A DNA stretch of 64,000 nucleotides from assembly GCF_000346505.1 (NCBI RefSeq), contig NZ_ANOH01000169.1, forward strand, positions 1 through 64,000, written 5' to 3'. The stretch is from Aporhodopirellula sallentina SM41. GTDB taxonomy: Bacteria > Planctomycetota > Planctomycetia > Pirellulales > Pirellulaceae. Position numbers and translations under genes: made by a program. Position 1 is the stretch's first letter; each line of letters opens with the position of its first letter. Shown here piece by piece: positions 1-64,000 of the stretch. The notes under the pieces are model-generated. The model was not told the origin of the DNA, did not search any database, and worked only from the letters and a program-made list of their open reading frames with translations.

Positions 1-384
1 ATCATCCCGAGTGACCGAGGTGATGACGACGTGTTTGAGGCCGAGTTTTTCGGCGGCCTTTGCGATTCGTTCCGGTTCATCGGCCGCGGGGGCTTCGGGT
101 GGTCGTCCGCGACGTACCGCACAAAATCCGCAAGGCCGCGTACAGACGTTTCCCAGGATCATGAATGTCGCCGTTTGTTGGCTGTAACATTCCATGCGGT
201 TGGGGCATTTCGCGTTCTCGCAAACCGTTTCGAGCCCGAGTTCGTCCATCAAATGGTCGGTCAGATGGTTCGCATTCGATTTCGGGATCGGCCGTTTTAG
301 CCAACGCGGCAATCGCCCGGTGGCGCTAACAGAGGTGCCCACGGGCATTTCAGGTTCGGCAACGACAGGCAATCGAAAAGCCAT
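1..384 (-). CDS. lipA: Lipoyl synthase, 5' part only (runs off the left edge)
   Basis: Lipoyl synthase inserts two sulfur atoms into octanoyl groups on lipoyl domains, using two iron-sulfur clusters and radical SAM chemistry. Only the first 128 codons are in the window; they read from an ATG at 384 leftwards with no stop. The translated N-terminus carries the family's auxiliary-cluster cysteines C55, C60 and C66 (CENAKCPNRMEC) and, just after, the radical SAM motif CTRPCGFC with C81, C85 and C88. Both spacings match LipA. The C-terminal half and its conserved serine lie outside. It is divergent from smpB, with about 158 bp between the two starts that must hold both promoters. Confidence is high because two diagnostic cysteine motifs appear in the right order and spacing. 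Confidence 0.93.
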   Translation of the reverse strand, partial: MAFRLPVVAEPEMPVGTSVSATGRLPRWLKRPIPKSNANHLTDHLMDELGLETVCENAKCPNRMECYSQQTATFMILGNVCTRPCGFCAVRRGRPPEAPAADEPERIAKAAEKLGLKHVVITSVTRDD

Positions 385-538
385 CAGATCAATCTATTCC
401 AACGAGTGTCATTCTGCGGAGGACGCAAGGTGCGGCGAGGCGAACCGAATCACGGGGAACGCCTGCGACGCCATTGTAGCCACGAGACCAAAATCTCACC
501 ATCGCCGCCCCCACCGCTTCCCAATCTCGTCTTCGCGA

Positions 539-544
539 TACAAT
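539..544 (+). promoter_or_regulatory. Possible -10 element of smpB
   Basis: TACAAT fits the -10 consensus and overlaps the upstream candidate ATG at 543. If used, transcription would start near 551 and translation from the ATG at 552 would be essentially leaderless. No convincing -35 box is visible, so this is a weak call. Confidence 0.25.
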
Positions 545-1124
545 GCGCACCATGTCGAAGTCAAAAACCAAATCGCACAAAACCAGCCTCACGGCCGCCG
601 GACGCAAAGAAGCCGACACCAAGGCCAAGAAAAAAGGTGGCAAGAAGTCGAAGTCTGCGAAGGCACCCGCACCCGTTACCACGCCCGTAGCCGAGAATCG
701 GAAGGCGAAATTCCGCTATGAGATCCTCGATTCAATCGAGTGCGGGATCATGCTCCGGGGGAGCGAAGTCAAATCGATGCGGGAAGGCAAACTGTCGCTC
801 GATGAGGCGCATATTCGCGTGACGGATGGGGAGTTGTGGCTGGTCAATGCGGACCTGGCGCAGTACTCCAACGCGGGATTGTGGAACCACGACCCGCGGC
901 GGGCTCGTAAACTTTTAGTCCATCAAAAAGAATTCAACAAATTCGCAGGACGCGCTCACGAGCGTGGGCTCACGTTGATTCCGTTGCGGGTGTATTTCAA
1001 TGACCGCGGCATTGCCAAGTGCGTGATGGGTCTGGTCAAAGGAAAGAAATTGCACGACAAGCGAGAAACCATCAAGAAACGCGATACCGACCGTGGACTG
1101 CAACGGGCAATGCGTCGTGGGTAG
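543..1124 (+). CDS. smpB: SsrA-binding protein SmpB
   Basis: SmpB binds tmRNA and brings it to stalled ribosomes for trans-translation. The protein has a family-typical core from about residue 50 (ENRKAKFRYEILDSIECG, then the RGSEVKSMREGKLSLDEAH block) and a basic C-terminal tail (KGKKLHDKRETIKKRDTDRG). At 193 residues it is longer than the usual 150-160, because of a Lys/Ala/Pro-rich N-terminal extension of about 45 residues that looks disordered. Starts at 543 and at 552 are both possible; 552 drops three residues. No tmRNA gene was seen nearby. The stop codon is followed directly by a short tandem repeat. Confidence 0.95.
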   Translation: MRTMSKSKTKSHKTSLTAAGRKEADTKAKKKGGKKSKSAKAPAPVTTPVAENRKAKFRYEILDSIECGIMLRGSEVKSMREGKLSLDEAHIRVTDGELWLVNADLAQYSNAGLWNHDPRRARKLLVHQKEFNKFAGRAHERGLTLIPLRVYFNDRGIAKCVMGLVKGKKLHDKRETIKKRDTDRGLQRAMRRG

Positions 1125-1169
1125 GTGCGTCATGTTTAAGTGCGTCATGTTTAAGTGCGGCATGGTTAA
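1125..1169. repeat. Three 15-nt tandem units after smpB
   Basis: Two exact copies of GTGCGTCATGTTTAA and a third with two changes (GTGCGGCATGGTTAA) lie head to tail and begin at the base after the smpB stop codon. No function is apparent. Confidence 0.85.
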
Positions 1170-1251
1170 GTTTGCCGTGGGGCGTCGTTAGGATGCGCAT
1201 GATCGGGGCGGTTCGGGCGGGTCTCGCCGCCGGAGGAATTTCTCGTAGGAA

Positions 1252-1301
1252 GACTGCCGCATGGTTGAGACTGCTGCATGGTTGAGACTGCCCATGATCG
1301 A
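1252..1301. repeat. Two 17-nt tandem units plus a partial copy before the ABC operon
   Basis: GACTGCCGCATGGTTGA and GACTGCTGCATGGTTGA are followed by a decayed third copy. The core GCATGGTTGA resembles the GCATGGTTAA of the array 85 bp upstream, so both may derive from one element. Confidence 0.7.
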
Positions 1302-1382
1302 AATAACCCTGTGATTGAAATCTCCCCTGATGTTGTTCTGCTACTGTCTTTCTAAGAAGCTAACCTGCAAGGATTCCCGTCA

Positions 1383-2060
1383 ATGCTGACGATCGAGAAC
1401 CTTATTAAAAAATTCCAGCAACCCGGCGGCGGTGAACTGACGGTGCTCGACGTGCCCAAGTTCGAGATTGCCAGTGCCGAGCAAGTCGCGTTGATTGGCG
1501 AGAGTGGTGGTGGCAAAACAACCTTGTTGCACCTGATCGCGGGGATGTTGTCAGCGACATCGGGTTCGATCCGAGTCGATAACATTGAGTTGACTCGGTT
1601 GAGCGAGCAGGGGCGCGACCGATTCCGTGCGGCGACGATCGGCTATGTTTTTCAAACGTTTAACTTGCTGCCTGCTTTCTCGGCGGTTGAGAACGTCAAG
1701 CTAGGCATGACTTTCGGCAGCGGTCGTGTCGACAGCGAGCGTGCGTTGGATTTGCTCGACCGTGTCGGGTTGGCTGAGCGGGCGAATTATCGGCCGAATC
1801 AATTGTCCGTCGGTCAGCAGCAACGCGTTGCGATCGCACGAGCTCTCGCGGGACGGCCCAAGCTGTTGCTCGCCGACGAACCGACCGCGAACGTCGATCC
1901 GGCGAGTGCGGACTCGGTGCTCGACCTCATCATCGATTCCTGTCGTAGCGAATCGATTGCCCTTTTAATGGTCACCCACAGCATGGACGTCGCGGACCGA
2001 TTCGAACGGATCGAACGACTCGAAGACATCAACCGCATCCCCGCCCTGAAGCAGAGCTGA
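1383..2060 (+). CDS. ABC transporter ATP-binding protein, LolD/MacB type
   Basis: ATPase subunit that powers the permease encoded 4 bp downstream. The 225 residues contain Walker A GESGGGKTT (39-47), the Q-loop Gln 91, a signature LSVGQQQR (141-148), Walker B LLLADE (161-166) and the H-loop His 199. All catalytic residues are therefore present. Size and motif order fit the LolD/MacB/FtsE group, which drives mechanotransmission-type exporters rather than classical channels. An AAGGA sequence 9 bp before the ATG supports the start. Partnered with a single FtsX-type permease, it probably works as a homodimeric exporter or lipoprotein extractor; the substrate cannot be told from sequence. Confidence 0.93.
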   Translation: MLTIENLIKKFQQPGGGELTVLDVPKFEIASAEQVALIGESGGGKTTLLHLIAGMLSATSGSIRVDNIELTRLSEQGRDRFRAATIGYVFQTFNLLPAFSAVENVKLGMTFGSGRVDSERALDLLDRVGLAERANYRPNQLSVGQQQRVAIARALAGRPKLLLADEPTANVDPASADSVLDLIIDSCRSESIALLMVTHSMDVADRFERIERLEDINRIPALKQS

Positions 2061-2064
2061 ACGA

Positions 2065-3426
2065 ATGAATCTTCTGTTCATCGCGTGGCGTAATTTCCGT
2101 TACCGCGCGTTATCGAGTTTCCTCACCACGTTGTCGTTGATGCTCGGCGTCGGGCTCGTCGTGATGGTGATGGCGATTTACGGCATCATCAGCGAGGCGT
2201 TCGTTCGCAACGCCGCGGTGGGATACAACCTCGTGGTCGGGCCGCGTGGCAGTGCGTTGCAGTTAACCCTGAACAGCGTTTATTACCTCAGCCAACCGAT
2301 CGAGAATCTGCCTTACACCGAGTACATGGAATTCTTCCCCGCGGAAGAGCGAGCGAAGATGGTCCGTGAATTCGGCGGTGATCCGAAGTTGGGCGAAAGG
2401 GACGGCGTCTATGCCGGTTTCGTCGGGGACGGCTATGCGATTCCGTTGGCGTTGGGGGACTATTTCGGCGAGTTCCGTGTTGTTGGAACCATTCCGGACT
2501 TCTTCGAAAAACTCCGTCATGGGCCCGAGGTCGACCAACCGTTCACGTTCCGCGAAGGACGAGCTCTGGAAACGTATAACGAAGAAAACCAATACTTTGA
2601 ATGCGTGCTGGGGTCGAGGGTCGCCGCCCAATCCGGAATGAAAGTCGGCGATGTGATGAACCCGACCCATGGCGATCCGGAAGGCAAAGGGCACGGCCAA
2701 GGATTCACCGTGGTCGGTATTCTGGCTCCCACGGGGACACCCAATGACCGTGCGGTTTTTGTGAACCTCGAGGGTTTTTATTTGCTCGAAGGGCATGCCA
2801 AACCGATCGAAGACGACGCGGTGATCACGCTGCCCGAGCGGGATCCTGACGACACACGTCCTCCGCTGTTGATGATTCCAGAACGAGAGGTGACCTCCAT
2901 TCTGGTGCGAAACGGGAACATCATGCACGCGCCCGGGATGCAGAATCGAATCAACGAAAGCGGTCGGGCACAGGCGGCGGCTCCGATCGGTGAAATCAAT
3001 AAACTGATGTCCGTGATCGTCGGCCCGCTGCTGTCGGCGTTGTTGGTGATCACGTTGATCACGTGTGTGGTTGCCGCGTTTGGGGTATTGGTGGCGATCT
3101 ATAATTCGATGAACGATCGACGCCGCGACATTGCCGTGATGCGAGCGTTGGGGGCTCGCCGTGGCAGCGTCACATGGGTGATCCTTTTTGAGAGTTTGAT
3201 CATTGCGATCATTGGTGGTGCGGCGGGATGGTTGCTCGCACACGTCGCGATTTACTCCGCGGGGACTTTTATCGAACAACAGACGGGCGTGCAGGTTGGT
3301 CTGTTTTCGGTAAGTCAGTTCGAATGGTTGCTGCTGCCTTTCGTGCTGGTATTGAGTTTGATGGCGGGGATTGTCCCGGCTATGGCTGCGTATCGCACCG
3401 ACGTGGGATCGAACTTGTCTGCGTGA
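2065..3426 (+). CDS. ABC transporter permease, FtsX/MacB family
   Basis: Inner-membrane permease of 453 residues. It has an N-terminal membrane segment (about 15-42), a long periplasmic domain of about 280 residues, and three C-terminal membrane helices (about 315-345, 370-395 and 415-440). The cytoplasmic loop NSMNDRRRDIAVMRALGA is the FtsX-domain signature that contacts the ATPase. This topology defines the MacB/LolC/DevC group. The start codon lies 4 bp after the ATPase stop, so the two genes form a translationally coupled pair. There is no membrane-fusion protein beside them, which leaves the route through the periplasm open. Confidence 0.9.
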   Translation: MNLLFIAWRNFRYRALSSFLTTLSLMLGVGLVVMVMAIYGIISEAFVRNAAVGYNLVVGPRGSALQLTLNSVYYLSQPIENLPYTEYMEFFPAEERAKMVREFGGDPKLGERDGVYAGFVGDGYAIPLALGDYFGEFRVVGTIPDFFEKLRHGPEVDQPFTFREGRALETYNEENQYFECVLGSRVAAQSGMKVGDVMNPTHGDPEGKGHGQGFTVVGILAPTGTPNDRAVFVNLEGFYLLEGHAKPIEDDAVITLPERDPDDTRPPLLMIPEREVTSILVRNGNIMHAPGMQNRINESGRAQAAAPIGEINKLMSVIVGPLLSALLVITLITCVVAAFGVLVAIYNSMNDRRRDIAVMRALGARRGSVTWVILFESLIIAIIGGAAGWLLAHVAIYSAGTFIEQQTGVQVGLFSVSQFEWLLLPFVLVLSLMAGIVPAMAAYRTDVGSNLSA

Positions 3427-3455
3427 TGGGCGACGGTCGGGATCGATGAGTTGAA

Positions 3456-4475
3456 ATGAAACAGGTGAACGTTGTGCTGCCGATTATTGAAAACGAATCA
3501 CCTGGGAATGACGTCACGCCGTTTTCTCAACGCATGCGAGGCGGCGGGGAGCGATTCCTCCGTCGCGAGTTGACGGAACTGCAGATCAATCTCGGGAAGT
3601 TATGCAACCAGACATGCACGCATTGTCATGTCGACGCGGGACCGACCAAGCGGCGAGAGAACATGTCGGTTGATGTGGCGGAGCGAATCATTTCGCTCGC
3701 CGCGGCAACGCCGAGTTTGAAAACCGTCGATCTGACGGGCGGTGCCCCGGAGATGAACTCTTGCTTCCCGGAGATGGTGAAGACGTTTCGCGCAGCGGGG
3801 TTGAGGGTGATTGATCGGTGTAATTTGACCATCCTTTCAGAGCCGGGATATGATTGGTTGGCACCTTTCTTGGCGGAGCAACGCGTCGATGTGGTAGCCT
3901 CCCTGCCTTGCTATTTGGAAGAGAACGTTGATTCGCAGCGAGGCAACGGAGTTTTTGAACGGAGTATTGCAGGGCTGCAGCGATTGAACGAACTGGGGTA
4001 TGCCCAAACATGCGAGTCGGACAGCGAGTTGCGATTGGATTTGGTGTACAACCCGACCGGGCCGCACTTGCCTCCGGATCAAGCCAAGCTTGAGGTGGAT
4101 TACCGCCGTGAGCTGCGGCGTCGATACGGCATCGAGTTCAATTCTTTGTTGGCAATCACAAACATTCCGATTCGGCGATACGCACAGTATCTGCGAAAAA
4201 AGGGAATCTACGACGATTACCTACGGATGCTGGTCGATGCGTTCAATCCCGCAGCCGTCGCAGGTGTGATGTGTCGGTCTCTGCTTTCAATCGGTTGGGA
4301 TGGACGCATCTACGATTGTGATTTCAATCAGATGGTCGAGCTCTCGATCGAATCGCCGACGGTCTGGACGATCGATTCGCTCGATCAGTTCGTCAACCGA
4401 CCAATCGCGATGGCGGATCATTGCTATGGCTGCACAGCCGGTGCCGGCAGCAGTTGTTCAGGGAGTTTGGTTTAA
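3456..4475 (+). CDS. arsS: Radical SAM enzyme, arsenosugar biosynthesis ArsS family
   Basis: ArsS proteins are thought to transfer the 5'-deoxyadenosyl group of SAM to dimethylarsenite on the way to arsenosugars. The 339-residue protein has the radical SAM motif CNQTCTHC (C50, C54, C57) followed by HVDAGP, and the C-terminal cysteine-rich end CYGCTAGAGSSCSGSLV typical of the ArsS/DUF3641 family. Some homologues carry selenocysteine in this tail; here the codon is an ordinary Cys codon. The gene follows the ABC exporter by 29 bp on the same strand. No arsM methyltransferase, arsenate reductase or arsR regulator is seen nearby. The family call is secure; the reaction is inherited from characterised members. 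Confidence 0.88.
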   Translation: MKQVNVVLPIIENESPGNDVTPFSQRMRGGGERFLRRELTELQINLGKLCNQTCTHCHVDAGPTKRRENMSVDVAERIISLAAATPSLKTVDLTGGAPEMNSCFPEMVKTFRAAGLRVIDRCNLTILSEPGYDWLAPFLAEQRVDVVASLPCYLEENVDSQRGNGVFERSIAGLQRLNELGYAQTCESDSELRLDLVYNPTGPHLPPDQAKLEVDYRRELRRRYGIEFNSLLAITNIPIRRYAQYLRKKGIYDDYLRMLVDAFNPAAVAGVMCRSLLSIGWDGRIYDCDFNQMVELSIESPTVWTIDSLDQFVNRPIAMADHCYGCTAGAGSSCSGSLV

Positions 4476-4878
4476 CTCTTTTTGTCATTCAACCCAACAC
4501 TGTTTGCAGCAGCGTTGCTCCCGGCCGGGAAAGGATCACCGTGAAATCAGGCAGAGGACGTGTGATATCGCGTTGTTCTTTTGCGCAAAGTCGCTCGGGT
4601 GATAGGGGAATCCCCGATGACCGCGCGATGCCCCCACGGTGACCGTCGATTGGAGCATTAATTTCTCGTTTCTAGATGAATTATTGGATTGAAGGTCTTC
4701 CCGTAACGGCAAATATCGGAGATGCTCAACTTGAGCGTTTTGTGTCAGGGGTTTTGCCTTCGAGATGCAGATGAGCTTCGTACTGCGGAGAGCATTCATT
4801 TCGCGACGAGTTGGGGCATTGCTACAGGGGGATTTTCTGTAGCACTCTGGCAGATATTCATCATGCCACGGAATCGCT
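4476..4878. other. Intergenic stretch without a supported gene
   Basis: About 400 bp between arsS and the LuxR-type gene. No tRNA-like cloverleaf or conserved protein was found on either strand. It contains one clear inverted repeat near its right end (4821-4843). Confidence 0.6.
4821..4843. promoter_or_regulatory. Inverted repeat in the leader of the LuxR-type gene
   Basis: GCTACAG and CTGTAGC are perfect 7-nt arms separated by 9 nt, ending 35 nt before the TTG start at 4879. It could be a dimeric regulator operator or an RNA hairpin; there is no T-tract. Confidence 0.4.
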
Positions 4879-5661
4879 TTGTCATCTTCGAAGCCAACCA
4901 CCGTTTCGTCGTCATACCGGACGACCCGACTCATTGAGTTACCGGAAACCGTCGCTCTTTGTGACGAGGAAATTCGTCAGGACGTGCGAGTTCTGCGCGA
5001 GCGGGGCGACTTTGACATCTTTCAACGCTGCGTCGACGGGGAGGCCGTGCCTGAGGCACTGAGCGATCATCTGGACTCGTTGGAGCTGAACGCCTCCGTC
5101 TCGGTCAGCACGAACGATCGGGTATTGCTCGGGTACAACGCGGTTGCGGCTCGGAACTGCTCTTTGGAGCCCGCGATGTTGGGGCGACGTCTACCACGCC
5201 TCCAATCGGGTTCCATTCGCCAACTCGATGAGACAACGGACAAGGTATTGCTCGGCGGTGCCCGCATCGTCTGGTTCGAGCATGATTCGCCTTCTCCCGA
5301 CGGTTCTTGGTACCGATGGTCGACGCTGAAGATGGCCGTTCTCGGCTTTCAAAAGGTAGCGTTCTGTCTGTTGAGTCTTTCTCGTCCGGTGATGCGTTTG
5401 GCGAATGAGTCGGCGGCCCCCGGCCGGTTGTTGAACGAGCAATTGGTCGTCTACCAGCAACTCGACGAAATTGATCGGCAGATTTGCCAAGGGATTGCCG
5501 TCGGCGACTCTACCGGGGAAATCGCCACCTCGGTCGGACTGACCCGCCGCAGCATTGAGGTACGACGGGCGAAAATTCTCGAGCATTTTGGCTTTTCTCG
5601 CCAAGTGCAGATCGTTCGGTTGTTGGTTCGGCTGGAAGAAAACGGCCTATTGCCAGATTGA
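4879..5661 (+). CDS. PAS-like sensor with C-terminal LuxR-type DNA-binding domain
   Basis: Putative transcription factor of 260 residues. The C-terminal 65 residues (about 195-260, starting LDEIDRQICQGIAVGDST) form a LuxR/FixJ-type helix-turn-helix: the segment TGEIATSVGLTRRSIEVRRA aligns with the recognition helices. Residues about 70-160 look like a PAS-type fold (short strands around LLGYNAVAARNC, later VLLGGARIVWFEHDS), but there is no phospho-acceptor receiver domain. The start is a TTG; an in-frame stop lies at 4840 and no ATG or GTG occurs between, so TTG 4879 or a later GTG is used. The inverted repeat just upstream could be an autoregulatory site. The ligand is unknown. Confidence 0.78.
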   Translation: MSSSKPTTVSSSYRTTRLIELPETVALCDEEIRQDVRVLRERGDFDIFQRCVDGEAVPEALSDHLDSLELNASVSVSTNDRVLLGYNAVAARNCSLEPAMLGRRLPRLQSGSIRQLDETTDKVLLGGARIVWFEHDSPSPDGSWYRWSTLKMAVLGFQKVAFCLLSLSRPVMRLANESAAPGRLLNEQLVVYQQLDEIDRQICQGIAVGDSTGEIATSVGLTRRSIEVRRAKILEHFGFSRQVQIVRLLVRLEENGLLPD

Positions 5662-5842
5662 TCTCGCGGTTGCATGCAAAACGCATTGCTTCTGCATTTC
5701 CTCTAAACTGGTTATATTGTCAGGGCCGACGCACGAAATCGTGATATTTGTCGGTGGGAACGGACCTCTCCCCCTTCATCAGAAGCTGCCTGACGGATGT
5801 TGCAGTGCCTATTGCCGAACTTTTTTTGGGTCACGTTCTTTC

Positions 5843-6250
5843 ATGGGTGCCGAATCGGAGCTGAACGGTCAGAGTTTTCGTGATGCGATCTTGCGTCACG
5901 ACGTCGCGTCGATCACCCAACAAATCGTTCACAGTCATTTTGTTCTGATCCATCTCGCCGAAGAGTCGGAGTCGGATGAGGTCCTCGGCGCGCTGACCGC
6001 CTGCAGTGAGGGGAATGACTACCTGGTTGTGTTCTCGAGCCACGAGCAGGCGGCCCGGTTTGTCGAATCCCGGACGGATTTGTTCGAGGAGGAATCCGAG
6101 GTTAGTGGCTTTTGGGTCGATGGCCGCACGATGCTGGATTACCTCGATGACGAGCTGGGCATTCTCCTGAACCCCGATGGAGAGGGGCACCGTCAGATCG
6201 GTACTGATTTGGTTCGTGAGATCCTCGATGAACTGGGCCTCGAGGGCTGA
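5843..6250 (+). CDS. SseB-like domain protein
   Basis: Small acidic cytoplasmic protein of 135 residues without a signal peptide. The central part reads like the SseB N-terminal domain: a strand (YLVVFSSHEQAARFV), then a hydrophobic segment and the turn LGILLNPDGEGHRQI near the end of the domain, which fits the family's LNPG-type motif. Function of the family in non-enteric bacteria is not established. The ATG at 5843 was chosen because the reading frame upstream has no good start. It stands alone between the regulator gene and the porin gene, both on the same strand with gaps of 180-300 bp. Confidence 0.6.
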   Translation: MGAESELNGQSFRDAILRHDVASITQQIVHSHFVLIHLAEESESDEVLGALTACSEGNDYLVVFSSHEQAARFVESRTDLFEEESEVSGFWVDGRTMLDYLDDELGILLNPDGEGHRQIGTDLVREILDELGLEG

Positions 6251-6547
6251 TCCTGGCGGCGCGGGTGGATTGCCTGCGTAACCGGAACAGTTTCACATTT
6301 TCGGTGTGGGAAGCCGTTATGCGGCGTTCTTTTCCTAACGATGGTCTTAATTTTGACGATTATGCGGGCCGATACGACAGTTGTGAACTTAAAATCCCAA
6401 ATCTAGGGACTTTCATCACTCGGTCATCCTTCTTTTGCGGGGTGCACGACCCTTCAGACGCTGTGCACGGACGACAGCAAGACGGAGTGGGGCGGGATGA
6501 AGCGGCCATCTAGATCGGGGGAACCATCGGGGAAGGATCCTATAAAG

Positions 6548-7909
6548 ATGATGTCGAAACGATCTAAATTATTGTTAGTCCTTGGCGGCATCGCCGCAGC
6601 GACTTGGGGTTCGGTTGGCGTGACAGCGACGGCCCAGGATGCCTTGGTCTCCGAAGCCGCGTATCAGCAACCGGTACAGGACGTGAACCAGATCCAACAA
6701 GTTGGATTCTGCGGAAGCGGGTCGGAGTGCGACGCTGCTCCGATTTACGAATCCGATTGCGGGTGTGGTGGTCCTTGCGACTGCGACATGGGTGATTGCT
6801 GCAGCGACGAGAGTTGCGGATGCGACGACGCCGGCGGGTTCTTGCTCGACGGATGTCAGTGCGACCTCGGCGAACCATTCTCGCTGTTCGGTGAAGCGAA
6901 CGGAATTTCCGTTGGCGGTTGGGCTCAGCTCGGCTACCACACCAAGGCGGTGCCGTTGTTCAACAACCGTCCCGATGAGTATCAACTGCATCAAGCGTGG
7001 CTCTACGCTGAGAAAGCGATCGATACCAGTTCCGGTTTCGATATCGGCGGACGTATTGACTACGTCTACGGTACCGATGCCCAAGACACTCAGGCGTTCG
7101 GTATCAGCAACGATCACTGGGACAATGACTGGGATCATGGTTCGACCGACAACGGGTATGGCCATGCTTTGCCACAGGTCTACGCCGAAGCCGGTTATGG
7201 AGACTTGTCCGTGAAGGTCGGGCACTTCTTCACGATCATCGGTTGGGAAGTTGTCGCTGCTCCTGACAACTTCTTCTACAGCCACGCGTACACGATGTAC
7301 AACAGCGAGCCGTTCACTCACACCGGTGCGTTGTTCACATACAACCTTGGCGACGACGTCACCGCCTACGGTGGATACACCATGGGTTGGGACAGCGGGT
7401 TCGAGGACAATGGCGATTCGTTCTTAGGCGGGGCTTCGGTCGCGTTGACGGACAACTACACCCTCACCTATGCGGCGACGGGTGGTCGTTTCAGCAAGGC
7501 ATACCCGGACGGTGGCGATAGCGAGCGTGGTTACATGCACTCGATCGTTTCAGACGTAACCGTCACTGATAAGATCCAGTACATCGGTCAATCGGATTAC
7601 CTGCGGACCAAAGACGCCGCAGGCAACGTTCTTCGCGACACGATCGGGATGAACAACTACCTGATCTACACCATGAGCGACTGCTTGGCTCTCGGTACAC
7701 GTTTCGAGTGGTATGACTCCGCGGGTGTGTTCGACAATGAAGTTGACATGTACGCGTTGACTTTGGGTGCCAACATCAAACCTCATGCGAACGTTTTGGT
7801 TCGACCCGAGGTCCGTTGGGACTGGGTAGACGGCAATCCAGCAAACATCCTTGAGAACAACGAAGATGAACAAACCACGTTTGGAATCGATACGATCTTC
7901 ATGTTCTAA
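6548..7909 (+). CDS. Outer-membrane beta-barrel porin (BBP2/OmpL-like) with cysteine-rich N-terminus
   Basis: Predicted outer-membrane protein of 453 residues. A signal peptide (KLLLVLGGIAAATWGSVGV, cleavage near TATAQD) is followed by a remarkable segment of about 60 residues with 12 cysteines in CG, CD and CC clusters. After that comes a barrel of alternating aromatic strands from ISVGGWAQLGYH to the C-terminal TTFGIDTIFMF, whose final Phe is typical for outer-membrane insertion. Repeated motifs such as VKVGHF and AYGGYTMGWDSG resemble putative beta-barrel porin-2 proteins common in planctomycetes. The ATG at 6548 has GGGGAAGG about 12 bp upstream and gives a better signal peptide than an earlier in-frame start at 6497. 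A terminator follows 50 bp downstream. Confidence 0.85.
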   Translation: MMSKRSKLLLVLGGIAAATWGSVGVTATAQDALVSEAAYQQPVQDVNQIQQVGFCGSGSECDAAPIYESDCGCGGPCDCDMGDCCSDESCGCDDAGGFLLDGCQCDLGEPFSLFGEANGISVGGWAQLGYHTKAVPLFNNRPDEYQLHQAWLYAEKAIDTSSGFDIGGRIDYVYGTDAQDTQAFGISNDHWDNDWDHGSTDNGYGHALPQVYAEAGYGDLSVKVGHFFTIIGWEVVAAPDNFFYSHAYTMYNSEPFTHTGALFTYNLGDDVTAYGGYTMGWDSGFEDNGDSFLGGASVALTDNYTLTYAATGGRFSKAYPDGGDSERGYMHSIVSDVTVTDKIQYIGQSDYLRTKDAAGNVLRDTIGMNNYLIYTMSDCLALGTRFEWYDSAGVFDNEVDMYALTLGANIKPHANVLVRPEVRWDWVDGNPANILENNEDEQTTFGIDTIFMF

Positions 7910-7957
7910 ACGAGTGAGCCGGCTTGCCGCTGGCTAATCATTCGCTGTGCACCTTCG

Positions 7958-7997
7958 AAGACGAGGCGGTGACGATTGTTGCCGCACTCGTCTTTTT
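7958..7997 (+). terminator. Rho-independent terminator of the porin gene
   Basis: AAGACGAG (7958-7965) pairs with CTCGTCTT (7987-7994), with an inner CGG/CCG pairing, and the T-run continues to 7997. It sits 48 bp after the porin stop. Confidence 0.78.
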
Positions 7998-8148
7998 GCA
8001 TGGATACGAAGCAAGCTTCCCCCTTGAGGAGGGGTGCGATGCGTTCTGTATTGAGTGCCGGTTGGCTGGCACCATTTCACTGGTAATATGCGTGAGATAA
8101 CATGCATTGCCCACGAACTTCCCCAAACAATCTTTCGCGGACGTCGAC

Positions 8149-10086
8149 GTGATCCATCGTTTTTTTCTGAACCGCCGAACTCACTATTTGTACACGCTGT
8201 TCGCCTTTGTTGTGGCGATCGGCAGTGTTGATCGTGCTGCAGCCGCCGACACCTATCTCAGCGGTTTGCGTCTGCTGCCTGCGGATGCGGCAGGTGTGGC
8301 GTGGGTCGCCGATATGCCGGTGTTGGTGGAGTCGTGGAAAAAGACGACGCTTCATGAACTCGGCCAAGACGACGTGATGAAGCCACTCGTGGAGGCGAAC
8401 CTTGGTGCCGATGGGGCTCTTTGGAGCAAAATTGGTGACAAAATCGGAGTGCGACCGAAGGATTTGTACGAGATTGCCTCCGGTGAAGTGGTCGTTGCCT
8501 GGTTGCCCTTTGAGAATGATCGCCGCCGGCCATCCTGTCTGTGTGTGATCGCCGACACGCGCGGCAAGCATCAGAAGGCGATCGCGGTTGCCGATCGAAT
8601 TGATCAGGATCTGAAAGCGGACGGTGCGACCCGCAAGGATGTTGAGAAGTTTGGCGAAACGATTCGCATCTATCAGCCCAAGACCCGGCCCGGTCAGTTG
8701 AAGATCGAGCAGGTGGTCATTTCAGTTACGGAGGATCGCGTGATCGCGTCGAACCGCGATTCGGTCGTGATGGATATCCTCGAGGCAATTCCGCAGGACG
8801 GATTAACGGATTCGGTCGAGCAGGCGGCCCTGTTTCAAACGGTTGCCAAACAGGTCAGCGACCGGATGGAGATCAAGACCCCGGGTTCGACGTTGCAGTG
8901 GTACGTACGCCCGTTGGCGATGGGACGTATCCTGCGTGACGTCGCCAAGGTGGATCGTGGCAACAAGGTGAAGATCTTGAACCTGCTCGAGAACCAAGGC
9001 TTTGATGCGATACAGGCGATGGGTGGAACGGTTGTTGTCCGTCAGGATGAATTCGATCTGTTGCACCGCGGATACGTTCACGCTCCACCGGTTACCGATC
9101 AACCGGATCGATATCGTTTGGCTGCACGAGTTTTGCAGTTCCCAAACGGAAACCTCCAAGAGTTACCGGGATGGATTCCAAAATCCACTGCCTCGGTAAC
9201 GCAAATGAATTGGAAGATGGAAGAGGCGTTCTGGGCGCTCGAATCGTTAGTGAACGAAGCGTTCAACGATAAGATTTTTCGTCCCACGATCGCTGGGATT
9301 CGCGATGACGAAGAAGGCCCGCAGATCGACATCGAGAAAAACGTGATGCCGAATCTCGGCGAGCATCTGTTGTTGCTGACCGATAACACCGAGCCGATTA
9401 CGGTGGATTCGGAGCGTCTGTTGGTTGCGATTGAAGTGATCGACCAAGATGTGATTGCCAACGCGATCGAGAAGGCGATGGAAGTCGAACCCGACGTGCT
9501 GTTAGTGGAAGCCGTTGAAGGTGTGGACATTTGGAAAGTCCAACGCGGTGAAGGTGAGATTGAAGAAGAGGCCTTCTTCGATGACTTCGGAAGCGATGAG
9601 GACATGCAAGAGGAACAACCACCACTTCTCGACACGTGGGCAATCGCCATGGTTGGAAAGGGGCCTGGATCTGATAAGCCTTATCTCATGTTTTCGAGTC
9701 ATGTTGATTTCCTCGTCGAAGTTGCGACGCGTATCCAATCCGGAGCAGGCGATGGTCTGCATGAACAACCCGAAATCGTAGAGTTGCTCAAAAAGACGCA
9801 GGACTTTGGCGGAAAGCAGCCGTCGATCCAGCGTGTTGTGCGACTCCGCGAATCGTTGCAAGCGAAGTATGAACTGCAGCGGCGCGGTGAATTGCGAGAC
9901 AACGATTCGGTGTTGGCCACGATCATTCGCAGGTTGTTCCAAGCCGACGAGCAGGAAGAGATTGAACGCCCCAACGCATCGAAGTGGCCACCGTATTCCG
10001 AGGTAAAGAACTTCTTCAAAAATGCGTCCAGCTACGTCGAGACGACCGACACCGGTTGGTCGCTGAACGCTTTCTTGTTGCACTAA
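8149..10086 (+). CDS. Large exported protein of unknown function
   Basis: I do not recognise a characterised family. From a GTG at 8149 the protein has 645 residues and a signal peptide (YLYTLFAFVVAIGSVDRAAA, cleavage before ADTYL). The beginning of the mature part, LRLLPADAAGVAWVADMPVL with a following KTTLHELG, resembles a widespread planctomycete family of exported proteins that lack function. The protein is rich in Asp/Glu, with an acidic patch near residues 470-490, and has no membrane segment after the signal. A TTG at 8107 would add 14 residues in front of the signal; GTG is preferred because it places the basic NRR close to the start. It is probably periplasmic or on the surface. Confidence 0.75.
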   Translation: MIHRFFLNRRTHYLYTLFAFVVAIGSVDRAAAADTYLSGLRLLPADAAGVAWVADMPVLVESWKKTTLHELGQDDVMKPLVEANLGADGALWSKIGDKIGVRPKDLYEIASGEVVVAWLPFENDRRRPSCLCVIADTRGKHQKAIAVADRIDQDLKADGATRKDVEKFGETIRIYQPKTRPGQLKIEQVVISVTEDRVIASNRDSVVMDILEAIPQDGLTDSVEQAALFQTVAKQVSDRMEIKTPGSTLQWYVRPLAMGRILRDVAKVDRGNKVKILNLLENQGFDAIQAMGGTVVVRQDEFDLLHRGYVHAPPVTDQPDRYRLAARVLQFPNGNLQELPGWIPKSTASVTQMNWKMEEAFWALESLVNEAFNDKIFRPTIAGIRDDEEGPQIDIEKNVMPNLGEHLLLLTDNTEPITVDSERLLVAIEVIDQDVIANAIEKAMEVEPDVLLVEAVEGVDIWKVQRGEGEIEEEAFFDDFGSDEDMQEEQPPLLDTWAIAMVGKGPGSDKPYLMFSSHVDFLVEVATRIQSGAGDGLHEQPEIVELLKKTQDFGGKQPSIQRVVRLRESLQAKYELQRRGELRDNDSVLATIIRRLFQADEQEEIERPNASKWPPYSEVKNFFKNASSYVETTDTGWSLNAFLLH

Positions 10087-10122
10087 GAACCGATCGAAAA
10101 CTCTTCAGCCGATCGTCGTTCG

Positions 10123-10180
10123 CCGCGGCAAACGCATGGCGAGGGGAGCTAACGCTCGCCGGCGAATCAATTTGCCGCGG
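10123..10180. repeat. Nested inverted repeat between two genes
   Basis: Outer arms CCGCGGCAAA (10123-10132) and TTTGCCGCGG (10171-10180) are perfect. Inner arms GGCGAG (10138-10143) and CTCGCC (10155-10160) form a second stem. The inner part GGGGAGCTAACGCTCGCC looks like an intergenic repeat element of planctomycete genomes (inference from memory). It may act as a transcription stop without a T-tract. Confidence 0.65.
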
Positions 10181-10262
10181 TTGTCGGACCGGTTCTTATC
10201 CTTTCGGATGGCTCGCCGATAGACGGACGCCAAACCTACTTAACTCGTAGCCAGATAGAATC

Positions 10263-10982
10263 ATGACTGTTCAGACGAAGCGTGTATCGGACCCGCCCAC
10301 GTTGGCTGCGGAGTTTGCAAAGGACTTTGCGGATTGGTCTGCGCGGCAGACGCACGACAAAATCAGCATCGCGTTGTCGGGTGGTAGCACACCCAAGATT
10401 CTGTTCAAGCTTTGGGCAGAACAGTACGCGGATGTGATCGATTGGTCGCGTTTGCATTTCTATTGGGGAGATGAACGTTGTGTCCCGCCGGGCGACCCTG
10501 AGAGCAACTACGGTGTCGCCAAAGAGTTGCTCTTTGACAAGGTTCCGGTTCCTCCGGAGAACATCCATCGCGTGCTCGGGGAAGCCGACCCGCAGGAGGA
10601 GCGATTCCGGTACGAAGATGAGATTCGTTCGGTTGTGGCGTTGGGAGCGAACGGTTTGCCACAGTTCGACTTGATGTTGTTGGGAATGGGCGATGACGGG
10701 CATACGGCGTCGATCTTTCCACACCAACGAGAGCTGCTCACGTCCACCGAGATTTGCGAGGTGGCTCAGCATCCTGTCTCCGGGCAAACTCGGATCACGA
10801 TGACCGGGCCTGTCATCAAAGCCGCCAAGAAGACGGTCTTCTTAGTGACCGGTGCGGGCAAGAAAGCGGTGCTCGCGGACGTGATTCATCACAAAGGCGA
10901 GTTCGAAACCTATCCGGCCTCTTATATCGATGAAGGTGACGTGACGTTCTACGTCGATGATGCCGCTGGTGAGCTTTTGTAA
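10263..10982 (+). CDS. pgl: 6-phosphogluconolactonase
   Basis: Hydrolyses 6-phosphogluconolactone in the oxidative pentose phosphate pathway, in the cytoplasm. The 239 residues fit the DevB/Pgl type. SGGSTPKILF (about 38-47) is the phosphate-binding loop shared with glucosamine-6-phosphate deaminase, HFYWGDERCVPPGDPESNYG (about 63-82) is a strong family block, and LMLLGMGDDGHTASIFP (about 139-155) carries the catalytic region with its His. Glucose-6-phosphate dehydrogenase and 6-phosphogluconate dehydrogenase are not next to it. The gene is flanked by non-coding gaps of about 150-180 bp and is probably transcribed alone. Confidence 0.95.
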   Translation: MTVQTKRVSDPPTLAAEFAKDFADWSARQTHDKISIALSGGSTPKILFKLWAEQYADVIDWSRLHFYWGDERCVPPGDPESNYGVAKELLFDKVPVPPENIHRVLGEADPQEERFRYEDEIRSVVALGANGLPQFDLMLLGMGDDGHTASIFPHQRELLTSTEICEVAQHPVSGQTRITMTGPVIKAAKKTVFLVTGAGKKAVLADVIHHKGEFETYPASYIDEGDVTFYVDDAAGELL

Positions 10983-11126
10983 TATCGTTGGCACAGGAAT
11001 CGCTGCCTCAAGACCCGGGTTTTGAATCTGGAGTCGCTCTGAAGCCCGAACAGAATCCCGGTTAGGTTTGAATCGTCATTGCGGTTCAACGAGCGGTGTT
11101 TCGGAGTATTAATGAGGAGACGCGGC

Positions 11127-11483
11127 ATGCGTGTTCAAACTGTCCGGTCGAAGTGGCGTGCGGTTCGTGGGGGGGTGGTCCCACGGAGGAAGGTGCAGAG
11201 CCGGGCCGAAGTTTTGTTGAAGACGATGATGGGAATGATCGTCGGGACGGAGTTGATCGGGGGGCCGGTCTTATTGGCCGCATCCGTTTTTGGTGGTGTT
11301 GAGATTACGCAATCACCCATGGCGTGTGGGCTGTGGATGGCCGGTGCAGCGGTCGTGGGGGCATGGTTGAGTGTCCGATTTTTGCCCCGCTTTTCACGCG
11401 ACCGAGGGCGAGTGGCGGACTTTTTGATCGACCCGAGACAGGTGCGGAGTTCGCTCGGGTTCGGCGATCATTGGATGAGGTAG
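11127..11483 (+). CDS. Small two-helix membrane protein, unknown
   Basis: A 118-residue protein with a very basic N-terminus (RSKWRAVRGGVVPRRK), two predicted membrane helices (about 40-65, VLLKTMMGMIVGTELIGGPV and following; about 72-92, GLWMAGAAVVGAWLSVRFL) and a basic, soluble C-terminus. The start at 11127 is preceded by GAGGAGA at a good distance, which decides it over in-frame ATGs further upstream. By the positive-inside rule both ends would lie in the cytoplasm. I do not recognise the family. The next gene is also a small membrane protein. Confidence 0.6.
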   Translation: MRVQTVRSKWRAVRGGVVPRRKVQSRAEVLLKTMMGMIVGTELIGGPVLLAASVFGGVEITQSPMACGLWMAGAAVVGAWLSVRFLPRFSRDRGRVADFLIDPRQVRSSLGFGDHWMR

Positions 11484-11527
11484 CCCGAAGGCGGCTTGCC
11501 TTTGCCGCTGGTGCCGCCAAGGATAGT

Positions 11528-11565
11528 CTGTCGGGTCGGTCGCGCGGGTGCACGACCGACGACAG
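11528..11565. promoter_or_regulatory. Strong hairpin in the leader of the next small gene
   Basis: CTGTC plus GTCGGTCG (with a GG bulge between) pairs with CGACCGAC plus GACAG across a 10-nt loop, giving 13 base pairs. It ends 41 nt before the ATG at 11607 and lacks a T-tract, so a leader structure is more likely than a terminator. Confidence 0.5.
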
Positions 11566-11606
11566 AACAACAGTGGCGTGTCAGAATTTTTGAAGGAACG
11601 ACATCA

Positions 11607-11900
11607 ATGTCCCGCTTTTTCTTTGGTCTCTTCTTAGGTGCGGCGCTAATGTACGGGGCGATGCACTATCACCTCGTTCGCGGTCAGGACGGCGTTTTCA
11701 TGGTGCCCAAAGTGACCAGCGATTTGCGAGACGTTTATGTCGACATCCGAGGATTCACCCTCGAAGATTGGAAACAGCACAAGCCGTTGGCAGCAGCGAT
11801 CATGAATAGCGATCGCTCTGAAGTGTTGTCTGACTCGACGTTGTCTGGATTTCGCGACAACGTTCATTCATTGGTCGACCGGTTATTGTCGACCGAATGA
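11607..11900 (+). CDS. Small membrane-anchored protein, unknown
   Basis: A 97-residue protein beginning MSRFFFGLFLGAALMYGAMH, one N-terminal hydrophobic helix that is either a membrane anchor or an uncleaved signal. A soluble part of about 75 residues follows (VPKVTSDLRDVYVDIRGFTL, then a helical C-terminus). The start has GAAGGA 10 bp upstream. It is convergent with the Gly/Arg-rich gene, with 49 bp between the stops. The family is not recognised; it looks like one of the small conserved planctomycete membrane proteins. Confidence 0.65.
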   Translation: MSRFFFGLFLGAALMYGAMHYHLVRGQDGVFMVPKVTSDLRDVYVDIRGFTLEDWKQHKPLAAAIMNSDRSEVLSDSTLSGFRDNVHSLVDRLLSTE

Positions 11901-11949
11901 ATGGTTGTCGGATTGATCGAACGCGTGAGGCGTCGTTGACGAAGAGTGT

Positions 11950-12888
11950 TTAGACTTCTTCTTCGGAACTCGGTCGGTTTCCTCGACCGCCTCGGCCTTC
12001 GCCGCCGCGACCTTCACCACCTCGACCGCCACGGCCTCCGCGTGCATCGCCACCGCGACCGCCACGACCTTCACCGCCGCGTCCTCCTCGCATGTCGCCA
12101 CCACGTCCGCCGCGGCCGCCCATGTCACCGAAGTCGAAGGGCTCGCCCTTCATTTCTTCGAACTCGGCTTTTTGCTCCGACGTCAGGACCGCCATCACGT
12201 CTTGTTCGATTTCTTCGCGGATCTCTTCCATCTTTTCACGCATGCCGTTGCGGTCGCCCGACTGCATGAGGGTCCGCATCCGCTCGCGCATCTTTTCTTC
12301 TTGTTCAGAGCGAACTGTTTGCAGTTTTTCGCGTTGTTCTTTTGACATCTTGAGTGCGTCTTGGATCTCGGTGTCTCCGAGAGCGACGAGACCGCGACGT
12401 TGGAGAACGAGCTCATCGAGTCGTTCCATTTGGTAAAAGTCGAGGACTTCTCCGAGCAGTTCGCGGTGTTTCGCGGATTGCTCTTTTTGTTCTTCCTGCA
12501 TTTTGCTGAAGTATTCGGCGCGTTCTTCTTGGCTCGCGTTGCGGAAATCGAAGTCACGTGCGCCGCCACTACGAGGTTCCTCGCGAATGCGTTCTTCGAG
12601 TTTGCGTAGGCCTTCTTCTTGCTCGGGTTCGAGTTTCAGGTGCTCGCGGACTTCTGGCGATCGCAGCAATGCCATCGCTGGGTCACCTCCTCGTGCTCCA
12701 CCGCCACGCATGCCGCCACCGCCGCCAAAACCTCCGCCGCCCCGCATTCCGCCGCCACGTTGACCGCGGCCACCCTCACGTTCACCGCCCCCTGGGGGTT
12801 GCGCCGATGCAATGGAGGTCAACGGGAGATCCGCCACGAGATTGCATGCGAGGATCGCTGCGGTGACGATAACGAAGTGTTTTTTCAT
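11950..12888 (-). CDS. Exported Gly/Arg-rich protein with a helical Spy-like core
   Basis: Exported protein of 312 residues from the ATG at 12888, which has GAGGA 9 bp upstream. The signal peptide (KKHFVIVTAAILACNLVADL) is followed by a Gly/Arg-rich stretch. Next comes a helical Glu/Gln/Arg-rich domain of about 170 residues, with pairs of helices such as HLKLEPEQEEGLRKLEERI and KMSKEQREKLQTVRSEQEEK and the turn LTSEQKAEFEEM. The last 60 residues are RGG-type repeats (GGRGGRGGDMRGGRGGEGR). The helix pairs resemble LTXXQ/Spy-CpxP periplasmic chaperone helices, but this is a weak analogy. RGG repeats could bind nucleic acid or polyanionic surface polymers. The gene ends convergent with the small membrane gene. 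Confidence 0.7.
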   Translation of the reverse strand: MKKHFVIVTAAILACNLVADLPLTSIASAQPPGGGEREGGRGQRGGGMRGGGGFGGGGGMRGGGARGGDPAMALLRSPEVREHLKLEPEQEEGLRKLEERIREEPRSGGARDFDFRNASQEERAEYFSKMQEEQKEQSAKHRELLGEVLDFYQMERLDELVLQRRGLVALGDTEIQDALKMSKEQREKLQTVRSEQEEKMRERMRTLMQSGDRNGMREKMEEIREEIEQDVMAVLTSEQKAEFEEMKGEPFDFGDMGGRGGRGGDMRGGRGGEGRGGRGGDARGGRGGRGGEGRGGEGRGGRGNRPSSEEEV

Positions 12889-13050
12889 GATTAGGTCCTC
12901 AGAAAGGGGTTGTAAGGGCATCGCCGATGTACTTCTCGCGGCGCAAATTGAAAGATGCGTGTGCCGTTGGACACCCTCGCGAGATCGTGCAACTCCTTTA
13001 AAACACTCGTCTGCGGCGAAAGTTTCGTTGGACCTGATTGAGAACGGTTT

Positions 13051-14325
13051 CTAGCCGAGTTTTTTGATCCCGGCGGTCGGATGGATCGACCGCCACGCTT
13101 TCTTGACCTTTTCTTTCATTGGGATCCGCTTGGCGTACTGCGAAAGCGTATTGGACGCCGAGTGCGTTAGGCGATGCCAACGTGAGTTCGTGATCGTCCC
13201 GCAGGCAACGTCGGTCGTCGTGGCGGTTTGCTTTTGCTTGTACGGTTGTTCGCCATAGCCCATGTCGATGCTGTCGACGCCGTACTTCGTGGAGGCACGA
13301 ACGAGTTCGGTGAAAAGGGCGGTTCCGGGTGAGTATCTCGCGTATTGCGGGTCGTAGGTTGGGAACCAATAGTGGAGTTGGCCCTTTTCGATCATCCCGT
13401 AGTGGGCGGCAACGATTTGGTCCCCTGCCCACAACACAGAAAGGAGCCCACCGAGCGGAGCGTCGGAAAGGTCGGCCATCGCACCGCGTTCCTTCCCGCC
13501 GTGGAGGACATCCACCATGCACCGGGTCCATTCGGGTAGGAACAGATCGAGGATGTGAGTGCGTTGATACTGCGACCGTTTCCACGCGATCGTTTGAGCG
13601 AGCACCTCCGGCGAACGGCAGTCGACTTCCAATCGAATGTCCCCGATTTCGCGGCCGAGTTTACGAGTTTTCTGGCCCTGTTTGGCAATCGTTCGGTGAT
13701 CCCTGCACAGGGTCTGCAAGTACTGCTCGGAGTCGCCCGCAAAGTCAGCCCGGTACGCTCCGATACTGTTGAGATGGTACTTGTCCACCCACTGATCCGA
13801 CGGGTGCACGATTGCATGCAGGTCGAACGCGACGACGTCGCATGCCCGCAGAAGCGCCTCCCAATCAACGAGATGGGGCGGAAGGCCGATGACGTTTTGG
13901 GCGTCGTTGAGGAACCTGCCGGCGGGAACGCCGATGCGGCCGACTCGGTGAAATGGGAGAAAGCCGACCGGACGATCAGGTTTTCCGGGCAACCGGTGGG
14001 CGATGACCGCCACCAACACGTCGCCCCGCGCTCGATGCACCGCAGAGGAGAAACGCGAGGCGAAGAAAGGCTGGCTCCACCGAGAATCCTGGCTCCGGCG
14101 ATGTTCCCAACTTTCTAGCGTTTCGGCCGAGAGTTGATCGAACTCATGGACGGAAATGACGAGTTCCTCCGCGGAGTTGATCTCGTCGATTGGGTCCAAG
14201 GAGCTCGAGGCGTCCGCGTTATTGTCCGATTCGCGCATGAAAAATCGATCACCATCGGGTTGATCGATGGGCGATCGAGCTTTGCCTAAATCAGGCGGGG
14301 GTTCGGAGGAAACGTCGGGCAACAC
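13051..14325 (-). CDS. GNAT-family (FemAB/BioF2-like) acyltransferase
   Basis: Protein of 424 residues, or 395 from a Met at 14238. The first 60 residues are low in complexity. The rest follows the double-GNAT layout of FemAB-related proteins: an N-terminal part with GFLPFHRVGRIGVPAGRFLN, and a C-terminal part with AMADLSDAPLGGLLSVLWAG, then QIVAAHYGMIEKGQLHYWFP and SPGTALFTELVRASTKYGVD, which is the typical order of strands and the acyl-CoA-contact helix. Such enzymes are usually linked to exopolysaccharide or cell-wall modification (CelD-like). No polysaccharide genes are adjacent. The start GTG at 14325 lies 99 bp from the bL36 stop. Confidence 0.72.
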   Translation of the reverse strand: MLPDVSSEPPPDLGKARSPIDQPDGDRFFMRESDNNADASSSLDPIDEINSAEELVISVHEFDQLSAETLESWEHRRSQDSRWSQPFFASRFSSAVHRARGDVLVAVIAHRLPGKPDRPVGFLPFHRVGRIGVPAGRFLNDAQNVIGLPPHLVDWEALLRACDVVAFDLHAIVHPSDQWVDKYHLNSIGAYRADFAGDSEQYLQTLCRDHRTIAKQGQKTRKLGREIGDIRLEVDCRSPEVLAQTIAWKRSQYQRTHILDLFLPEWTRCMVDVLHGGKERGAMADLSDAPLGGLLSVLWAGDQIVAAHYGMIEKGQLHYWFPTYDPQYARYSPGTALFTELVRASTKYGVDSIDMGYGEQPYKQKQTATTTDVACGTITNSRWHRLTHSASNTLSQYAKRIPMKEKVKKAWRSIHPTAGIKKLG

Positions 14326-14424
14326 CGTGGAATCGCAATGCTCGGCAGAAAACTAGGTTCAACCGCGATATACGCGTGTACCTAAGAGTAGCCAAGGAAC
14401 CCCATTCGCCAATAGAGAACGCCT

Positions 14425-14577
14425 TTATCGGCGACGTTTTTTGATTTTTGCCCCGCCTTGGCGGACCTTGAATTTCGGATTGCTTTTGCAGATCACATAA
14501 ATTCGGCCGCGGCGTTTCACGACCTGGCAATCAGGGTGGCGGTATTTCAAAGCGCCAATACTACTAACGACCTTCAT
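14425..14577 (-). CDS. rpmJ: 50S ribosomal protein bL36, C-minus (YkgO-like) form
   Basis: A 50-residue protein starting [20 protein letters not shown] and containing [18 protein letters not shown], the bL36 core, followed by a basic tail KIKKRRR. In the zinc-binding form four ligands (three Cys and one His) hold a zinc ribbon; here only Cys17 and Cys30 remain, while the first Cys and the His are replaced. It therefore belongs to the zinc-independent type. No second rpmJ is in the window. It stands alone, not in the usual spc-operon or infA context, between the acyltransferase and a large unknown gene on the same strand. Confidence 0.9.
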
Positions 14578-14673
14578 GAGAGATTTCTTCGGAAGATGGG
14601 CGATTGTTAGGGATTTTGATTTTTGGCCCCGCAGAATAGCGAATTCTCCACGTTCGGCAACGCCAATCGCGAG

Positions 14674-16584
14674 CTATTGCAGCATTTGCTCGAAGGCGGA
14701 CGTCAATTCTTCGATCGGGAACAAGCAAAATGAGAGTTCTCGGCTGGCGAGAATCTGTTCTTCGGTTTGTTTCAACCGGAGTCTTTGCAGTGAGGCTTGT
14801 AGATTTTGACGTTCGGTTTCCAATTCTGCCGCGATGGCTGAATTGAGGCTGTCCATCTCGTGGTGCCACTCGCTGCGTTGTCCTTTCGGAGGCATGTTGT
14901 CGAGTAGCGTCTTCTTGCGTTGAACCAACGGGCTTTGCTCGCCGCTTCGCGTGAGGAGCCATTTTTCGCCGTGGTACCGCGTGTCTCGAATTTGGCGGTG
15001 GAGTTTCTCTGCCTTCAGCGGCAGGGATGGATCGCGATCTTGTCCGGGCAGGCGGACGGTTGCCGAGACCACTTCGAAGGCGGGGGGACGTTGTTGGAAG
15101 AACTGACAGATGATCCGATCGGCCAATTGATCGTACTTTCCGCCCCCAATCCCGTGGATGAACAGGTCGCTCAGCACGAGTCGGGCGAACATCGTTGTGA
15201 CGAGCGCTCTGGGGCGGAGTTTGAACTCGGGTGACGCAGCGTCGGCGAGCACGGCTGCGGCGGCGTCTCGGTTGTCGGCCGGCAATCGCACCAGGGCCGC
15301 AGCGGAGTTCGATGATTCGCGATCGCTCAATTCGAGTTGGTTGCCGATGCGCCGCGCCCAAACCGGCCGACGAACCGGATTGTCGTTCCCGTAGACCCAT
15401 AGCGGCAGTTCAAACCAATCGCCGTCGCGGGCGAGATTGGGGACCGGGTGGGCATTGCTGCGGATGCCGTGCCAGGCCCGATAGTGGTCAGCGGCGTCGT
15501 TGTAGACCTGCCGGAATCCTTCTGCTTGATCGGCGATTTCCATCACGAACCGAGCAAACGGCCAGCCACGGACAGCGACGCCGAGGGGAATCTCGAGCGT
15601 TTCCCAACCGAGTTCGCCTTCGAGGGCATGACGGGCCTGCGCGAGAGCACATCCGGCAATTTCGCAACGACGAATGGCGGCGCGGGCGTGCGGCCAAACG
15701 CGACTGATGGATGGGTCGGAAACGAGCGGGGCGATGGTCCGGCGGACCTCAGCGTCGAAGCGATCGAATTGGCGCAGATCGCGGATCTTTGCCTGTTCGA
15801 ACGGGATCCCGGCGCCGCCAACGTCGTAGCTGACGGTTTGATATCGAACGCGTCCCAATGCGTCGCGAACCGGAACGCGGATCGATCGACTCGCGGCCAC
15901 ATCGTTGTCGATGACCAGGTTGATCGCATGGGCCCCGGTATCGCGTGCGATTCGATCGAGCGCATAATTTTTGAACCAAACACCCGGGTGAAATAAGGTT
16001 GGTTGGTGACCTGCCATCACGATCGGGATGCAAGCGGAGTCGACATCCGTGCTCGCCGTTGCCGAGTCGCTCGGCCGCGTCGTTTGGAAGGGCCGCGATG
16101 ATTGGCGGGCCGGAGTCGATGGGGGGGCCGGAGTCGATTGCGAGTCCGGGGTCGGAGACGTTGGCGGAAGGTCCCGGTAGGCAGACGTGTACCGACGCGA
16201 ATCGCTCAATAACTGCGATCGGGCTTGGTCGCGTAGCGAATCCCAAAAATCAGAATTCGAGCCATTCGATGATAAATCTTGGGCTGCCGACGGTCGGGGC
16301 AGGGTGCTCGACGACGTGCTCGACGAAAGATTGTTCTTGAGCAGCAGTTCAGCATCGCTCAGTGGTGGAACGATGAGGGCAGTCTTGTTCTCACCCCGAG
16401 CCCGATATTCCTGATACGTCTCGTCTTCGCATCCGCCCTCAGATGGGTCGACCCCAGATGAGCCAACTTCGGACGCAACCGGCCCAGCGTGTTTTTCGGG
16501 CATGGCGCCGCGTTGGGAGTTGTTTGCCCCCGATGTGTTTTGGGGCGGGGCTGCGGAATAGGGAGGGGTGGTTGTGTTTGTCAA
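14674..16584 (-). CDS. Large protein of unknown function with a low-complexity N-terminus
   Basis: Unrecognised protein of 636 residues from a TTG at 16584, or 609 from an ATG at 16503. Residues 1 to about 185 are Ser/Pro/Thr-rich and look disordered. The conserved part begins IPIVMAGHQPTLFHPGVWFK and contains a NLVIDND segment. A later block SDLFIHGIGGGKYDQLADRI suggests a Rossmann-like enzyme. The GHQPTLFHPG opening is reminiscent of the TGQQPGLFTGP opening of BshC (bacillithiol synthesis), and the C-terminus is helical and charged like the BshC coiled coil. This resemblance is by eye only. It is 10 bp downstream of the FHA gene, so the two probably share a transcript. Confidence 0.6.
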   Translation of the reverse strand: MTNTTTPPYSAAPPQNTSGANNSQRGAMPEKHAGPVASEVGSSGVDPSEGGCEDETYQEYRARGENKTALIVPPLSDAELLLKNNLSSSTSSSTLPRPSAAQDLSSNGSNSDFWDSLRDQARSQLLSDSRRYTSAYRDLPPTSPTPDSQSTPAPPSTPARQSSRPFQTTRPSDSATASTDVDSACIPIVMAGHQPTLFHPGVWFKNYALDRIARDTGAHAINLVIDNDVAASRSIRVPVRDALGRVRYQTVSYDVGGAGIPFEQAKIRDLRQFDRFDAEVRRTIAPLVSDPSISRVWPHARAAIRRCEIAGCALAQARHALEGELGWETLEIPLGVAVRGWPFARFVMEIADQAEGFRQVYNDAADHYRAWHGIRSNAHPVPNLARDGDWFELPLWVYGNDNPVRRPVWARRIGNQLELSDRESSNSAAALVRLPADNRDAAAAVLADAASPEFKLRPRALVTTMFARLVLSDLFIHGIGGGKYDQLADRIICQFFQQRPPAFEVVSATVRLPGQDRDPSLPLKAEKLHRQIRDTRYHGEKWLLTRSGEQSPLVQRKKTLLDNMPPKGQRSEWHHEMDSLNSAIAAELETERQNLQASLQRLRLKQTEEQILASRELSFCLFPIEELTSAFEQMLQ

Positions 16585-16594
16585 AGCGAAACAG

Positions 16595-17254
16595 TCATGG
16601 CCATTGAGGATCGGTGATCGATCGATTGAGCGTTGCCAATCGCGATTGGACGTCGAGCAGACGTTGCCACGCGGACTGTTTTAGCAAAACCTGTTCCGTC
16701 GATTCATCCGTCTCCGCCGTCTCGATCAACCGTTCGAGTCGGTTTTGCAGATAGTCTAGGATCTCGCAAAGCTGCGCCTTCTGCCCCGGCGTCAAACTGT
16801 CGGGAATCGCGGGCAATTCGTCGACCTGCAGGGCTTCCACCGGGAGAGGGCTTTCGGGTTCCTGATGCAGTTCGACGGCGATCGATTCATCGGACGATTT
16901 GATGTCGCGGCTTTGCGAACCGCTGCCACCGCCCATCAATCGCAGCCTTTCGGCGATTTGCTCTTCCGACCCGAGCAGCAACAAACTGCGGCCCACGGCG
17001 ATCAAATCTCCGTGCCGAAGGATTTTCAATTGGCATTCGGCGCCATTGACCTTTGTACCGTTCGTGCTGTCGAGGTCCGTCAACACGAGGCGGTCGTTGT
17101 CCCGCTGGATTTTCAGATGGCAGCGACTGACTCGTTCGTCGTTGAGTTGGATGTCGTTGCCTTCCTCGCGCCCGATCGTCAGCGGAGTATCGACGTCTTC
17201 AAACACCTTGCCGCGATCTGACCCGTGCAGAACTTTGATCGTTACATTCGTCAC
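16595..17254 (-). CDS. FHA-domain protein
   Basis: Cytoplasmic protein of 219 residues that should bind phosphothreonine peptides. The FHA domain spans residues 1-95: TPLTIGREEGNDIQLNDERV contains the GR motif, SRCHLKI the SxxH motif, and TDLDSTNGTKVNG the NG motif, so all phosphopeptide-contact residues are present. Residues 100-219 are acidic and helical without a known domain (LTPGQKAQLCEILDYLQNRL). No Ser/Thr kinase gene is adjacent, although planctomycetes usually have many. It is the first gene of a likely operon with the large unknown gene. The start is GTG. Confidence 0.88.
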   Translation of the reverse strand: MTNVTIKVLHGSDRGKVFEDVDTPLTIGREEGNDIQLNDERVSRCHLKIQRDNDRLVLTDLDSTNGTKVNGAECQLKILRHGDLIAVGRSLLLLGSEEQIAERLRLMGGGSGSQSRDIKSSDESIAVELHQEPESPLPVEALQVDELPAIPDSLTPGQKAQLCEILDYLQNRLERLIETAETDESTEQVLLKQSAWQRLLDVQSRLATLNRSITDPQWP

Positions 17255-17418
17255 CGAGAGCCTCGATCGAGATTATTGGGAGTAAAGCGGGCAAAATCGA
17301 CAGGAGTCCGAAGTTTGCACATCCTGCCTGCATAATCTAGTAATGCGAAAAATGAGTGGACTGACCGCAGGCAATTGAAATTTAATTTACAGGATAGCCC
17401 AAACTGATGCGCTGCGAC

Positions 17419-19002
17419 TCAGTGAACTTGTGCGATTACGCATTTCAAGTAATCGCTTTCGGGGCAGGACACCGCAAGGGGATGGTCGGAAGCGGGGCCG
17501 CGTGACTGTAGAATAATAATGTCTCGCCTGCGTTTTCGTCCAACATCCGCCAACATATTCAAAAAATCGGCCCGCGAGACGTGCCCCGAACAACTGCAGG
17601 TGACCAACAGTCCACCGGGTTGGAGCAGATTGACCGCGGACATGTTCAAACGCGCATAAGCCCTCAGTGCCGAGTCGACTTGGCGTCGTGATCCCGCAAA
17701 ACGTGGCGGGTCGAGCACGACGGCGTCAAAGAATTCGCCGCGCTCGTGACGTTGTTTCAGGTCGTCGAAACAATCCGCGCGTTCGAATTGGACGTGCGAT
17801 AGGGAGTTGGCGTCTGCGTTTCGTCGGGCCATCTGCAGTGCTTTTTCGCTGCTGTCGACGCCGATGACTTCGCTCGCTCCCGCACGCGCCGCGGCCAACG
17901 CGAATCCTCCGGTGTAGGTACAGATGTCCAGAACCCGCTTGCCTTTCATATAGCGAGCTGCTTCGGCGTGGTTGGCTTGTTGGTCCAAGTATCCGCCGGT
18001 TTTCTGCCCGTCACGCAGATCAATCGCCATCTTCAAATCGTTGTGCCAATACCAAACAGTATGGTTCGATGATTCGGGATCTTGTTCCGCATCGGATGAG
18101 CTCGGGTCGGATGGGTTGGGGGCCGATAAGTTGGTGGGCGATGGGGCTGTATCGATGCCCCGGCTCCATGACTCGACCTCGGCGATTTGTTCGGGCGAAA
18201 CCGCTTCGTGTTTGGCCGTGGCGGCATCCATTCGTGCGACCACGCGGCGGCATGGGGTCCCGTATTTCTCTGCCGCCGCGAGGACTTCGTCGATCAGGAA
18301 CGGCCCCCGCGAGAGCAACGCCGCCGCGGTAAACTGTACGCTCAGGCAATCGGCGTAGCGATCGACAATGAGTCCACTCAGGCGGTCCGCTTCGCTGAAG
18401 ATCAGCCGTTCGCCTTTTTGCGGAAGGCCGATAGGCATCTGGGCGTTTTCAGCCGTGCCGTCTTCTGCCGCTGCCGCGCCGGCGGGAGGATTTGCGGGAG
18501 TGGCGAGCCGACGCCGGGCGACCGCCTCGTCGATGCGTTTCGCGAAGAGGGCATCGTCGACGGGTTCGTCACGCGAGAAGCTGTAGAGTCGCAAGCGAAG
18601 ACGACTCGCCGGGTTGGCGAGCCCGCGGCCGATCCAGTTGCCGTCATGGTCGAGCAAATCGATCGGCTGCCCGGGATCTCGTGGTTCTGTTTGCTGCTGT
18701 TTTGCGTGCTCGGGATCTGCGTGCACAGGTTCAGAGGCTGCTTGAGCGTCTTGGTGTTGGCCGCCGGGTGGATCGGAATCCGGTGAACCTGTTTTCGCGG
18801 ATGCTGTCTTCTTGGAGGTTTGCTTTGGCGCGTCGGCGAGCGTGTTTGCGAGAACCCAGGGGTGCCGGGCGAGAAACGGGAAGTGGCGATTGGGTTTCGT
18901 TCGGTAAACTGCCGGTGACGACCCGCCGGTTTCGGATTGGCGACCGCCTGCGGAATCGGATGGTGTTGATGGGTCGGCGGAAGGGCTGGGGGAGGAGCTC
19001 AC
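17419..19002 (-). CDS. RlmI-like class I SAM-dependent rRNA methyltransferase with insertions
   Basis: Predicted 23S rRNA cytosine-5 methyltransferase of the RlmI/RlmK family. The C-terminal domain has the SAM-binding motif VLDICTYTGGFALAAARAGA, the acidic VIGVDSS and the catalytic motif LDPPRFAGSRRQ, followed by LVTCSCSG with a catalytic-type Cys. The N-terminal PUA part (HFPFLARHPWVLANTL) is split by a 50-residue Lys/Ser/Pro/Gln-rich insertion, and another low-complexity insertion (about 40 residues, PSPTNLSAPNPSDPSSSDAE) lies before the methyltransferase domain. The reading frame is open to a GTG at 19206, but the extra 68 residues look like untranslated leader, so the GTG at 19002 is preferred. 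E. coli RlmI has about 396 residues; this form has about 527. Confidence 0.82.
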   Translation of the reverse strand: MSSSPSPSADPSTPSDSAGGRQSETGGSSPAVYRTKPNRHFPFLARHPWVLANTLADAPKQTSKKTASAKTGSPDSDPPGGQHQDAQAASEPVHADPEHAKQQQTEPRDPGQPIDLLDHDGNWIGRGLANPASRLRLRLYSFSRDEPVDDALFAKRIDEAVARRRLATPANPPAGAAAAEDGTAENAQMPIGLPQKGERLIFSEADRLSGLIVDRYADCLSVQFTAAALLSRGPFLIDEVLAAAEKYGTPCRRVVARMDAATAKHEAVSPEQIAEVESWSRGIDTAPSPTNLSAPNPSDPSSSDAEQDPESSNHTVWYWHNDLKMAIDLRDGQKTGGYLDQQANHAEAARYMKGKRVLDICTYTGGFALAAARAGASEVIGVDSSEKALQMARRNADANSLSHVQFERADCFDDLKQRHERGEFFDAVVLDPPRFAGSRRQVDSALRAYARLNMSAVNLLQPGGLLVTCSCSGHVSRADFLNMLADVGRKRRRDIIILQSRGPASDHPLAVSCPESDYLKCVIAQVH

Positions 19003-19264
19003 TTGGTCGGTTTTCGTTGTGGGGAGATGAGAGAACGGGAAAAGTATGGCGGTAAAAGCGAATTTTAGTTGTTGGGCGGTTTGCTGACGCTTGTCAAATA
19101 GGCAAAATGGGGCATTGTCGGTTGAAGCCAGTTTCGTCTTCGCGGATCGAGCAGCGCGTTTTACGCGAAAGTTCTCGGTCCGGTAGGCCGATACTCGACG
19201 AGACACTCGTCAATGGTTGCACAACCAGAAGGCGTTTTCTTCAAAGTTTTAAAAGGTAAGAGTT

Positions 19265-19540
19265 ATGCACGTCGTCGCCGAACCCTGCGTGGGATGCAAG
19301 TACACCGATTGCGTTGTTGTTTGTCCTGTGGAGTGTTTCTATGAGGGCGAGAAGATGTTGTATATCCACCCAGAGGAGTGCATCGACTGCGAGGCATGTG
19401 TGCCCGAGTGTCCGGTAGAGGCGATTTTCCACGAAGATAATCTTCCTGAAGAGTGGCAGAAGTATATCGAGATCAACGCCACCGAATCGGAAAATTGCGA
19501 AGTGATCACCGAGAAGAAAGAACCGCTCGCGGACAACTAG
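19265..19540 (+). CDS. fdxA: Seven-iron ferredoxin (3Fe-4S/4Fe-4S)
   Basis: Small electron carrier of 91 residues. Cysteines at 8, 16 and 49 fit the 3Fe-4S site and those at 20, 39, 42 and 45 the 4Fe-4S site, exactly the numbering of Azotobacter ferredoxin I; C11 and C24 are additional. [20 protein letters not shown] is the family signature. The acidic C-terminal tail is shorter than in the Azotobacter protein. AAAGGTAAG precedes the ATG. Only a few bases separate it from the next gene, so the three genes fdxA, flippase-like and truB probably share one transcript. Confidence 0.95.
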
Positions 19541-19547
19541 TCCGTTG

Positions 19548-20747
19548 GTGCCTTGGCTCGCGTGGATCAAGAGAGTCGTTTTTCTGATCGTGCTGATCGG
19601 GTTGATCGGTGCAGCGAACAAAGCAATGAATCGTTGGCGGAGGGAAACCTCCGCGTTGAATGCGAAGGTCTTGGAACTTCGTAGCGAAGCCGCGAACCAT
19701 CACGACCCGGAGGTCGCGGCGGAGTGGATGCGAGAAGCGGACGCCCGCGAGGCGTCCGTCGCGTCGCTGGCAAGCGTTCGCTGGGGGCGCGTCGCAGCGT
19801 CGGCGTTTTTTTACGCACTCGGCCTGTTACCGTCAGGTTGGGTTCTCTATCGATGTTTGAACGGGTTCTCGGTGGAGTGCTCGCTCCCTCGTGCGGTCGC
19901 CGCGCAATTAATCGGGCACGCCGGGAAGTACATCCCTGGCAAAGCAATGGTGGTCTTCTTGCGGGTGGATGCTGTCTTGCCGATCGCGGGCAAAGGCAAA
20001 CCGGTTGCCGCTGCCGCGACGGGCAACACCACCAATCATGACGAGGGTGAGAAACTCTCGGGCAAGCCTCGTCCGGTCGGTCGCGTGGTGACCTGCGTCT
20101 TTTTTGAGACGTTGTTGATGATGGGAGTTGGTGGGGCCGTCGCAGGATGTTTGCTGTGGAATTCGAGTCTGCCGACCTGGGTCCGTTGGTGCGCCGCGGG
20201 CATGGCGGTCGGTTCCATGATTCCGCTCTGTCCGCCAGTGCTGCGACGTCTGCTCGGGTTTATCGCCGCCCGCAGGAAACGAAAGGGGCCAGGCATTTTC
20301 AACGACGAGAAGGTGTCTGAGAAAATCAACACCTCCGAGGGAAACGATGCATCGGCGGAGGAAACGTTCGGCTCTCCGATCACATGGGGATTGTTAGCGG
20401 AATGCAGTCTCTGCAATCTGCTGTCCTGGTTGTTGATCGGTTTCTCGTTTGCTGTTTTGATAACCGCGATCCCGTCGTTTGATCCCCAACCGCCAATGCA
20501 AGTGATCGCCCCGATGGCGACGGCGTCCATTGCGTTGGGGATGGTGATCGGCTTTGCTTCTTTACTGCCCGGTGGTGCGGGAGTGCGTGAGTATGTCACG
20601 TTGTTGGTTCTCGTGCCGCTGATCGGCGAAACACAAGCATTGCTAGCGGTTATCGCCGCGCGGCTGATGTTTATTGTTGTGGAAGCCATCTTGGCGGCGA
20701 TGTCGGCTCTCTTTCTTCGAACGCTCAAACCCTCCTTCCGCGGATGA
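19548..20747 (+). CDS. Lysylphosphatidylglycerol-synthase-TM-like (flippase-type) membrane protein
   Basis: Integral membrane protein of 399 residues with about eight helices. AAQLIGHAGKYIPGKAMVVF and LLPGGAGVREYVTLLVLVPL are the two conserved motifs of the LPG_synthase_TM/AglD-like family, whose members flip aminoacylated lipids or assist glycolipid synthesis. There is no aminoacyltransferase domain, so only the flippase-like half is present. A soluble, charged insert (about 40-75) follows the first helix. GTG at 19548 or TTG at 19545 are both possible starts, 4-7 bp after the fdxA stop. The stop overlaps the truB start by 4 bp. Confidence 0.78.
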   Translation: MPWLAWIKRVVFLIVLIGLIGAANKAMNRWRRETSALNAKVLELRSEAANHHDPEVAAEWMREADAREASVASLASVRWGRVAASAFFYALGLLPSGWVLYRCLNGFSVECSLPRAVAAQLIGHAGKYIPGKAMVVFLRVDAVLPIAGKGKPVAAAATGNTTNHDEGEKLSGKPRPVGRVVTCVFFETLLMMGVGGAVAGCLLWNSSLPTWVRWCAAGMAVGSMIPLCPPVLRRLLGFIAARRKRKGPGIFNDEKVSEKINTSEGNDASAEETFGSPITWGLLAECSLCNLLSWLLIGFSFAVLITAIPSFDPQPPMQVIAPMATASIALGMVIGFASLLPGGAGVREYVTLLVLVPLIGETQALLAVIAARLMFIVVEAILAAMSALFLRTLKPSFRG

Positions 20748-21796
20748 ACCCCACTTCATCGCCAACACCTTTTGGTTTCCTTCCGTACGTTAAGCCGGTC
20801 GGGATGACCTCGCGCGATCTGGTCAATCGTGTGCAGCGGCGTCTCCGCCGCGAGATGAATCAACGCAAACTCAAGGTGGGGCACACCGGAACGCTCGACC
20901 CGTTGGCTGATGGGTTGGTCGTGGTCGCGGTTGGTGCGGGGGCTCGTTTGACGCCCTGGATGCTACAGCATTCGAAGCGATACCTGGCGCGTTTCGAGTT
21001 GGGGCTTTCGAGCGTTTCGGGGGACCTCGAGGAGCCGACCACACCGATGGCAAATGCCCCCGAGCCCTCTGCCGCCGAGATTCAGGACGCCGTCGATGGG
21101 ATGCACGGTTGGATCGATCAGGTCCCTCCGGCGCACTCGGCGATTTGGGTTGACGGTAAGCGAGCCCATGAACGAGCCCGCGAGGGCGAAGACGTCGCGA
21201 TGCCGACGCGGCGGGTATGGATCGATGAGATTCGGATCGTTGGCTACGAGTACCCGAACCTCGTTGTGGATGTTCGATGTGGTTCGGGTACCTATCTGCG
21301 AACGCTCGGGATGGACATCGCGCGACGCTGCGGCAGCGTCGCGGTGATGACGGGCCTGACTCGTACGGCGGTTGGTCCCTATGAAATCGAAGACGCGATT
21401 GCCCAAGTTCCACCGAATGATCCTCCTCCGCCAAACCTGACCCAGTTGCAGGAAGGTTTGTCGCCAATGGACGGAATCGAGTCCCTGATGAGTTGCATCC
21501 GTGATCCGATGTCGGGGCTGAAGCATCTGCCTCATCTGCACCTCGATGCAGAACAGACGGGTCGTGCCCGCAACGGGTTGCCGGTTGACGGAATGCCGAC
21601 ACAACCCAGCGAGGCTGATCTTGCGTCCGCGGGTTTTCGTGCCGAGACACCTACGAAACCGTATGGTGAACACGGACAGACCGAGGGGCCGCCTGAAGAG
21701 TGCATCGGAGTCGATGTGGATGGGAAGTTGGCTGCGGTATTGCGCCGAAAGGAAGGGCGTTGGGCGCCGTATCGTGTGTTCGCGTCGTTCGGATGA
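20744..21796 (+). CDS. truB: tRNA pseudouridine(55) synthase TruB
   Basis: Makes the T-loop pseudouridine at position 55 of tRNAs. The block KVGHTGTLDPLADGLVVVAV contains the catalytic Asp52. The KP.GMTS motif near the N-terminus (YVKPVGMTSRDLV) and the later GSGTYLRTLGMDIAR are also diagnostic. The 350 residues are longer than the usual 300-310, because of a Pro-rich and acidic segment of about 45 residues near residues 265-310 (GLPVDGMPTQPSEADLASAG) in the C-terminal region. It is not next to rbfA or infB, its usual neighbours, but overlaps the flippase-like gene by 4 bp. Confidence 0.94.
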   Translation: MNPTSSPTPFGFLPYVKPVGMTSRDLVNRVQRRLRREMNQRKLKVGHTGTLDPLADGLVVVAVGAGARLTPWMLQHSKRYLARFELGLSSVSGDLEEPTTPMANAPEPSAAEIQDAVDGMHGWIDQVPPAHSAIWVDGKRAHERAREGEDVAMPTRRVWIDEIRIVGYEYPNLVVDVRCGSGTYLRTLGMDIARRCGSVAVMTGLTRTAVGPYEIEDAIAQVPPNDPPPPNLTQLQEGLSPMDGIESLMSCIRDPMSGLKHLPHLHLDAEQTGRARNGLPVDGMPTQPSEADLASAGFRAETPTKPYGEHGQTEGPPEECIGVDVDGKLAAVLRRKEGRWAPYRVFASFG

Positions 21797-21872
21797 GCTA
21801 GAATGCGGGCAACCGAGGCTGAGGCTTCGCGTTTCCTCACTGCTTTCTCGCCTCCCCGAACTCCCGCCTTTT

Positions 21873-21998
21873 GCTGAGCCCCCGCCCGATGAAGAGCCCC
21901 CGCCTGATGAAGAGCCCCCGCCTGATGAAGAGCCCCCGCCTGATGAAGAGCCCCCGCCTGATGAAGAGCCCCCGCCTGATGAAGAGCCCCCGCCTGAT
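21873..21998 (+). repeat. Seven 18-nt tandem units at the start of the DUF3500 gene
   Basis: Six exact copies of GAAGAGCCCCCGCCTGAT (21891-21998) follow one degenerate copy (21873-21890). The ATG formed at each unit junction is in frame with the DUF3500 protein, at 21889, 21907, 21925, 21943, 21961, 21979 and 21997. The unit has a weak GAAGAG about 10 nt before the next ATG. Confidence 0.92.
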
Positions 21999-23118
21999 GA
22001 AAAAAACACCGCGGAATCAATCCGTTCCTCTGTCTCGTTTGATCGCGATCATTCTCGTTGGGGTGATCGGTGTCGCCGTTGTCGGATTGAAGCTCGGTCA
22101 GACGCCCGCGGAACAGATGCAAACGTTTGCCGAGGCCTACCTCGAGACGCTCGACGAGTCGCAACGCGGGCTCACGATGAAGGACTTCGATTCACCCACT
22201 CGCGTCGGATGGCACTTCATCCCGAAGGACGAACGCAAAGGTTTGATGATCGGCGACATGAACGATGCCCAGCGGACCGCGGCGTTGCGTTTGTTGCGTG
22301 CCGCGTTGAGCGAAGCGGGGTACGGCAAAGTGAACCGGATCATGTTGCTCGAGGAAGTTCTCAATAAGATGGAGCAAGGCAAAGGTCGTTGGGAACGAAA
22401 TCCTCAGCGGTACTTCGTGACTTTGTTCGGCGACCCGAGCGGCCGAGCGGGTGACGGTGGCAGTACAGCGGACGGTGACGAAAGCGAATCCCGGGATGAT
22501 CGATGGGGGCTGAGCTTCGAAGGTCACCACCTCTCGCTCAATTTTGTCTGTCGCGGCAATTCGGTACTCGACAGTACGCCTCAGTTCCTTGCTTCGAATC
22601 CCGCGACGGTGATGCAGGAAACAACCGTGACGCTCGGAAAGGGGACAGCCGTTCTAAGTCGTGAAGAGCAGCTCGGTTTTAAACTCATTCATTCCATGTC
22701 CGAGGAACAGAAAGACGCCGCGGTGATCGCCAGCGAGGCGCCTTCGGAAGTCCGGTTCGCAGGAAAGCCGCAGCCCGAGGTGACCAAGCCGGTAGGAATC
22801 TCTTACGCGAAACTCAACCAGTCGCAGAAAGATCTATTGCAGGACCTCGTAACGACCTACACCGACATCGCAGCCGAGCGGGTTGCGCAAGAGCGACGGG
22901 CAAAGATCGAAAGTGACGGATGGGAGGGCGTGCGATTCGCGTGGGCAGGTGCGTTGGAACCCGGCATCGGTCACTACTACCGTGTTACCGGAAAGAGTTT
23001 TCTGATCGAGTTTGTCAACACGCAGTCCGATCCGGCTGGCAATCCGGCGAATCACATACACTGTTTCTACCGCGATTTGACAGGCGACTTTGATATCCCG
23101 GTCGATCCCCAAAACTGA
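21997..23118 (+). CDS. DUF3500-type protein with N-terminal membrane anchor
   Basis: Protein of 373 residues from the ATG at 21997 (MKKTPRNQSVPLSRLIAIIL), with a basic start and a hydrophobic helix like a signal anchor. The extracytoplasmic part contains FHFIP-like text (WHFIPKDERKGLMIGDMN) and near the C-terminus FAWAGALEPGIGHYYRVTG followed by SFLIEFVNTQ and ANHIHCFYRDLTGDF. These are the core motifs of DUF3500, whose role is unknown. Upstream the frame stays open through the 18-nt array, with six more in-frame ATGs that would add SPRLMK repeats; the last ATG is preferred because it gives a clean signal. A possible -10 (TAGAAT, 21799-21804) overlaps the truB end. Confidence 0.82.
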   Translation: MKKTPRNQSVPLSRLIAIILVGVIGVAVVGLKLGQTPAEQMQTFAEAYLETLDESQRGLTMKDFDSPTRVGWHFIPKDERKGLMIGDMNDAQRTAALRLLRAALSEAGYGKVNRIMLLEEVLNKMEQGKGRWERNPQRYFVTLFGDPSGRAGDGGSTADGDESESRDDRWGLSFEGHHLSLNFVCRGNSVLDSTPQFLASNPATVMQETTVTLGKGTAVLSREEQLGFKLIHSMSEEQKDAAVIASEAPSEVRFAGKPQPEVTKPVGISYAKLNQSQKDLLQDLVTTYTDIAAERVAQERRAKIESDGWEGVRFAWAGALEPGIGHYYRVTGKSFLIEFVNTQSDPAGNPANHIHCFYRDLTGDFDIPVDPQN

Positions 23119-23179
23119 CGTCGCAGGATAGGGCGTTTCATTCGATCCCTGATCCAGTCGCGGTGCCACGAGTGTGGTG

Positions 23180-24892
23180 TCACGGTTTGGGGACGTGGCG
23201 ATATTGACCGAAGTGATTTTCCGCGATGCTTCGCATTCGGTTTTCGCCTTCGCGGCTGTAGTAGCTGATCGTGTGGATGATACTGACCGGATTACTCTCG
23301 CCGAAAAGATTGGTGACCCGATTTTCTTCTTGCAGGAGTTCTTCGATTCGAGCCGGGAATTCACCGTCAGAAAGCAAGAAGATGACGTCGGGTTTGAGAT
23401 CGTTGAGTGCGTAGGTTAAGGGTTCGTAGGGAGCTTTCCCGCGATCCATTTCGATTCGCATCGCCCAGCTCTTGAGACGCTGTTTGTTTTCGGTGGTTGC
23501 GTAAACACTGCGAGGTTCATCTTGGTCGGCTCGCGTGATCCGCATGTAGTCGCACTTGGTGTCGTAAAAGATCACGTAGAAACGTTGTTCGGCGCCGAGC
23601 ATGTCGATCGATTCGAGCAGCGCTCTCCGCGCCGAGATAAAAGCGTCACCCATGCTTTTTGAGCTGTCGACGAGATACACAAAGTGATTGCCTCCGCCTT
23701 CGACGCCGCAGAACTGCATCTTCTTTTGCGAGTCGGATTTGAGTGATTTCAGGTTCGTCGTTGTAGTTTTCTGCGGCTTCTGGAACAGTTGAGTTGCGGG
23801 TGATGCCGGAGTGGTCAAACCATCGACTTTGGGAGTGACCTCGACCATGGCCATCTCGCCCATCGGATCGATCTCGTATTGAGTTTCGTCGGGCGTGGAT
23901 TCGGAGGGGTCGGTTTCAGGTTGAACCGTTTCGATTTGAAACGTTTCCATGGCCTGTTCACTGACCTCAGTGACCGACGCCGATATGGCGACTTGGTCTT
24001 TGGGCACCACGTTGGAGAGCGTAAAACCGGCTAGGCAGATGAAAATGATGGCGTGCACGGCGGCACTGACCATCACGGCGAGCGAATTGCGGCGGCGTGG
24101 CGGAGCGTCTTCATCTTCGCTGAGTTGCACGTCGCTCGGTGGCAAAGGTTCGGCGACGGCAGTCGTGAACGGAATCTCGGGTTCATCGGTTTCCGGCGAC
24201 GACGCGACGTCTTCGTACGAGCTTTCTTTGTCGGTCGTCTCAGGGGAGGCTGTTGGCGATGTGGTGCCGGGCGACTGTGTGGTGCCGGGCAACTGCGTGG
24301 TGTCTGGCGACTGTGTGACGCCAAGTGATTGGGGGTCTTCGAGGGAGTCTCGATCGGCAATGATTTGCGGCGAATCTGCGTCGGGCTGAGTTTCGATAGC
24401 CGCCAGCATTCGTGGGCGTTTGACGGATGTGTGTTTCGCGTCGAATCGAACTTCGGGGGTCGAACGTTGTCGAGCAACACGGACCGCGTCCCAACTGTCG
24501 AATCGGTGGTTCGTATGTATCTCGCTGGGCGGCAGGTTTTTTGGCTGCAGGTTTTTCGGAGAGGAGTCGTCTCGCGGTGGAACCGTTAATTCCGATGGTG
24601 GTTCGACGTTGGTGGCCGCTTTTTCTATTGAGGAATCATCGAGACCCAACTCGGCCAATTTTGCCGCCGGGATCGGTTCTCCCGCGTCGATGCGGTTGAG
24701 CAGCGACTGTAGCTGCTCGGCGGAGGCGTCGAGTCGCGATGCTTTTGCTTCCAGACGTGCGGCTTCGGCTTGTCGGCGGACGCGAACCAGTTCGTGCAGA
24801 ATGACCGCCCGATGTTGATCGCTGGCGGCAACGGGGGCTTCGTTGTTGCCGGTACTTGGGCCATTCGGGCGATCAGGTTCGGGAAGGTTCAT
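23180..24892 (-). CDS. Membrane-anchored von Willebrand (VWA) domain protein
   Basis: Protein of 570 residues: a long acidic, Pro/Ser/Thr-rich N-terminal region (1 to about 270), one membrane helix (SLAVMVSAAVHAIIFICLAG), and a C-terminal VWA domain of about 190 residues. The VWA has the metal-binding motif DSSKSMG and a later LLSDGEFP. The N-terminus contains a short coiled-coil-like stretch (RRQAEAARLEAKASRLDASA) and four degenerate 6-residue repeats encoded by 18-nt units (24261-24332). The VWA lies on the outer side of the inner membrane. It is convergent with the DUF3500 gene and 27 bp downstream of the DJ-1-like gene. No MoxR partner is adjacent here; one lies 35 kb away. Confidence 0.8.
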   Translation of the reverse strand: MNLPEPDRPNGPSTGNNEAPVAASDQHRAVILHELVRVRRQAEAARLEAKASRLDASAEQLQSLLNRIDAGEPIPAAKLAELGLDDSSIEKAATNVEPPSELTVPPRDDSSPKNLQPKNLPPSEIHTNHRFDSWDAVRVARQRSTPEVRFDAKHTSVKRPRMLAAIETQPDADSPQIIADRDSLEDPQSLGVTQSPDTTQLPGTTQSPGTTSPTASPETTDKESSYEDVASSPETDEPEIPFTTAVAEPLPPSDVQLSEDEDAPPRRRNSLAVMVSAAVHAIIFICLAGFTLSNVVPKDQVAISASVTEVSEQAMETFQIETVQPETDPSESTPDETQYEIDPMGEMAMVEVTPKVDGLTTPASPATQLFQKPQKTTTTNLKSLKSDSQKKMQFCGVEGGGNHFVYLVDSSKSMGDAFISARRALLESIDMLGAEQRFYVIFYDTKCDYMRITRADQDEPRSVYATTENKQRLKSWAMRIEMDRGKAPYEPLTYALNDLKPDVIFLLSDGEFPARIEELLQEENRVTNLFGESNPVSIIHTISYYSREGENRMRSIAENHFGQYRHVPKP

Positions 24893-24919
24893 TTGACTGC
24901 GCCCGGGCTTCGGTTTCGT

Positions 24920-25504
24920 CTAAACGGATTCGAGTAATTGATGGAACTCACGTATCCATGCCGGATGGGCTGGCCAGGCGGGGGCGGTGACGAGGTTTCC
25001 GTCCACGTGGGCCGTGTCGAGGCCTTTTCCGGGCGTGATGTAACGCCCGCCGGCGGCGGTCACTTCTGGGGCAACGGCCGGATAACTGCTGCATTCGCGG
25101 TCGTTGAGAATCCCCGCGGCGACCAGAATCTGAGGGCCGTGGCAGATCGCGGCGATCGGTTTTGCGGTTTCGGCGAAGTGACGAACCATATCGAGTACCG
25201 CGTTATCGAGCCTCAGATATTCCGGCGCGCGGCCACCGGGAATGATAATCGCGTCAAAGTCAGCAGGGTCGACGGTGGCGAAATCGGAGTTGATCGCGAA
25301 GCGGTGCCCGGGCTTTTCGGTGTAGGTTTGGTGACCCTCGAAATCGTGGATGGCGGTTGCGACCGTGTCACCAGGGCTCTTCCCGGGGCAGGCGGTAGCC
25401 ACCTTGTGCCCGAGCATGAGGAGCATTTGGTAGGGCACCATTGCTTCGTAGTCTTCCACGAAATCGCCAACGAGCATCAGAATCTTCTTGCCATTCGCAG
25501 CCAT
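24920..25504 (-). CDS. DJ-1/PfpI family protein
   Basis: Class I glutamine-amidotransferase-like fold of 194 residues. The nucleophile elbow [15 protein letters not shown] holds Cys121 (numbered from the ATG at 25504), and the acidic [10 protein letters not shown] near the N-terminus supplies the family's conserved Glu. [15 protein letters not shown] is typical of the YhbO/PfpI group (general stress proteins or glyoxalase-like enzymes). An earlier in-frame start at 25516 would add four residues. Although the GATase-like Cys and His pair is visible, a peptidase or deglycase activity cannot be decided. It precedes the VWA gene on the same strand by 27 bp. Confidence 0.88.
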
Positions 25505-25746
25505 CTTGTTGATCAAACCTGCCTTGGTAGACGGAGGGAAATGTGAGCGCGGAGGCCTCTGTGTAGTGTACAGAAGGACCTGTCTTGCTGTGATAACCGG
25601 TTCAGCTTAACCCGATTCTGCTGCGGAGTAGACCAACTCGACGTTAAAATTTGGCGTTTCTGTTGGAGATGGATTATTATCGACTGCAATTCGTGCCCCA
25701 CGGATTTACGCTCATCTTCTTTTCCCACCGGTCTTTGGATCTCTCC

Positions 25747-27597
25747 ATGATTCGCGTCCTTCCGTCGCTTTCGGACAGTTCACGCTTTCGTCGTTGCCGT
25801 CATTTCTCGGCGGGCTGCACCGTCGTTTTAGCAGTGATCGGTAGCGCATTCACTGCTCAAAAATCGGCTCACGCGGCCGAACGCGACGTCTTGCTGCCGA
25901 GAGACCTGGAACAGGTTGATTTGGTGCAGGCGTGGCGGCGTTTGTTGAGCGTGCCGGCGGGGAAGCAGTCGATCATCGACCACTCGATTTACGTGCACAA
26001 TTCGCTGGTCAAGCAATTTGTTGAGGTGGTTGAGAAGTCCGATGCCGGTGGAGGTTCTGCGGCGGATGGGGCAGGCAGTGACGCGGCGGGCGGTGGCGCG
26101 GCGGGCAGTGAGAGTGCAGGTGAGTCGACTGGCAAACAAGAAACAGCAGAAGATCGAACGGTCTTCGCCCGTTATCTGCTCGAGGTTCCCGATGTGCCCG
26201 AGGGCGAGCCGGTGACGTCGGTTGCCCGAAAGACACGAACGCTGACGATGCTCGATCGCATGACCTTTGGTGGTCGGGCAAGCTTCGCGACCAGCGGATT
26301 GTTGGATCGAGCCGAAGCGGAACGTAGGGCCAGGAATGAGATTCGACGGCTGAAACTGCGAGGGATTGAAGCGGAGATCGGATTTCGAGAAGTCCCCGCC
26401 ATTCGAATGTACACACTGTCCAACGACGGGACCGTCGAGGCGCGTGACGCAGAATCCGGAGAAGTTATCTGGCTCCAACGGGTCGGGGATCGAGTCAGGG
26501 GGTACAGCGGATTCGGTGTGGGCGAGAAGTATCTCTCCGTCCTCAATGGTGGCGAACTGATCAAAATGGACGTCACCAACGGTGAAATCTTCAGTGTTGA
26601 TAAGCTTCGTTACGTTCCAATGGCAGGGCCGCGGCACTGCGGCGCCTGGGCGATCATTCCTTCGATCGGAAACCGGATGGTCGGGTATCCGCTGGACAAC
26701 ACCCACCGCGATGTGTTCGCTGAAATGGTTACCGGATCCGCGGTGGCTCCCCCGACGCTTGCGATCGGACAGGAGAAGATTGCTTGGGGGACGTCCGAGG
26801 GTTTTGTGTACGTCATGGAAGCGACCGGAGAGCCTGAGATCCAATTCCGGCTCAATACAGACGGGGTTGTCGGTGGTGCACCTGCGGCCGCTCCCGGTGG
26901 GCGTTTCTACTTCGGGGCCGCGTCCGGGCAGATTTATGGTCTCCGTGCGACGCGTTCGGGCGAAGTGATGTGGAGTCGCCCGACGGGCGATCCGATTTTC
27001 GATTCCCCGGTGTTCTTCGACGAAAAGGTTCTGTTCCGTTCGACTTACGGGAACCTGATGTGCGTCGACGCTGCCACTGGCAAGGACATCTGGGATGGAT
27101 TTTCCGGAGGCATCTCGCAGGTTTTGGGTGTGCTGGAAGATCGAATTTACGCTCGATCGCTCAGTGGGTCGCTAGTCGTGCTTGATGTTGCCGATGGCAG
27201 TATCGTGCAGCAGCTGCCTGGAATCAGCCCGAAAGTGTTGGAAACCAACATCGTCAGTGACCGACTGTACTTCGTGAATAAGGCCGGTGCCGTGCAGTGT
27301 TTGCATCGCCCCGGTGCCGATATGCCAACGTTGGCGGCGTCGACCGAGCCAGCGAGCCCGGACGAGGAAAAAGGCAAAGATGCCGAGAAAGCGAAGAAAC
27401 CGGCTGGCGGAGCACCCGCCGGCGGCGACCCATTCGGTGGTGGAGCAGACCCGTTTGGCGGCGGGGGTGCTGACCCGTTCGGAGGCGGAGCGGATCCGTT
27501 TGGTGGAGGCGGTGCCGATCCATTCGGTGGCGGTGGAGCGGTTGATCCGTTCGCCCCGTCCGGCGACGAAAACGCCGACCCGTTTGGTGGATTCTAG
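25747..27597 (+). CDS. Exported PQQ-type beta-propeller protein with DPFGGG tail
   Basis: Protein of 616 residues from the ATG at 25747 with a signal peptide (GCTVVLAVIGSAFTAQKSAHA, cleaved before AERD). The middle part, from about residue 215 on, consists of short beta-propeller blades (VEARDAESGEVIWLQRVGDR, GEVMWSRPTGDPIFDSPVFF and MCVDAATGKDIWDGFSGG), the PQQ/BamB-like repeat. It is followed by an Ala/Lys linker and then about 60 residues of GGADPFGGG repeats up to the end. A Ser/Gly/Ala-rich insert interrupts the N-terminal part (about 100-130). A role in outer-membrane protein folding (BamB-like) or as a scaffold is possible, not shown. The 5' gap to the DJ-1-like gene is about 240 bp. 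Confidence 0.78.
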   Translation: MIRVLPSLSDSSRFRRCRHFSAGCTVVLAVIGSAFTAQKSAHAAERDVLLPRDLEQVDLVQAWRRLLSVPAGKQSIIDHSIYVHNSLVKQFVEVVEKSDAGGGSAADGAGSDAAGGGAAGSESAGESTGKQETAEDRTVFARYLLEVPDVPEGEPVTSVARKTRTLTMLDRMTFGGRASFATSGLLDRAEAERRARNEIRRLKLRGIEAEIGFREVPAIRMYTLSNDGTVEARDAESGEVIWLQRVGDRVRGYSGFGVGEKYLSVLNGGELIKMDVTNGEIFSVDKLRYVPMAGPRHCGAWAIIPSIGNRMVGYPLDNTHRDVFAEMVTGSAVAPPTLAIGQEKIAWGTSEGFVYVMEATGEPEIQFRLNTDGVVGGAPAAAPGGRFYFGAASGQIYGLRATRSGEVMWSRPTGDPIFDSPVFFDEKVLFRSTYGNLMCVDAATGKDIWDGFSGGISQVLGVLEDRIYARSLSGSLVVLDVADGSIVQQLPGISPKVLETNIVSDRLYFVNKAGAVQCLHRPGADMPTLAASTEPASPDEEKGKDAEKAKKPAGGAPAGGDPFGGGADPFGGGGADPFGGGADPFGGGGADPFGGGGAVDPFAPSGDENADPFGGF

Positions 27598-27740
27598 ATG
27601 TCCGCCTGATTGGCAGCGTAAGAGACTGGCGGTTCGGCGCAGCAGAAGGAACTTGTCGGCGGACAGGAAACCGTCGGCAGGGGATAACTGTCGGCAGGAA
27701 GAAGGCTGCGAACCGGGAGAATGGTCACCCGGCGGCTGGG

Positions 27741-27758
27741 ACAATTGCAGGCAATTGT
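27741..27758. promoter_or_regulatory. Palindrome upstream of gyrB
   Basis: ACAATTGC and GCAATTGT are perfect 8-nt arms separated by 2 nt, about 190 bp before the gyrB start. The size and symmetry fit a dimeric repressor site. It could also be a transcript hairpin ending the PQQ gene. Confidence 0.4.
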
Positions 27759-27882
27759 TTGCAGCCTGCTATGTCCATTGAGTGAGGCCTTGCCACTTTC
27801 GGTTGCGAGCCGAACTTGGGATTGGGCCAGGGTCGGTTCGGGGAAACGCTGGAGCAGACACCTCACGCTCAGGGCGATTTTT

Positions 27883-27891
27883 TGCTACAAT
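27883..27891 (+). promoter_or_regulatory. Possible extended -10 promoter of gyrB
   Basis: TGCTACAAT, an extended -10 (TGN plus TACAAT at 27886-27891), lies 58 bp before the gyrB ATG. No good -35 is visible, as expected for extended -10 promoters. Confidence 0.45.
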
Positions 27892-27949
27892 CCGCCCCCG
27901 AACTTTGTGTGTTTTCGTCCTGGTTGGTCGGCTTTGCAGCCGCCGTTTT

Positions 27950-30550
27950 ATGAGCGATTCTTCCTCCCCAGACCCTTCCGTTTCTGATTCGACACCAAAT
28001 CCAGAGGCGGACGATCCCAGCGTTGCTGTTTCGTCGCCAGGTGAGGCGGGTGGTGAAGGGGCTCATATCTCGCTCGCGGCGAATTCTGAGTACACCGACA
28101 AAGACCTCCTGCACCTGTCGGACCTCGAGCACGTCCGTGAACGGCCGAGTATGTACATCGGCGATACGTTTTCGCGCGGATTGCACCACCTCGTTTACGA
28201 AGTCGTCGACAACTCGATCGATGAGGCGATGGCTGGATTCGCGAAAGCGGTATCGGTGGTGGTGCATACCGATGGCAGCGTCACGGTCGAGGATGATGGG
28301 CGTGGAATCCCGGTCACCCGGCACGATCAACTCTCAGAAGAGCTTGATCGAGAGGTCAGCACGCTCGAGGGTGTGATGACGGTGCTGAAGTTTGGCGGCA
28401 AGTTTGAAAAAGGTGCCTACCAAACCTCCGGTGGTCTTCACGGCGTCGGTGTGACGGTGGTGAACTTCCTCAGCCAATGGGCCGAGGTCGAGGTCAGTCG
28501 TGACGGATTCACCTGGACACAAGAATACGAACGCGGCGTGCCTACCGGTCCGGTTAAGAAGGGCAGGGCGACTAAGAAAACCGGGACGAAGACGACGTTC
28601 AAGGCTGACGGCCAGATCTTCTCAACGACCAAGTACGTCTTCGATACGCTGCTCAAACGCCTTCAGGAACTCGCGTTTCTCAACAGTGGCGTGCGGATTA
28701 AGTTCCTCGATGAACGCAACGGTGAGGGTGGCGACTTCCAATACAACCAGGGGATCGTCGAGTTCGTTCAGCACCTCAACCGTGCCAGCGATCCGTTGCA
28801 CGCTGATGTGATCCATATTCTCGGGCAGCGTGACGGCGTCGAGTATGACATCGCGATGCAGTACACCGGTGAGTTCACCGACACGGTGCAGTCGTACGTT
28901 AACAACATTCATACGACCGAAGGCGGAACACACGTTTCGGGCTTTCGATCGGCCCTGACCCGGACGCTGAATAACTACGGCAAAAAGGAGGGGATGTTTA
29001 AATCGACCACTCCGACGGGCGATGACTTTCGAGAAGGTCTGACCGCAGTAATCAGCGTTCGCGTGCCGCACCCGCAGTTCGAAGGTCAAACCAAAACCAA
29101 GCTGGGGAATGGTGAGGTCGACGGGATCGTGACCAGCGGTGTCGGTGAGGCCCTCTCGAAATACCTCGAGGAAAATCCGCGGGTCGCCAAGACGATTGTC
29201 CGCAAAGGTTTGCTGGCCGCCGAGGCACGCGAAGCTGCCCGAAAAGCGAAAGACCAACTGCGAAAACGCAAAGACGCGTTGGGCGGTGGCGGACTGCCAG
29301 GAAAGCTCCGAGATTGCATCTCCAAGAACATGGAAGAGTGCGAAGTCTACCTGGTCGAAGGTGATTCGGCGGGCGGATCAGCGGAGGGAGGCCGGATGCG
29401 TGATTTCCAGGCAATCCTGCCTCTGCGTGGTAAAATCATCAACGCCTACAAGAGCCGCGAAGACAAGGTTCTCGCCAACGAAGAGGTGCAGTCGATGATC
29501 CAGGCGATTGGTACCGGGATCGGTGTCGACCAGGATTTGACGCGCCGCCGGTACAACAAAATCATCATCATGACTGACGCCGACGTCGACGGCAGTCACA
29601 TCCGCACACTGCTGCTGTGCTTCTTCTATCGGCAAATGTATCAACTCGTCGCTGCCGGGCACGTTTATGTCGCCCAGCCGCCTCTGTTCCGCGTCGCCCA
29701 CGGCAAGTCGCGGTATTACGTTCAGAGCGAAGAAGAGATGAAGGCTCAGTTGCTCGATCGAGGTCTCAATGACACGGTCTTTGAATCCGAGGACGGACGT
29801 CGGGTCGAAGCAGATAAGATGCGTGAACTCGCCGAAGCACTTGCCAGCATGGAAGACGCGATTCTCGCCCTCGAACGACGTGGCGTGAGTCTTCGTGTCC
29901 ACGCGATGAGGCTGGATCCGGTAGCCGGCAAACTGCCCGCTTTCCTGGTGACGTTCCAAGGCGAAGAGCATTGGTATCACACCCTGGAAGAGGTTGAGCA
30001 ATTCTTGACCGAACGTGGTGCTCACCTCGATATCGAAGAGGATGAGTCGTTAGACGATAGCGCCGATGGTGAAAAAGCGGATGCGAAGGTGCCTGTTGAG
30101 GAGGCCGAGGAGCGAATCGTTGCTCACCTGACCGAGCTGCACGAGGTTCGCACGATCAACAGCGGACTCAAAGAGTTGCAAACGCTCGGGTTCGGATTGG
30201 ACGATTTGATCCCGGCCGATCGAACGGGTTCCACCACGCCTCGTTTTGAATTGATCCGTGGGGAAGACGTGCGTCGACCGATGGAAGACTTGCGGGCCCT
30301 GTTGCCGGAAATTCGAGCTGCCGGTGAAAAAGGCTTGGCAGTCACCCGCTTTAAAGGTCTTGGTGAAATGAACGCGGAAGAGCTTCGCGAAACGACGCTC
30401 GACCCGGCCAACCGAACACTCATTCGAGTCAACCTGTCTGATGCAGGGGCAGCGGACGAAATGTTCCGTCTGCTGATGGGAGACAAAGTCGAGCCGCGGC
30501 GCGAGTTCATCGAAACACACGCTCTGGAAGTCCGCAACCTGGACGTTTAG
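27950..30550 (+). CDS. gyrB: DNA gyrase subunit B
   Basis: ATPase subunit of gyrase, introducing negative supercoils. The 866-residue protein starts at the ATG at 27950; the first 45 residues are Ser/Pro/Asp-rich and unlike other GyrB. EVVDNSIDEAMAGFAKAV (from residue 84) is the GHKL ATP-binding motif. QTSGGLHGVGVTVVNFLS, the TOPRIM start EVYLVEGDSAGGSA, and the metal-binding TDADVDGSHIRTLLL follow in the usual order. A long insert (about 170 residues with acidic Asp/Glu-rich parts) precedes the C-terminal RFKGLGEMNAEEL, as in Gram-negative GyrB. It is not next to dnaA, recF or gyrA. The 3' neighbour is on the opposite strand. Confidence 0.97.
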   Translation: MSDSSSPDPSVSDSTPNPEADDPSVAVSSPGEAGGEGAHISLAANSEYTDKDLLHLSDLEHVRERPSMYIGDTFSRGLHHLVYEVVDNSIDEAMAGFAKAVSVVVHTDGSVTVEDDGRGIPVTRHDQLSEELDREVSTLEGVMTVLKFGGKFEKGAYQTSGGLHGVGVTVVNFLSQWAEVEVSRDGFTWTQEYERGVPTGPVKKGRATKKTGTKTTFKADGQIFSTTKYVFDTLLKRLQELAFLNSGVRIKFLDERNGEGGDFQYNQGIVEFVQHLNRASDPLHADVIHILGQRDGVEYDIAMQYTGEFTDTVQSYVNNIHTTEGGTHVSGFRSALTRTLNNYGKKEGMFKSTTPTGDDFREGLTAVISVRVPHPQFEGQTKTKLGNGEVDGIVTSGVGEALSKYLEENPRVAKTIVRKGLLAAEAREAARKAKDQLRKRKDALGGGGLPGKLRDCISKNMEECEVYLVEGDSAGGSAEGGRMRDFQAILPLRGKIINAYKSREDKVLANEEVQSMIQAIGTGIGVDQDLTRRRYNKIIIMTDADVDGSHIRTLLLCFFYRQMYQLVAAGHVYVAQPPLFRVAHGKSRYYVQSEEEMKAQLLDRGLNDTVFESEDGRRVEADKMRELAEALASMEDAILALERRGVSLRVHAMRLDPVAGKLPAFLVTFQGEEHWYHTLEEVEQFLTERGAHLDIEEDESLDDSADGEKADAKVPVEEAEERIVAHLTELHEVRTINSGLKELQTLGFGLDDLIPADRTGSTTPRFELIRGEDVRRPMEDLRALLPEIRAAGEKGLAVTRFKGLGEMNAEELRETTLDPANRTLIRVNLSDAGAADEMFRLLMGDKVEPRREFIETHALEVRNLDV

Positions 30551-30750
30551 AACCCCTCATAAACCTCGGGGATGAAAACCCGCGGCTGTTGGACCGGGGT
30601 GCCAGGTTTCGACTACGGCCAGTATTCCGACGCAACTTAGTTTTCTGGGCTGCGGTAATGGAGCGTGTTAAAACTCCTCATGCAGAACGATCCTCAACGA
30701 GGCCCAAAACCGAAAACAGAACCTAATAGCTCCGGCCGGCTGACGAATCC

Positions 30751-31143
30751 CTAGTGGATTTCGTCGTAGAGGATCCTTCCGGCGAGCCAGATTCGGAACC
30801 GACGGATCATCAGTGTGCGGGAAAAACTGATTTCCACGTTCATCCTGCGATTGTCCGCGTCTCCCCAGCCCGGTTTGATCGCAACAGACTTTGGGATTTG
30901 AAATTCAAAACTGGGTTGGATCCGTAGCCAACTGATTCGAAACCAGCACGAATGTCCGTTAATCTCGACAACTTGTCGGAACCACCAGCCACTGTACGTA
31001 AGTGTCCCGGCTAGCGGGTGGTTGAACTCTATGACCCGGTACAGGAAGCTTTTTTGCCGCAATCTCGCGTGTTCCGCAAAAACACCTTTTTCCAGAGGAG
31101 CGGAGGCACTGACCGAAAACGGATTCGCAAGGTTTTTTCGCAC
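30751..31143 (-). CDS. Small conserved hypothetical protein
   Basis: A 130-residue protein (GTG start at 31143) that looks like a real gene, though I cannot name it. It has no signal peptide and reads as a compact beta-rich domain: LAGTLTYSGWWFRQVVEING, then HSCWFRISWLRIQPSFEFQI, and a C-terminal SRTLMIRRFRIWLAGRILYD. The regular alternation of Trp, Arg and Val is typical of a beta sandwich, and I have an impression of similar planctomycete proteins. It lies alone on the minus strand between gyrB and a secreted protein, with about 200 bp to gyrB. Confidence 0.6.
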   Translation of the reverse strand: MRKNLANPFSVSASAPLEKGVFAEHARLRQKSFLYRVIEFNHPLAGTLTYSGWWFRQVVEINGHSCWFRISWLRIQPSFEFQIPKSVAIKPGWGDADNRRMNVEISFSRTLMIRRFRIWLAGRILYDEIH

Positions 31144-31248
31144 TTTCTTTTCGAGAGCAGTGTTGAATTCGGGGACTCGTTTGCTTAATATCCAGTTGAA
31201 TAGTTTGCCTAAGTTACCAGTTATCCGGGCTGAGCACCTACCACTACG

Positions 31249-32517
31249 ATGAAATTCACCATGAAACGATTACTTGCTTTGGTTTCGGTATGCAGTTGGG
31301 CCGTTTGCGGCTTTTCTGTATCGAACGTCACTGCTCAGTCCACATCGCTCGGTGTGACTGATCACCTTACGGTACCACAATGGGTCAACCCGAAGACCCC
31401 TGGCGAGCTGAGCGGACGCATCATTCTGCCGGCTGCCGATGGTTCTTCCCAACCGATCGCCGACGCGACAGTCGTGATGACTGATCGCGATGGTGAAACC
31501 GTCCGCGGTCGCACTGATGATGCTGGACAATTCGTGATCAGCGGTGTCAACCCAGGTGTCTACGCTCTGACCGCCCGTGCCGACGGCGCGTTTGCTTGCT
31601 GTGCGATGCACGTCGTGAGCGAAGACATGGCTTCCGCAGAAGTTCTGCCTCGTGAAGTTGAGGTCGCTGCGGCAGCGATCGACTACACGATCATCAAGAC
31701 TGCGATCCTGCGTTACCTCCCACCGATGAGCCAAGACAATCCTTACACGATCGCGAACGCTGATCTGAAGGAAATTTCGAGCCGCGTTGTTGGCGAGAAT
31801 CTTTTCCGCGTTAGCCAATCCGATGGTGGTCTCAAGGGACGCATCCATGTTGCCGGTGCAAACGGTAAAACTCTCGGCGACGCTGGATTGCTGAACATCT
31901 TCTTGGTTCACAAGGGAGAGGTCATCGATCGAGTACTCTCGAACCGGAACGGCACCTTCGCGTTTGAAGACATTGCTCCTGGTGAATACTCGATCCTGGC
32001 GATCGGCCAGACTGGCCTGGGAATGGCTGGTTTCGAGTTGGTGGATGAAGCACTGGCATCGCAAACCGATAGCAGCGTATTTGTAGGCTCCGAAGGACGT
32101 ACTCTTGTTGCGGCTTACAACGATCCTTGCTGCTGTTGCTGCACCGAATTCGCGATGCAAATCGCTCCACTCCCACAAGCGATTGAGTCGTTCGAAGAAG
32201 TGATCTACGAAGAACCACTCACCACCGAAGAAGGCGTTGTTGTTGATCCGGCCATGGACCCAGCAATGCAGGGTGCGGTTGATCAGTTCGGCAACCCCAT
32301 CGGCGGCGAAGGCTTCGGCGACCCAGCCCTCGGCGGTAGCGGAGCACTCACCGGTGGCGGCTACGGCGGCGGTGGATTCGCCGGCGGCGGAGGCGGTGGC
32401 GGTGGATTCGGTGGTGGCCTTGCTGGCCTGGCCGGTCTGGCTGCGATCGCAGCGGTCGCTGGTGACGATAGCGACCCATTGCCAGGACCTGCACCACCAG
32501 CAAGCCCTATCCGCTAA
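31249..32517 (+). CDS. Exported protein with carboxypeptidase-regulatory-like domains and Gly-rich tail
   Basis: Exported protein of 422 residues; the signal peptide LLALVSVCSWAVCGFSVSNV ends near TAQST. MKFT at 31249 and MKRL at 31261 are both possible starts. Two Ig-like carboxypeptidase regulatory (CarboxypepD_reg) domains are visible: ATVVMTDRDGETVRGRTDDA with GVNPGVYALTARADG, and later IFLVHKGEVIDRVLSNRNGT with EDIAPGEYSILAIG. After that a run of five cysteines occurs at about residues 294-298, and the last 90 residues are Gly-rich (GGGYGGGGFAGGGGGGGGFG) with a hydrophobic LAGLAGLAAIAAVAGDD before a Pro-rich end. It probably ends up on the cell surface. A strong terminator follows. Confidence 0.8.
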   Translation: MKFTMKRLLALVSVCSWAVCGFSVSNVTAQSTSLGVTDHLTVPQWVNPKTPGELSGRIILPAADGSSQPIADATVVMTDRDGETVRGRTDDAGQFVISGVNPGVYALTARADGAFACCAMHVVSEDMASAEVLPREVEVAAAAIDYTIIKTAILRYLPPMSQDNPYTIANADLKEISSRVVGENLFRVSQSDGGLKGRIHVAGANGKTLGDAGLLNIFLVHKGEVIDRVLSNRNGTFAFEDIAPGEYSILAIGQTGLGMAGFELVDEALASQTDSSVFVGSEGRTLVAAYNDPCCCCCTEFAMQIAPLPQAIESFEEVIYEEPLTTEEGVVVDPAMDPAMQGAVDQFGNPIGGEGFGDPALGGSGALTGGGYGGGGFAGGGGGGGGFGGGLAGLAGLAAIAAVAGDDSDPLPGPAPPASPIR

Positions 32518-32869
32518 TCGGCGACAGCCGTAAGCGTATACTGAAATTCAGTGCCTCGAGAGCTTCGGCTCTCGAGGTTTTTTTGTGGCTGATGAGCAAC
32601 GTCCGGCGGTCACGTTAGGGCGGGCCATGTGACGAAGCATGTCGTGTTCCACCATGCTTTGCACTCGATCGCATCGGGCTGAATAGTGGCCCCGCACGGC
32701 GGTATCTCCGTGGTCAGAGACATGCATACATCATGCGAGTCGGTTGACGTTCTTGCTTTGCCCCTTTTCTAGTTCGCACAATGTGTCCGACGGTTGTGGT
32801 GGCGATGCAACCGGCTCAGAATATCGACGCGGTATCCCGAATTAAATTGGTTAGTAGATTGAGGCAAAC
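32518..32869 (+). other. Intergenic region with the terminator and no other gene
   Basis: Besides the terminator, the 285 bp up to the next ATG show no protein or RNA gene. TTGACG followed by a T-rich stretch near 32745-32775 could be part of a promoter for the adenylate-forming enzyme gene, but no convincing -10 was found. Confidence 0.6.
32554..32584 (+). terminator. Rho-independent terminator
   Basis: A perfect 10-bp stem CCTCGAGAGC/GCTCTCGAGG with a TTCG tetraloop (32564-32567) is followed by seven Ts. It ends the secreted-protein gene whose stop is 37 bp upstream. Confidence 0.97.
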
Positions 32870-34003
32870 ATGAGTGTTGTAGGCGAAGGTTCCGAAGCTG
32901 AAATCCAGGCTGCTGCGTCAGCGGCAAGAGACCGGCTCAACGAGCACACGCTCAAGACGGTCCACTGGCACTTCAGCGACGACACCGGTTGTCCATTCTG
33001 GCTAGAAAAGAAAGCGGAGCTGAATTTCGATCCCTTGAAGGACGTCAAATCCTTTGACGATCTCAAGAAGTTCCCTCATTTCGAGGATGAATGGCTCCGA
33101 GGCGGCCCGATCCGACGCTGGGTGCCCAAAGGGCATGCGGGAAAGCCCGTTTACGTGTTCGAGACCGGAGGCACGACAGGCATACCGAAGAGCCGGATGG
33201 TGATCGAGGATCACTGGACCGACTACGAATTGTTCAGCGACACGCTCCCGGACAAATACTTTCCCCGCGGGGCGAACTGGTTGATGCTCGGACCTAGTGG
33301 CCCGCGTCGCTTGCGGTTGGCGGTCGAGCACTTGGCCCAACATCGCGATGGCATTTGCTTCTGCATCGACCTCGATCCACGTTGGGTCGTGAAATTGATC
33401 AAGAAGGGATGGATGGAGCATCTCGAGGAATACAAGAAGCACTGCATCGACCAAGCGGTCACGATTTTGACTGCGGGGCATGATGTGAAGTGCATGTTTG
33501 CGACACCAAAACTTCTCGAGTCGCTAAGTGAAGCGTTGGAAGAGAAAGGCACGAGCCTGGCGGAAGTCGGCATCACCGGGATCTTTTCAGGTGGCACTGA
33601 GTTTACATCTCAGTGGACGAGGTTCTGTGTCGAAGAAATGTTGGGCGGTTCTCCTGAAGAGAGCGGCATTTACATGACCCCGACATATGGCAACACGCTG
33701 ATGGGGCTCGCATGCAGCAAACCGATCACTGCCGCAGACGGTTATAAGATTGCCTACTACGCACCTCAGCCCCGTGCGGTCACCGAAGTAGTAACGTTTG
33801 ATGACTACGATCAAGTCGTCGGCTATGGCGAGACAGGACGCGTCAAATTGTACACGTTGACCGATGAGTTTTTCGTCCCCGGCTTCATGGAGCGAGACGA
33901 GGGAGAACGCGAACGCCCGTTTCAAACCTACCCCTGGGACGGTGTGAGCGGCGTGCGCCCGTTCCATGAACTCGCCAGCGCGACAACAGTTGGTGTCTAC
34001 TAG
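32870..34003 (+). CDS. Adenylate-forming enzyme (LuxE/PaaK-like)
   Basis: Member of the AMP-dependent synthetase superfamily, 377 residues, cytoplasmic. The AMP-binding P-loop ETGGTTGIPKSRM (98-110) is a clear match. GITGIFSGGTEFTSQWTRFC and YMTPTYGNTLMGLACSK form the adenine-contact region, and GETGRVKLYTLTDEFFVPGF the motif before the C-terminal lid. The lid domain is short, so the enzyme may hand its acyl-AMP directly to a partner. The length is close to that of LuxE (acyl-protein synthetase), and the gene is followed by an aldehyde-dehydrogenase-like gene of LuxC-like length. Substrate (fatty or aryl acid) is unknown. Confidence 0.75.
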   Translation: MSVVGEGSEAEIQAAASAARDRLNEHTLKTVHWHFSDDTGCPFWLEKKAELNFDPLKDVKSFDDLKKFPHFEDEWLRGGPIRRWVPKGHAGKPVYVFETGGTTGIPKSRMVIEDHWTDYELFSDTLPDKYFPRGANWLMLGPSGPRRLRLAVEHLAQHRDGICFCIDLDPRWVVKLIKKGWMEHLEEYKKHCIDQAVTILTAGHDVKCMFATPKLLESLSEALEEKGTSLAEVGITGIFSGGTEFTSQWTRFCVEEMLGGSPEESGIYMTPTYGNTLMGLACSKPITAADGYKIAYYAPQPRAVTEVVTFDDYDQVVGYGETGRVKLYTLTDEFFVPGFMERDEGERERPFQTYPWDGVSGVRPFHELASATTVGVY

Positions 34004-34218
34004 GAACGCATTGGGAAGTCGCCTTGATACATCGCAGTAGGAGTCGCCCGGTCTTTTCAAGGTCGGGAGGCGGATGTTCAGGCTAACCGCTCCCAAACGG
34101 TTCCTCCATTTCGACTATCGACTGCCCAGCTACCATTGATCGTTAACGGTAGGGATCGTCGATCCAATTCAGCTTTCACTATCAACCCACCCATTCCGAT
34201 ACCCGCCAGATTCATCTC

Positions 34219-35658
34219 ATGATTACCCTTCATCCGCTTCGTTGGGGCAAACAATACGAATCCCTTGAGTTCAACGATGTCGTTCACTTCGACACAGGCG
34301 AACCGATTGCCCGGATCGGAACCGTCGGCGGAGGAATCGTTGCCCGTGACATGAGGAAAGCTCATCTCGCTCGAGAAGCCCTCTTGGAGGTGCCGACTGA
34401 CGAGTTGATCGCAATGGGGAAGAAAGCGGCAGACCTATTCGAGAACGCCACGTTGAGCGTCGGTGATTCTCAGCAGAGTGTCGATGATTTCGTTCACCAG
34501 CAATCGGCGAGCACGGGATTGCCCGAGCACATGTGTCGATCCAACATGGCGAAGAACAGTTTCGTACTGAGCCGGATGGATGAGATCTTGCAGTGTCTTA
34601 CCCGTGGGTTGGATCTCTCCATTTTATCCAAGGGGTATGGAGATGAAGGCCGTGGGGTGACGGTCAGTTATCAAGCTCAAACGCCTGTTCTCGGCGCGAT
34701 CCTTCCGAACAACTCACCTGGTGTTCATACGCTTTGGCTGCCTGCCGTCGCGTTGCAAATCGGGCTGGCGTTGAAGCCTGGGTCACAGGAGCCATGGACA
34801 CCCTATCGCATGGTGTCGGCGTTCATGGAAGCCGGAGTCCCCGCGTCCGCTTTCGGATTGTATCCCGGAGGACACGATGCCGGTGGAGCGATTATGACCA
34901 AGGCGCCGCGTAGCATGATTTTCGGAAGTGCTCAGACGGTTGCACAGCATTCCGGCAATCCGCGTGTGCAAGCTCATGGACCAGGCTTTTCCAAGATTCT
35001 TCTTGGTGATGACATTGTTGATGATTGGGAGATGTATCTCGACGTGATGGTCGAGAGCGTCCTGAGTAACTCGGGCCGCAGTTGCATCAATTGTTCGGGC
35101 ATCTGGGCGAGTCGGCATACTCAGGAAATCGCAGCCGCAATCGCGGAAAAGATCGGCCCTGTCGATGTGTTGCCGCCCGCCGATCCCAACGCACAATTGG
35201 CTGCGTTCACGGTGCCGGCGATGGCGACAGGAACTTGGTCGATGGTCGAGCAGGACCTTGCGGAAAGCGGTGTTACCGACATGACCTCGCAGTTCGGTGA
35301 AAAGCTGATCGAACGCGAGCATTGTGCGTATCTGCGACCGATGGTGGTGCATGCCGATTCACCGGACCGCGCGGTAGCCTCCAAAGAGTATATGTTCCCA
35401 TTTGTGAGCGTCGTCGAGTGTCCGCAAGATGAAATGCTTCGCCGGATTGGACCTACGTTGGTCGGGACCGTCATCACATCCGACGAGAAACTCATCACCG
35501 GTGCGAGCCGATGCGTCGATATCGATCGGCTGAATATCGGCCCATTGCCAACGAATCGTTTGAATTGGTTGCAACCACACGAAGGGAATATCATTGATTT
35601 TCTCTTCCGCAACCGAGCGTACCAAATCGCGCCGATGCCCACCGCGGCGTCGACTTAA
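34219..35658 (+). CDS. Aldehyde dehydrogenase-like (acyl reductase) protein
   Basis: Protein of 479 residues with the NAD(P)-dependent aldehyde dehydrogenase fold. PVLGAILPNNSPGVHTLWLP and ALQIGLALKPGSQEPWTPYR form the cofactor-binding part, and SNSGRSCINCSGIWASRH carries the catalytic-type Cys289 with a second Cys292. The family's usual Glu general base cannot be identified with certainty. Together with the adenylate-forming enzyme 215 bp upstream it could reduce an activated carboxylic acid to an aldehyde, as LuxC does with LuxE. No luciferase (luxAB) is present. A classical aldehyde oxidation role is the alternative. Confidence 0.78.
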   Translation: MITLHPLRWGKQYESLEFNDVVHFDTGEPIARIGTVGGGIVARDMRKAHLAREALLEVPTDELIAMGKKAADLFENATLSVGDSQQSVDDFVHQQSASTGLPEHMCRSNMAKNSFVLSRMDEILQCLTRGLDLSILSKGYGDEGRGVTVSYQAQTPVLGAILPNNSPGVHTLWLPAVALQIGLALKPGSQEPWTPYRMVSAFMEAGVPASAFGLYPGGHDAGGAIMTKAPRSMIFGSAQTVAQHSGNPRVQAHGPGFSKILLGDDIVDDWEMYLDVMVESVLSNSGRSCINCSGIWASRHTQEIAAAIAEKIGPVDVLPPADPNAQLAAFTVPAMATGTWSMVEQDLAESGVTDMTSQFGEKLIEREHCAYLRPMVVHADSPDRAVASKEYMFPFVSVVECPQDEMLRRIGPTLVGTVITSDEKLITGASRCVDIDRLNIGPLPTNRLNWLQPHEGNIIDFLFRNRAYQIAPMPTAAST

Positions 35659-35779
35659 CGCGAACCTGAAAGTACGCGTGAGTAGATTGACCATCGCGCG
35701 TTCGCCTAGTTGTTTCGTCAACCGCCGCGAACGCTGGATCGATCGGTGCATGAACCAGATGGTCGTGGTTGCGACGTCC

Positions 35780-37141
35780 TTATTCGGAGGAAGCGTCGTT
35801 TGTAGTCGCATCCGTATCGGTAGTTTCTTTCTGAGGGCGAAGGCGATTACGGATTTCGTTGAGACGCACTGCCATGTCCGCCTCGTATCCCCGGTTCACC
35901 GGTTGGTAATACTGTCGATCGACTCCTAGGTAGTCGAGATCCACGAAACCGTCTTCGGAATCGTGAGCGTAGAGATAGCCGTCGCCGTGTCCGAGATCTT
36001 TCGATCCAGAGTAGTGGCTGTCTCTGAGCATTTTGGGAACAGGAATGACTTCTTTGTCGCGAACATCACGTCGGGCGGCGCTGATTGCGACGGTTGCGGC
36101 GTTGCTCTTGGGAGCGAGCGATAAATAAGCGACCGTTTGGCTAAGCGTTAGTTGTGCTTCAGGTAGTCCGATCATTTCACATGCTTGCATTGCGGCGACG
36201 GCCATCGGAAGAGCCTGTGGGTCAGCGTTGCCGATATCTTCACTTGCGAGGATTACCAACCGTCGACAAAGGAAACGAATGTCTTCGCCACCTTCGAGCA
36301 TGCGGGCGAGCCAGTAAATCGCCGCGTCGACGTCGCTGCCACGGATGCTCTTGATCAACGCGCTGGACAGATCATAGTGGTCGTCACCGGTCGCATCGTA
36401 TCCGCCGACGCGATTGGTGAGCGATTCCATCGCGACCTCGCGATCAACCTGTTTGCTGTTGTCGGCAACGCTTTCGACGGCAACCTCGATCGCAGCGAGC
36501 GCCCGCCGAGCATCACCATCGGTGGCGGACGCTAGAAACTCAATCGCTTCGTCCGTGACTGTAACGCCACGATCACCGAGCCCACGTTCGGAATCCTCGA
36601 CGGCTCTCCGCAGGAGGGACGCCATGGGCTCCGTAGGGAGCGGTTCGAGCATGAACAGTTGGCTGCGGCTGATGAGTGCTCCGTTGACCGCGAAGTGCGG
36701 GTTGCTGGTTGTCGCACCAATCAACGAGATCACCCCAGCCTCCACATCGGCGAGCAGCGCATCCTGTTGGGATTTGTTGAAGCGATGGATTTCGTCGATG
36801 AACAGAATGGGACGTCGTTCGCCGGCGGACACCGCGTCGGTAGCTTTGCGAAGGACCTCCCTGACCTCTTTCACTCCGCTATTGATCGCGTTTAACGAGA
36901 TCAGTTCGGATCCGGTCTCCTCCGCGATCAGGCGCGCTAAGGTGGTTTTGCCACTTCCTGGTGGGCCGTGCAAAATAATCGAGCCGATCCGGCCACTCGC
37001 GATCAATCGACGCAGGAGTTTCCCTTCACCTAAGATGTGGTGTTGGCCGACGAATTCCTGCAGATTTTTCGGTCGCATTCGGGCCGCGAGCGGTTGGGCG
37101 GCGAACAGATGATCGGCTTCTTGTTGTGCGAACAGATCCAT
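35780..37141 (-). CDS. rarA: Replication-associated recombination protein A (MgsA/RarA)
   Basis: AAA+ ATPase (about 453 residues) acting at stalled replication forks. It has Walker A HGPPGSGKTTLARLIA (58-73 from the ATG at 37141), Walker B ILFIDEIHRFNKSQQDALLA and the sensor-1 block ISLIGATTSNPHFAVNGALI with the arginine-finger region SRSQLFMLEPL. It also has the C-terminal helical domain with SALIKSIRGSDVDAAIYWLA and AQLTLSQTVAYLSLAPKSNA, typical of RarA. A TTG at 37150 would add three residues. It is divergent from the DUF1499 gene, with only about 38 bp between the starts. Confidence 0.95.
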   Translation of the reverse strand: MDLFAQQEADHLFAAQPLAARMRPKNLQEFVGQHHILGEGKLLRRLIASGRIGSIILHGPPGSGKTTLARLIAEETGSELISLNAINSGVKEVREVLRKATDAVSAGERRPILFIDEIHRFNKSQQDALLADVEAGVISLIGATTSNPHFAVNGALISRSQLFMLEPLPTEPMASLLRRAVEDSERGLGDRGVTVTDEAIEFLASATDGDARRALAAIEVAVESVADNSKQVDREVAMESLTNRVGGYDATGDDHYDLSSALIKSIRGSDVDAAIYWLARMLEGGEDIRFLCRRLVILASEDIGNADPQALPMAVAAMQACEMIGLPEAQLTLSQTVAYLSLAPKSNAATVAISAARRDVRDKEVIPVPKMLRDSHYSGSKDLGHGDGYLYAHDSEDGFVDLDYLGVDRQYYQPVNRGYEADMAVRLNEIRNRLRPQKETTDTDATTNDASSE

Positions 37142-37179
37142 TGAGTTCAACGGTGTTACAGAGTTTACGAGGGAAGAGA

Positions 37180-37659
37180 ATGATAGGGTATGTTGCCGTT
37201 GGCGTCGGTGTCGCTATGGCGGGACGGATCGTTTGGATGATCGACGATTGGAAACGTGACTGGACAACGAACCACGCCCAATTGTCCGCAGCAAATTCTG
37301 ATCCAGGTCTCCGGCCGATCGAGATCAATGCGGGGATGGAAGACGTTGATGGAATGATCCGAGCCTGGGTTCAAACTCAGTCGGCTTGGTCGGTTGTCAG
37401 CGACACAAACGGGGAGTCTGACGAGACCCAGTCCAGTATGCGGCGAATGCACCTGACACGCACCACCCCTCTGTTTCGGTTCGTCGATGATATCCATGTC
37501 GAACTGACCCCGGTCGAAACGGAGGCCGATTCGTCGACACGCACTCGCGTTGTCGCGGAGAGTCGATCACGTGTCGGTAAAGGAGATTTGGGGCAGAATC
37601 CGCGAAACCTGAAAGCGTTGCGAGAGGGTTTGCTCGCGCAGTCATCCGATCAATCTTAG
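37180..37659 (+). CDS. DUF1499-domain protein with N-terminal membrane helix
   Basis: Protein of 159 residues. A hydrophobic N-terminus (MIGYVAVGVGVAMAGRIVWM) anchors it in the membrane or serves as a signal. The rest fits DUF1499: TTPLFRFVDDIHVELTPVET, then the ending SRSRVGKGDLGQNPRNLKAL. DUF1499 has no established function but often sits beside membrane transporters. GGGAAGAGA precedes the ATG at 37180 and decides the start against an upstream in-frame codon. It is divergent from rarA. Confidence 0.8.
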   Translation: MIGYVAVGVGVAMAGRIVWMIDDWKRDWTTNHAQLSAANSDPGLRPIEINAGMEDVDGMIRAWVQTQSAWSVVSDTNGESDETQSSMRRMHLTRTTPLFRFVDDIHVELTPVETEADSSTRTRVVAESRSRVGKGDLGQNPRNLKALREGLLAQSSDQS

Positions 37660-37714
37660 AATCTTCTTACGTGGCATGTGTTCCTGAGCGATCAAGGCCG
37701 CAGCGTAGTCAACA

Positions 37715-38820
37715 CTACTTTGGCTTCAGCAGTTTTTCGTACAGCCGAACGTGCCGTTGAATCATCGCGTCCACCGAGAAGTTGTTCTCGATATTTGATT
37801 TGGCATTGGAAGTCACTTTGGAAGCCAGTTGCGGATTGTTGAGTATCACATTCGTGATTTCGACCATCTTCGCTTCGTCACCTAAATCGAACAGGAAGCC
37901 TGTTTCGCCATCCTCAACCAAATCGCGGTTTCCCGGAATATTGGATGCAACGACCGGTACCCCAGCCAGCATCGCTTCGACGACCGCGTTGCTTTGTCCT
38001 TCATACTCGCTGGCGATCCAAAACGCGTCGGCGTGCGGCAACAGTTGTTGAACGTCATCGCGGGCGCCCGCGAATCGCACATGGAGAGGCCGTGAAACGG
38101 TATCGCGATGTCGCAGCATCTCTTCACGCTGCGGTCCGTCACCGATGATCACGAGAGTCGTGTCCTGACGAAGGGTGCCAAGCAGTTCGCCGGCCCAGAT
38201 CAAATCACGGATTCGTTTTTGCGGCCACAGTCGACCCACTGCGACGATCAGCTTGCGATCGTTCGCAACTTCTAATCGTTCGAACGCAGTGCTGCGATCA
38301 ATTGAAGATGACGTATGAGAAGCCGCCTCGACGCCGTTGGGGATGATCTCAAACTGGGCACCATCAATGCCATGCACGTGATAGAAATCGCGCACTCCCT
38401 CGCTGTTGGTTGTTATCGCATCGCTGAGGCGGGCGAGTCGGCGGTCGATGAAAAAGTGCCAATTGCGTTTCCATGGATCGACACAGCGTTCACTCGCAAT
38501 GACGACGGGAACTTTGCAGAGTTTCGCGGCGACGCGGCCGAAGCTGTTGGCGGCAAATAGCCAAGTGTGAACCACGTCGGGCTTCCACTGTTTCATCCAC
38601 TTCGTCAGACGCGACAAAGCGGTCGGATCCAGTTTGAATTTCTTTCCAATCAGAACGACTTCGATTCCTGCCTCACGGAGTGCTTCACTGCGAGAGCCGT
38701 CGCGTGTTAGCAAGACGACGCAAACTTGGTGGCCTGCCCGATGAAGTCCTTTCGCTAGGAGCACAACTTGTTTTTCTGCTCCCCCCGGTCCATCGTTGGG
38801 ATCACCAGTGCAATTTTCAT
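37715..38820 (-). CDS. Glycosyltransferase family 4, with a one-base frameshift near the N-terminus
   Basis: A GT4-type retaining glycosyltransferase (about 368 residues if repaired). The open part reads from 38764 to the stop at 37715 and has GDGPQREEMLRHRD, IASEYEGQSNAVVEAMLAGV (the nucleotide-sugar E-x7-E region) and PVVASNIPGNRDLVEDGETG. The natural N-terminus starts at the ATG at 38820 with MKIALVIPTMDR, but the motif expected next, GGAEKQVVLL, is read in another frame. A run of six C on the plus strand (38781-38786) needs one more base. It is the last gene of an hpt-GT-GT group and is either inactive in this isolate or affected by an assembly error. Confidence 0.85.
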
Positions 38821-38905
38821 GGGGCGGTTGAGGGCGGTGGCATCGTTCATGCGGGCGCAGATTGGATTGCGATACGAAGAAGTCGTGATGGGCGAAATGG
38901 TGCGG

Positions 38906-40165
38906 TTACTCAGACGAAAAAATATGAGCCCACTGGTTTAATTCGTCGGTAAAACTCAAACGTTTTGCGGCATCCATGGCGACCTCCCATGCGAGTTCTT
39001 TTGCCGTTGGGAGGTCATCCCACACGGTGCGGAACGTCTTTCGAAAGGTCGATGGTTTCTTCCAATCGTACCACGCAAATGATTCGGCGACGTCGGCGTC
39101 AAATTTGTCTTCAATCCATGAACGAATCGAACGGTGGTCGGCGAGAACCGTTGGTAGGGCGTGGCTGATTGCGGCGGGAAGCGTGTAGCGTATTTGGTCT
39201 TCGTCCGTGACGACCACGGCATCAACCGCATTCCAAACGTCCGTCATGTCGGGGAACGTGCCTGGGATGGCGACGACGCTGCGGACGCCTTCAGCTTTCA
39301 ATTCCGTGTGCACCCAATCGTGAAGTTCTCCGTCGCCGAGCATCCAAATTTTTAGATTGGGATACCGAGCACAAATGATGCGGGCACTCGCAACGATTGA
39401 TTTCACTCCTTCGTTGGCGGGACCGTTCCCGGCCATGTGTCCGCACCACAATAGTACGTGATCCTGTTTTTCGGTTCGGAGATCCGTGTTGATGAGTTCT
39501 AACGAATGACGTGAAGATGCTCGCTGTTCTTCGGACACTCGTGCCGGGCGTGAGAAGCCTTTGGCAACGCGTTGGATTCGTTCGGGGGCGATCCCACTAG
39601 CAACCAAACAGCGATCGGCTTCCGAATGTCGGGTAAAGATCTTATCCAGTTCACCGATCGCATGAAGGCACCGCTTTCCGCCACGCGTTTGTCGTAGCCA
39701 GACCTCGTCACTATCTCCTCCCCAACCATCGCAGATCAGGCCGCAGCGAATGGGGCTCGCCGGATTCGCACCGCGTGATTGTTGGACTGCCGAAACAATG
39801 CTTCGGATGTCATCGTTGATCCCGTCGCAGAGTATCCAATCGAATCGATCGGCTTGTTCGGACAACCAGTTAGCTAGGTGCCGAACGTAACGTGGCATGG
39901 ACCATTCGCCTTTGGGCGCGGCGGCTACGCGATGAACGCGGATGGCGTCGTGCAGAAACTCATGTGACCAACTCGATCCATACCGCGGAGTGACGACTTC
40001 CACATGAGTGCCCATGGCCGACCATGCGTTGGAGAGCGCCAGCGAGGCGGCTGCTCGGGCGTGTTGACCGGCACCATGAGGCCAGTAGCGACGGGTGACC
40101 CACAACACCGCCGAATTGGATCGGGTGGTCACATGCCTGGATGTTGCGGGCAGTTGTACACTCAT
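38906..40165 (-). CDS. Divergent glycosyltransferase family 4-like protein
   Basis: Protein of 419 residues with the two-Rossmann GT-B layout. N-terminal TRRYWPHGAGQHARAAASLA resembles the opening of GT4 enzymes (glycine-rich, then a helix). The C-terminal half has VLLWCGHMAGNGPANEGVKS, the strand PNLKIWMLGDGELHDWVHTE and TDEDQIRYTLPAAISHALPT, which replaces the usual E-G-x-N-A-x-x-E block. It overlaps the hpt stop by 4 bp and is followed by the second GT4 gene after 85 bp. The sugar donor and acceptor are unknown; surface polysaccharide is likely. Confidence 0.72.
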   Translation of the reverse strand: MSVQLPATSRHVTTRSNSAVLWVTRRYWPHGAGQHARAAASLALSNAWSAMGTHVEVVTPRYGSSWSHEFLHDAIRVHRVAAAPKGEWSMPRYVRHLANWLSEQADRFDWILCDGINDDIRSIVSAVQQSRGANPASPIRCGLICDGWGGDSDEVWLRQTRGGKRCLHAIGELDKIFTRHSEADRCLVASGIAPERIQRVAKGFSRPARVSEEQRASSRHSLELINTDLRTEKQDHVLLWCGHMAGNGPANEGVKSIVASARIICARYPNLKIWMLGDGELHDWVHTELKAEGVRSVVAIPGTFPDMTDVWNAVDAVVVTDEDQIRYTLPAAISHALPTVLADHRSIRSWIEDKFDADVAESFAWYDWKKPSTFRKTFRTVWDDLPTAKELAWEVAMDAAKRLSFTDELNQWAHIFSSE

Positions 40166-40701
40166 CCGAATTCGTGCGCCGTGGCGGCAATTTCATCCGG
40201 TTCGAGTACTGCGATGTAGGGAAGGTTGCGATACATGTCGAGATAGTCCAGTCCGTATCCGACAACGAACTCATCGGGGATCTCAAACGCGACAAAGTCT
40301 GGGCGAACGCTGTGTTGGTCCGATCGTGTCTTGCGAAGCAGCACGGCGGTGGCAACGCTCGCGGCCCCGTAGGTCTCGAGCTCTTCCTTCAGTTTTGCGA
40401 TCGTCGCCCCGGTATCAAAGATATCGTCCACCAGCAGCACGTCGCGATCTTTGACGTCGATCAACATTTTGGCATCAATGACCAGTTCACCGGGACGGGT
40501 ACCGCCGCGATAGCTCGACGCCTGGATCACGCCGACGCGTTGTGGCATCGAGAGTCGGCGTATGAGGTCCGCAAACAGAACCACCGATCCTGTTAGGACG
40601 GCCACGACGGTGATCGGCTTGCCTTGATAGTGACGATCGATTTCGCCGGCTAGCTTCGAAACGCCGTCGGCCAGTTGGGCTTCTGTAATCAGGGTTCGCA
40701 C
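40162..40701 (-). CDS. hpt: Hypoxanthine phosphoribosyltransferase
   Basis: Purine salvage enzyme of 179 residues that converts hypoxanthine (and guanine) to the nucleotide with PRPP. DRDVLLVDDIFDTGATIAKL (86-105) is the PRPP-binding signature. VAVLTGSVVLFADLIRRLSM (33-52) holds the PPi loop, and PDFVAFEIPDEFVVGYGLDY the purine-binding part. The start is GTG at 40701. The stop overlaps the first glycosyltransferase gene by 4 bp, an unusual association between purine salvage and polysaccharide enzymes. Confidence 0.94.
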   Translation of the reverse strand: MRTLITEAQLADGVSKLAGEIDRHYQGKPITVVAVLTGSVVLFADLIRRLSMPQRVGVIQASSYRGGTRPGELVIDAKMLIDVKDRDVLLVDDIFDTGATIAKLKEELETYGAASVATAVLLRKTRSDQHSVRPDFVAFEIPDEFVVGYGLDYLDMYRNLPYIAVLEPDEIAATAHEFG

Positions 40702-40881
40702 GTGTAGCGGGCTCGAAACGAATGAGATTGGGTAGTTTGGGTCGGCGTTGACGAATGAGGTGGCGTTTCCGCGAAATGCGATAAGGCCGATGAACGTCGG
40801 TTTGCCTAGCCGATGTCAATCGGCAGCCGGAAATCACCGGCGGCAATATTTTGCCGCATTCTTTCGAGGTCGAACAGACGC

Positions 40882-41223
40882 ATGACACCGTCGCAAAAAC
40901 TCGCACGGGCCCGAAATTGTGTTCTCGCCTTTTGTCGCGAGCGATTTCCCGGAGAAGAGACGCAAATCCGCGACTGCATTTTCATCAATGACGGTTTCTA
41001 TCGCGGGCGACGGTTCCGCAGCGAAAAGGTATCTGCGATTTGGTTCGCCGAAGAGGACCAGCTGAAGATCCACTCGAGCGACGGCGTCTGCTTGGCGAGT
41101 TGGGACGAGGAGGAGCTGGCTCAGCGTTACGCCGAGACGGGGCCGAGCACCCTACCAATGCCGTCCAGGAACGAATCGAGCTCCGATGCGTCTGAGAACG
41201 AGACCATCCGTCGGGCCGCGTAG
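40882..41223 (+). CDS. Small conserved hypothetical protein
   Basis: Soluble protein of 113 residues (or 136 from an ATG at 40813). The core is compact: LARARNCVLAFCRERFPGEE, then IRDCIFINDGFYRGRRFRSE and AIWFAEEDQLKIHSSDGVCL, followed by an acidic, Ser-rich tail. The pattern FYxGRRFRS-x-AIWFxEEDQLK is one I associate with small planctomycete proteins of unknown function. ATG 40882 is chosen because it begins directly before the conserved helix; the extra upstream residues look like a leader. It is divergent from hpt. Confidence 0.6.
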   Translation: MTPSQKLARARNCVLAFCRERFPGEETQIRDCIFINDGFYRGRRFRSEKVSAIWFAEEDQLKIHSSDGVCLASWDEEELAQRYAETGPSTLPMPSRNESSSDASENETIRRAA

Positions 41224-41285
41224 GCAACCCGGTATCGGCTTCGTCGATCGAATCTGAAAACCGTTTCTACGGGAGGGTCGCTCGA

Positions 41286-41916
41286 TCAGCGAACCTGCAC
41301 GCCTTCGATTCGAAAAATTGCAAAGTGGCTGGCGCCGTTGGGGCCCGCCCCTGGCGGATATTTGTATTTGTCGGGGTCGTAGACGAATTTGCCCTCGACG
41401 GTCACAGGCCGCGTGACGAAATCGGTTGTTTTACCAGGCACCATTTCAACCATCACACAATCAAAAAAGTGCGGCTCCCGGGCCGAAACAGCATTCCAGG
41501 TTGTCCCGAACGAGCACGAATTGCTCGATATTGGTTTCCTTGAATAGGGTGCTCGGCAGGATATAGCCGCTGAGCTTCACCTTGCGACCGTTGAGAAATT
41601 TGAGGGTCTTGGTCAGCTTCGACGGATCGAAGGGCTCATCTTTCTCGATATCGAACTTCAAGTCGTCGAACGTGATTTTGCCTTTTTCCAGGTCAGCTTG
41701 GCTGCTCTTGCGTACTTCGACCTTGGCTCGTCCCTCGGCTTCGCCCCGCATGATGGCACGCCTTTGCTCGATAATCGAGCGAATATCTTGGCGAGTCTCA
41801 TCCCCTCTGATGGTGGTGGCCGTGGCGAACGATACCGTCCATACCGACGCGAGCATCAGACAGACCGATGGTGAGATGAACGTTTTCATCGCGGAATTCA
41901 TGTCCGATTGAGCCAT
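41286..41916 (-). CDS. DUF3299-type exported protein, with a one-base frameshift
   Basis: Exported protein with a signal (SVCLMLASVWTVSFATATT). It has a helical segment with IIEQRRAIMRGEAEGRAKVE and then a DUF3299-like domain, VKLSGYILPSTLFKETNIEQ and FVLVRDNLECCFGPGAAL. The open frame stops at 41461, but one base fewer in the six-A run at 41463-41468 continues as DCVMVEMVPGKTTDFVTRPV and ends with HFAIFRIEGVQVR at 41286. That is the expected C-terminus of the domain. The ATG at 41889 (MKTFISP) may be the true start. It lies 17 bp after its neighbour and shares the CCFG motif with it. The base is either a real mutation or an assembly error. Confidence 0.82.
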
Positions 41917-41933
41917 CGCAGAATCCTGAGGGG

Positions 41934-42611
41934 TTATTTGAACTGATCGACTCGCATCTTATAGAACAAGGCGTTGTCGAAATCGGTTTTCTTTTGCGGC
42001 ATTCGGTTGACCTTGAATGTTCCGGCCAACTTTCGCTTCATCACGTTCGCACGCACTGTGTTCCCCGGTGGCAAGCTGACTTCGATCATGTCGCTGCTCC
42101 GTGGTTGTCCTCCAAAGCAGCACGTGCCCAAGTCAGGCACGAGGATGAACTGGCGAAGCATCCCGCTGCCGCTGCTGGGGTGAATATAGCCTTTCAGAAA
42201 AACGGGTTTGCCGTCAATCGCAAGTGCGGTTTCAGTCGGCTGATCGGCACCCTGGGTATCGGCCTGAAGTTTATAGAATTGCACTCGCTCGTAGCCGTCG
42301 GGCACCTCCGTCAAATAAATGTAGGTGTGTTGTCCGACACCGCCAATGAATAGCAGCGAGCAGGCAACCAGCCCGAACGTGGCGAGTCCCTTGCCACTGA
42401 ACTCCTCCGGGTAGCGTTTGATGGCACGGAGGGCGAAAACGGCGAAAAGGATACCCGGAACAGCCAAAATCAGCATCGGCGCGAACGTCGGTACCAGGCC
42501 GACCAAGGCGATGATGAAGAAGACGAGCGACCAAATCGCGCCGCGACTGATCGCCCGGTACGGAAAATCAACGGTTTCTGGGGTCGAGAATGGTTTAGCT
42601 TCGTCAGACAT
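41934..42611 (-). CDS. Membrane protein with C-terminal DUF3299-like domain
   Basis: Protein of 225 residues: two or three N-terminal membrane helices (IWSLVFFIIALVGLVPTFAP, then LILAVPGILFAVFALRAI and FGLVACSLLFIGGVGQHTYI) of the DUF4190 type, and a C-terminal extracytoplasmic domain with PVFLKGYIHPSSGSGMLRQF followed by LVPDLGTCCFGGQPRSSDMI. This is the DUF3299 layout, with CCFG where other members have a different cysteine motif. It is the first gene of the pair; the next one starts 17 bp downstream. Role unknown. Confidence 0.75.
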   Translation of the reverse strand: MSDEAKPFSTPETVDFPYRAISRGAIWSLVFFIIALVGLVPTFAPMLILAVPGILFAVFALRAIKRYPEEFSGKGLATFGLVACSLLFIGGVGQHTYIYLTEVPDGYERVQFYKLQADTQGADQPTETALAIDGKPVFLKGYIHPSSGSGMLRQFILVPDLGTCCFGGQPRSSDMIEVSLPPGNTVRANVMKRKLAGTFKVNRMPQKKTDFDNALFYKMRVDQFK

Positions 42612-43046
42612 GGCTTCGTGAACGACTGAAAACAGAATTCGAAGTTGGGAAATATGGGCAGAATCTCAGAGAGTAGCCTCTACGCGTCGGAAGGCCAGTC
42701 GGTTCTCAACGGGTTTTTGCACCGTCACCGCTCGCCTCCGCCGTAATTTCCGGCCCATTCGGCCCCGATCTGACCTCGCCGCTTGACTGACGGCGTTGTG
42801 GCATTGGGTGCCGGACTCTCCGCATTCCGGCTCTCCGCGTTGGGGGCACTGCGTTGGGGGCACTGCGTTGGGGGCACTGCGTTGGGGCTCACAGCGTTGG
42901 GGCTCACAGCGTTGGGGCTCACAGCGTTTCGATCCGCCGCGACCGGTTGGGATCGAAGCGGCTATATTTGTGCGGTTGTCATTGAGTGACACACGATTTC
43001 TGCCCCTCAGGAAAATCCGTCACACGGAATAACGCAGGCTTGCACC
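42612..43046. other. Intergenic region with a G-rich minisatellite
   Basis: About 435 bp between the divergently placed DUF3299 gene and the sulfatase gene. Apart from the tandem array at 42839-42925 no gene is supported; a minus-strand frame of about 100 residues through the array looks artificial (repeated RCEPQ). Confidence 0.65.
42839..42925. repeat. G-rich tandem array: three 14-nt plus three 15-nt units
   Basis: Three copies of GTTGGGGGCACTGC are followed directly by three copies of GTTGGGGCTCACAGC. All share the GTTGGGG core. The array lies about 120 bp before the sulfatase start. Confidence 0.9.
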
Positions 43047-44615
43047 ATGATCCTCTCGATTGCCCAAAAACTTTTGATGTCGACCTGTTCGCGTTCATCA
43101 CGGGGACTGCTACTCGCGGCATTCCTTTTGGGGTCTCTGGCAACTGCACCCGCTCTACGTGCCCAGGCTCCGCAACTTCCGAACGTCCTGATTCTTTACG
43201 CGGACGACATGGGGTATGGCGATTTGGGAGTCCAAAACTCCGATTCGAAGATCCCCACGCCCCACCTTGATGAATTAGCGAAACAGGGAATGCGGTTCAC
43301 GGACGGTCACTCGTCATCGGGGATCTGTACGCCAAGCCGGTATGCCTTACTGACCGGTCGGCATCACTGGCGAGATTTTCACGGCATCGTGGGCGCTTTC
43401 GGCGAATCCGTGTTTCAGCCCGAACAGCTCACAATGCCTGAGATGTTTAAGGAACACGGCTACGCAACCGCCGCGATCGGAAAATGGCACCTCGGGTGGG
43501 ATTGGGAGGCAATCATGAAGGAAGATGCCAAACCCTCAGGCAATGGGAAGAAACGTCGATACGGTCCAGACGATTTCGATTGGTCCCTGGCGATCCCGGA
43601 TGGCCCTCTCGCACACGGATTCGATTCCTATTTCGGCGATACGGTGATTAACTTCCCACCGTATTGCTGGATTGAAAACGATCGCGTGAAAGACGTGCCC
43701 GACACAGTCATGGATACGACCAAATGGAAACCGATCAAGGAAGGAAGATGGGAGTGCCGTCCCGGTCCGATGGTGTCTGGATGGGACCCTTATGAAAACA
43801 TCCCAACGATCACCTCCAAAGGTGTTTCGTTCTTGGAGTCTCGCCGAGATCAGGAACAGCCATTCTTTCTGTATTTCGCGTTCCCATCTCCTCATGCTCC
43901 GATCATCCCCAACGATCAGTTCGACGGACGTTCCGAGGCGGGCCCGTATGGAGATTTTGTTTGCGAGACTGACGATGCGTGTGGGCAAATTTTGGCTGCT
44001 CTCGAAAAATCAGGGCACGCGGACAACACGATCGTGATCTTCTCAGCAGACAATGGTCCGGAAAAGTACGCGTATCAGCGCGATGCCACTTTCGATCATT
44101 GGTCGTCCAAGCCGTTTCGTGGACTCAAACGTGATCTCTACGAAGGCGGGCATCACGTGCCATTCCTAATCCGTTGGCCCGGCGTCACCACGCCTGGAAG
44201 CGTATCGGACGCCATCGTTTCGCAGGTCGATTTGATGGCCACGTTGGCCGGCATTTTGAGCTTCGAAATTCCAGAAGGCCAAGCCAAAGATTCGATCAGT
44301 TTGCTGCCGGTGCTACGCGATCCGCAGAAAACGCCTCGAACCACACTCGTCCAGAACACACGTGCGAAGGACTACGCTCTTCGGGACGGACGTTGGTTGC
44401 TCGTTGATGCGAAATCAGGTTATGTCAGTGCTCGCAATAAGGATTGGGAATCCCAACGTGGATACCCAAGCGACGACCGTCTCGACGTTGAACTGTATGA
44501 CTTGTCGGTCGACGTCGGCCAGAAAAACAACCTCGCCAAGCAGAATGCCGAGCGGGTCGACCGTATGAAGCATTTGCTCAGACAAATTCGTGACGTCGGT
44601 TATCCAATGAATTGA
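43047..44615 (+). CDS. Exported Cys-type sulfatase (arylsulfatase family)
   Basis: Sulfatase of 522 residues that should remove sulfate from a sulfated polysaccharide or small ester. A signal peptide ([20 protein letters not shown]) is followed by [16 protein letters not shown], whose Asp pair binds calcium, and [15 protein letters not shown], in which Cys94 of CTPSR is the residue converted to formylglycine. [38 protein letters not shown] and [13 protein letters not shown] supply the other active-site residues. The formylglycine-generating enzyme is not in the window. Marine planctomycetes carry many sulfatases for algal polysaccharides. It is convergent with the propeller gene, only 19 bp apart. 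Confidence 0.93.
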
Positions 44616-44634
44616 CCGCGACTCGGTTCGAGGC

Positions 44635-46746
44635 CTACGGAGATAGCGCAACGATCAGTTGTTTTCCGTCGGGCGTGTAGGTGGGATCGAAAGCGCGGAT
44701 GTTCTCAGGAAGATTCGGGAACGGCCTTGGATCCAGGACGCCGTCGATCGACAACTGATGCCCGACGGGGAGTCCCTCGCGACGGCAAAGCGTTGCAACC
44801 CATTTGCCGTCAGATGAAATGCTTGCGACTCCACCTCCCGGAACAACGAAGTTCGGGATTTGAGGAAACTGCAACTTCACGATCCTTAGCGAGCGAATGC
44901 CTTGGTCGATGTCAACGACACCCATTGCCTTCTTGCCGTCTCGCAGTGTGCCGTTCATGACGGCGAGACGCCCGCGCCGGCTGACATTGAGATGAAAGTG
45001 CAGGCCACTGAATGGACTCTCATCGGGTGAGAACACATTACGAGTCGTTTCGGTTTGCAGGTCGTACACCCGAAGACAGTTTCCCGACACGTGCCGACCG
45101 TGATCGTCCAATCCACCGCGGAAAACAATTGATCTGCCGTCGGCGGTCCACCGTGCGCCCCACGCGTAGTTGTCTTCGATCATCTTCTGATCGGTGCCAT
45201 CGGCTTTCATCGTCCAGATCGACTGTCCGCGAGCGTCATCAGCCGGGGCGTGTTTGGTTGGGCGACTGTAGACGACGTGTGAACCGTCCGGCGAAAGACT
45301 CGGGATCACGCCCCGTCCGATATTCCGAGCGTTACTGCCATCGATATTGGCTACGATAATTCGGGCGTCGTCCCATGCCTCGCCGTTGGTTGACCATGCA
45401 TCAAAGGCAATGGTCGTTCCGTCCGCGGACACGTCAGGAGTACCCTGTCGATCAAAATGGTCTCTCAGTTGAATGTCATTGATCAACGGGCGCAGCACGG
45501 TGCCATCGATGTCGCAGAGATGCATGATGCGGCGTTCCGGATCGTCTGGGTCGATGTCCAGACGCGATGAGAGAACGAGAGTATTGTTGTCACCTTTGTT
45601 GGTGGGGCGTTGGAGTGCTTCTGCGTCCGTTGGCATCCGGACTTCGTGTCGTTCGCTGCCTGCTCTTAGGCTTTTTCGCGTCGACGCATAGTTCGGATGC
45701 TGCAATTCGTATTCAACTGTTTCAGCGGGTGCATTTCGAATCGTGGCCAGCCCGTCTGCATCGCTCACGGCATCGAGCCGGAGTGCTGTGGAATTCTCCC
45801 AAGAGACCGATCGCACGTGCACGCCGCTGAGTGGTTTTCCCGCGGGCGTGACACATCGGAATCGAATCGTGCGGCCGGGAAGAAGGCGAATCGTCATTTC
45901 TGAATTCGAGTCGAGCTCGCCGGCGACAGCGGGCCCAATGGTTACTCTTCGTGGGCTCAGACGGTCCGCCATGACGATGAGGCCGTGTCCCGCGTTCAGG
46001 CCTGTGCCCAAATCAAATTCCCCAGACTCGTTGGTGGAAACGCTCAGTCGGCTTTCCTCCGAAACGACGGTGGCGTTCGCGACCGGTTCGCCTCGGTAGT
46101 CCAATACCCTTCCGCGAATTCGCATTGGTTGAGGGAGGGTTAGCGTGGGCGCGAGATCTCCTGCCACAGTGAACCACTGTGTCTCGTGCTGTGGATGTGA
46201 GACCTGCACATTGATCGACGAGTCTTCATCGATCGAGTCGAAACGGAAAGTTCCGTCTGCATCGGTTTCCGTATCAAACGATGTGTAGAAATAGCCGTGC
46301 CGCGAAATGTCAGCCGGCGTTGTGGTGGAAACTCGAGCGTTTGAGATCGGTTGTCCCGATGAATCAACAACCCGTCCGTTGAGTACTTTGCCTGGTTTGA
46401 GCGAGAGTTTGATCGGGGTTTGCGGAGGGCGGACACGGTTCAATGCCACATGGTAGGGCCGGTAGCCCGTTGAACGTACTGTTATCCGAAGGCGGACTGC
46501 GTCGTTTGCAAGGTTGCGAGCGTAGCGCACCCTGCCTTCTGCATCGCAGCTCATTTGCACCGCAGCATCAATGTCGTCAAGGTCCAAGATGTGAACAACG
46601 GCGTCCGGCACCGCTTGTTCGGTTTTCGCGTCGACGACATCGAATTGGAAGGTGTTACTTGAGGTCTTTGTCTGAGCAAAGGCATGCGTCGAAAAGACAA
46701 GCGTGAGCGAAAAAGTGATCAGGGCGATGGCAGGGGTTCGCAACAT
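44635..46746 (-). CDS. Exported protein: carboxypeptidase-regulatory domains plus TolB-like propeller
   Basis: Exported protein of 703 residues with a signal peptide (MLRTPAIALITFSLTLVFST, then HAFAQT). The N-terminal half holds two or three carboxypeptidase-regulatory-like (Ig-like) domains: PGKVLNGRVVDSSGQPISNA and RIRGRVLDYRGEPVANATVV are textbook starts. The C-terminal half consists of PD40/TolB-type propeller blades (GTPDVSADGTTIAFDAWSTN, SIWTMKADGTDQKMIEDNYA, ARWTADGRSIVFRGGLDDHG). It follows the second toroid gene by 9 bp and is the last gene of the long minus-strand operon. It is convergent with the sulfatase gene. Confidence 0.8.
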   Translation of the reverse strand: MLRTPAIALITFSLTLVFSTHAFAQTKTSSNTFQFDVVDAKTEQAVPDAVVHILDLDDIDAAVQMSCDAEGRVRYARNLANDAVRLRITVRSTGYRPYHVALNRVRPPQTPIKLSLKPGKVLNGRVVDSSGQPISNARVSTTTPADISRHGYFYTSFDTETDADGTFRFDSIDEDSSINVQVSHPQHETQWFTVAGDLAPTLTLPQPMRIRGRVLDYRGEPVANATVVSEESRLSVSTNESGEFDLGTGLNAGHGLIVMADRLSPRRVTIGPAVAGELDSNSEMTIRLLPGRTIRFRCVTPAGKPLSGVHVRSVSWENSTALRLDAVSDADGLATIRNAPAETVEYELQHPNYASTRKSLRAGSERHEVRMPTDAEALQRPTNKGDNNTLVLSSRLDIDPDDPERRIMHLCDIDGTVLRPLINDIQLRDHFDRQGTPDVSADGTTIAFDAWSTNGEAWDDARIIVANIDGSNARNIGRGVIPSLSPDGSHVVYSRPTKHAPADDARGQSIWTMKADGTDQKMIEDNYAWGARWTADGRSIVFRGGLDDHGRHVSGNCLRVYDLQTETTRNVFSPDESPFSGLHFHLNVSRRGRLAVMNGTLRDGKKAMGVVDIDQGIRSLRIVKLQFPQIPNFVVPGGGVASISSDGKWVATLCRREGLPVGHQLSIDGVLDPRPFPNLPENIRAFDPTYTPDGKQLIVALSP

Positions 46747-46755
46747 CGTTTTGTC

Positions 46756-47952
46756 CTATCGCTGATAGATTGGCAGCAACTGGTAAGGGGGAGTCAGCGC
46801 CAAGACGGACATGGCAGTGGTGTAGACCCGTCCGAGTTCTGGCCGTTTTAATTCGGGTTCCCAAGAACCGTCGCCGTTCTGATGCGTCAAAAAGGTATCA
46901 ACGAAACGAGGATAGAACTGTTCCCATGTTCGTCCTCCAATCTGAAGTGCGGCTTGGCTTTGGTAGTACGCCCCATAATGATAGTGTTCGTGAGTGCTGA
47001 GTTTGTGATTGTATCGATCGTAGGGATGCTTCAATAACCATTGCCCGCATCGCTGTTCCATTTCTGGTTCCTTGTGTCCGGTGAGGAACAGGCAAAGGAC
47101 CCCGGCGCCAACCATTCCACGCGTCACCATATGAGGATGCCCCGGGGCGTAAGAGAACGCACCGGAGCGTTCATCGTAGCATCGCAAAACGTAGGCGATC
47201 GCTTGTTGAGCCCATTCAATTGGCACATCAAACCCCGCGTTCTCCGCGGATCGCAGGAACATCACAATCCAACTGGTCACGGAGAGGTCGCTGTAGAAAT
47301 CGCCGTGCGTGGGACCGTCGAGGTAACGCCAACCGCCTCGGTCACGAGCCTCCGCTGCCGCCGGTATGGAACGTTTTTGTAGGACGCGGACAAAGCTCAA
47401 TGCTTTGTTCATCGACAGTTCGATTCGCTTGGCACGTTTGGGGTTGGTCATCCCGTACACTTCCGCCAAGAACATGCCACAAATCGCATGATTGTAGATC
47501 ATGAATTTGGAATACTCCGACGATGCAAGCGATTGCGGCGAATGGCCGAGCAACCCGTCCTTTCGTTGGCGTGAAAGCACATAATCGATTCCACGGACGA
47601 TTGCCCGCGAAGCACCTGATGCCGTATTGGACTCATCCGGAGCGTGCCCTCGTGAGATCAACGCCATGCACACGAGCGACGTAACGGCTGGTTGCTCGAG
47701 TTCGTGAACGCCGAAACTGCCGTCCGCGTTTTGCCGATCCAGCATATAGCGGATGCCGCGGTCGACCGACTGTTCAATGGCGTGCCACTGGGTGTCAGGA
47801 ATCACGGTGAAGTCCGGTGGGTCTTCCATCCCGGTCGACGCGTGCAAACCTTTCCCCGGTTCATCCGCGGTAACGCATGATATTCCAGGCACTGTTGATC
47901 CGAAGACAGCGATAGCTGCACCCAGGATTAGATAGCGAACGGAGATGCTCAT
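46756..47952 (-). CDS. Exported squalene-cyclase-fold (prenyltransferase-repeat) protein, copy 2
   Basis: Protein of 398 residues with a signal peptide (SVRYLILGAAIAVFGSTVPG) and six or so prenyltransferase/squalene-oxidase (alpha-alpha toroid) repeats. MLDRQNADGSFGVHELEQPA, LTHQNGDGSWEPELKRPELG and VTSWIVMFLRSAENAGFDVP show the QNxDGSxG repeat. The DxDD catalytic motif of squalene-hopene cyclases is not seen, so cyclase activity is unlikely; the toroid may be a binding scaffold outside the cytoplasm. It is a tandem paralogue of the gene upstream, overlapping it by 4 bp, and both end in ALTPPYQLLPIYQR. Confidence 0.78.
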   Translation of the reverse strand: MSISVRYLILGAAIAVFGSTVPGISCVTADEPGKGLHASTGMEDPPDFTVIPDTQWHAIEQSVDRGIRYMLDRQNADGSFGVHELEQPAVTSLVCMALISRGHAPDESNTASGASRAIVRGIDYVLSRQRKDGLLGHSPQSLASSEYSKFMIYNHAICGMFLAEVYGMTNPKRAKRIELSMNKALSFVRVLQKRSIPAAAEARDRGGWRYLDGPTHGDFYSDLSVTSWIVMFLRSAENAGFDVPIEWAQQAIAYVLRCYDERSGAFSYAPGHPHMVTRGMVGAGVLCLFLTGHKEPEMEQRCGQWLLKHPYDRYNHKLSTHEHYHYGAYYQSQAALQIGGRTWEQFYPRFVDTFLTHQNGDGSWEPELKRPELGRVYTTAMSVLALTPPYQLLPIYQR

Positions 47953-49166
47953 CGCTGGTAGATCGGTAGGAGTTGATAGGGCGGCGTGAGTGCAAGGATG
48001 GACAGAGCAGTCGGATACACTTGACCCAGGTCAGGACGTTTGCTTTCGGCAGCCCACGAACCATCGGGGTTTTGGTGATGTAGGAAGGTATCAGCGAATG
48101 GAGGGTAGAATTGCTCCCACGTGTTCCCTCCGATTTGCATCGCCGCTTGGCTGATGTAGTAAGCGCTGTAATGGTAGTGTTCTCGTTTGTTCGTTTGGTA
48201 GTTGTATCGGTCGAACGGATGTTCTTTGATCCGCATCGCGGTTCGTTGTTCCATCTCGACGTCTTTGTGTCCCGTTAGGAACAGGCACAACGTCCCGGCA
48301 CCGAGGAGGCCACGGGTCGCCATGTGAGGATGCCCGGGCGCGTAGCCGAACGTGCCGGATGATGGGTTGTAGCAACGCAGCACATACGCGAGTCCCTGTT
48401 TTGCCCATTCGTGAGGCACGTCAAACCCTGCGTTCTCTGCAGATCTCAAGAACATGATCACCCAACTCGTCACCGAGAGATCGCTGTAAAAGTTGTCGAT
48501 GTTGATGTCGGGTTCGCCGATGTATCGCCAACCACCTCGGTCGCGAGCCTCCACTTCCGGGGCGATACGGCGTTTCTGTTCCCGTCTGGTAAACGACAAC
48601 GCTCGGTCGACCGCAACTTCGATACGTGCAGCCCGTTTGGGATCGGTCATCCCGTAGACTTCGGTCAAGAATAAACCACAAATCGCGTGGTTGTAGTTCA
48701 TGAACTTGGAGAAATTGAAAGCGGTGTAGTTGTGAGACGAAAGCGTTTGAGGGGAATACCCCAGCAGTCCATCGCCGCGTTGGCATGAAAGCACGTAGTC
48801 GAGTGATTGGATGATGGCTTTCGATTCATCGCTGGCCCCTTTTTCATCGCTCGGCAGATGCCCGCGAGAAATCATCGCCATGCAGACCAACGACGTCACA
48901 GCAGGCTTCTCAAGTTCGCCGATACCATAGCTGCCGTTGCGATATTGATGGCTGAGCATGTAGGCAATGCCGCGGTCGACGGAATGCTCGATCGCACGCC
49001 ATTGTGAATCCGGAACGACAGAAAAGTCGGGTGGGTCTTCCAAACCCTTCACGGCATGCAAAGCACCCATCGGCTCCTGAGCGGTTGCGAGCGGCAGGAA
49101 ACAACAGAAACAGGCGATCGTTAGTACGGTGCTTCTCAAAAAATAGCCTGATGCGATAAGAACCAT
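47949..49166 (-). CDS. Exported squalene-cyclase-fold (prenyltransferase-repeat) protein, copy 1
   Basis: Protein of 405 residues from the ATG at 49166 (the frame is open further upstream to 49343 but that part overlaps the preceding gene). The signal peptide LTIACFCCFLPLATAQ is followed by GLEDPPDFSVVPDSQWRAIE, nearly the same as the start of its tandem copy (GMEDPPDFTVIPDTQWHAIE). MLSHQYRNGSYGIGELEKPA and FLHHQNPDGSWAAESKRPDL are toroid repeats. The two copies are clearly similar along their length and must come from a duplication. It starts 26 bp after the 1482-residue gene. No cyclase motif was found. Confidence 0.78.
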   Translation of the reverse strand: MVLIASGYFLRSTVLTIACFCCFLPLATAQEPMGALHAVKGLEDPPDFSVVPDSQWRAIEHSVDRGIAYMLSHQYRNGSYGIGELEKPAVTSLVCMAMISRGHLPSDEKGASDESKAIIQSLDYVLSCQRGDGLLGYSPQTLSSHNYTAFNFSKFMNYNHAICGLFLTEVYGMTDPKRAARIEVAVDRALSFTRREQKRRIAPEVEARDRGGWRYIGEPDINIDNFYSDLSVTSWVIMFLRSAENAGFDVPHEWAKQGLAYVLRCYNPSSGTFGYAPGHPHMATRGLLGAGTLCLFLTGHKDVEMEQRTAMRIKEHPFDRYNYQTNKREHYHYSAYYISQAAMQIGGNTWEQFYPPFADTFLHHQNPDGSWAAESKRPDLGQVYPTALSILALTPPYQLLPIYQR

Positions 49167-49192
49167 ATCGGGCGCTGACTCAAAGGTCGGCA

Positions 49193-52100
49193 CTACGGAG
49201 GTGAACTGTCGGGAGTAGGCGACTCGATCGAGCCACTGATCAATTCGAAATAGCGATCGATACTTTTGCGATACGCCTCCGGTGGTAACCCATCGGATCC
49301 CTGCAACAGCCCCGAACTGAGCCGGCTGCGAACGATGTTCCATCCGAACGCTCCGCCGGTTCGCCGGTCGACGTCGTCCATCTCATTCGTCCTCGGAACG
49401 CCCGCGTTCATTAGCAGTTGTTTGGCCCGATCGAGAGCTTTCTTGGATTTCTTGCCTTCGGCGTTCATGGCCGCACGGATCATTGCAATCAGCCGTGCCC
49501 GGCCGGCACCGCCGGGGCCCTTGCCGCCGTTGGCCCAGTCATTGACGATTTGCAGGTTGGTCGGCCTGGATGGGATACCGAGCAATTCGGCGAAGTCGCG
49601 TTCTTGTTCGAGGATCGCTAGGATTTCATCGAGGGTCGGGTCGTCCAAGAGATCCGCCAGCGGATCCGGGGGCAGTTTGTCGAGTTGTTCGATGACTTCG
49701 CTGAGCACGGCGTCGAGTAACTCGCGTGCATCGTCGAGTGATTCAGCCGCCATCTGTGTTCGGACCGTCGCTTTCGCAATCGTGGATTGTTGCAGTGCCC
49801 GAATCGCTGCCAATTGAACCGGTTCGACATCACGATCGAGTTTCGCGAGCAGTACGTTGCAGCGATCGGCAATGGATTGTGGAAGCATTCCCGTTTCGCC
49901 GTCGAGCAGACCCGCCAATTCAGCCTGCAAACCGGTGAGTTTGTCGGTAAGCACGTGGGTTTCAACCGCAATCGTAGATTGATCAACGCCGATCGCGGGT
50001 GAAAACTCTTTGCGTGAAAGAAATGCCGCTTTCCGGTTCCAACGTGACGCGTCGTCTCGCATTTCGCTCAGTTCAACAATCCGGCGCAGCGCGTTGGAGG
50101 CGTACTGCTCATCGGACTGAGCGAGGACGCCGAGTTGGGCGGCAACCTGATCGAGTGATTCGATCAACTTCGTCATGGACGTTGATACCCGCGTTAGCGC
50201 ATCCTGTGCCATCGGCCACGTCGCATCCCCGATCAACAGCGTTGAACCAGGGGCGATTTCGTAGTGGCTGGTGATCATGGCGGCCGTCGAGGTGCTCTCC
50301 AAAAACGCGTCACGGGTGATAGAGACGGTAGATGATTCGCTGTCTCTAAGTGGGAGCCAAGTCTCAAACGTTTCTTCAATCTCGAACGCTCTTTGAACGA
50401 GATCGAGAGACTCTGTGGCGAGTTCTTGGGCATGTTGAAGAAGGAGTCGTTCGAGCGTCTCTTCAGACTCCGAGTCCGCATACTGAGTCAGTTGCTGATG
50501 AAGCGTGGATTGCTGATCCGCCAACGCGAAAAGTTGCGATCGGATGCTCTGCCCCTTCTCCCCGAAATTCTGAAAATAGCGACGCATCAATCGCGGATCG
50601 TCAGCGAGTAGGCGCGCGAGTTCCGCACGCAACTCGTTTTGCATTTTGAGGACTTCCTGCAGACGTTCGAGGTAGTCTTCGTCGACGTCGAGTTCCGCCA
50701 TCGTTCGCCGGAGTCCCTCGGGATCATCTTTCGTCGCTTTGCTAAGCTCCGCCAGAGAGTCTTCGAGATAGACACGGTACATCTTCTGGATCTGCTCGAT
50801 GTTGTCGGCTTTCTCAAAGTCCTTCTTCGCCTTTTCAAATGTCTTGTAGAGCTCGCGAAGTCGTTCGATTGCTCGGATGGTTTGTTGGCGGGAGGCCATT
50901 ACCAACGCCGTGCGTGTGTCGCCGGAGACATTAACGACGGAACCGGCGTCTTCTTCAGCGGGACGAATATGGGTGTGAGTAATTTCTGCCAATTGCACGC
51001 CGATGAAAGCGTAGGGTGTCCCTTTAGTGCGACTGAGGAGTGACTTGACCGCGTCGATTGCCGATAGCAAGTGCGAGTGTGCTTGATTGACATCGACTTG
51101 AAGTTCGTCGTTCCATGCGTTCGTTTGGGTTTGTGTTTTGAGAACCTTCGATAGCCGTTGCCTCGCGTTGTCCAGTTCATCTTCGACGCGATGAATGGTC
51201 GCCGCGACGGCGATTTCCGTTTTCCGCCTAGCGGTGCCTTCAAATGAACCGATGGTTTCGGTGATTTGCAGCCTCATCTGTTGGCTGCTTCCCGGTTGAG
51301 GGACATCGAGCCCGCGGCGAGTCATTCCGTCGGGTGGCGTGGACAGGTTTTCGTCAGGAGATTGTTGCTCATCGTCGTCCGATGAATCGGCGGGAGGCGA
51401 ACGCTGAGCGCCGGGGGCTGATGATTGTTGATCCGATGGTGAGTTTTGAGACGAACCGGCGGTAGTCGTGCTGTTTGGTTTGTCTGCACTGGCGGCGTCT
51501 TCTTGCGCCTGTGATGAAGGCGGATTTTCATCGTTCGACGAAGTGGTAGCGGACGCCTTTTCGGATGTATCGTCTTTTGTCGCATCCTTATCGGACTGCT
51601 GCGAGGATGCCTGCTGACCGCTTGGGGGCATGTCGTTCACCGGTGCGGCGCTATCGGTTTGTTGTGCATCTGCAGCGGACATTGCAGAGATGGTTTGGTT
51701 GGTTTGATCGCTCGTTTGATCTTTTGAGTCGTCGCTCTCTTGGGTCTCATCAGAGGCTTGTGCCACGTTGGGCTGAGGAGTCTGCGATGTCGAATCGGTT
51801 GATTCTGGTTGGCTACGATTGTCAGCGGTCGATTGCGTCTCGGCGGTTTCGCTTTCTGATGTATCCGCACTTGAGGATGAGGGCGTATCGCTCATCGACG
51901 GTGATGTTTGCTTGTTGTTTTCTGATGCCGATTCGTTTGATTGGGAGGCGTCGGCAGCCGATTCCTCCGTGGCTTGGTCGTTGCTAAGGATGGAATCCCG
52001 CGGTTGCGATTCACTCGCTGCCGATGAGGTTTGGGTCTGCGGGGTGTCTTCTGAATCTGATTGTGCGGAGGCTTCCACGATGGCCGATTGTTTGGTGTCA

Positions 52101-53641
52101 TAAGCCTCGATTCGGTACCGCAGTGTCTGACCTTCAGAAAGGCCATATTGCGATAGATCGATTTCGGTTTTCCCGTTCCACTTTTGAATCGGCTCGCCGT
52201 CTTTCATTGGAACGGGGAGTTCGATGATGTCGAGTGTTTTCACCGTCGCGTCTTCGGACTCCGATTCGATGACCAATTGTGCTTTTGCCAAACCCACGTC
52301 GTCGGTCGCCTGAAAGGTCAACGTGACCTTGTCATCGGGGCGCACTTTCTGATCGGGCCGTGGGGTTTTGATTCGAACGGTTGGCGGGAGGTCGCGACGT
52401 GTCAGCACGCGGCAACTCGGTGAGCGACGGTTGACTAATCCGTGAGGTTCGATGAGTTGAGGCGAGAGCGTCATCTCCGAATCGGCAGCGACCGATACGG
52501 AAAATGTTTTCCCGTTGTCGGACCACATCGTTCGTGGCGATTGGCCTTCGATCAGCAACATGGCTTGATCGATTTGGCCAAAACCGGTGACGGTGATTTC
52601 GACTGTCGATCCTTCGATCACCGTTAAGCGGTTGGGCAGTCGCGAATGTGTCGTTGCCGATAGCTGTGCGTAGGAAGGCGGCGTGACGGTCAGGGAAACG
52701 CTCGAGATTCGTGGCCGATCGGCCACGGTAACGTCGTACCACCGCGTGCGCAGGTCTCCTGCGGCGAGGCGATACCGGAATGATCGCGACAGGCGACGTT
52801 GGCGGAATCGGAATTGGTTTTCCGAACCACGTTTCGGTGACAGAGTGACAGATTCATGAACCGGCAGGGTGTCTTTTTCGGATTGCAGAGAATCTCCGTT
52901 CGCGGTCGTTTGGGGCTCTGCATCAAAGACTCGTTCCAGGACAACAGTATCCGTCGGAGGACCGGATGCGGTCAATTCAATTTGCCACGGTTCGTCGCTC
53001 GCAATGACCTGATCTCCCGGAAGGTTGTGGAGTTCGTGACGAGTGATGTCGGCGGTGGGTGCCACTAGCCTGGCAACGAGCACACGGATATCGGATCCAA
53101 CCTGCATCGTGACAAGTAGCCATCCAACGAGTCCTGTCGCTGCGATCAACAAAGGCCAACGCAGCGAGCTCTCTTTCGCGGCTTCTTTGGGTTTGAGTTC
53201 ATCGATGAGCGTATCGGTTTCTGACGCCACGAGGTTGAACATCACAGGATCGAAGCCCGTGCGTTTGCCGTCGCGATCGAGTTTGATGCCGGATGACGTC
53301 GATAGGACCGTCTGCAAACGTTCTTCGAGCGACGGGGTTTGGCTGTCGGCGACTCGAGCCAACTCGAGATCCTTGCGAGGTGAAAGTAATCGGCGGATTC
53401 CGATGGCGGCGACTGAAACGGTCAACGCGGCAACAGTGGCGGATAAAAAGACTCGCACCGGTTTCGACCACCATCCAAACGTGGCGTCCAGGGCCAAGGC
53501 AACCGCAGAAGCAAGCAGCAGTGCAGCGAGCGTCCACGCGAGTGTGTGGATCACACGGTTCGATTGACGAGCCCCATGCAGACGATCGAGTCGGTCTCGA
53601 ACGCGATTGGAAACGGGTTCAGGTTTGGCGGCAGTAATCAT
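49193..53641 (-). CDS. Giant membrane protein with an acidic Ser/Gln-rich segment
   Basis: Protein of 1482 residues with three membrane helices near the N-terminus (VIHTLAWTLAALLLASAVAL, VRVFLSATVAALTVSVAAIG and WPLLIAATGLVGWLLVTMQV). After them comes an Ig-like periplasmic part (SSVSLTVTPPSYAQLSATTH; later VTLTFQATDDVGLAKAQLVI), and then about 250 residues (roughly 530-780) made almost only of Ser, Asp, Gln, Thr, Glu and Pro. The C-terminal 650 residues are long helices (AVAATIHRVEDELDNARQRL and following), probably coiled coils. The first third resembles DUF4175-type proteins. It begins 1 bp after the VWA gene stop, so it is part of the MoxR-VWA operon. Function unknown; a scaffold spanning the periplasm is one possibility. 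Confidence 0.75.
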   Translation of the reverse strand: MITAAKPEPVSNRVRDRLDRLHGARQSNRVIHTLAWTLAALLLASAVALALDATFGWWSKPVRVFLSATVAALTVSVAAIGIRRLLSPRKDLELARVADSQTPSLEERLQTVLSTSSGIKLDRDGKRTGFDPVMFNLVASETDTLIDELKPKEAAKESSLRWPLLIAATGLVGWLLVTMQVGSDIRVLVARLVAPTADITRHELHNLPGDQVIASDEPWQIELTASGPPTDTVVLERVFDAEPQTTANGDSLQSEKDTLPVHESVTLSPKRGSENQFRFRQRRLSRSFRYRLAAGDLRTRWYDVTVADRPRISSVSLTVTPPSYAQLSATTHSRLPNRLTVIEGSTVEITVTGFGQIDQAMLLIEGQSPRTMWSDNGKTFSVSVAADSEMTLSPQLIEPHGLVNRRSPSCRVLTRRDLPPTVRIKTPRPDQKVRPDDKVTLTFQATDDVGLAKAQLVIESESEDATVKTLDIIELPVPMKDGEPIQKWNGKTEIDLSQYGLSEGQTLRYRIEAYDTKQSAIVEASAQSDSEDTPQTQTSSAASESQPRDSILSNDQATEESAADASQSNESASENNKQTSPSMSDTPSSSSADTSESETAETQSTADNRSQPESTDSTSQTPQPNVAQASDETQESDDSKDQTSDQTNQTISAMSAADAQQTDSAAPVNDMPPSGQQASSQQSDKDATKDDTSEKASATTSSNDENPPSSQAQEDAASADKPNSTTTAGSSQNSPSDQQSSAPGAQRSPPADSSDDDEQQSPDENLSTPPDGMTRRGLDVPQPGSSQQMRLQITETIGSFEGTARRKTEIAVAATIHRVEDELDNARQRLSKVLKTQTQTNAWNDELQVDVNQAHSHLLSAIDAVKSLLSRTKGTPYAFIGVQLAEITHTHIRPAEEDAGSVVNVSGDTRTALVMASRQQTIRAIERLRELYKTFEKAKKDFEKADNIEQIQKMYRVYLEDSLAELSKATKDDPEGLRRTMAELDVDEDYLERLQEVLKMQNELRAELARLLADDPRLMRRYFQNFGEKGQSIRSQLFALADQQSTLHQQLTQYADSESEETLERLLLQHAQELATESLDLVQRAFEIEETFETWLPLRDSESSTVSITRDAFLESTSTAAMITSHYEIAPGSTLLIGDATWPMAQDALTRVSTSMTKLIESLDQVAAQLGVLAQSDEQYASNALRRIVELSEMRDDASRWNRKAAFLSRKEFSPAIGVDQSTIAVETHVLTDKLTGLQAELAGLLDGETGMLPQSIADRCNVLLAKLDRDVEPVQLAAIRALQQSTIAKATVRTQMAAESLDDARELLDAVLSEVIEQLDKLPPDPLADLLDDPTLDEILAILEQERDFAELLGIPSRPTNLQIVNDWANGGKGPGGAGRARLIAMIRAAMNAEGKKSKKALDRAKQLLMNAGVPRTNEMDDVDRRTGGAFGWNIVRSRLSSGLLQGSDGLPPEAYRKSIDRYFELISGSIESPTPDSSPP

Positions 53642-53642
53642 T

Positions 53643-56498
53643 TCAAATGAGCCCTTTCCTGCGTCGAATCCACCAATCGGTGGTTAAGCATCCAACAATG
53701 ATCCAAAGGTTCGCCCATCGATTCCACAATGGGGTCATGCGTTGTGTTTTGGTGACGTCCGGTGCCAGCGAGACCACATGAAGGACCTCTTCGAGTGCCG
53801 CAGGGAAAATGCTGACGCCGCCGCTTGCTTCGGCGATCTGACTGAGCAACAGCGGATCGGCTTCGGTCATCAACCGTTCCACGTCGCCGGCGGACTGGAC
53901 CGTGAAGGTGGTTGTCGACGGATCTTTGGTCGTGTCGACGCTGTTTTCACTCGTTGTCGCGGTACCTGGTTCCACGGCGACGGACGTTTTTCGGAGGGTA
54001 TCGATCGTCGGGCCGATTGCAGTCGCCTGATACACACCGGGGGGCAGGCGGTCGACGGAAATTTCGTAGACGCCCGCGGCGAGTTCGTTTTCGACCAGTT
54101 TGACTGTTCTCGGTGGAAACTCACCGTCAATGTCATCGAGTGCTGCGAGGCGAATTCGCACATCGCCACGTCGGACAGGAAGGCCTGATGCGTCGGAGAG
54201 GCGAACTCGAATGCCAGAGCGTTGACCTTCGTCGTAAACGGCTCGATCTGATTTGATGTCGACCATTCCATCACCCGATGACAACTCCGCCGACGTCATC
54301 CAGCGGACGAGTTGACCCCAGAACCGATGGTGATACATGTCGCCCGCCCGAATACGCAGTCGATAACTGATTGGTGATGAAAGGTAGGCAACCTGCCCAC
54401 TGCCCACACGATGAACAGACAGCCACGCGGGACGCAGATTGGTTTTGTTGTTGTCGGGGGCCGCAACGGCATCGTCGTTGAGTGAGGACGAAATTTGATT
54501 GACGTCGGACAGGGACGCGAGGACCGACGCGGTTGGTTTGGCTGAGTGAAAAGGGGACAGGTATCCGGGTGTGGGGCCGGACATCCAACGCCGCCACAAT
54601 TCCGAGTTGAATTCCAACGAATCATGCAAACGGATGGCGGGGTGCGTGAAACCTTCCGGCGCCGGTGTGGGGCGATCCGCCCGCGACACTGCCATTGGTT
54701 GCGACGTGATCGGCAACAAGCCGAACCAGGGCGATAACCGGTACGCCGCAGGCATGGCGTGTTCACCCGCTACGACGATGATGTTTCCACCGGCTTTCAC
54801 CCAACCTTCCATCGCTTGGCATACGTCGGGTGTCATCACGTCCGGTGGCAAGTCACCGAGTATGGCCACGTCAAATTTCGACCAACCATCGATCGTGCTC
54901 GGCAGAAGACTGGGGGACTTTGCGGAAGCGTCCGTCAGAGTCGTTTTCAACGTGGGCATTAACAGAAATTTGTCGAGTTCGACCCGTTGGTCTCGTCGAA
55001 ACAACTGTTCGAGATATCGATATTCCCAACGAGGTTGGCGGTCGGCGATCAGTAGATACAGTTTGCTCTTGATGGTTTGCACCGAGAACACGGCTTGGTT
55101 GTTTTGTTGGCTGATTTCATCGACAACCGATTCCACTTTGATCCGGTATTGTTTTCGCCCGGGGGGAGATGGGGGCAGTTCAAATCGGACGGCAACGTCG
55201 CTGATCTCCGAAGGGAAAAGAATGGTTTGCGTGTCGATCGTGCCCTCTTCGTCGAGTAGCGTGACGGTCACCTCATCGCCTTCGCACTCGTAAGAAGACA
55301 CGAGAATCTCGGCGACCGGACGGTCGTCCTGATAGGCGATCGCCGGCGCGTTGACGCGATGAATCGCGATATCGCGTCGGCGAGATTGATTGCCGATGGG
55401 AACTGTGAAGACCGGTGTGCCAAGCAAGGCTGTGGCGGCCTCGACCGGAGTTTGGTCGGAGGTGGCGTTGTGTTGACCCTCGGAAAGCATCAGCACGGCA
55501 GCCAAATGTGCGGCCGGATCGAGCGACCTGACGTATGAAAGCGCCGATGCCACGTTGGTCCTCGCCGGAGCACCGTTCGGTTCGGTGCGGTCTCCTTGGT
55601 CGATCTCGAGGGCGTCCGACCATGATGCGGATTGCACCGGTTCGACATCGTCCGAGAACACTGCTCGCCGCAATGAAACCGGTTGTCCGGGTAGCTGTTT
55701 GAGTTGTTGTTCGAACCGGTCGAGTAAACGAGCGACGAACTCTTTGCGAGACTGCGGCGCCCCGGCGTTACTAGACGAGCGTTCGGACTGCAGGGTTGTG
55801 CGAAGGATCTCAATTTCCAGCAATGCTGACTCCACCGCGTCCGTTCGCGACGCCGCCCGAGCGAGTTGTTGGGCTCGATCGAGTGTTTCGGACGAATCGG
55901 AGGAGCTTTCCAACGCGGACCGGAGGCTGGTGAGGCACGGTTCGGAGAGGTCGGGACTGAGATTCGGGATCGCGCTGAGTTGCTCGATTGCCCGTTGAAG
56001 CAACTTAGATTGATTCGTGTCAATCTTGTTGGCCATTTGCAAGTCCAGCTCAATCCGTTGGACCATCGCAAGAGGATCGTCGGGATTGGAAACCGCCAAA
56101 TTCCAATCGTTGGAGAATCGGGTTGCCGGCGGATCGACCGTGTCCATGCTGCCGCTGCCATCGGCGAGGACAACAATCTCGGCGCGACGGCTAACAGTTT
56201 CGGTTCGTGTCCACGATGGTTGAATGATCATCCACACCGCTACGAACACCACGATTACACGTAGAAGGATCAGTAGAAGAAACGTGGGTGTCCCTAAAAG
56301 CTCGCGCTGGCGACTCAACCACCACACCGTCGCGACGCATAGGACAACGATCACGACGAGACTCGCGTTCCATCCGAGCGTGCCGTTGGCTTGAAGGCCT
56401 TCGGTCACCGATACTTCGGTGCCAGCGGGTAGCGGTTGCCCTTGTGCAAGGAGCGGTGATGCAAACAACGATGGTGCAAGGAGCATTGGTGAAGTCAT
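53643..56498 (-). CDS. VWA membrane protein, BatA/glutamine-amidotransferase-like
   Basis: Protein of 951 residues. Two N-terminal membrane helices (ASLVVIVVLCVATVWWL; PTFLLLILLRVIVVFVAVWM) are followed by a VWA domain with an intact metal site, VVLADGSGSMDT (D113, S115, S117). Further on, YLEQLFRRDQRVELDKFLLM and GGNIIVVAGEHAMPAAYRLS resemble a glutamine-amidotransferase-like domain lacking a catalytic Cys. A last helix (LWNRWANLWIIVGCLTTDWW) ends in a basic tail. The start overlaps the preceding BatA-like gene by 4 bp. Such proteins are the membrane-side partners of MoxR ATPases. Confidence 0.82.
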   Translation of the reverse strand: MTSPMLLAPSLFASPLLAQGQPLPAGTEVSVTEGLQANGTLGWNASLVVIVVLCVATVWWLSRQRELLGTPTFLLLILLRVIVVFVAVWMIIQPSWTRTETVSRRAEIVVLADGSGSMDTVDPPATRFSNDWNLAVSNPDDPLAMVQRIELDLQMANKIDTNQSKLLQRAIEQLSAIPNLSPDLSEPCLTSLRSALESSSDSSETLDRAQQLARAASRTDAVESALLEIEILRTTLQSERSSSNAGAPQSRKEFVARLLDRFEQQLKQLPGQPVSLRRAVFSDDVEPVQSASWSDALEIDQGDRTEPNGAPARTNVASALSYVRSLDPAAHLAAVLMLSEGQHNATSDQTPVEAATALLGTPVFTVPIGNQSRRRDIAIHRVNAPAIAYQDDRPVAEILVSSYECEGDEVTVTLLDEEGTIDTQTILFPSEISDVAVRFELPPSPPGRKQYRIKVESVVDEISQQNNQAVFSVQTIKSKLYLLIADRQPRWEYRYLEQLFRRDQRVELDKFLLMPTLKTTLTDASAKSPSLLPSTIDGWSKFDVAILGDLPPDVMTPDVCQAMEGWVKAGGNIIVVAGEHAMPAAYRLSPWFGLLPITSQPMAVSRADRPTPAPEGFTHPAIRLHDSLEFNSELWRRWMSGPTPGYLSPFHSAKPTASVLASLSDVNQISSSLNDDAVAAPDNNKTNLRPAWLSVHRVGSGQVAYLSSPISYRLRIRAGDMYHHRFWGQLVRWMTSAELSSGDGMVDIKSDRAVYDEGQRSGIRVRLSDASGLPVRRGDVRIRLAALDDIDGEFPPRTVKLVENELAAGVYEISVDRLPPGVYQATAIGPTIDTLRKTSVAVEPGTATTSENSVDTTKDPSTTTFTVQSAGDVERLMTEADPLLLSQIAEASGGVSIFPAALEEVLHVVSLAPDVTKTQRMTPLWNRWANLWIIVGCLTTDWWIRRRKGLI

Positions 56499-58957
56499 AC
56501 CAGTGTTCCTTTGGATGGTCGAGGAATGTCGGACGGTGACGGGCTGTGTAAATCAGAACGGTTTGTCCCCACCGCAATAGGATCGGTGTCACGGATTCGC
56601 AGGCGTCCGTAGCGACGCAGTGCTGCGTATCCGGCCAAGAAAGTTTCGAGTGATATCGCGATCAAGAGTCCGAGCAGCAATGCGGGCCACAAAGGGGTTC
56701 CACTCGGTCCGCGAGACTGGTCTTCCGGGAGTGTCGCGATGATCGAGTGCAAATCGATGCCGGTGGATTGCCGATGAAGATCGACACGAGGGGCATCGGC
56801 CAATCGCGTTAGTGTTTCCGTTGAGTCGACAAAACACGCGGACTCACTCGGGTCACCGGCAACCGAAAAAACGATCGGTGCCGTGTCGCCGTCGGTGTCT
56901 TTGAGGTGATACAAACCCGGTTGATCAGTCCGGTCGAAACGCACGACTCCGGCCGTTTGGTCCGCACGCTCTTGATTCAGCGATCGTCCAAACTGCGGCA
57001 GGGCGATCAGGACTTCTGTTTGACCGGTAGGCGTCGTGAGTTCGTATTCGTGATCGGTCTCCCTAACGTTCTTTCGAAACATCTGGCCTGATGCAAGGTT
57101 ATAGTTCTCGCCGACCGGTTGGGAGAGGTGATCGAGCACCTGAAGCACCCAAACTACAAACGATTTTGATAAAGCAAAGTTGGACCACGATGGGTCCATC
57201 GGTAAGGCCTGCAGGACGACGCGACCACGACCGAGTCCCGAGAGAATCGCGACCGGGTTTCCTTCAAACGTACGCAACAAAACGCGAGAAGAGGCATGAC
57301 CGCGAGGTGGATGCAGGTCAATACGTCGACGAATTCTGACGAGATCAAGGTCGAGCCTCTCGGTATCGGAAAGCGGAGACAGAATGCTATCTGTCGGTTC
57401 AGGCGGATGGATCCGTTGCAGTTGGTCGTGGGAATAGTTGACGACCAGCTCTCCGATGATCCCGTTGGCTCGGTCATCGGACTGTGAGCGGGACTCGGTA
57501 GGGATGTTGAAAACCCTTCGGTTCAAAACATCGTTCATCGATCCACGATCGGTTTTGGAATCCAGTGTGATCCACAGCCCCGCACCCTGGCGGACACGAT
57601 TTATCAATCGGTTTAGAACGTCGGGAGGTAGTTCCACGCCTCCGAGCCAAACGATCGCTGGATACCGATGCCAATTGAGGTCGTCGAGTTCCGTGACGGA
57701 GTAAACCTCCGGTTGAAACAGACTTTCGTTGCGGCGATTGTTTGTGTCGCCATCCGATGCCATGTCGTTCGACACGGACGCCCACGCACCGGAGTTTCGC
57801 CCCAAAGCCGCAGCAAGAAAATCCGCATCCGACGGAGATTGGTCGAACGGTCCACCCGGCCCCTTGATGACCAACAACGGCATTTCGCCGACGACGCTGA
57901 CGACCACGTGGCCGCTGTCGTCGTCAGGCATGGGATCGGACGCTGCCCCTCCGTCCGGTTTCAGTTCGAATTTGAATTCGTGGGTGCCCGCCGATCGAAC
58001 GGTGGTCTCGGTTTGCAGTGAGAGCTGCTCATCGGGTTGAAGTGTTTTAACAGGAGTCTCGGCAACCGGGCGTCCGTTGTGCTTCCATACTGCGGTCACC
58101 TTTGGAGAAGGACGCGTCCCCAAATTAGCGATCGTCGCAGACACTTCTATCGTGTCGTTGGTCGTGATCGTGCGACGTGATGACTCGACCGCGGTCACGC
58201 ACCACTGGTGCAACGGTGGGATCGGTTTGCATGCTTGAATGATATGCAATCGATGATTCGGGTCGGGAAGCATGGCTGACGCCGACAAAGGTGGATTCCA
58301 ACCTGCGGCCGTGTCGTCGGTGATGAGCCAAACATCCATCGGAGTGTCGACGGCGAAGTCTTCGTTGTGAAGTTCACGACGAGATTTATCCGCTTCGACG
58401 GACGCGACCACGACTCGGTGGACCGCGTCGGTAAAGTTGCCGCTGCCGCCACGTGGCGGATAATCAGAAAGGCTCGATCGTATTTGCGAAAGCGTGACGT
58501 TGGTGGCATCCGACCCGATGTCGGTAATCTCATCGATGATTCTTCTCGGAGGGTTGCCGATGGCCCAGATTTCGATGGGAGTGTCCGTCGGAAAGGAGCC
58601 CATGAGTTGATCGGCAGTCCGGCGGATCTCATCAAATCGACCGTCGGCCAGTGTCGACCGAGTGTCGTCAATCAGGATGACCTGCATCGGCAGGCCAGCG
58701 ACACCGGATGAACGTGTCGCATGAAAGAGCGGTTGCGACAAGGCTCCGATCAAACAACCAAGGATCAATATGCGTGCGGCCAACAACAGCCAACGATCCG
58801 TTTGCGAAATGCGTTGGCCGCGGCGAGTCGGATCACGTAGGAACTGCATCGCTCCCCACGCGATGACGTCGCGTTGGCGTTTCTTCATCATGTGAATGAC
58901 GATCGGAATCGCTAGCAGCGGGAGCCCCAGTAGAAACCATCCTCCTAGAAAGCTCAT
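56495..58957 (-). CDS. BatA-type aerotolerance-regulator N-terminal domain protein with VWA-like domain
   Basis: Protein of 820 residues. FLLGLPLLAIPIVIHMMKKR (8-27) is the BatA N-terminal domain (two helices, the second around WLLLAARILILGCLIGALSQ). VILIDDTRSTL (94-103) is a VWA-like site in which the usual DxSxS reads D97-x-T99-x-S101. VAVWKHNGRPVAETPVKTLQ is Ig-like. A long domain with YPAIVWLGGVELPPDVLNRL looks amidotransferase-like. A C-terminal helix LWPALLLGLLIAISLETFLA closes the protein. It overlaps both neighbours by 4 bp, which indicates translational coupling with DUF58 and the second VWA gene. Confidence 0.85.
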   Translation of the reverse strand: MSFLGGWFLLGLPLLAIPIVIHMMKKRQRDVIAWGAMQFLRDPTRRGQRISQTDRWLLLAARILILGCLIGALSQPLFHATRSSGVAGLPMQVILIDDTRSTLADGRFDEIRRTADQLMGSFPTDTPIEIWAIGNPPRRIIDEITDIGSDATNVTLSQIRSSLSDYPPRGGSGNFTDAVHRVVVASVEADKSRRELHNEDFAVDTPMDVWLITDDTAAGWNPPLSASAMLPDPNHRLHIIQACKPIPPLHQWCVTAVESSRRTITTNDTIEVSATIANLGTRPSPKVTAVWKHNGRPVAETPVKTLQPDEQLSLQTETTVRSAGTHEFKFELKPDGGAASDPMPDDDSGHVVVSVVGEMPLLVIKGPGGPFDQSPSDADFLAAALGRNSGAWASVSNDMASDGDTNNRRNESLFQPEVYSVTELDDLNWHRYPAIVWLGGVELPPDVLNRLINRVRQGAGLWITLDSKTDRGSMNDVLNRRVFNIPTESRSQSDDRANGIIGELVVNYSHDQLQRIHPPEPTDSILSPLSDTERLDLDLVRIRRRIDLHPPRGHASSRVLLRTFEGNPVAILSGLGRGRVVLQALPMDPSWSNFALSKSFVVWVLQVLDHLSQPVGENYNLASGQMFRKNVRETDHEYELTTPTGQTEVLIALPQFGRSLNQERADQTAGVVRFDRTDQPGLYHLKDTDGDTAPIVFSVAGDPSESACFVDSTETLTRLADAPRVDLHRQSTGIDLHSIIATLPEDQSRGPSGTPLWPALLLGLLIAISLETFLAGYAALRRYGRLRIRDTDPIAVGTNRSDLHSPSPSDIPRPSKGTLV

Positions 58958-59913
58958 CGCCGAGCACCCCCGGCGCGGGCACGAGCCCGTGCAGTTCGTC
59001 GGATCAAAAACTGACGCAGTGTTTCCGCGATCGAAGCATCGGTGCGGAGTGTTAGCTGATCCGCCCTGCTACGCCGAATCGCGTCGGCCACCATCTCCCG
59101 ATGTTTGGTGAATCGCTCGAGATAGATTTGGCGAATTTGTCCGGCATCAATTTCCAGCCGCGAACCGACCTGCTCCAAATCATCAAACACGACCGTACCG
59201 CGAAATGCGAACTCGATTTCTTCTGGGGCTAGCAGTTCCACGACGACACAGTCGTGTCCGGCGGCGGACCAGGTTGCCAGGGCTGTTCGCAGGTCTTCGG
59301 GATCGCCGAAGCAATCCGAAATCAGAACCATCATTCCACGTCGCCTGGCCGATGGCCGCAGAGCCTTCAAGCATCCCGCAACGTCACTGCCACCGGCAAT
59401 CGTCGCGTCAGCGAGCGTTTGGTTGATACGCATCAAAGTCGACGGACGAAGACCGGCAGGAACTTCGATGCGGACGGATTCATCGATGACCGCCAATCCC
59501 ACCGAATCTCGCTGTCGCATCATCAACCGAGCCAAACACGCAGCGATACTGCGAGCGACGTCAAATTTCGATGCCGTTGTACCTTCGTATCGCATCGAAC
59601 CGCTCGCATCGACAACGATCAATGCTTTGAGGTTGGTTTCGTCTTCGTAGGTGCGTACGTGATATCGGTCGTTACGCGCGTGTAGACGCCAATCGATCCT
59701 TCGAATGTCATCCCCAAACGAGTATTCTCGATGTTCAGCAAAATCGCTCGTGCCGCCGCGATGGGTGCTGCGATGCTTGCCCGACAAAAGGCCGTCCACC
59801 GCGTTGCGCGAGAGCAGCTCCAACTGACCGATCGCCGCCGCAGGATCGGCGGAGACTTCCAAGTCCTTTTGGGGGACGTTGGTTTTCGATTGGAATCGAC
59901 GGAAAAACTTCAT
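58954..59913 (-). CDS. DUF58 (VWA-type) protein
   Basis: Soluble protein of 319 residues. The DUF58 signature REYSFGDDIRRIDWRLHARN (63-82) is followed by ALIVVDASGSMRYEGTT, whose D102-x-S104-x-S106 is an intact metal ion-dependent adhesion site. Later DSVGLAVIDESVRIEVPAG and GGSDVAGCLKALRPSARRR complete the VWA fold. DUF58 proteins are the usual partners of MoxR ATPases. The start lies 49 bp after the MoxR stop and the stop overlaps the BatA-like start by 4 bp. Confidence 0.92.
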   Translation of the reverse strand: MKFFRRFQSKTNVPQKDLEVSADPAAAIGQLELLSRNAVDGLLSGKHRSTHRGGTSDFAEHREYSFGDDIRRIDWRLHARNDRYHVRTYEDETNLKALIVVDASGSMRYEGTTASKFDVARSIAACLARLMMRQRDSVGLAVIDESVRIEVPAGLRPSTLMRINQTLADATIAGGSDVAGCLKALRPSARRRGMMVLISDCFGDPEDLRTALATWSAAGHDCVVVELLAPEEIEFAFRGTVVFDDLEQVGSRLEIDAGQIRQIYLERFTKHREMVADAIRRSRADQLTLRTDASIAETLRQFLIRRTARARARAGGARR

Positions 59914-59962
59914 GGAGATAAGTCAAAGAGCGGACGGCGAGTGAGGCGTTGAGCGATGGGCA

Positions 59963-61006
59963 TCAAGGTTTGCCGTTGCGTGATGGAGCGGCGGCTTCGG
60001 AGAGCAGGCGATCGAGCACGTCTTCGATGTCGATGCCATCCGTTTCCGCATTGAACGTCATGACCATGCGGTGTCGCAGCACCGGGCGGGCGACAGCAGC
60101 GATGTCTTCCGTTGTGGCGTGATGACGTCCTTTGAGCAGAGCACGCGCTTTGGCGGCTTTGATAAACGCGAGGCTCGCACGCGGGCCGCCACCGTACTGC
60201 ACGTAATTTGCGATGCTCTTTGGCATCCGATTGTCGCCCGGCCGAGTCATGCGGGCGAGGTCCACGGCGGCTTCCATCACATGGTCCGCGACGATGATCC
60301 GCCGCGCGAGAGCCTGCATGTTCCGCAGCGATTCGGTCGTCATGATCGGTTTCATCTCGACCGCGGGGCCAGCGGTTTGCCGCCGACATATCTCGATCTC
60401 GTCATCGCGTTCGGGATAGTTGACGAGGATTTTCAATAGAAAACGATCGAGCTGCGCCTCGGGCAACGGGTAGGTGCCTTCCACCTCAATCGGGTTCTGT
60501 GTGGCCAACACGAAAAAAGGGTCAGGCAGTGAGTAAGTTGTTCCCGCGACGGTGAGTTGTCGTTCCTCCATCGCTTCGAGCAACGCACTTTGGCTCTTGG
60601 GCGGCGTTCGGTTGATCTCGTCGGCGAGCACCAAATGGTGGAAGATAGGCCCCTGAACGAAACGGAAAACTCGCTTTCCGGTCGTGCGGTCTTCTTCGAG
60701 GACTTCTCCACCGGTGATGTCGGCGGGCATCAAGTCCGGTGTGAATTGAATCCGTGCAAAGCTCATGTCGATCAACTTTGCGAGGGAACTGATCAACAGC
60801 GTCTTGGCAAGACCAGGCATGCCTTGCAGGATGCAGTGACCGCGGCAAAGCATTCCGATCATCAATTGTTCGATCATTGGCTCCATGCCGACGATCACGC
60901 GACCGAGGTGTTCTCGGAGTTGGTCGTATTGCTCACGACAACGGATAACCTCCTGCTCAGTTGCGGCGGTCTCGAGGCTCGCTGTAGGCGGAGTCGAAGT
61001 GCTCAT
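59963..61006 (-). CDS. MoxR-family AAA+ ATPase
   Basis: Chaperone-like ATPase of 347 residues. It has Walker A LQGMPGLAKTLLISSLAKLI (60-79), with Lys68, and Walker B LVLADEINRTPPKSQSALLE (125-144), with the DEIN motif of the group. VFRFVQGPIFHHLVLAD is the MoxR-specific insert. Sensor 1 FFVLATQNPIEVEGTYPLPE and the downstream LDRFLLKILVNYPERDDEIE follow in order. It is expected to act on a VWA protein or on the exported products of this operon. The gene lies 12 bp after the EF-hand gene. Confidence 0.95.
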   Translation of the reverse strand: MSTSTPPTASLETAATEQEVIRCREQYDQLREHLGRVIVGMEPMIEQLMIGMLCRGHCILQGMPGLAKTLLISSLAKLIDMSFARIQFTPDLMPADITGGEVLEEDRTTGKRVFRFVQGPIFHHLVLADEINRTPPKSQSALLEAMEERQLTVAGTTYSLPDPFFVLATQNPIEVEGTYPLPEAQLDRFLLKILVNYPERDDEIEICRRQTAGPAVEMKPIMTTESLRNMQALARRIIVADHVMEAAVDLARMTRPGDNRMPKSIANYVQYGGGPRASLAFIKAAKARALLKGRHHATTEDIAAVARPVLRHRMVMTFNAETDGIDIEDVLDRLLSEAAAPSRNGKP

Positions 61007-61018
61007 ATAGAAATCCTG

Positions 61019-62587
61019 CTATTGATCATCGGTGGTGAGTTCTGCGGGTGTGATGAGCCCATCTTTGTTGACGTCGTATTCGCCGAATCGATTGGGCGAT
61101 CCGAGAAATTCGTCTTGCGAGAGAGAACCGTCGCGGTTGGTATCCATTCCGACGAACCAGTCGGGAGTCTGCACGTCCGGGGCGGTTGGTGACGTCGGGC
61201 TACGTGGCGTCGAGGTATCGAGATTGACTGTGGCGGAGTTGCCTTGCGAAATGACGACGTGAAAGGAGACCGGCCACTCGTCAGGAGTGATCGATCGGTC
61301 ATCGTTGCGATCGAGCTGCATCAGTCGATCGACCGCGGCTCGCTGTTCGAGTTCGACGAGTCGTCCGTCTGCGTTCTGGTCGAGATGATTCCAGAGCGGT
61401 TGATCGCCGAGGAACGCCGCGATCGAAAATTGACAACGTGCGACCGGCGAGAGCTCGGGTGATTCGTATGCGGTGAAGTGGACTCGCATCGGTCCGTGCG
61501 AATCGGCAATTGTTACCGAGACATGGTTGCCGTTTCCAAAAACGTCGGTGGTATCCGATTGCACGGTTAGTCGACTTGTTTGCTCCGGTTCATCGGCCGG
61601 TGGGGTTGTGCCGGAGGAACGAACATTCGCAGTAGCGATGAGCGTCGCGAGAGTCGTGTTGGCGGATGATTCCGATGTTGGTTTTGCCCACCGCAGATTC
61701 CACTGCGTTCGGGCGGCGGAGTGGATAGGTGGTCGGCGATCCCGAGCGACGGCGGACTGTAGTTCGGCCGTTGAAACGATGCGATTACGATCGTTGTCGA
61801 GACGTTTGAGTTGCTCCGGCAGCGATGCTATTTCGTCAGAACTGAGGTTGCCGTCTCGGTCTCTGTCGAGCCAAGTCAGCAACGGCTCAAAAGCCGGTCG
61901 AGGTGGTGAAACCGCGTCTCTGGCGATCAGCCATACGGGGCCGGGCCGCCACTGGTCCAGCATCCAACGCAGTTCGTCTTTGTCGACGTCGACCGTTCCG
62001 GTGGCGGATACAAAGCGTTCGAGTTTCGTCAGAACGCTGTCTCGCACATACGCTTTCGGCCGGACCGCAGACGTGGCGTCTTCGTCTTGCGTTTGTGTCG
62101 GATTTTCGCTTTGAGAAGTCTCGTTCGACGTGATTGTTTTCTCGTTCGAATGTCCGTCCGCGCGGTCAATCGTTTCGCTCAGCAGTTTTTCAACGTGTTG
62201 TTGTGGCGTGTTTCCGTCGATGAACACCGATAGGCTGATCTGAATGACACCTCGTGGCGTTCGTAGTTCGAGGGGAACGACTGAGTGATTATCGACGTTG
62301 CGAGTGGTTGGTTGAGACCATTGACCGTTTGCGTCGGCGTCATAGTCCAAGAGTCTGCGGTTGGCTTCCGCGATCGCGCTGTTGTAGACGCCGGTTGAAA
62401 TCATGGACGTGTCATCTCCGGTCGTTGCCGTTCGTGCCATCGGAACGCTGGCTTCACCGGCGAGAATAGGTGGTGGCGCGCCGCACGTGACCAGCAAAGC
62501 CACCGTCATGAATGCACGTGACGCTGCCCGATGCAAAATGCTTTGCAGGGAGGACTGGGTAAAGAAGAGGTTCGCACCGACCGTCAT
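61019..62587 (-). CDS. Exported EF-hand protein
   Basis: Protein of 522 residues from the ATG at 62587. A hydrophobic signal (AFMTVALLVTCGAPPPILAG) is followed by about 200 residues of little complexity. Then at least six EF-hand-like calcium loops appear: DRDRDGNLSSDEI, DNDRNRIVSTAEL, DQNADGRLVELEQ, DRNDDRSITPDEW, DTNRDGSLSQDEF and DVNKDGLITPAEL. In the sixth, D-x-N-x-D-G and the Glu at position 12 are ideal. The start overlaps the stop of the DUF1501 gene by 4 bp. Calcium-binding on the outer side of the membrane is inferred; the role is unknown. Confidence 0.85.
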   Translation of the reverse strand: MTVGANLFFTQSSLQSILHRAASRAFMTVALLVTCGAPPPILAGEASVPMARTATTGDDTSMISTGVYNSAIAEANRRLLDYDADANGQWSQPTTRNVDNHSVVPLELRTPRGVIQISLSVFIDGNTPQQHVEKLLSETIDRADGHSNEKTITSNETSQSENPTQTQDEDATSAVRPKAYVRDSVLTKLERFVSATGTVDVDKDELRWMLDQWRPGPVWLIARDAVSPPRPAFEPLLTWLDRDRDGNLSSDEIASLPEQLKRLDNDRNRIVSTAELQSAVARDRRPPIHSAARTQWNLRWAKPTSESSANTTLATLIATANVRSSGTTPPADEPEQTSRLTVQSDTTDVFGNGNHVSVTIADSHGPMRVHFTAYESPELSPVARCQFSIAAFLGDQPLWNHLDQNADGRLVELEQRAAVDRLMQLDRNDDRSITPDEWPVSFHVVISQGNSATVNLDTSTPRSPTSPTAPDVQTPDWFVGMDTNRDGSLSQDEFLGSPNRFGEYDVNKDGLITPAELTTDDQ

Positions 62588-63903
62588 ACGTAGAGGTCCT
62601 CGATCGGATCGGCGTCCACGATTGGAACGGGCCGCCCGCTTTCGTTCATCACCGTGTCGCTCGGGCTGACCCCGGTTGCGGCACAGATCGTTGCCAGCCA
62701 TTGAGGAATGCTGACCGGGTTGTCGACGATTTGCATTCCGTCGTCGGAGGTTTTGCCATAGGCCTGTCCCATGGCGACATCGCCTCCGGCCAACACTCCC
62801 GCGAAGGCACGAGGAAAGTGGTCGCGACCGGCGCTTGCGTTGATTCGCGGGGTGCGTCCGAATTCGCCCATGCAGACGACGGTGGTGGATTCCAAAAGAC
62901 CTCTGCCTGAGAGATCCTCGAGCAACGTCGCAAAGCCGGCGTCGAGTTCGCGGGATAGATTCTCGACAGCGGGGAAGTTCTGCGCGTGACTGTCCCATGA
63001 ACTCCCGCCGATCGTGCTCCGGCTGAGCGTGACTTCGACGCATGCCACGCCCGCTGCGACGAGTCGACGTGCGAGCAGGCAACCTTGTCCGAAAGTACCA
63101 ACCCCGTAGCGACGGCGGAGGGCTTCCGGTTCGCCGGAGAGATCAAACACGTCTGCCTGTCCGCTGCTCATCAAATCACGGGCGTTTTCATAGGTGCCGC
63201 GATGAGAACGCAGGCCGTTGTTTGGCCGTTGAGCCAAGAACCCGCTCTCAAAGGATTCCCAAAGTTGGAAACGCCGCTGCCAACGCGATTCATCGATCGT
63301 GGAATGGCGGGCAAGGGCGTTGACGGACAGCGATGCGGGACTGCCCGATCGGATGTCGTCGCCGGGGGACGCCGATCCGGCGACAGCGACATCCATCGGC
63401 TGATACCGTGGCCCCAAAAAACCGGACCCGATTGGACGGGCAGCGACGAAACCATCCGAGCCGATTGAAACGAGTGGCGGCAGCGTGGTGCGGTCGGGTG
63501 AAAGTTGATGACCCAGGCGTGAACGGAGAGCCGGTGGTTTAATCGGGCCACCCATCTTTTCTCCGGTTTGCAGGAGATACGCTCCCCTTTCGTGGTCGCC
63601 TTCTTTGCTGGTCAATGTCCTGACGATCGCCAGTTTGTCGGCATGTTTGGCGAGGCTCGGCAGGTGCTCGCTGAAACGAACACCAGGGACGTTGGTCGCG
63701 ATCTCTGAGAACTCGCCACCGTTCTCATGCTGCGGCTTCATGTCGAACGTATCGGTTTGGCTGGGCCCTCCCGACATCCACAAAATGATGCACGCGCGTT
63801 TGCGTTGATTCGATGACATCGCTGTTGCCAGGTTGGGCAACAATCCCGACAGCGCAGCGGCGCCAGTCGCCACGGTTGTGTGCAAGAAATTTCGACGTTT
63901 CAT
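62584..63903 (-). CDS. DUF1501 protein with Tat-type signal
   Basis: Exported protein of 439 residues, family DUF1501 (sulfatase-like fold, catalytic role unproven). MKRRNFLHTTVATGAAALSG has the twin-arginine motif of a Tat signal. ACIILWMSGGPSQTDTFDMK (37-56) is the family's opening, and STTVVCMGEFGRTPRINASA with GRDHFPRAFAGVLAGGDVAM is the conserved C-terminal block that may bind metal. In planctomycetes DUF1501 genes usually follow a DUF1549/DUF1553 gene, as seems true here. Its stop overlaps the EF-hand start by 4 bp. Confidence 0.94.
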   Translation of the reverse strand: MKRRNFLHTTVATGAAALSGLLPNLATAMSSNQRKRACIILWMSGGPSQTDTFDMKPQHENGGEFSEIATNVPGVRFSEHLPSLAKHADKLAIVRTLTSKEGDHERGAYLLQTGEKMGGPIKPPALRSRLGHQLSPDRTTLPPLVSIGSDGFVAARPIGSGFLGPRYQPMDVAVAGSASPGDDIRSGSPASLSVNALARHSTIDESRWQRRFQLWESFESGFLAQRPNNGLRSHRGTYENARDLMSSGQADVFDLSGEPEALRRRYGVGTFGQGCLLARRLVAAGVACVEVTLSRSTIGGSSWDSHAQNFPAVENLSRELDAGFATLLEDLSGRGLLESTTVVCMGEFGRTPRINASAGRDHFPRAFAGVLAGGDVAMGQAYGKTSDDGMQIVDNPVSIPQWLATICAATGVSPSDTVMNESGRPVPIVDADPIEDLYV

Positions 63904-63951
63904 AGAAATGGACTCGAAGATTGGTAGACCTTTGCTCGTTACACGCGTGGT

Positions 63952-64000
63952 TCAATGGTTGGTTGCGAATTCAGCCCCATTGAGCAGTGCCCACACCAGG
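63952..64000 (-). CDS. 3' end of a DUF1553 (PSD1-type) gene, cut by the right edge
   Basis: Only the last 15 codons and the stop are present: LVWALLNGAEFATNH. The pattern WALLNxxEFxxNH is the usual C-terminus of planctomycete DUF1549/DUF1553 proteins with cytochrome-like or sugar-binding N-terminal parts. The stop lies 48 bp before the DUF1501 start, matching the standard pair order. Confidence 0.8.
   Translation of the reverse strand, partial: LVWALLNGAEFATNH

Follow-up and report, generated by a model that had tools for sequence, protein, structure and literature searches.

A probable two-component aryl acid reductase of the EhpF/EhpG and GriC/GriD kind in the planctomycete Aporhodopirellula sallentina

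The window considered here, that is, the whole stretch of 64,000 nucleotides from contig NZ_ANOH01000169.1 of Aporhodopirellula sallentina SM41, contains a pair of genes that very probably encode an aryl acid reductase. The two proteins would form a two-component ATP- and NAD(P)H-dependent aryl-carboxylic-acid reductase: the 377-aa protein would adenylate an aromatic acid, the acyl group would pass, directly or via a carrier, to Cys289 of the 479-aa protein, and the latter would reduce the Cys289-bound acyl group to the aldehyde. The likeliest acid would be a hydroxybenzoate made from chorismate by c13, a chorismate-lyase-like protein whose gene lies in another part of the genome, and the product would then be acted upon by an iron alcohol dehydrogenase and a HemN-like radical SAM protein (contigs C360 and C109, respectively). 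The chances that the substrate is indeed a hydroxybenzoate are about even, and we moderately favor the reading as a whole, in which a reductase of the EhpF/EhpG and GriC/GriD kind acts most likely on a chorismate-derived hydroxybenzoate, with the iron alcohol dehydrogenase and the radical SAM protein acting later. The route from chorismate via hydroxybenzoate and hydroxybenzaldehyde to a further product, including the reaction, the substrate, the order of steps and the end product, is what we infer from calculations, namely, from homology, active-site residues, co-occurrence and gene clusters shared by relatives.

Both genes are located on the forward strand, start with ATG, and appear in the list of open reading frames exactly at the positions and with the sizes given in a preliminary description of this DNA. 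The gene of the predicted EhpF/GriC-type acyl-adenylating enzyme (AMP-binding, ANL superfamily) occupies positions 32870..34003 and encodes 377 aa; 215 bases separate it from the gene of the predicted EhpG/GriD-type acyl-thioester-reducing protein of the aldehyde dehydrogenase family (34219..35658, 479 aa). The classes to which that description had assigned them, an acyl-adenylate-forming enzyme and an aldehyde-dehydrogenase-like protein, hold in outline.

In particular, AMP-binding is the only family listed for the first protein at E<=1 in a search of the whole Pfam-A, with a weak score of 19.2 bits, below the cut-off of 29.9. In a phmmer search against PDB, EhpF (3hgu/3l2k) is matched with E 5e-40 (5.2e-40 for 3hgu_A) by residues 11-365 of 377, the next-best match being a 4-chlorobenzoyl CoA ligase with E 0.014. 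The protein is also about 31-35% identical to relatives encoded on plasmids of Streptomyces, haloarchaea, Burkholderia and E. coli. The predicted adenylate-binding loop, ETGGTTGIPK (residues 98-107, positions 33161..33190, forward strand), is seen in the sequence and in an alignment of 22 EhpF-like homologues (planctomycetes, together with plasmids of Streptomyces and E. coli), where E, G, G, G and P of ExGGTTGxPK are invariant, T, T and K are nearly so, and the YGNT motif is also invariant or nearly so. The full-length homology and the ANL nucleotide-binding loop argue for assigning the 377-aa protein to the EhpF type.

The only Pfam family listed for the second protein at E<=1 is Aldedh (72 bits). 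Its AF2 model has pLDDT 90.3, and all 50 solved structures listed as similar to it belong to the aldehyde dehydrogenase superfamily, with Z 34-35 over about 440 residues. The catalytic Cys289 (codon at 35083..35085, forward strand) is invariant across a 12-row alignment including AldA, GabD and EutE. In the same alignment the column of the canonical general-base Glu (ELGG), the residue responsible for water activation in oxidising aldehyde dehydrogenases, contains Glu in E. coli AldA and GabD, Ala in EutE and His253 in the window protein (codon at 34975..34977, forward strand), the comparison with these three enzymes being a sequence alignment at 15-19% identity. Retention of Cys289 together with loss of the general-base Glu fits a thioester-reducing enzyme. 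Hence, as modeled, the 479-aa protein has the aldehyde dehydrogenase fold with the catalytic Cys, and its apparent lack of the general base is consistent with the reducing rather than the hydrolysing type.

Two known systems resemble the pair. EhpF and EhpG are encoded in the D-alanylgriseoluteic acid cluster of Pantoea/Erwinia Eh1087. The likeness consists in the homology of the first protein to EhpF over the full length, and in the order of genes in the phenazine cluster of an E. coli plasmid, where a gene of the aldehyde dehydrogenase family directly follows an EhpF-type gene; however, the identity to this plasmid pair is about 32% for the first protein and 22-24% for the second, and no phenazine genes were noticed near the window pair. 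GriC and GriD (grixazone, Streptomyces griseus), to which the pair is likened by description, are described as a two-gene aryl acid reductase composed of an AMP-binding protein and a reductase, with 3-amino-4-hydroxybenzoate activated as acyl-AMP and then reduced to the aldehyde (PMC10179220).

Matches of both proteins lie side by side on plasmids of Streptomyces goshikiensis, Streptantibioticus, Burkholderia, E. coli and two haloarchaea; on a plasmid of Streptomyces sp. NBC_00998 they are separated by some 2 kb. Outside the PVC group, four bacterial relatives with annotated neighborhoods belong to chorismate-using clusters, which contain genes for DAHP synthase and for aminodeoxychorismate, anthranilate or isochorismate synthase, and two of them also have phenazine genes. 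One Streptomyces EhpF-like gene is found beside a polyketide synthase gene, with no aldehyde dehydrogenase in its incomplete gene table, a locus that counts against the reading favored here.

Of 40 genomes sampled from the window's own order (own genome included), 38 have the EhpF-like gene, and no such gene was found in one further genome of this order (G206). At cut-offs of at least 300 bits for the EhpF-like match and at least 300 bits for the EhpG-like match, strong homologues of both proteins occur in an identical set of 60 out of 294 Planctomycetota genomes (own included), leaving out 21 of 81 EhpF genomes (best match below 157 bits) and 118 of 178 genomes with aldehyde dehydrogenase matches (below 300 bits). 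Given these counts, the two reading frames are not chance ones. In these 60 genomes the pair is adjacent in 51 (gap below 2.5 kb), 4.8 kb apart in one and unlinked in eight, and EhpF precedes EhpG in every adjacent case. In one genome scored as unlinked (G074) a C-terminal piece of EhpF is located beside EhpG on one contig, so that this is probably a contig break, which would make 52 of 60 adjacent. Separation of the two genes in most relatives, named in the preliminary description as an observation that would speak against a pair, is thus not what is seen in the own phylum, and the EhpG-like gene is the partner of the EhpF-type gene. Second EhpF copies are found in G187, G156 and G172, and a fragmented one in G320.

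A scan of named genomes yielded at least 563 relatives, and the best 80 of these are mostly Verrucomicrobiota by title, the others being Planctomycetota and Armatimonadota. For these 80 loci, the fetched stretch contains EhpG near EhpF in 42 cases by clustering of reading frames and in 40 by tblastn. From the 40 tblastn-negative loci, 28 were taken for a whole-genome search (the other 12 had little downstream sequence), and 25 of them encode EhpG elsewhere, while three do not; linked controls L153 and L130 were also positive in this search. In 20 loci around such EhpG genes, there are iron alcohol dehydrogenases in six, FAA-hydrolase family proteins in three and sulfatase-like proteins (labeled by eye) in three. 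Among the loci around EhpG there is also one (L277) with the long operon described below, lacking EhpF. In two genomes of verrucomicrobial type an FAA-hydrolase family gene (Pfam, L281) adjoins EhpG (L280, 6800-7700; L281, 10837-11661). A separate, distant EhpF-like group (32-37% identity), seen in one family (f59), has no close EhpG (L101, 9022-10236; L102, 8777-10039), and in L101 its gene adjoins a gene of an MMPL-type exporter (Pfam).

When the neighbors encoded in the window and in 60 fetched loci (55 genomes in all) were clustered, the pair was seen to have recurrent companions. The strict-clustering neighbors are an iron alcohol dehydrogenase (27 of the 55 genomes), a HemN-like radical SAM protein (24), which does not reach the HemN, HutW or HemW cut-off, and a beta-propeller protein (24). 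Fewer genomes have c13, a flavin halogenase-like protein, a glycosyltransferase, a thioesterase, a PaaK-like ligase, an SSF symporter with a DUF3311-like protein, two more propellers and an ABC exporter. Three loci (L069, L079 and L085) contain the run EhpF, EhpG, iron alcohol dehydrogenase, propeller, radical SAM protein, c13, FAD protein, glycosyltransferase, thioesterase, and the order of the run is identical in two loci from named genomes (L130 and L205), with the propeller left unscored. In the source genome (8.19 Mb over 491 contigs) the parts are scattered, with the pair on C169, the radical SAM protein and propeller on C109, the iron alcohol dehydrogenase on C360 and c13 on C74.

Co-occurrence shows the same association. 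The HemN-like radical SAM protein is found in 58 of 60 EhpF genomes vs. one of 234 others (Fisher p 7e-58, kinship ignored), a count that leaves out G314 (236 bits), one of the 60 genomes with the radical SAM protein; for c13 the numbers are 43 of 60 vs. none of 234 (Fisher p 4e-38, kinship ignored). The sample spans 24 families with EhpF and 13 with c13.

Several arrangements in and around this gene set were observed in addition. In G187 the second EhpF gene is a part of the long operon (L059, 4645-12196), with the iron alcohol dehydrogenase gene directly next and no EhpG between them, and the EhpF-EhpG pair of this genome is on another contig. On C109 (L115, 194-4832) the radical SAM and propeller genes are divergent from a gene of a fused 3-dehydroquinase/shikimate dehydrogenase (Pfam). 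In several genomes the radical SAM gene is followed by genes of a GcvH-like lipoyl carrier and a ferredoxin-like protein (L234, 5848-8741; L108, 1116-2865).

We also considered whether the long operon is an aryl polyene or flexirubin cluster. Its genes encode a PaaK-like ligase (with FlxY among the weaker NCBIfam matches), a halogenase-like flavoprotein, a thioesterase, an ABC exporter and a glycosyltransferase. Neither a ketosynthase nor a carrier protein is seen among the recurrent families profiled.

The c13 protein reaches no Pfam family, but its profiles match PDB entry 2nwi (AF1396, DUF98), one with E 5e-4 and another with E 5e-3. The model of one relative's copy (pLDDT 91.6) is similar to 2nwi (Z 16.8, rmsd 2.2, 144 residues) and to UbiC 1g81 (Z 11.2, rmsd 3.2, 140 residues); the fold is shared by UTRA domains of GntR regulators, with Z up to 12.8, that is, between 2nwi and UbiC. 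Met, Arg, Leu and Glu of UbiC, which contact the product in the E. coli enzyme, are kept in the c13 alignment, Leu in all rows but one, and the copy from the source genome keeps all four in the alignment with UbiC. Hence c13 resembles the UbiC/DUF98 chorismate lyases in the fold and four aligned active-site residues, and differs from UbiC in being only about 22% identical and outside every Pfam family; going by the model, it appears to have the chorismate lyase fold and active site. The match in the source genome is weak (42.5 and 24.5 bits) and unlinked to the pair. Moreover, c13 was not detected in 17 of the 60 EhpF genomes. These points, together with the sharing of the fold with UTRA domains and the E of 5e-3 obtained with the second profile, count against the reading favored here.

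On C74 of the source genome (L220, 9621-14664) c13 is directly beside genes of a DUF116-polyprenyl synthetase fusion and a squalene-cyclase-like protein, all on one strand. Squalene-cyclase-like and DUF116-polyprenyl synthase genes are found beside c13 in genomes of the own order, and the latter gene (d2, E<=1e-40) accompanies EhpF in 50 of the 60 genomes and also occurs in 19 that lack EhpF. These 19 genomes, and the absence of d2 from 10 of the 60, weaken the isoprenoid link. As a tentative suggestion, on balance rather doubtful, Planctomycetes, Verrucomicrobia and their neighbors might share an undescribed pathway, in which a chorismate-derived hydroxybenzoate is converted to the aldehyde and the alcohol, altered by the HemN-like radical SAM protein and, in some members of the group, joined to an isoprenoid, yielding a new aromatic compound that could be a membrane lipid, a pigment or a redox carrier.

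The main alternative, which we consider unlikely, is that the pair reduces an acid other than hydroxybenzoate, imported by the Na+ symporter encoded upstream in relatives, while c13 supplies 4-hydroxybenzoate for tetrahydromethanopterin. Of 71 usable loci, 35 have a transporter gene (SSF in 26, MFS in 9) as the immediate upstream neighbor of EhpF, and an imported acid would also fit this arrangement. A related symporter gene directly precedes the pair on a haloarchaeal plasmid (L210, 6508-10566), where a sodium symporter is followed by EhpF-like and then EhpG-like genes and no aromatic genes are listed; the same order is seen in many planctomycete and verrucomicrobial loci. However, the chorismate-using clusters of the four annotated bacterial relatives mentioned above, with one relative not in such a cluster, argue against an imported acid.

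As for the second part of this alternative, 4-hydroxybenzoate is a methanopterin precursor, and MCH is a marker of tetrahydromethanopterin metabolism. MCH is present in 28 of the 294 genomes, 27 of which are EhpF-positive, and the low-scoring subtype of c13, to which the copy in the source genome belongs, coincides with MCH (27 of 29), being found in 27 of the 28 MCH genomes. In contrast, no MCH is found in any of the 14 genomes with high-scoring c13, and there c13 is always within 12 kb of the radical SAM gene; the same distance is observed in 14 of 28 genomes with low-scoring c13, which also speaks against the methanopterin alternative. Still, since low-scoring c13 tracks MCH and 4-hydroxybenzoate is such a precursor, c13 may serve the methanopterin route here and be connected with the pair indirectly, and its hydroxybenzoate may feed tetrahydromethanopterin instead in the window's lineage.

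It is quite improbable that the EhpF-like protein makes acyl-CoA and the EhpG-like protein is a CoA-acylating aldehyde dehydrogenase, the two working through free CoA rather than by direct transfer of the acyl group between them. CoA-acylating EutE likewise has no general-base Glu, in agreement with this scheme, but GriC/GriD are described with an acyl-AMP intermediate (PMC10179220). Moreover, the shared occurrence of the two genes fits a dedicated pair, though it is compatible with CoA as well.

LuxC/LuxE constitute a fatty acid reductase that works through acyl-AMP and reduction of an acyl-enzyme, and the two-component aryl acid reductase proposed here follows the same overall logic. The preliminary description had likened the two proteins to LuxE and LuxC. 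However, the window proteins match neither family's profile: no Lux profile is listed at E<=1 for either of them, the search of the whole Pfam-A with the first protein does not list the LuxE acyl-protein synthetase at E<=1, and LuxC (PF05893) has zero matches in the whole source genome, while the same search is positive in nine of 14 control genomes. Membership in LuxC/LuxE is rejected for both proteins on the grounds of these missing matches. On reading the lists of reading frames in the window, no luciferase gene was noticed. A LuxCE-like reduction of fatty acids to fatty aldehydes for lipid or other use is very improbable: the sizes and the adenylate and aldehyde dehydrogenase chemistry (Pfam AMP-binding, Aldedh) are similar, but the profiles do not match, the nearest solved relative is EhpF, and GriC/GriD work on an aryl acid (PMC10179220). 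As far as homology can tell, the earlier description seems right about the type of reaction, the acid-reducing pair being consistent with the full-length homology to EhpF and the resemblance to two-component carboxylic acid reductases, and wrong about the Lux family.

To our knowledge, the two-component aryl acid reductases known so far come from few antibiotic clusters. The presence of EhpF in almost all sampled genomes of the own order and the recurrence of the pair, with the same partner genes, in verrucomicrobial genomes point to a core or widespread function rather than to an occasional antibiotic. The pair itself belongs to a known kind of enzyme, and it is the conserved gene set around it that looks undescribed: no description of this set was found in the open-licence PMC literature as represented by titles and beginnings of abstracts. 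The pair gives a first predicted reaction for an uncharacterised pathway, and adds predicted new free-standing enzymes for making aryl aldehydes.

Elsewhere in the window, at positions 21871-22009, the start of an open reading frame consists of near-identical MKSPRL repeats, which appear as a serine-glycine repeat in another frame.
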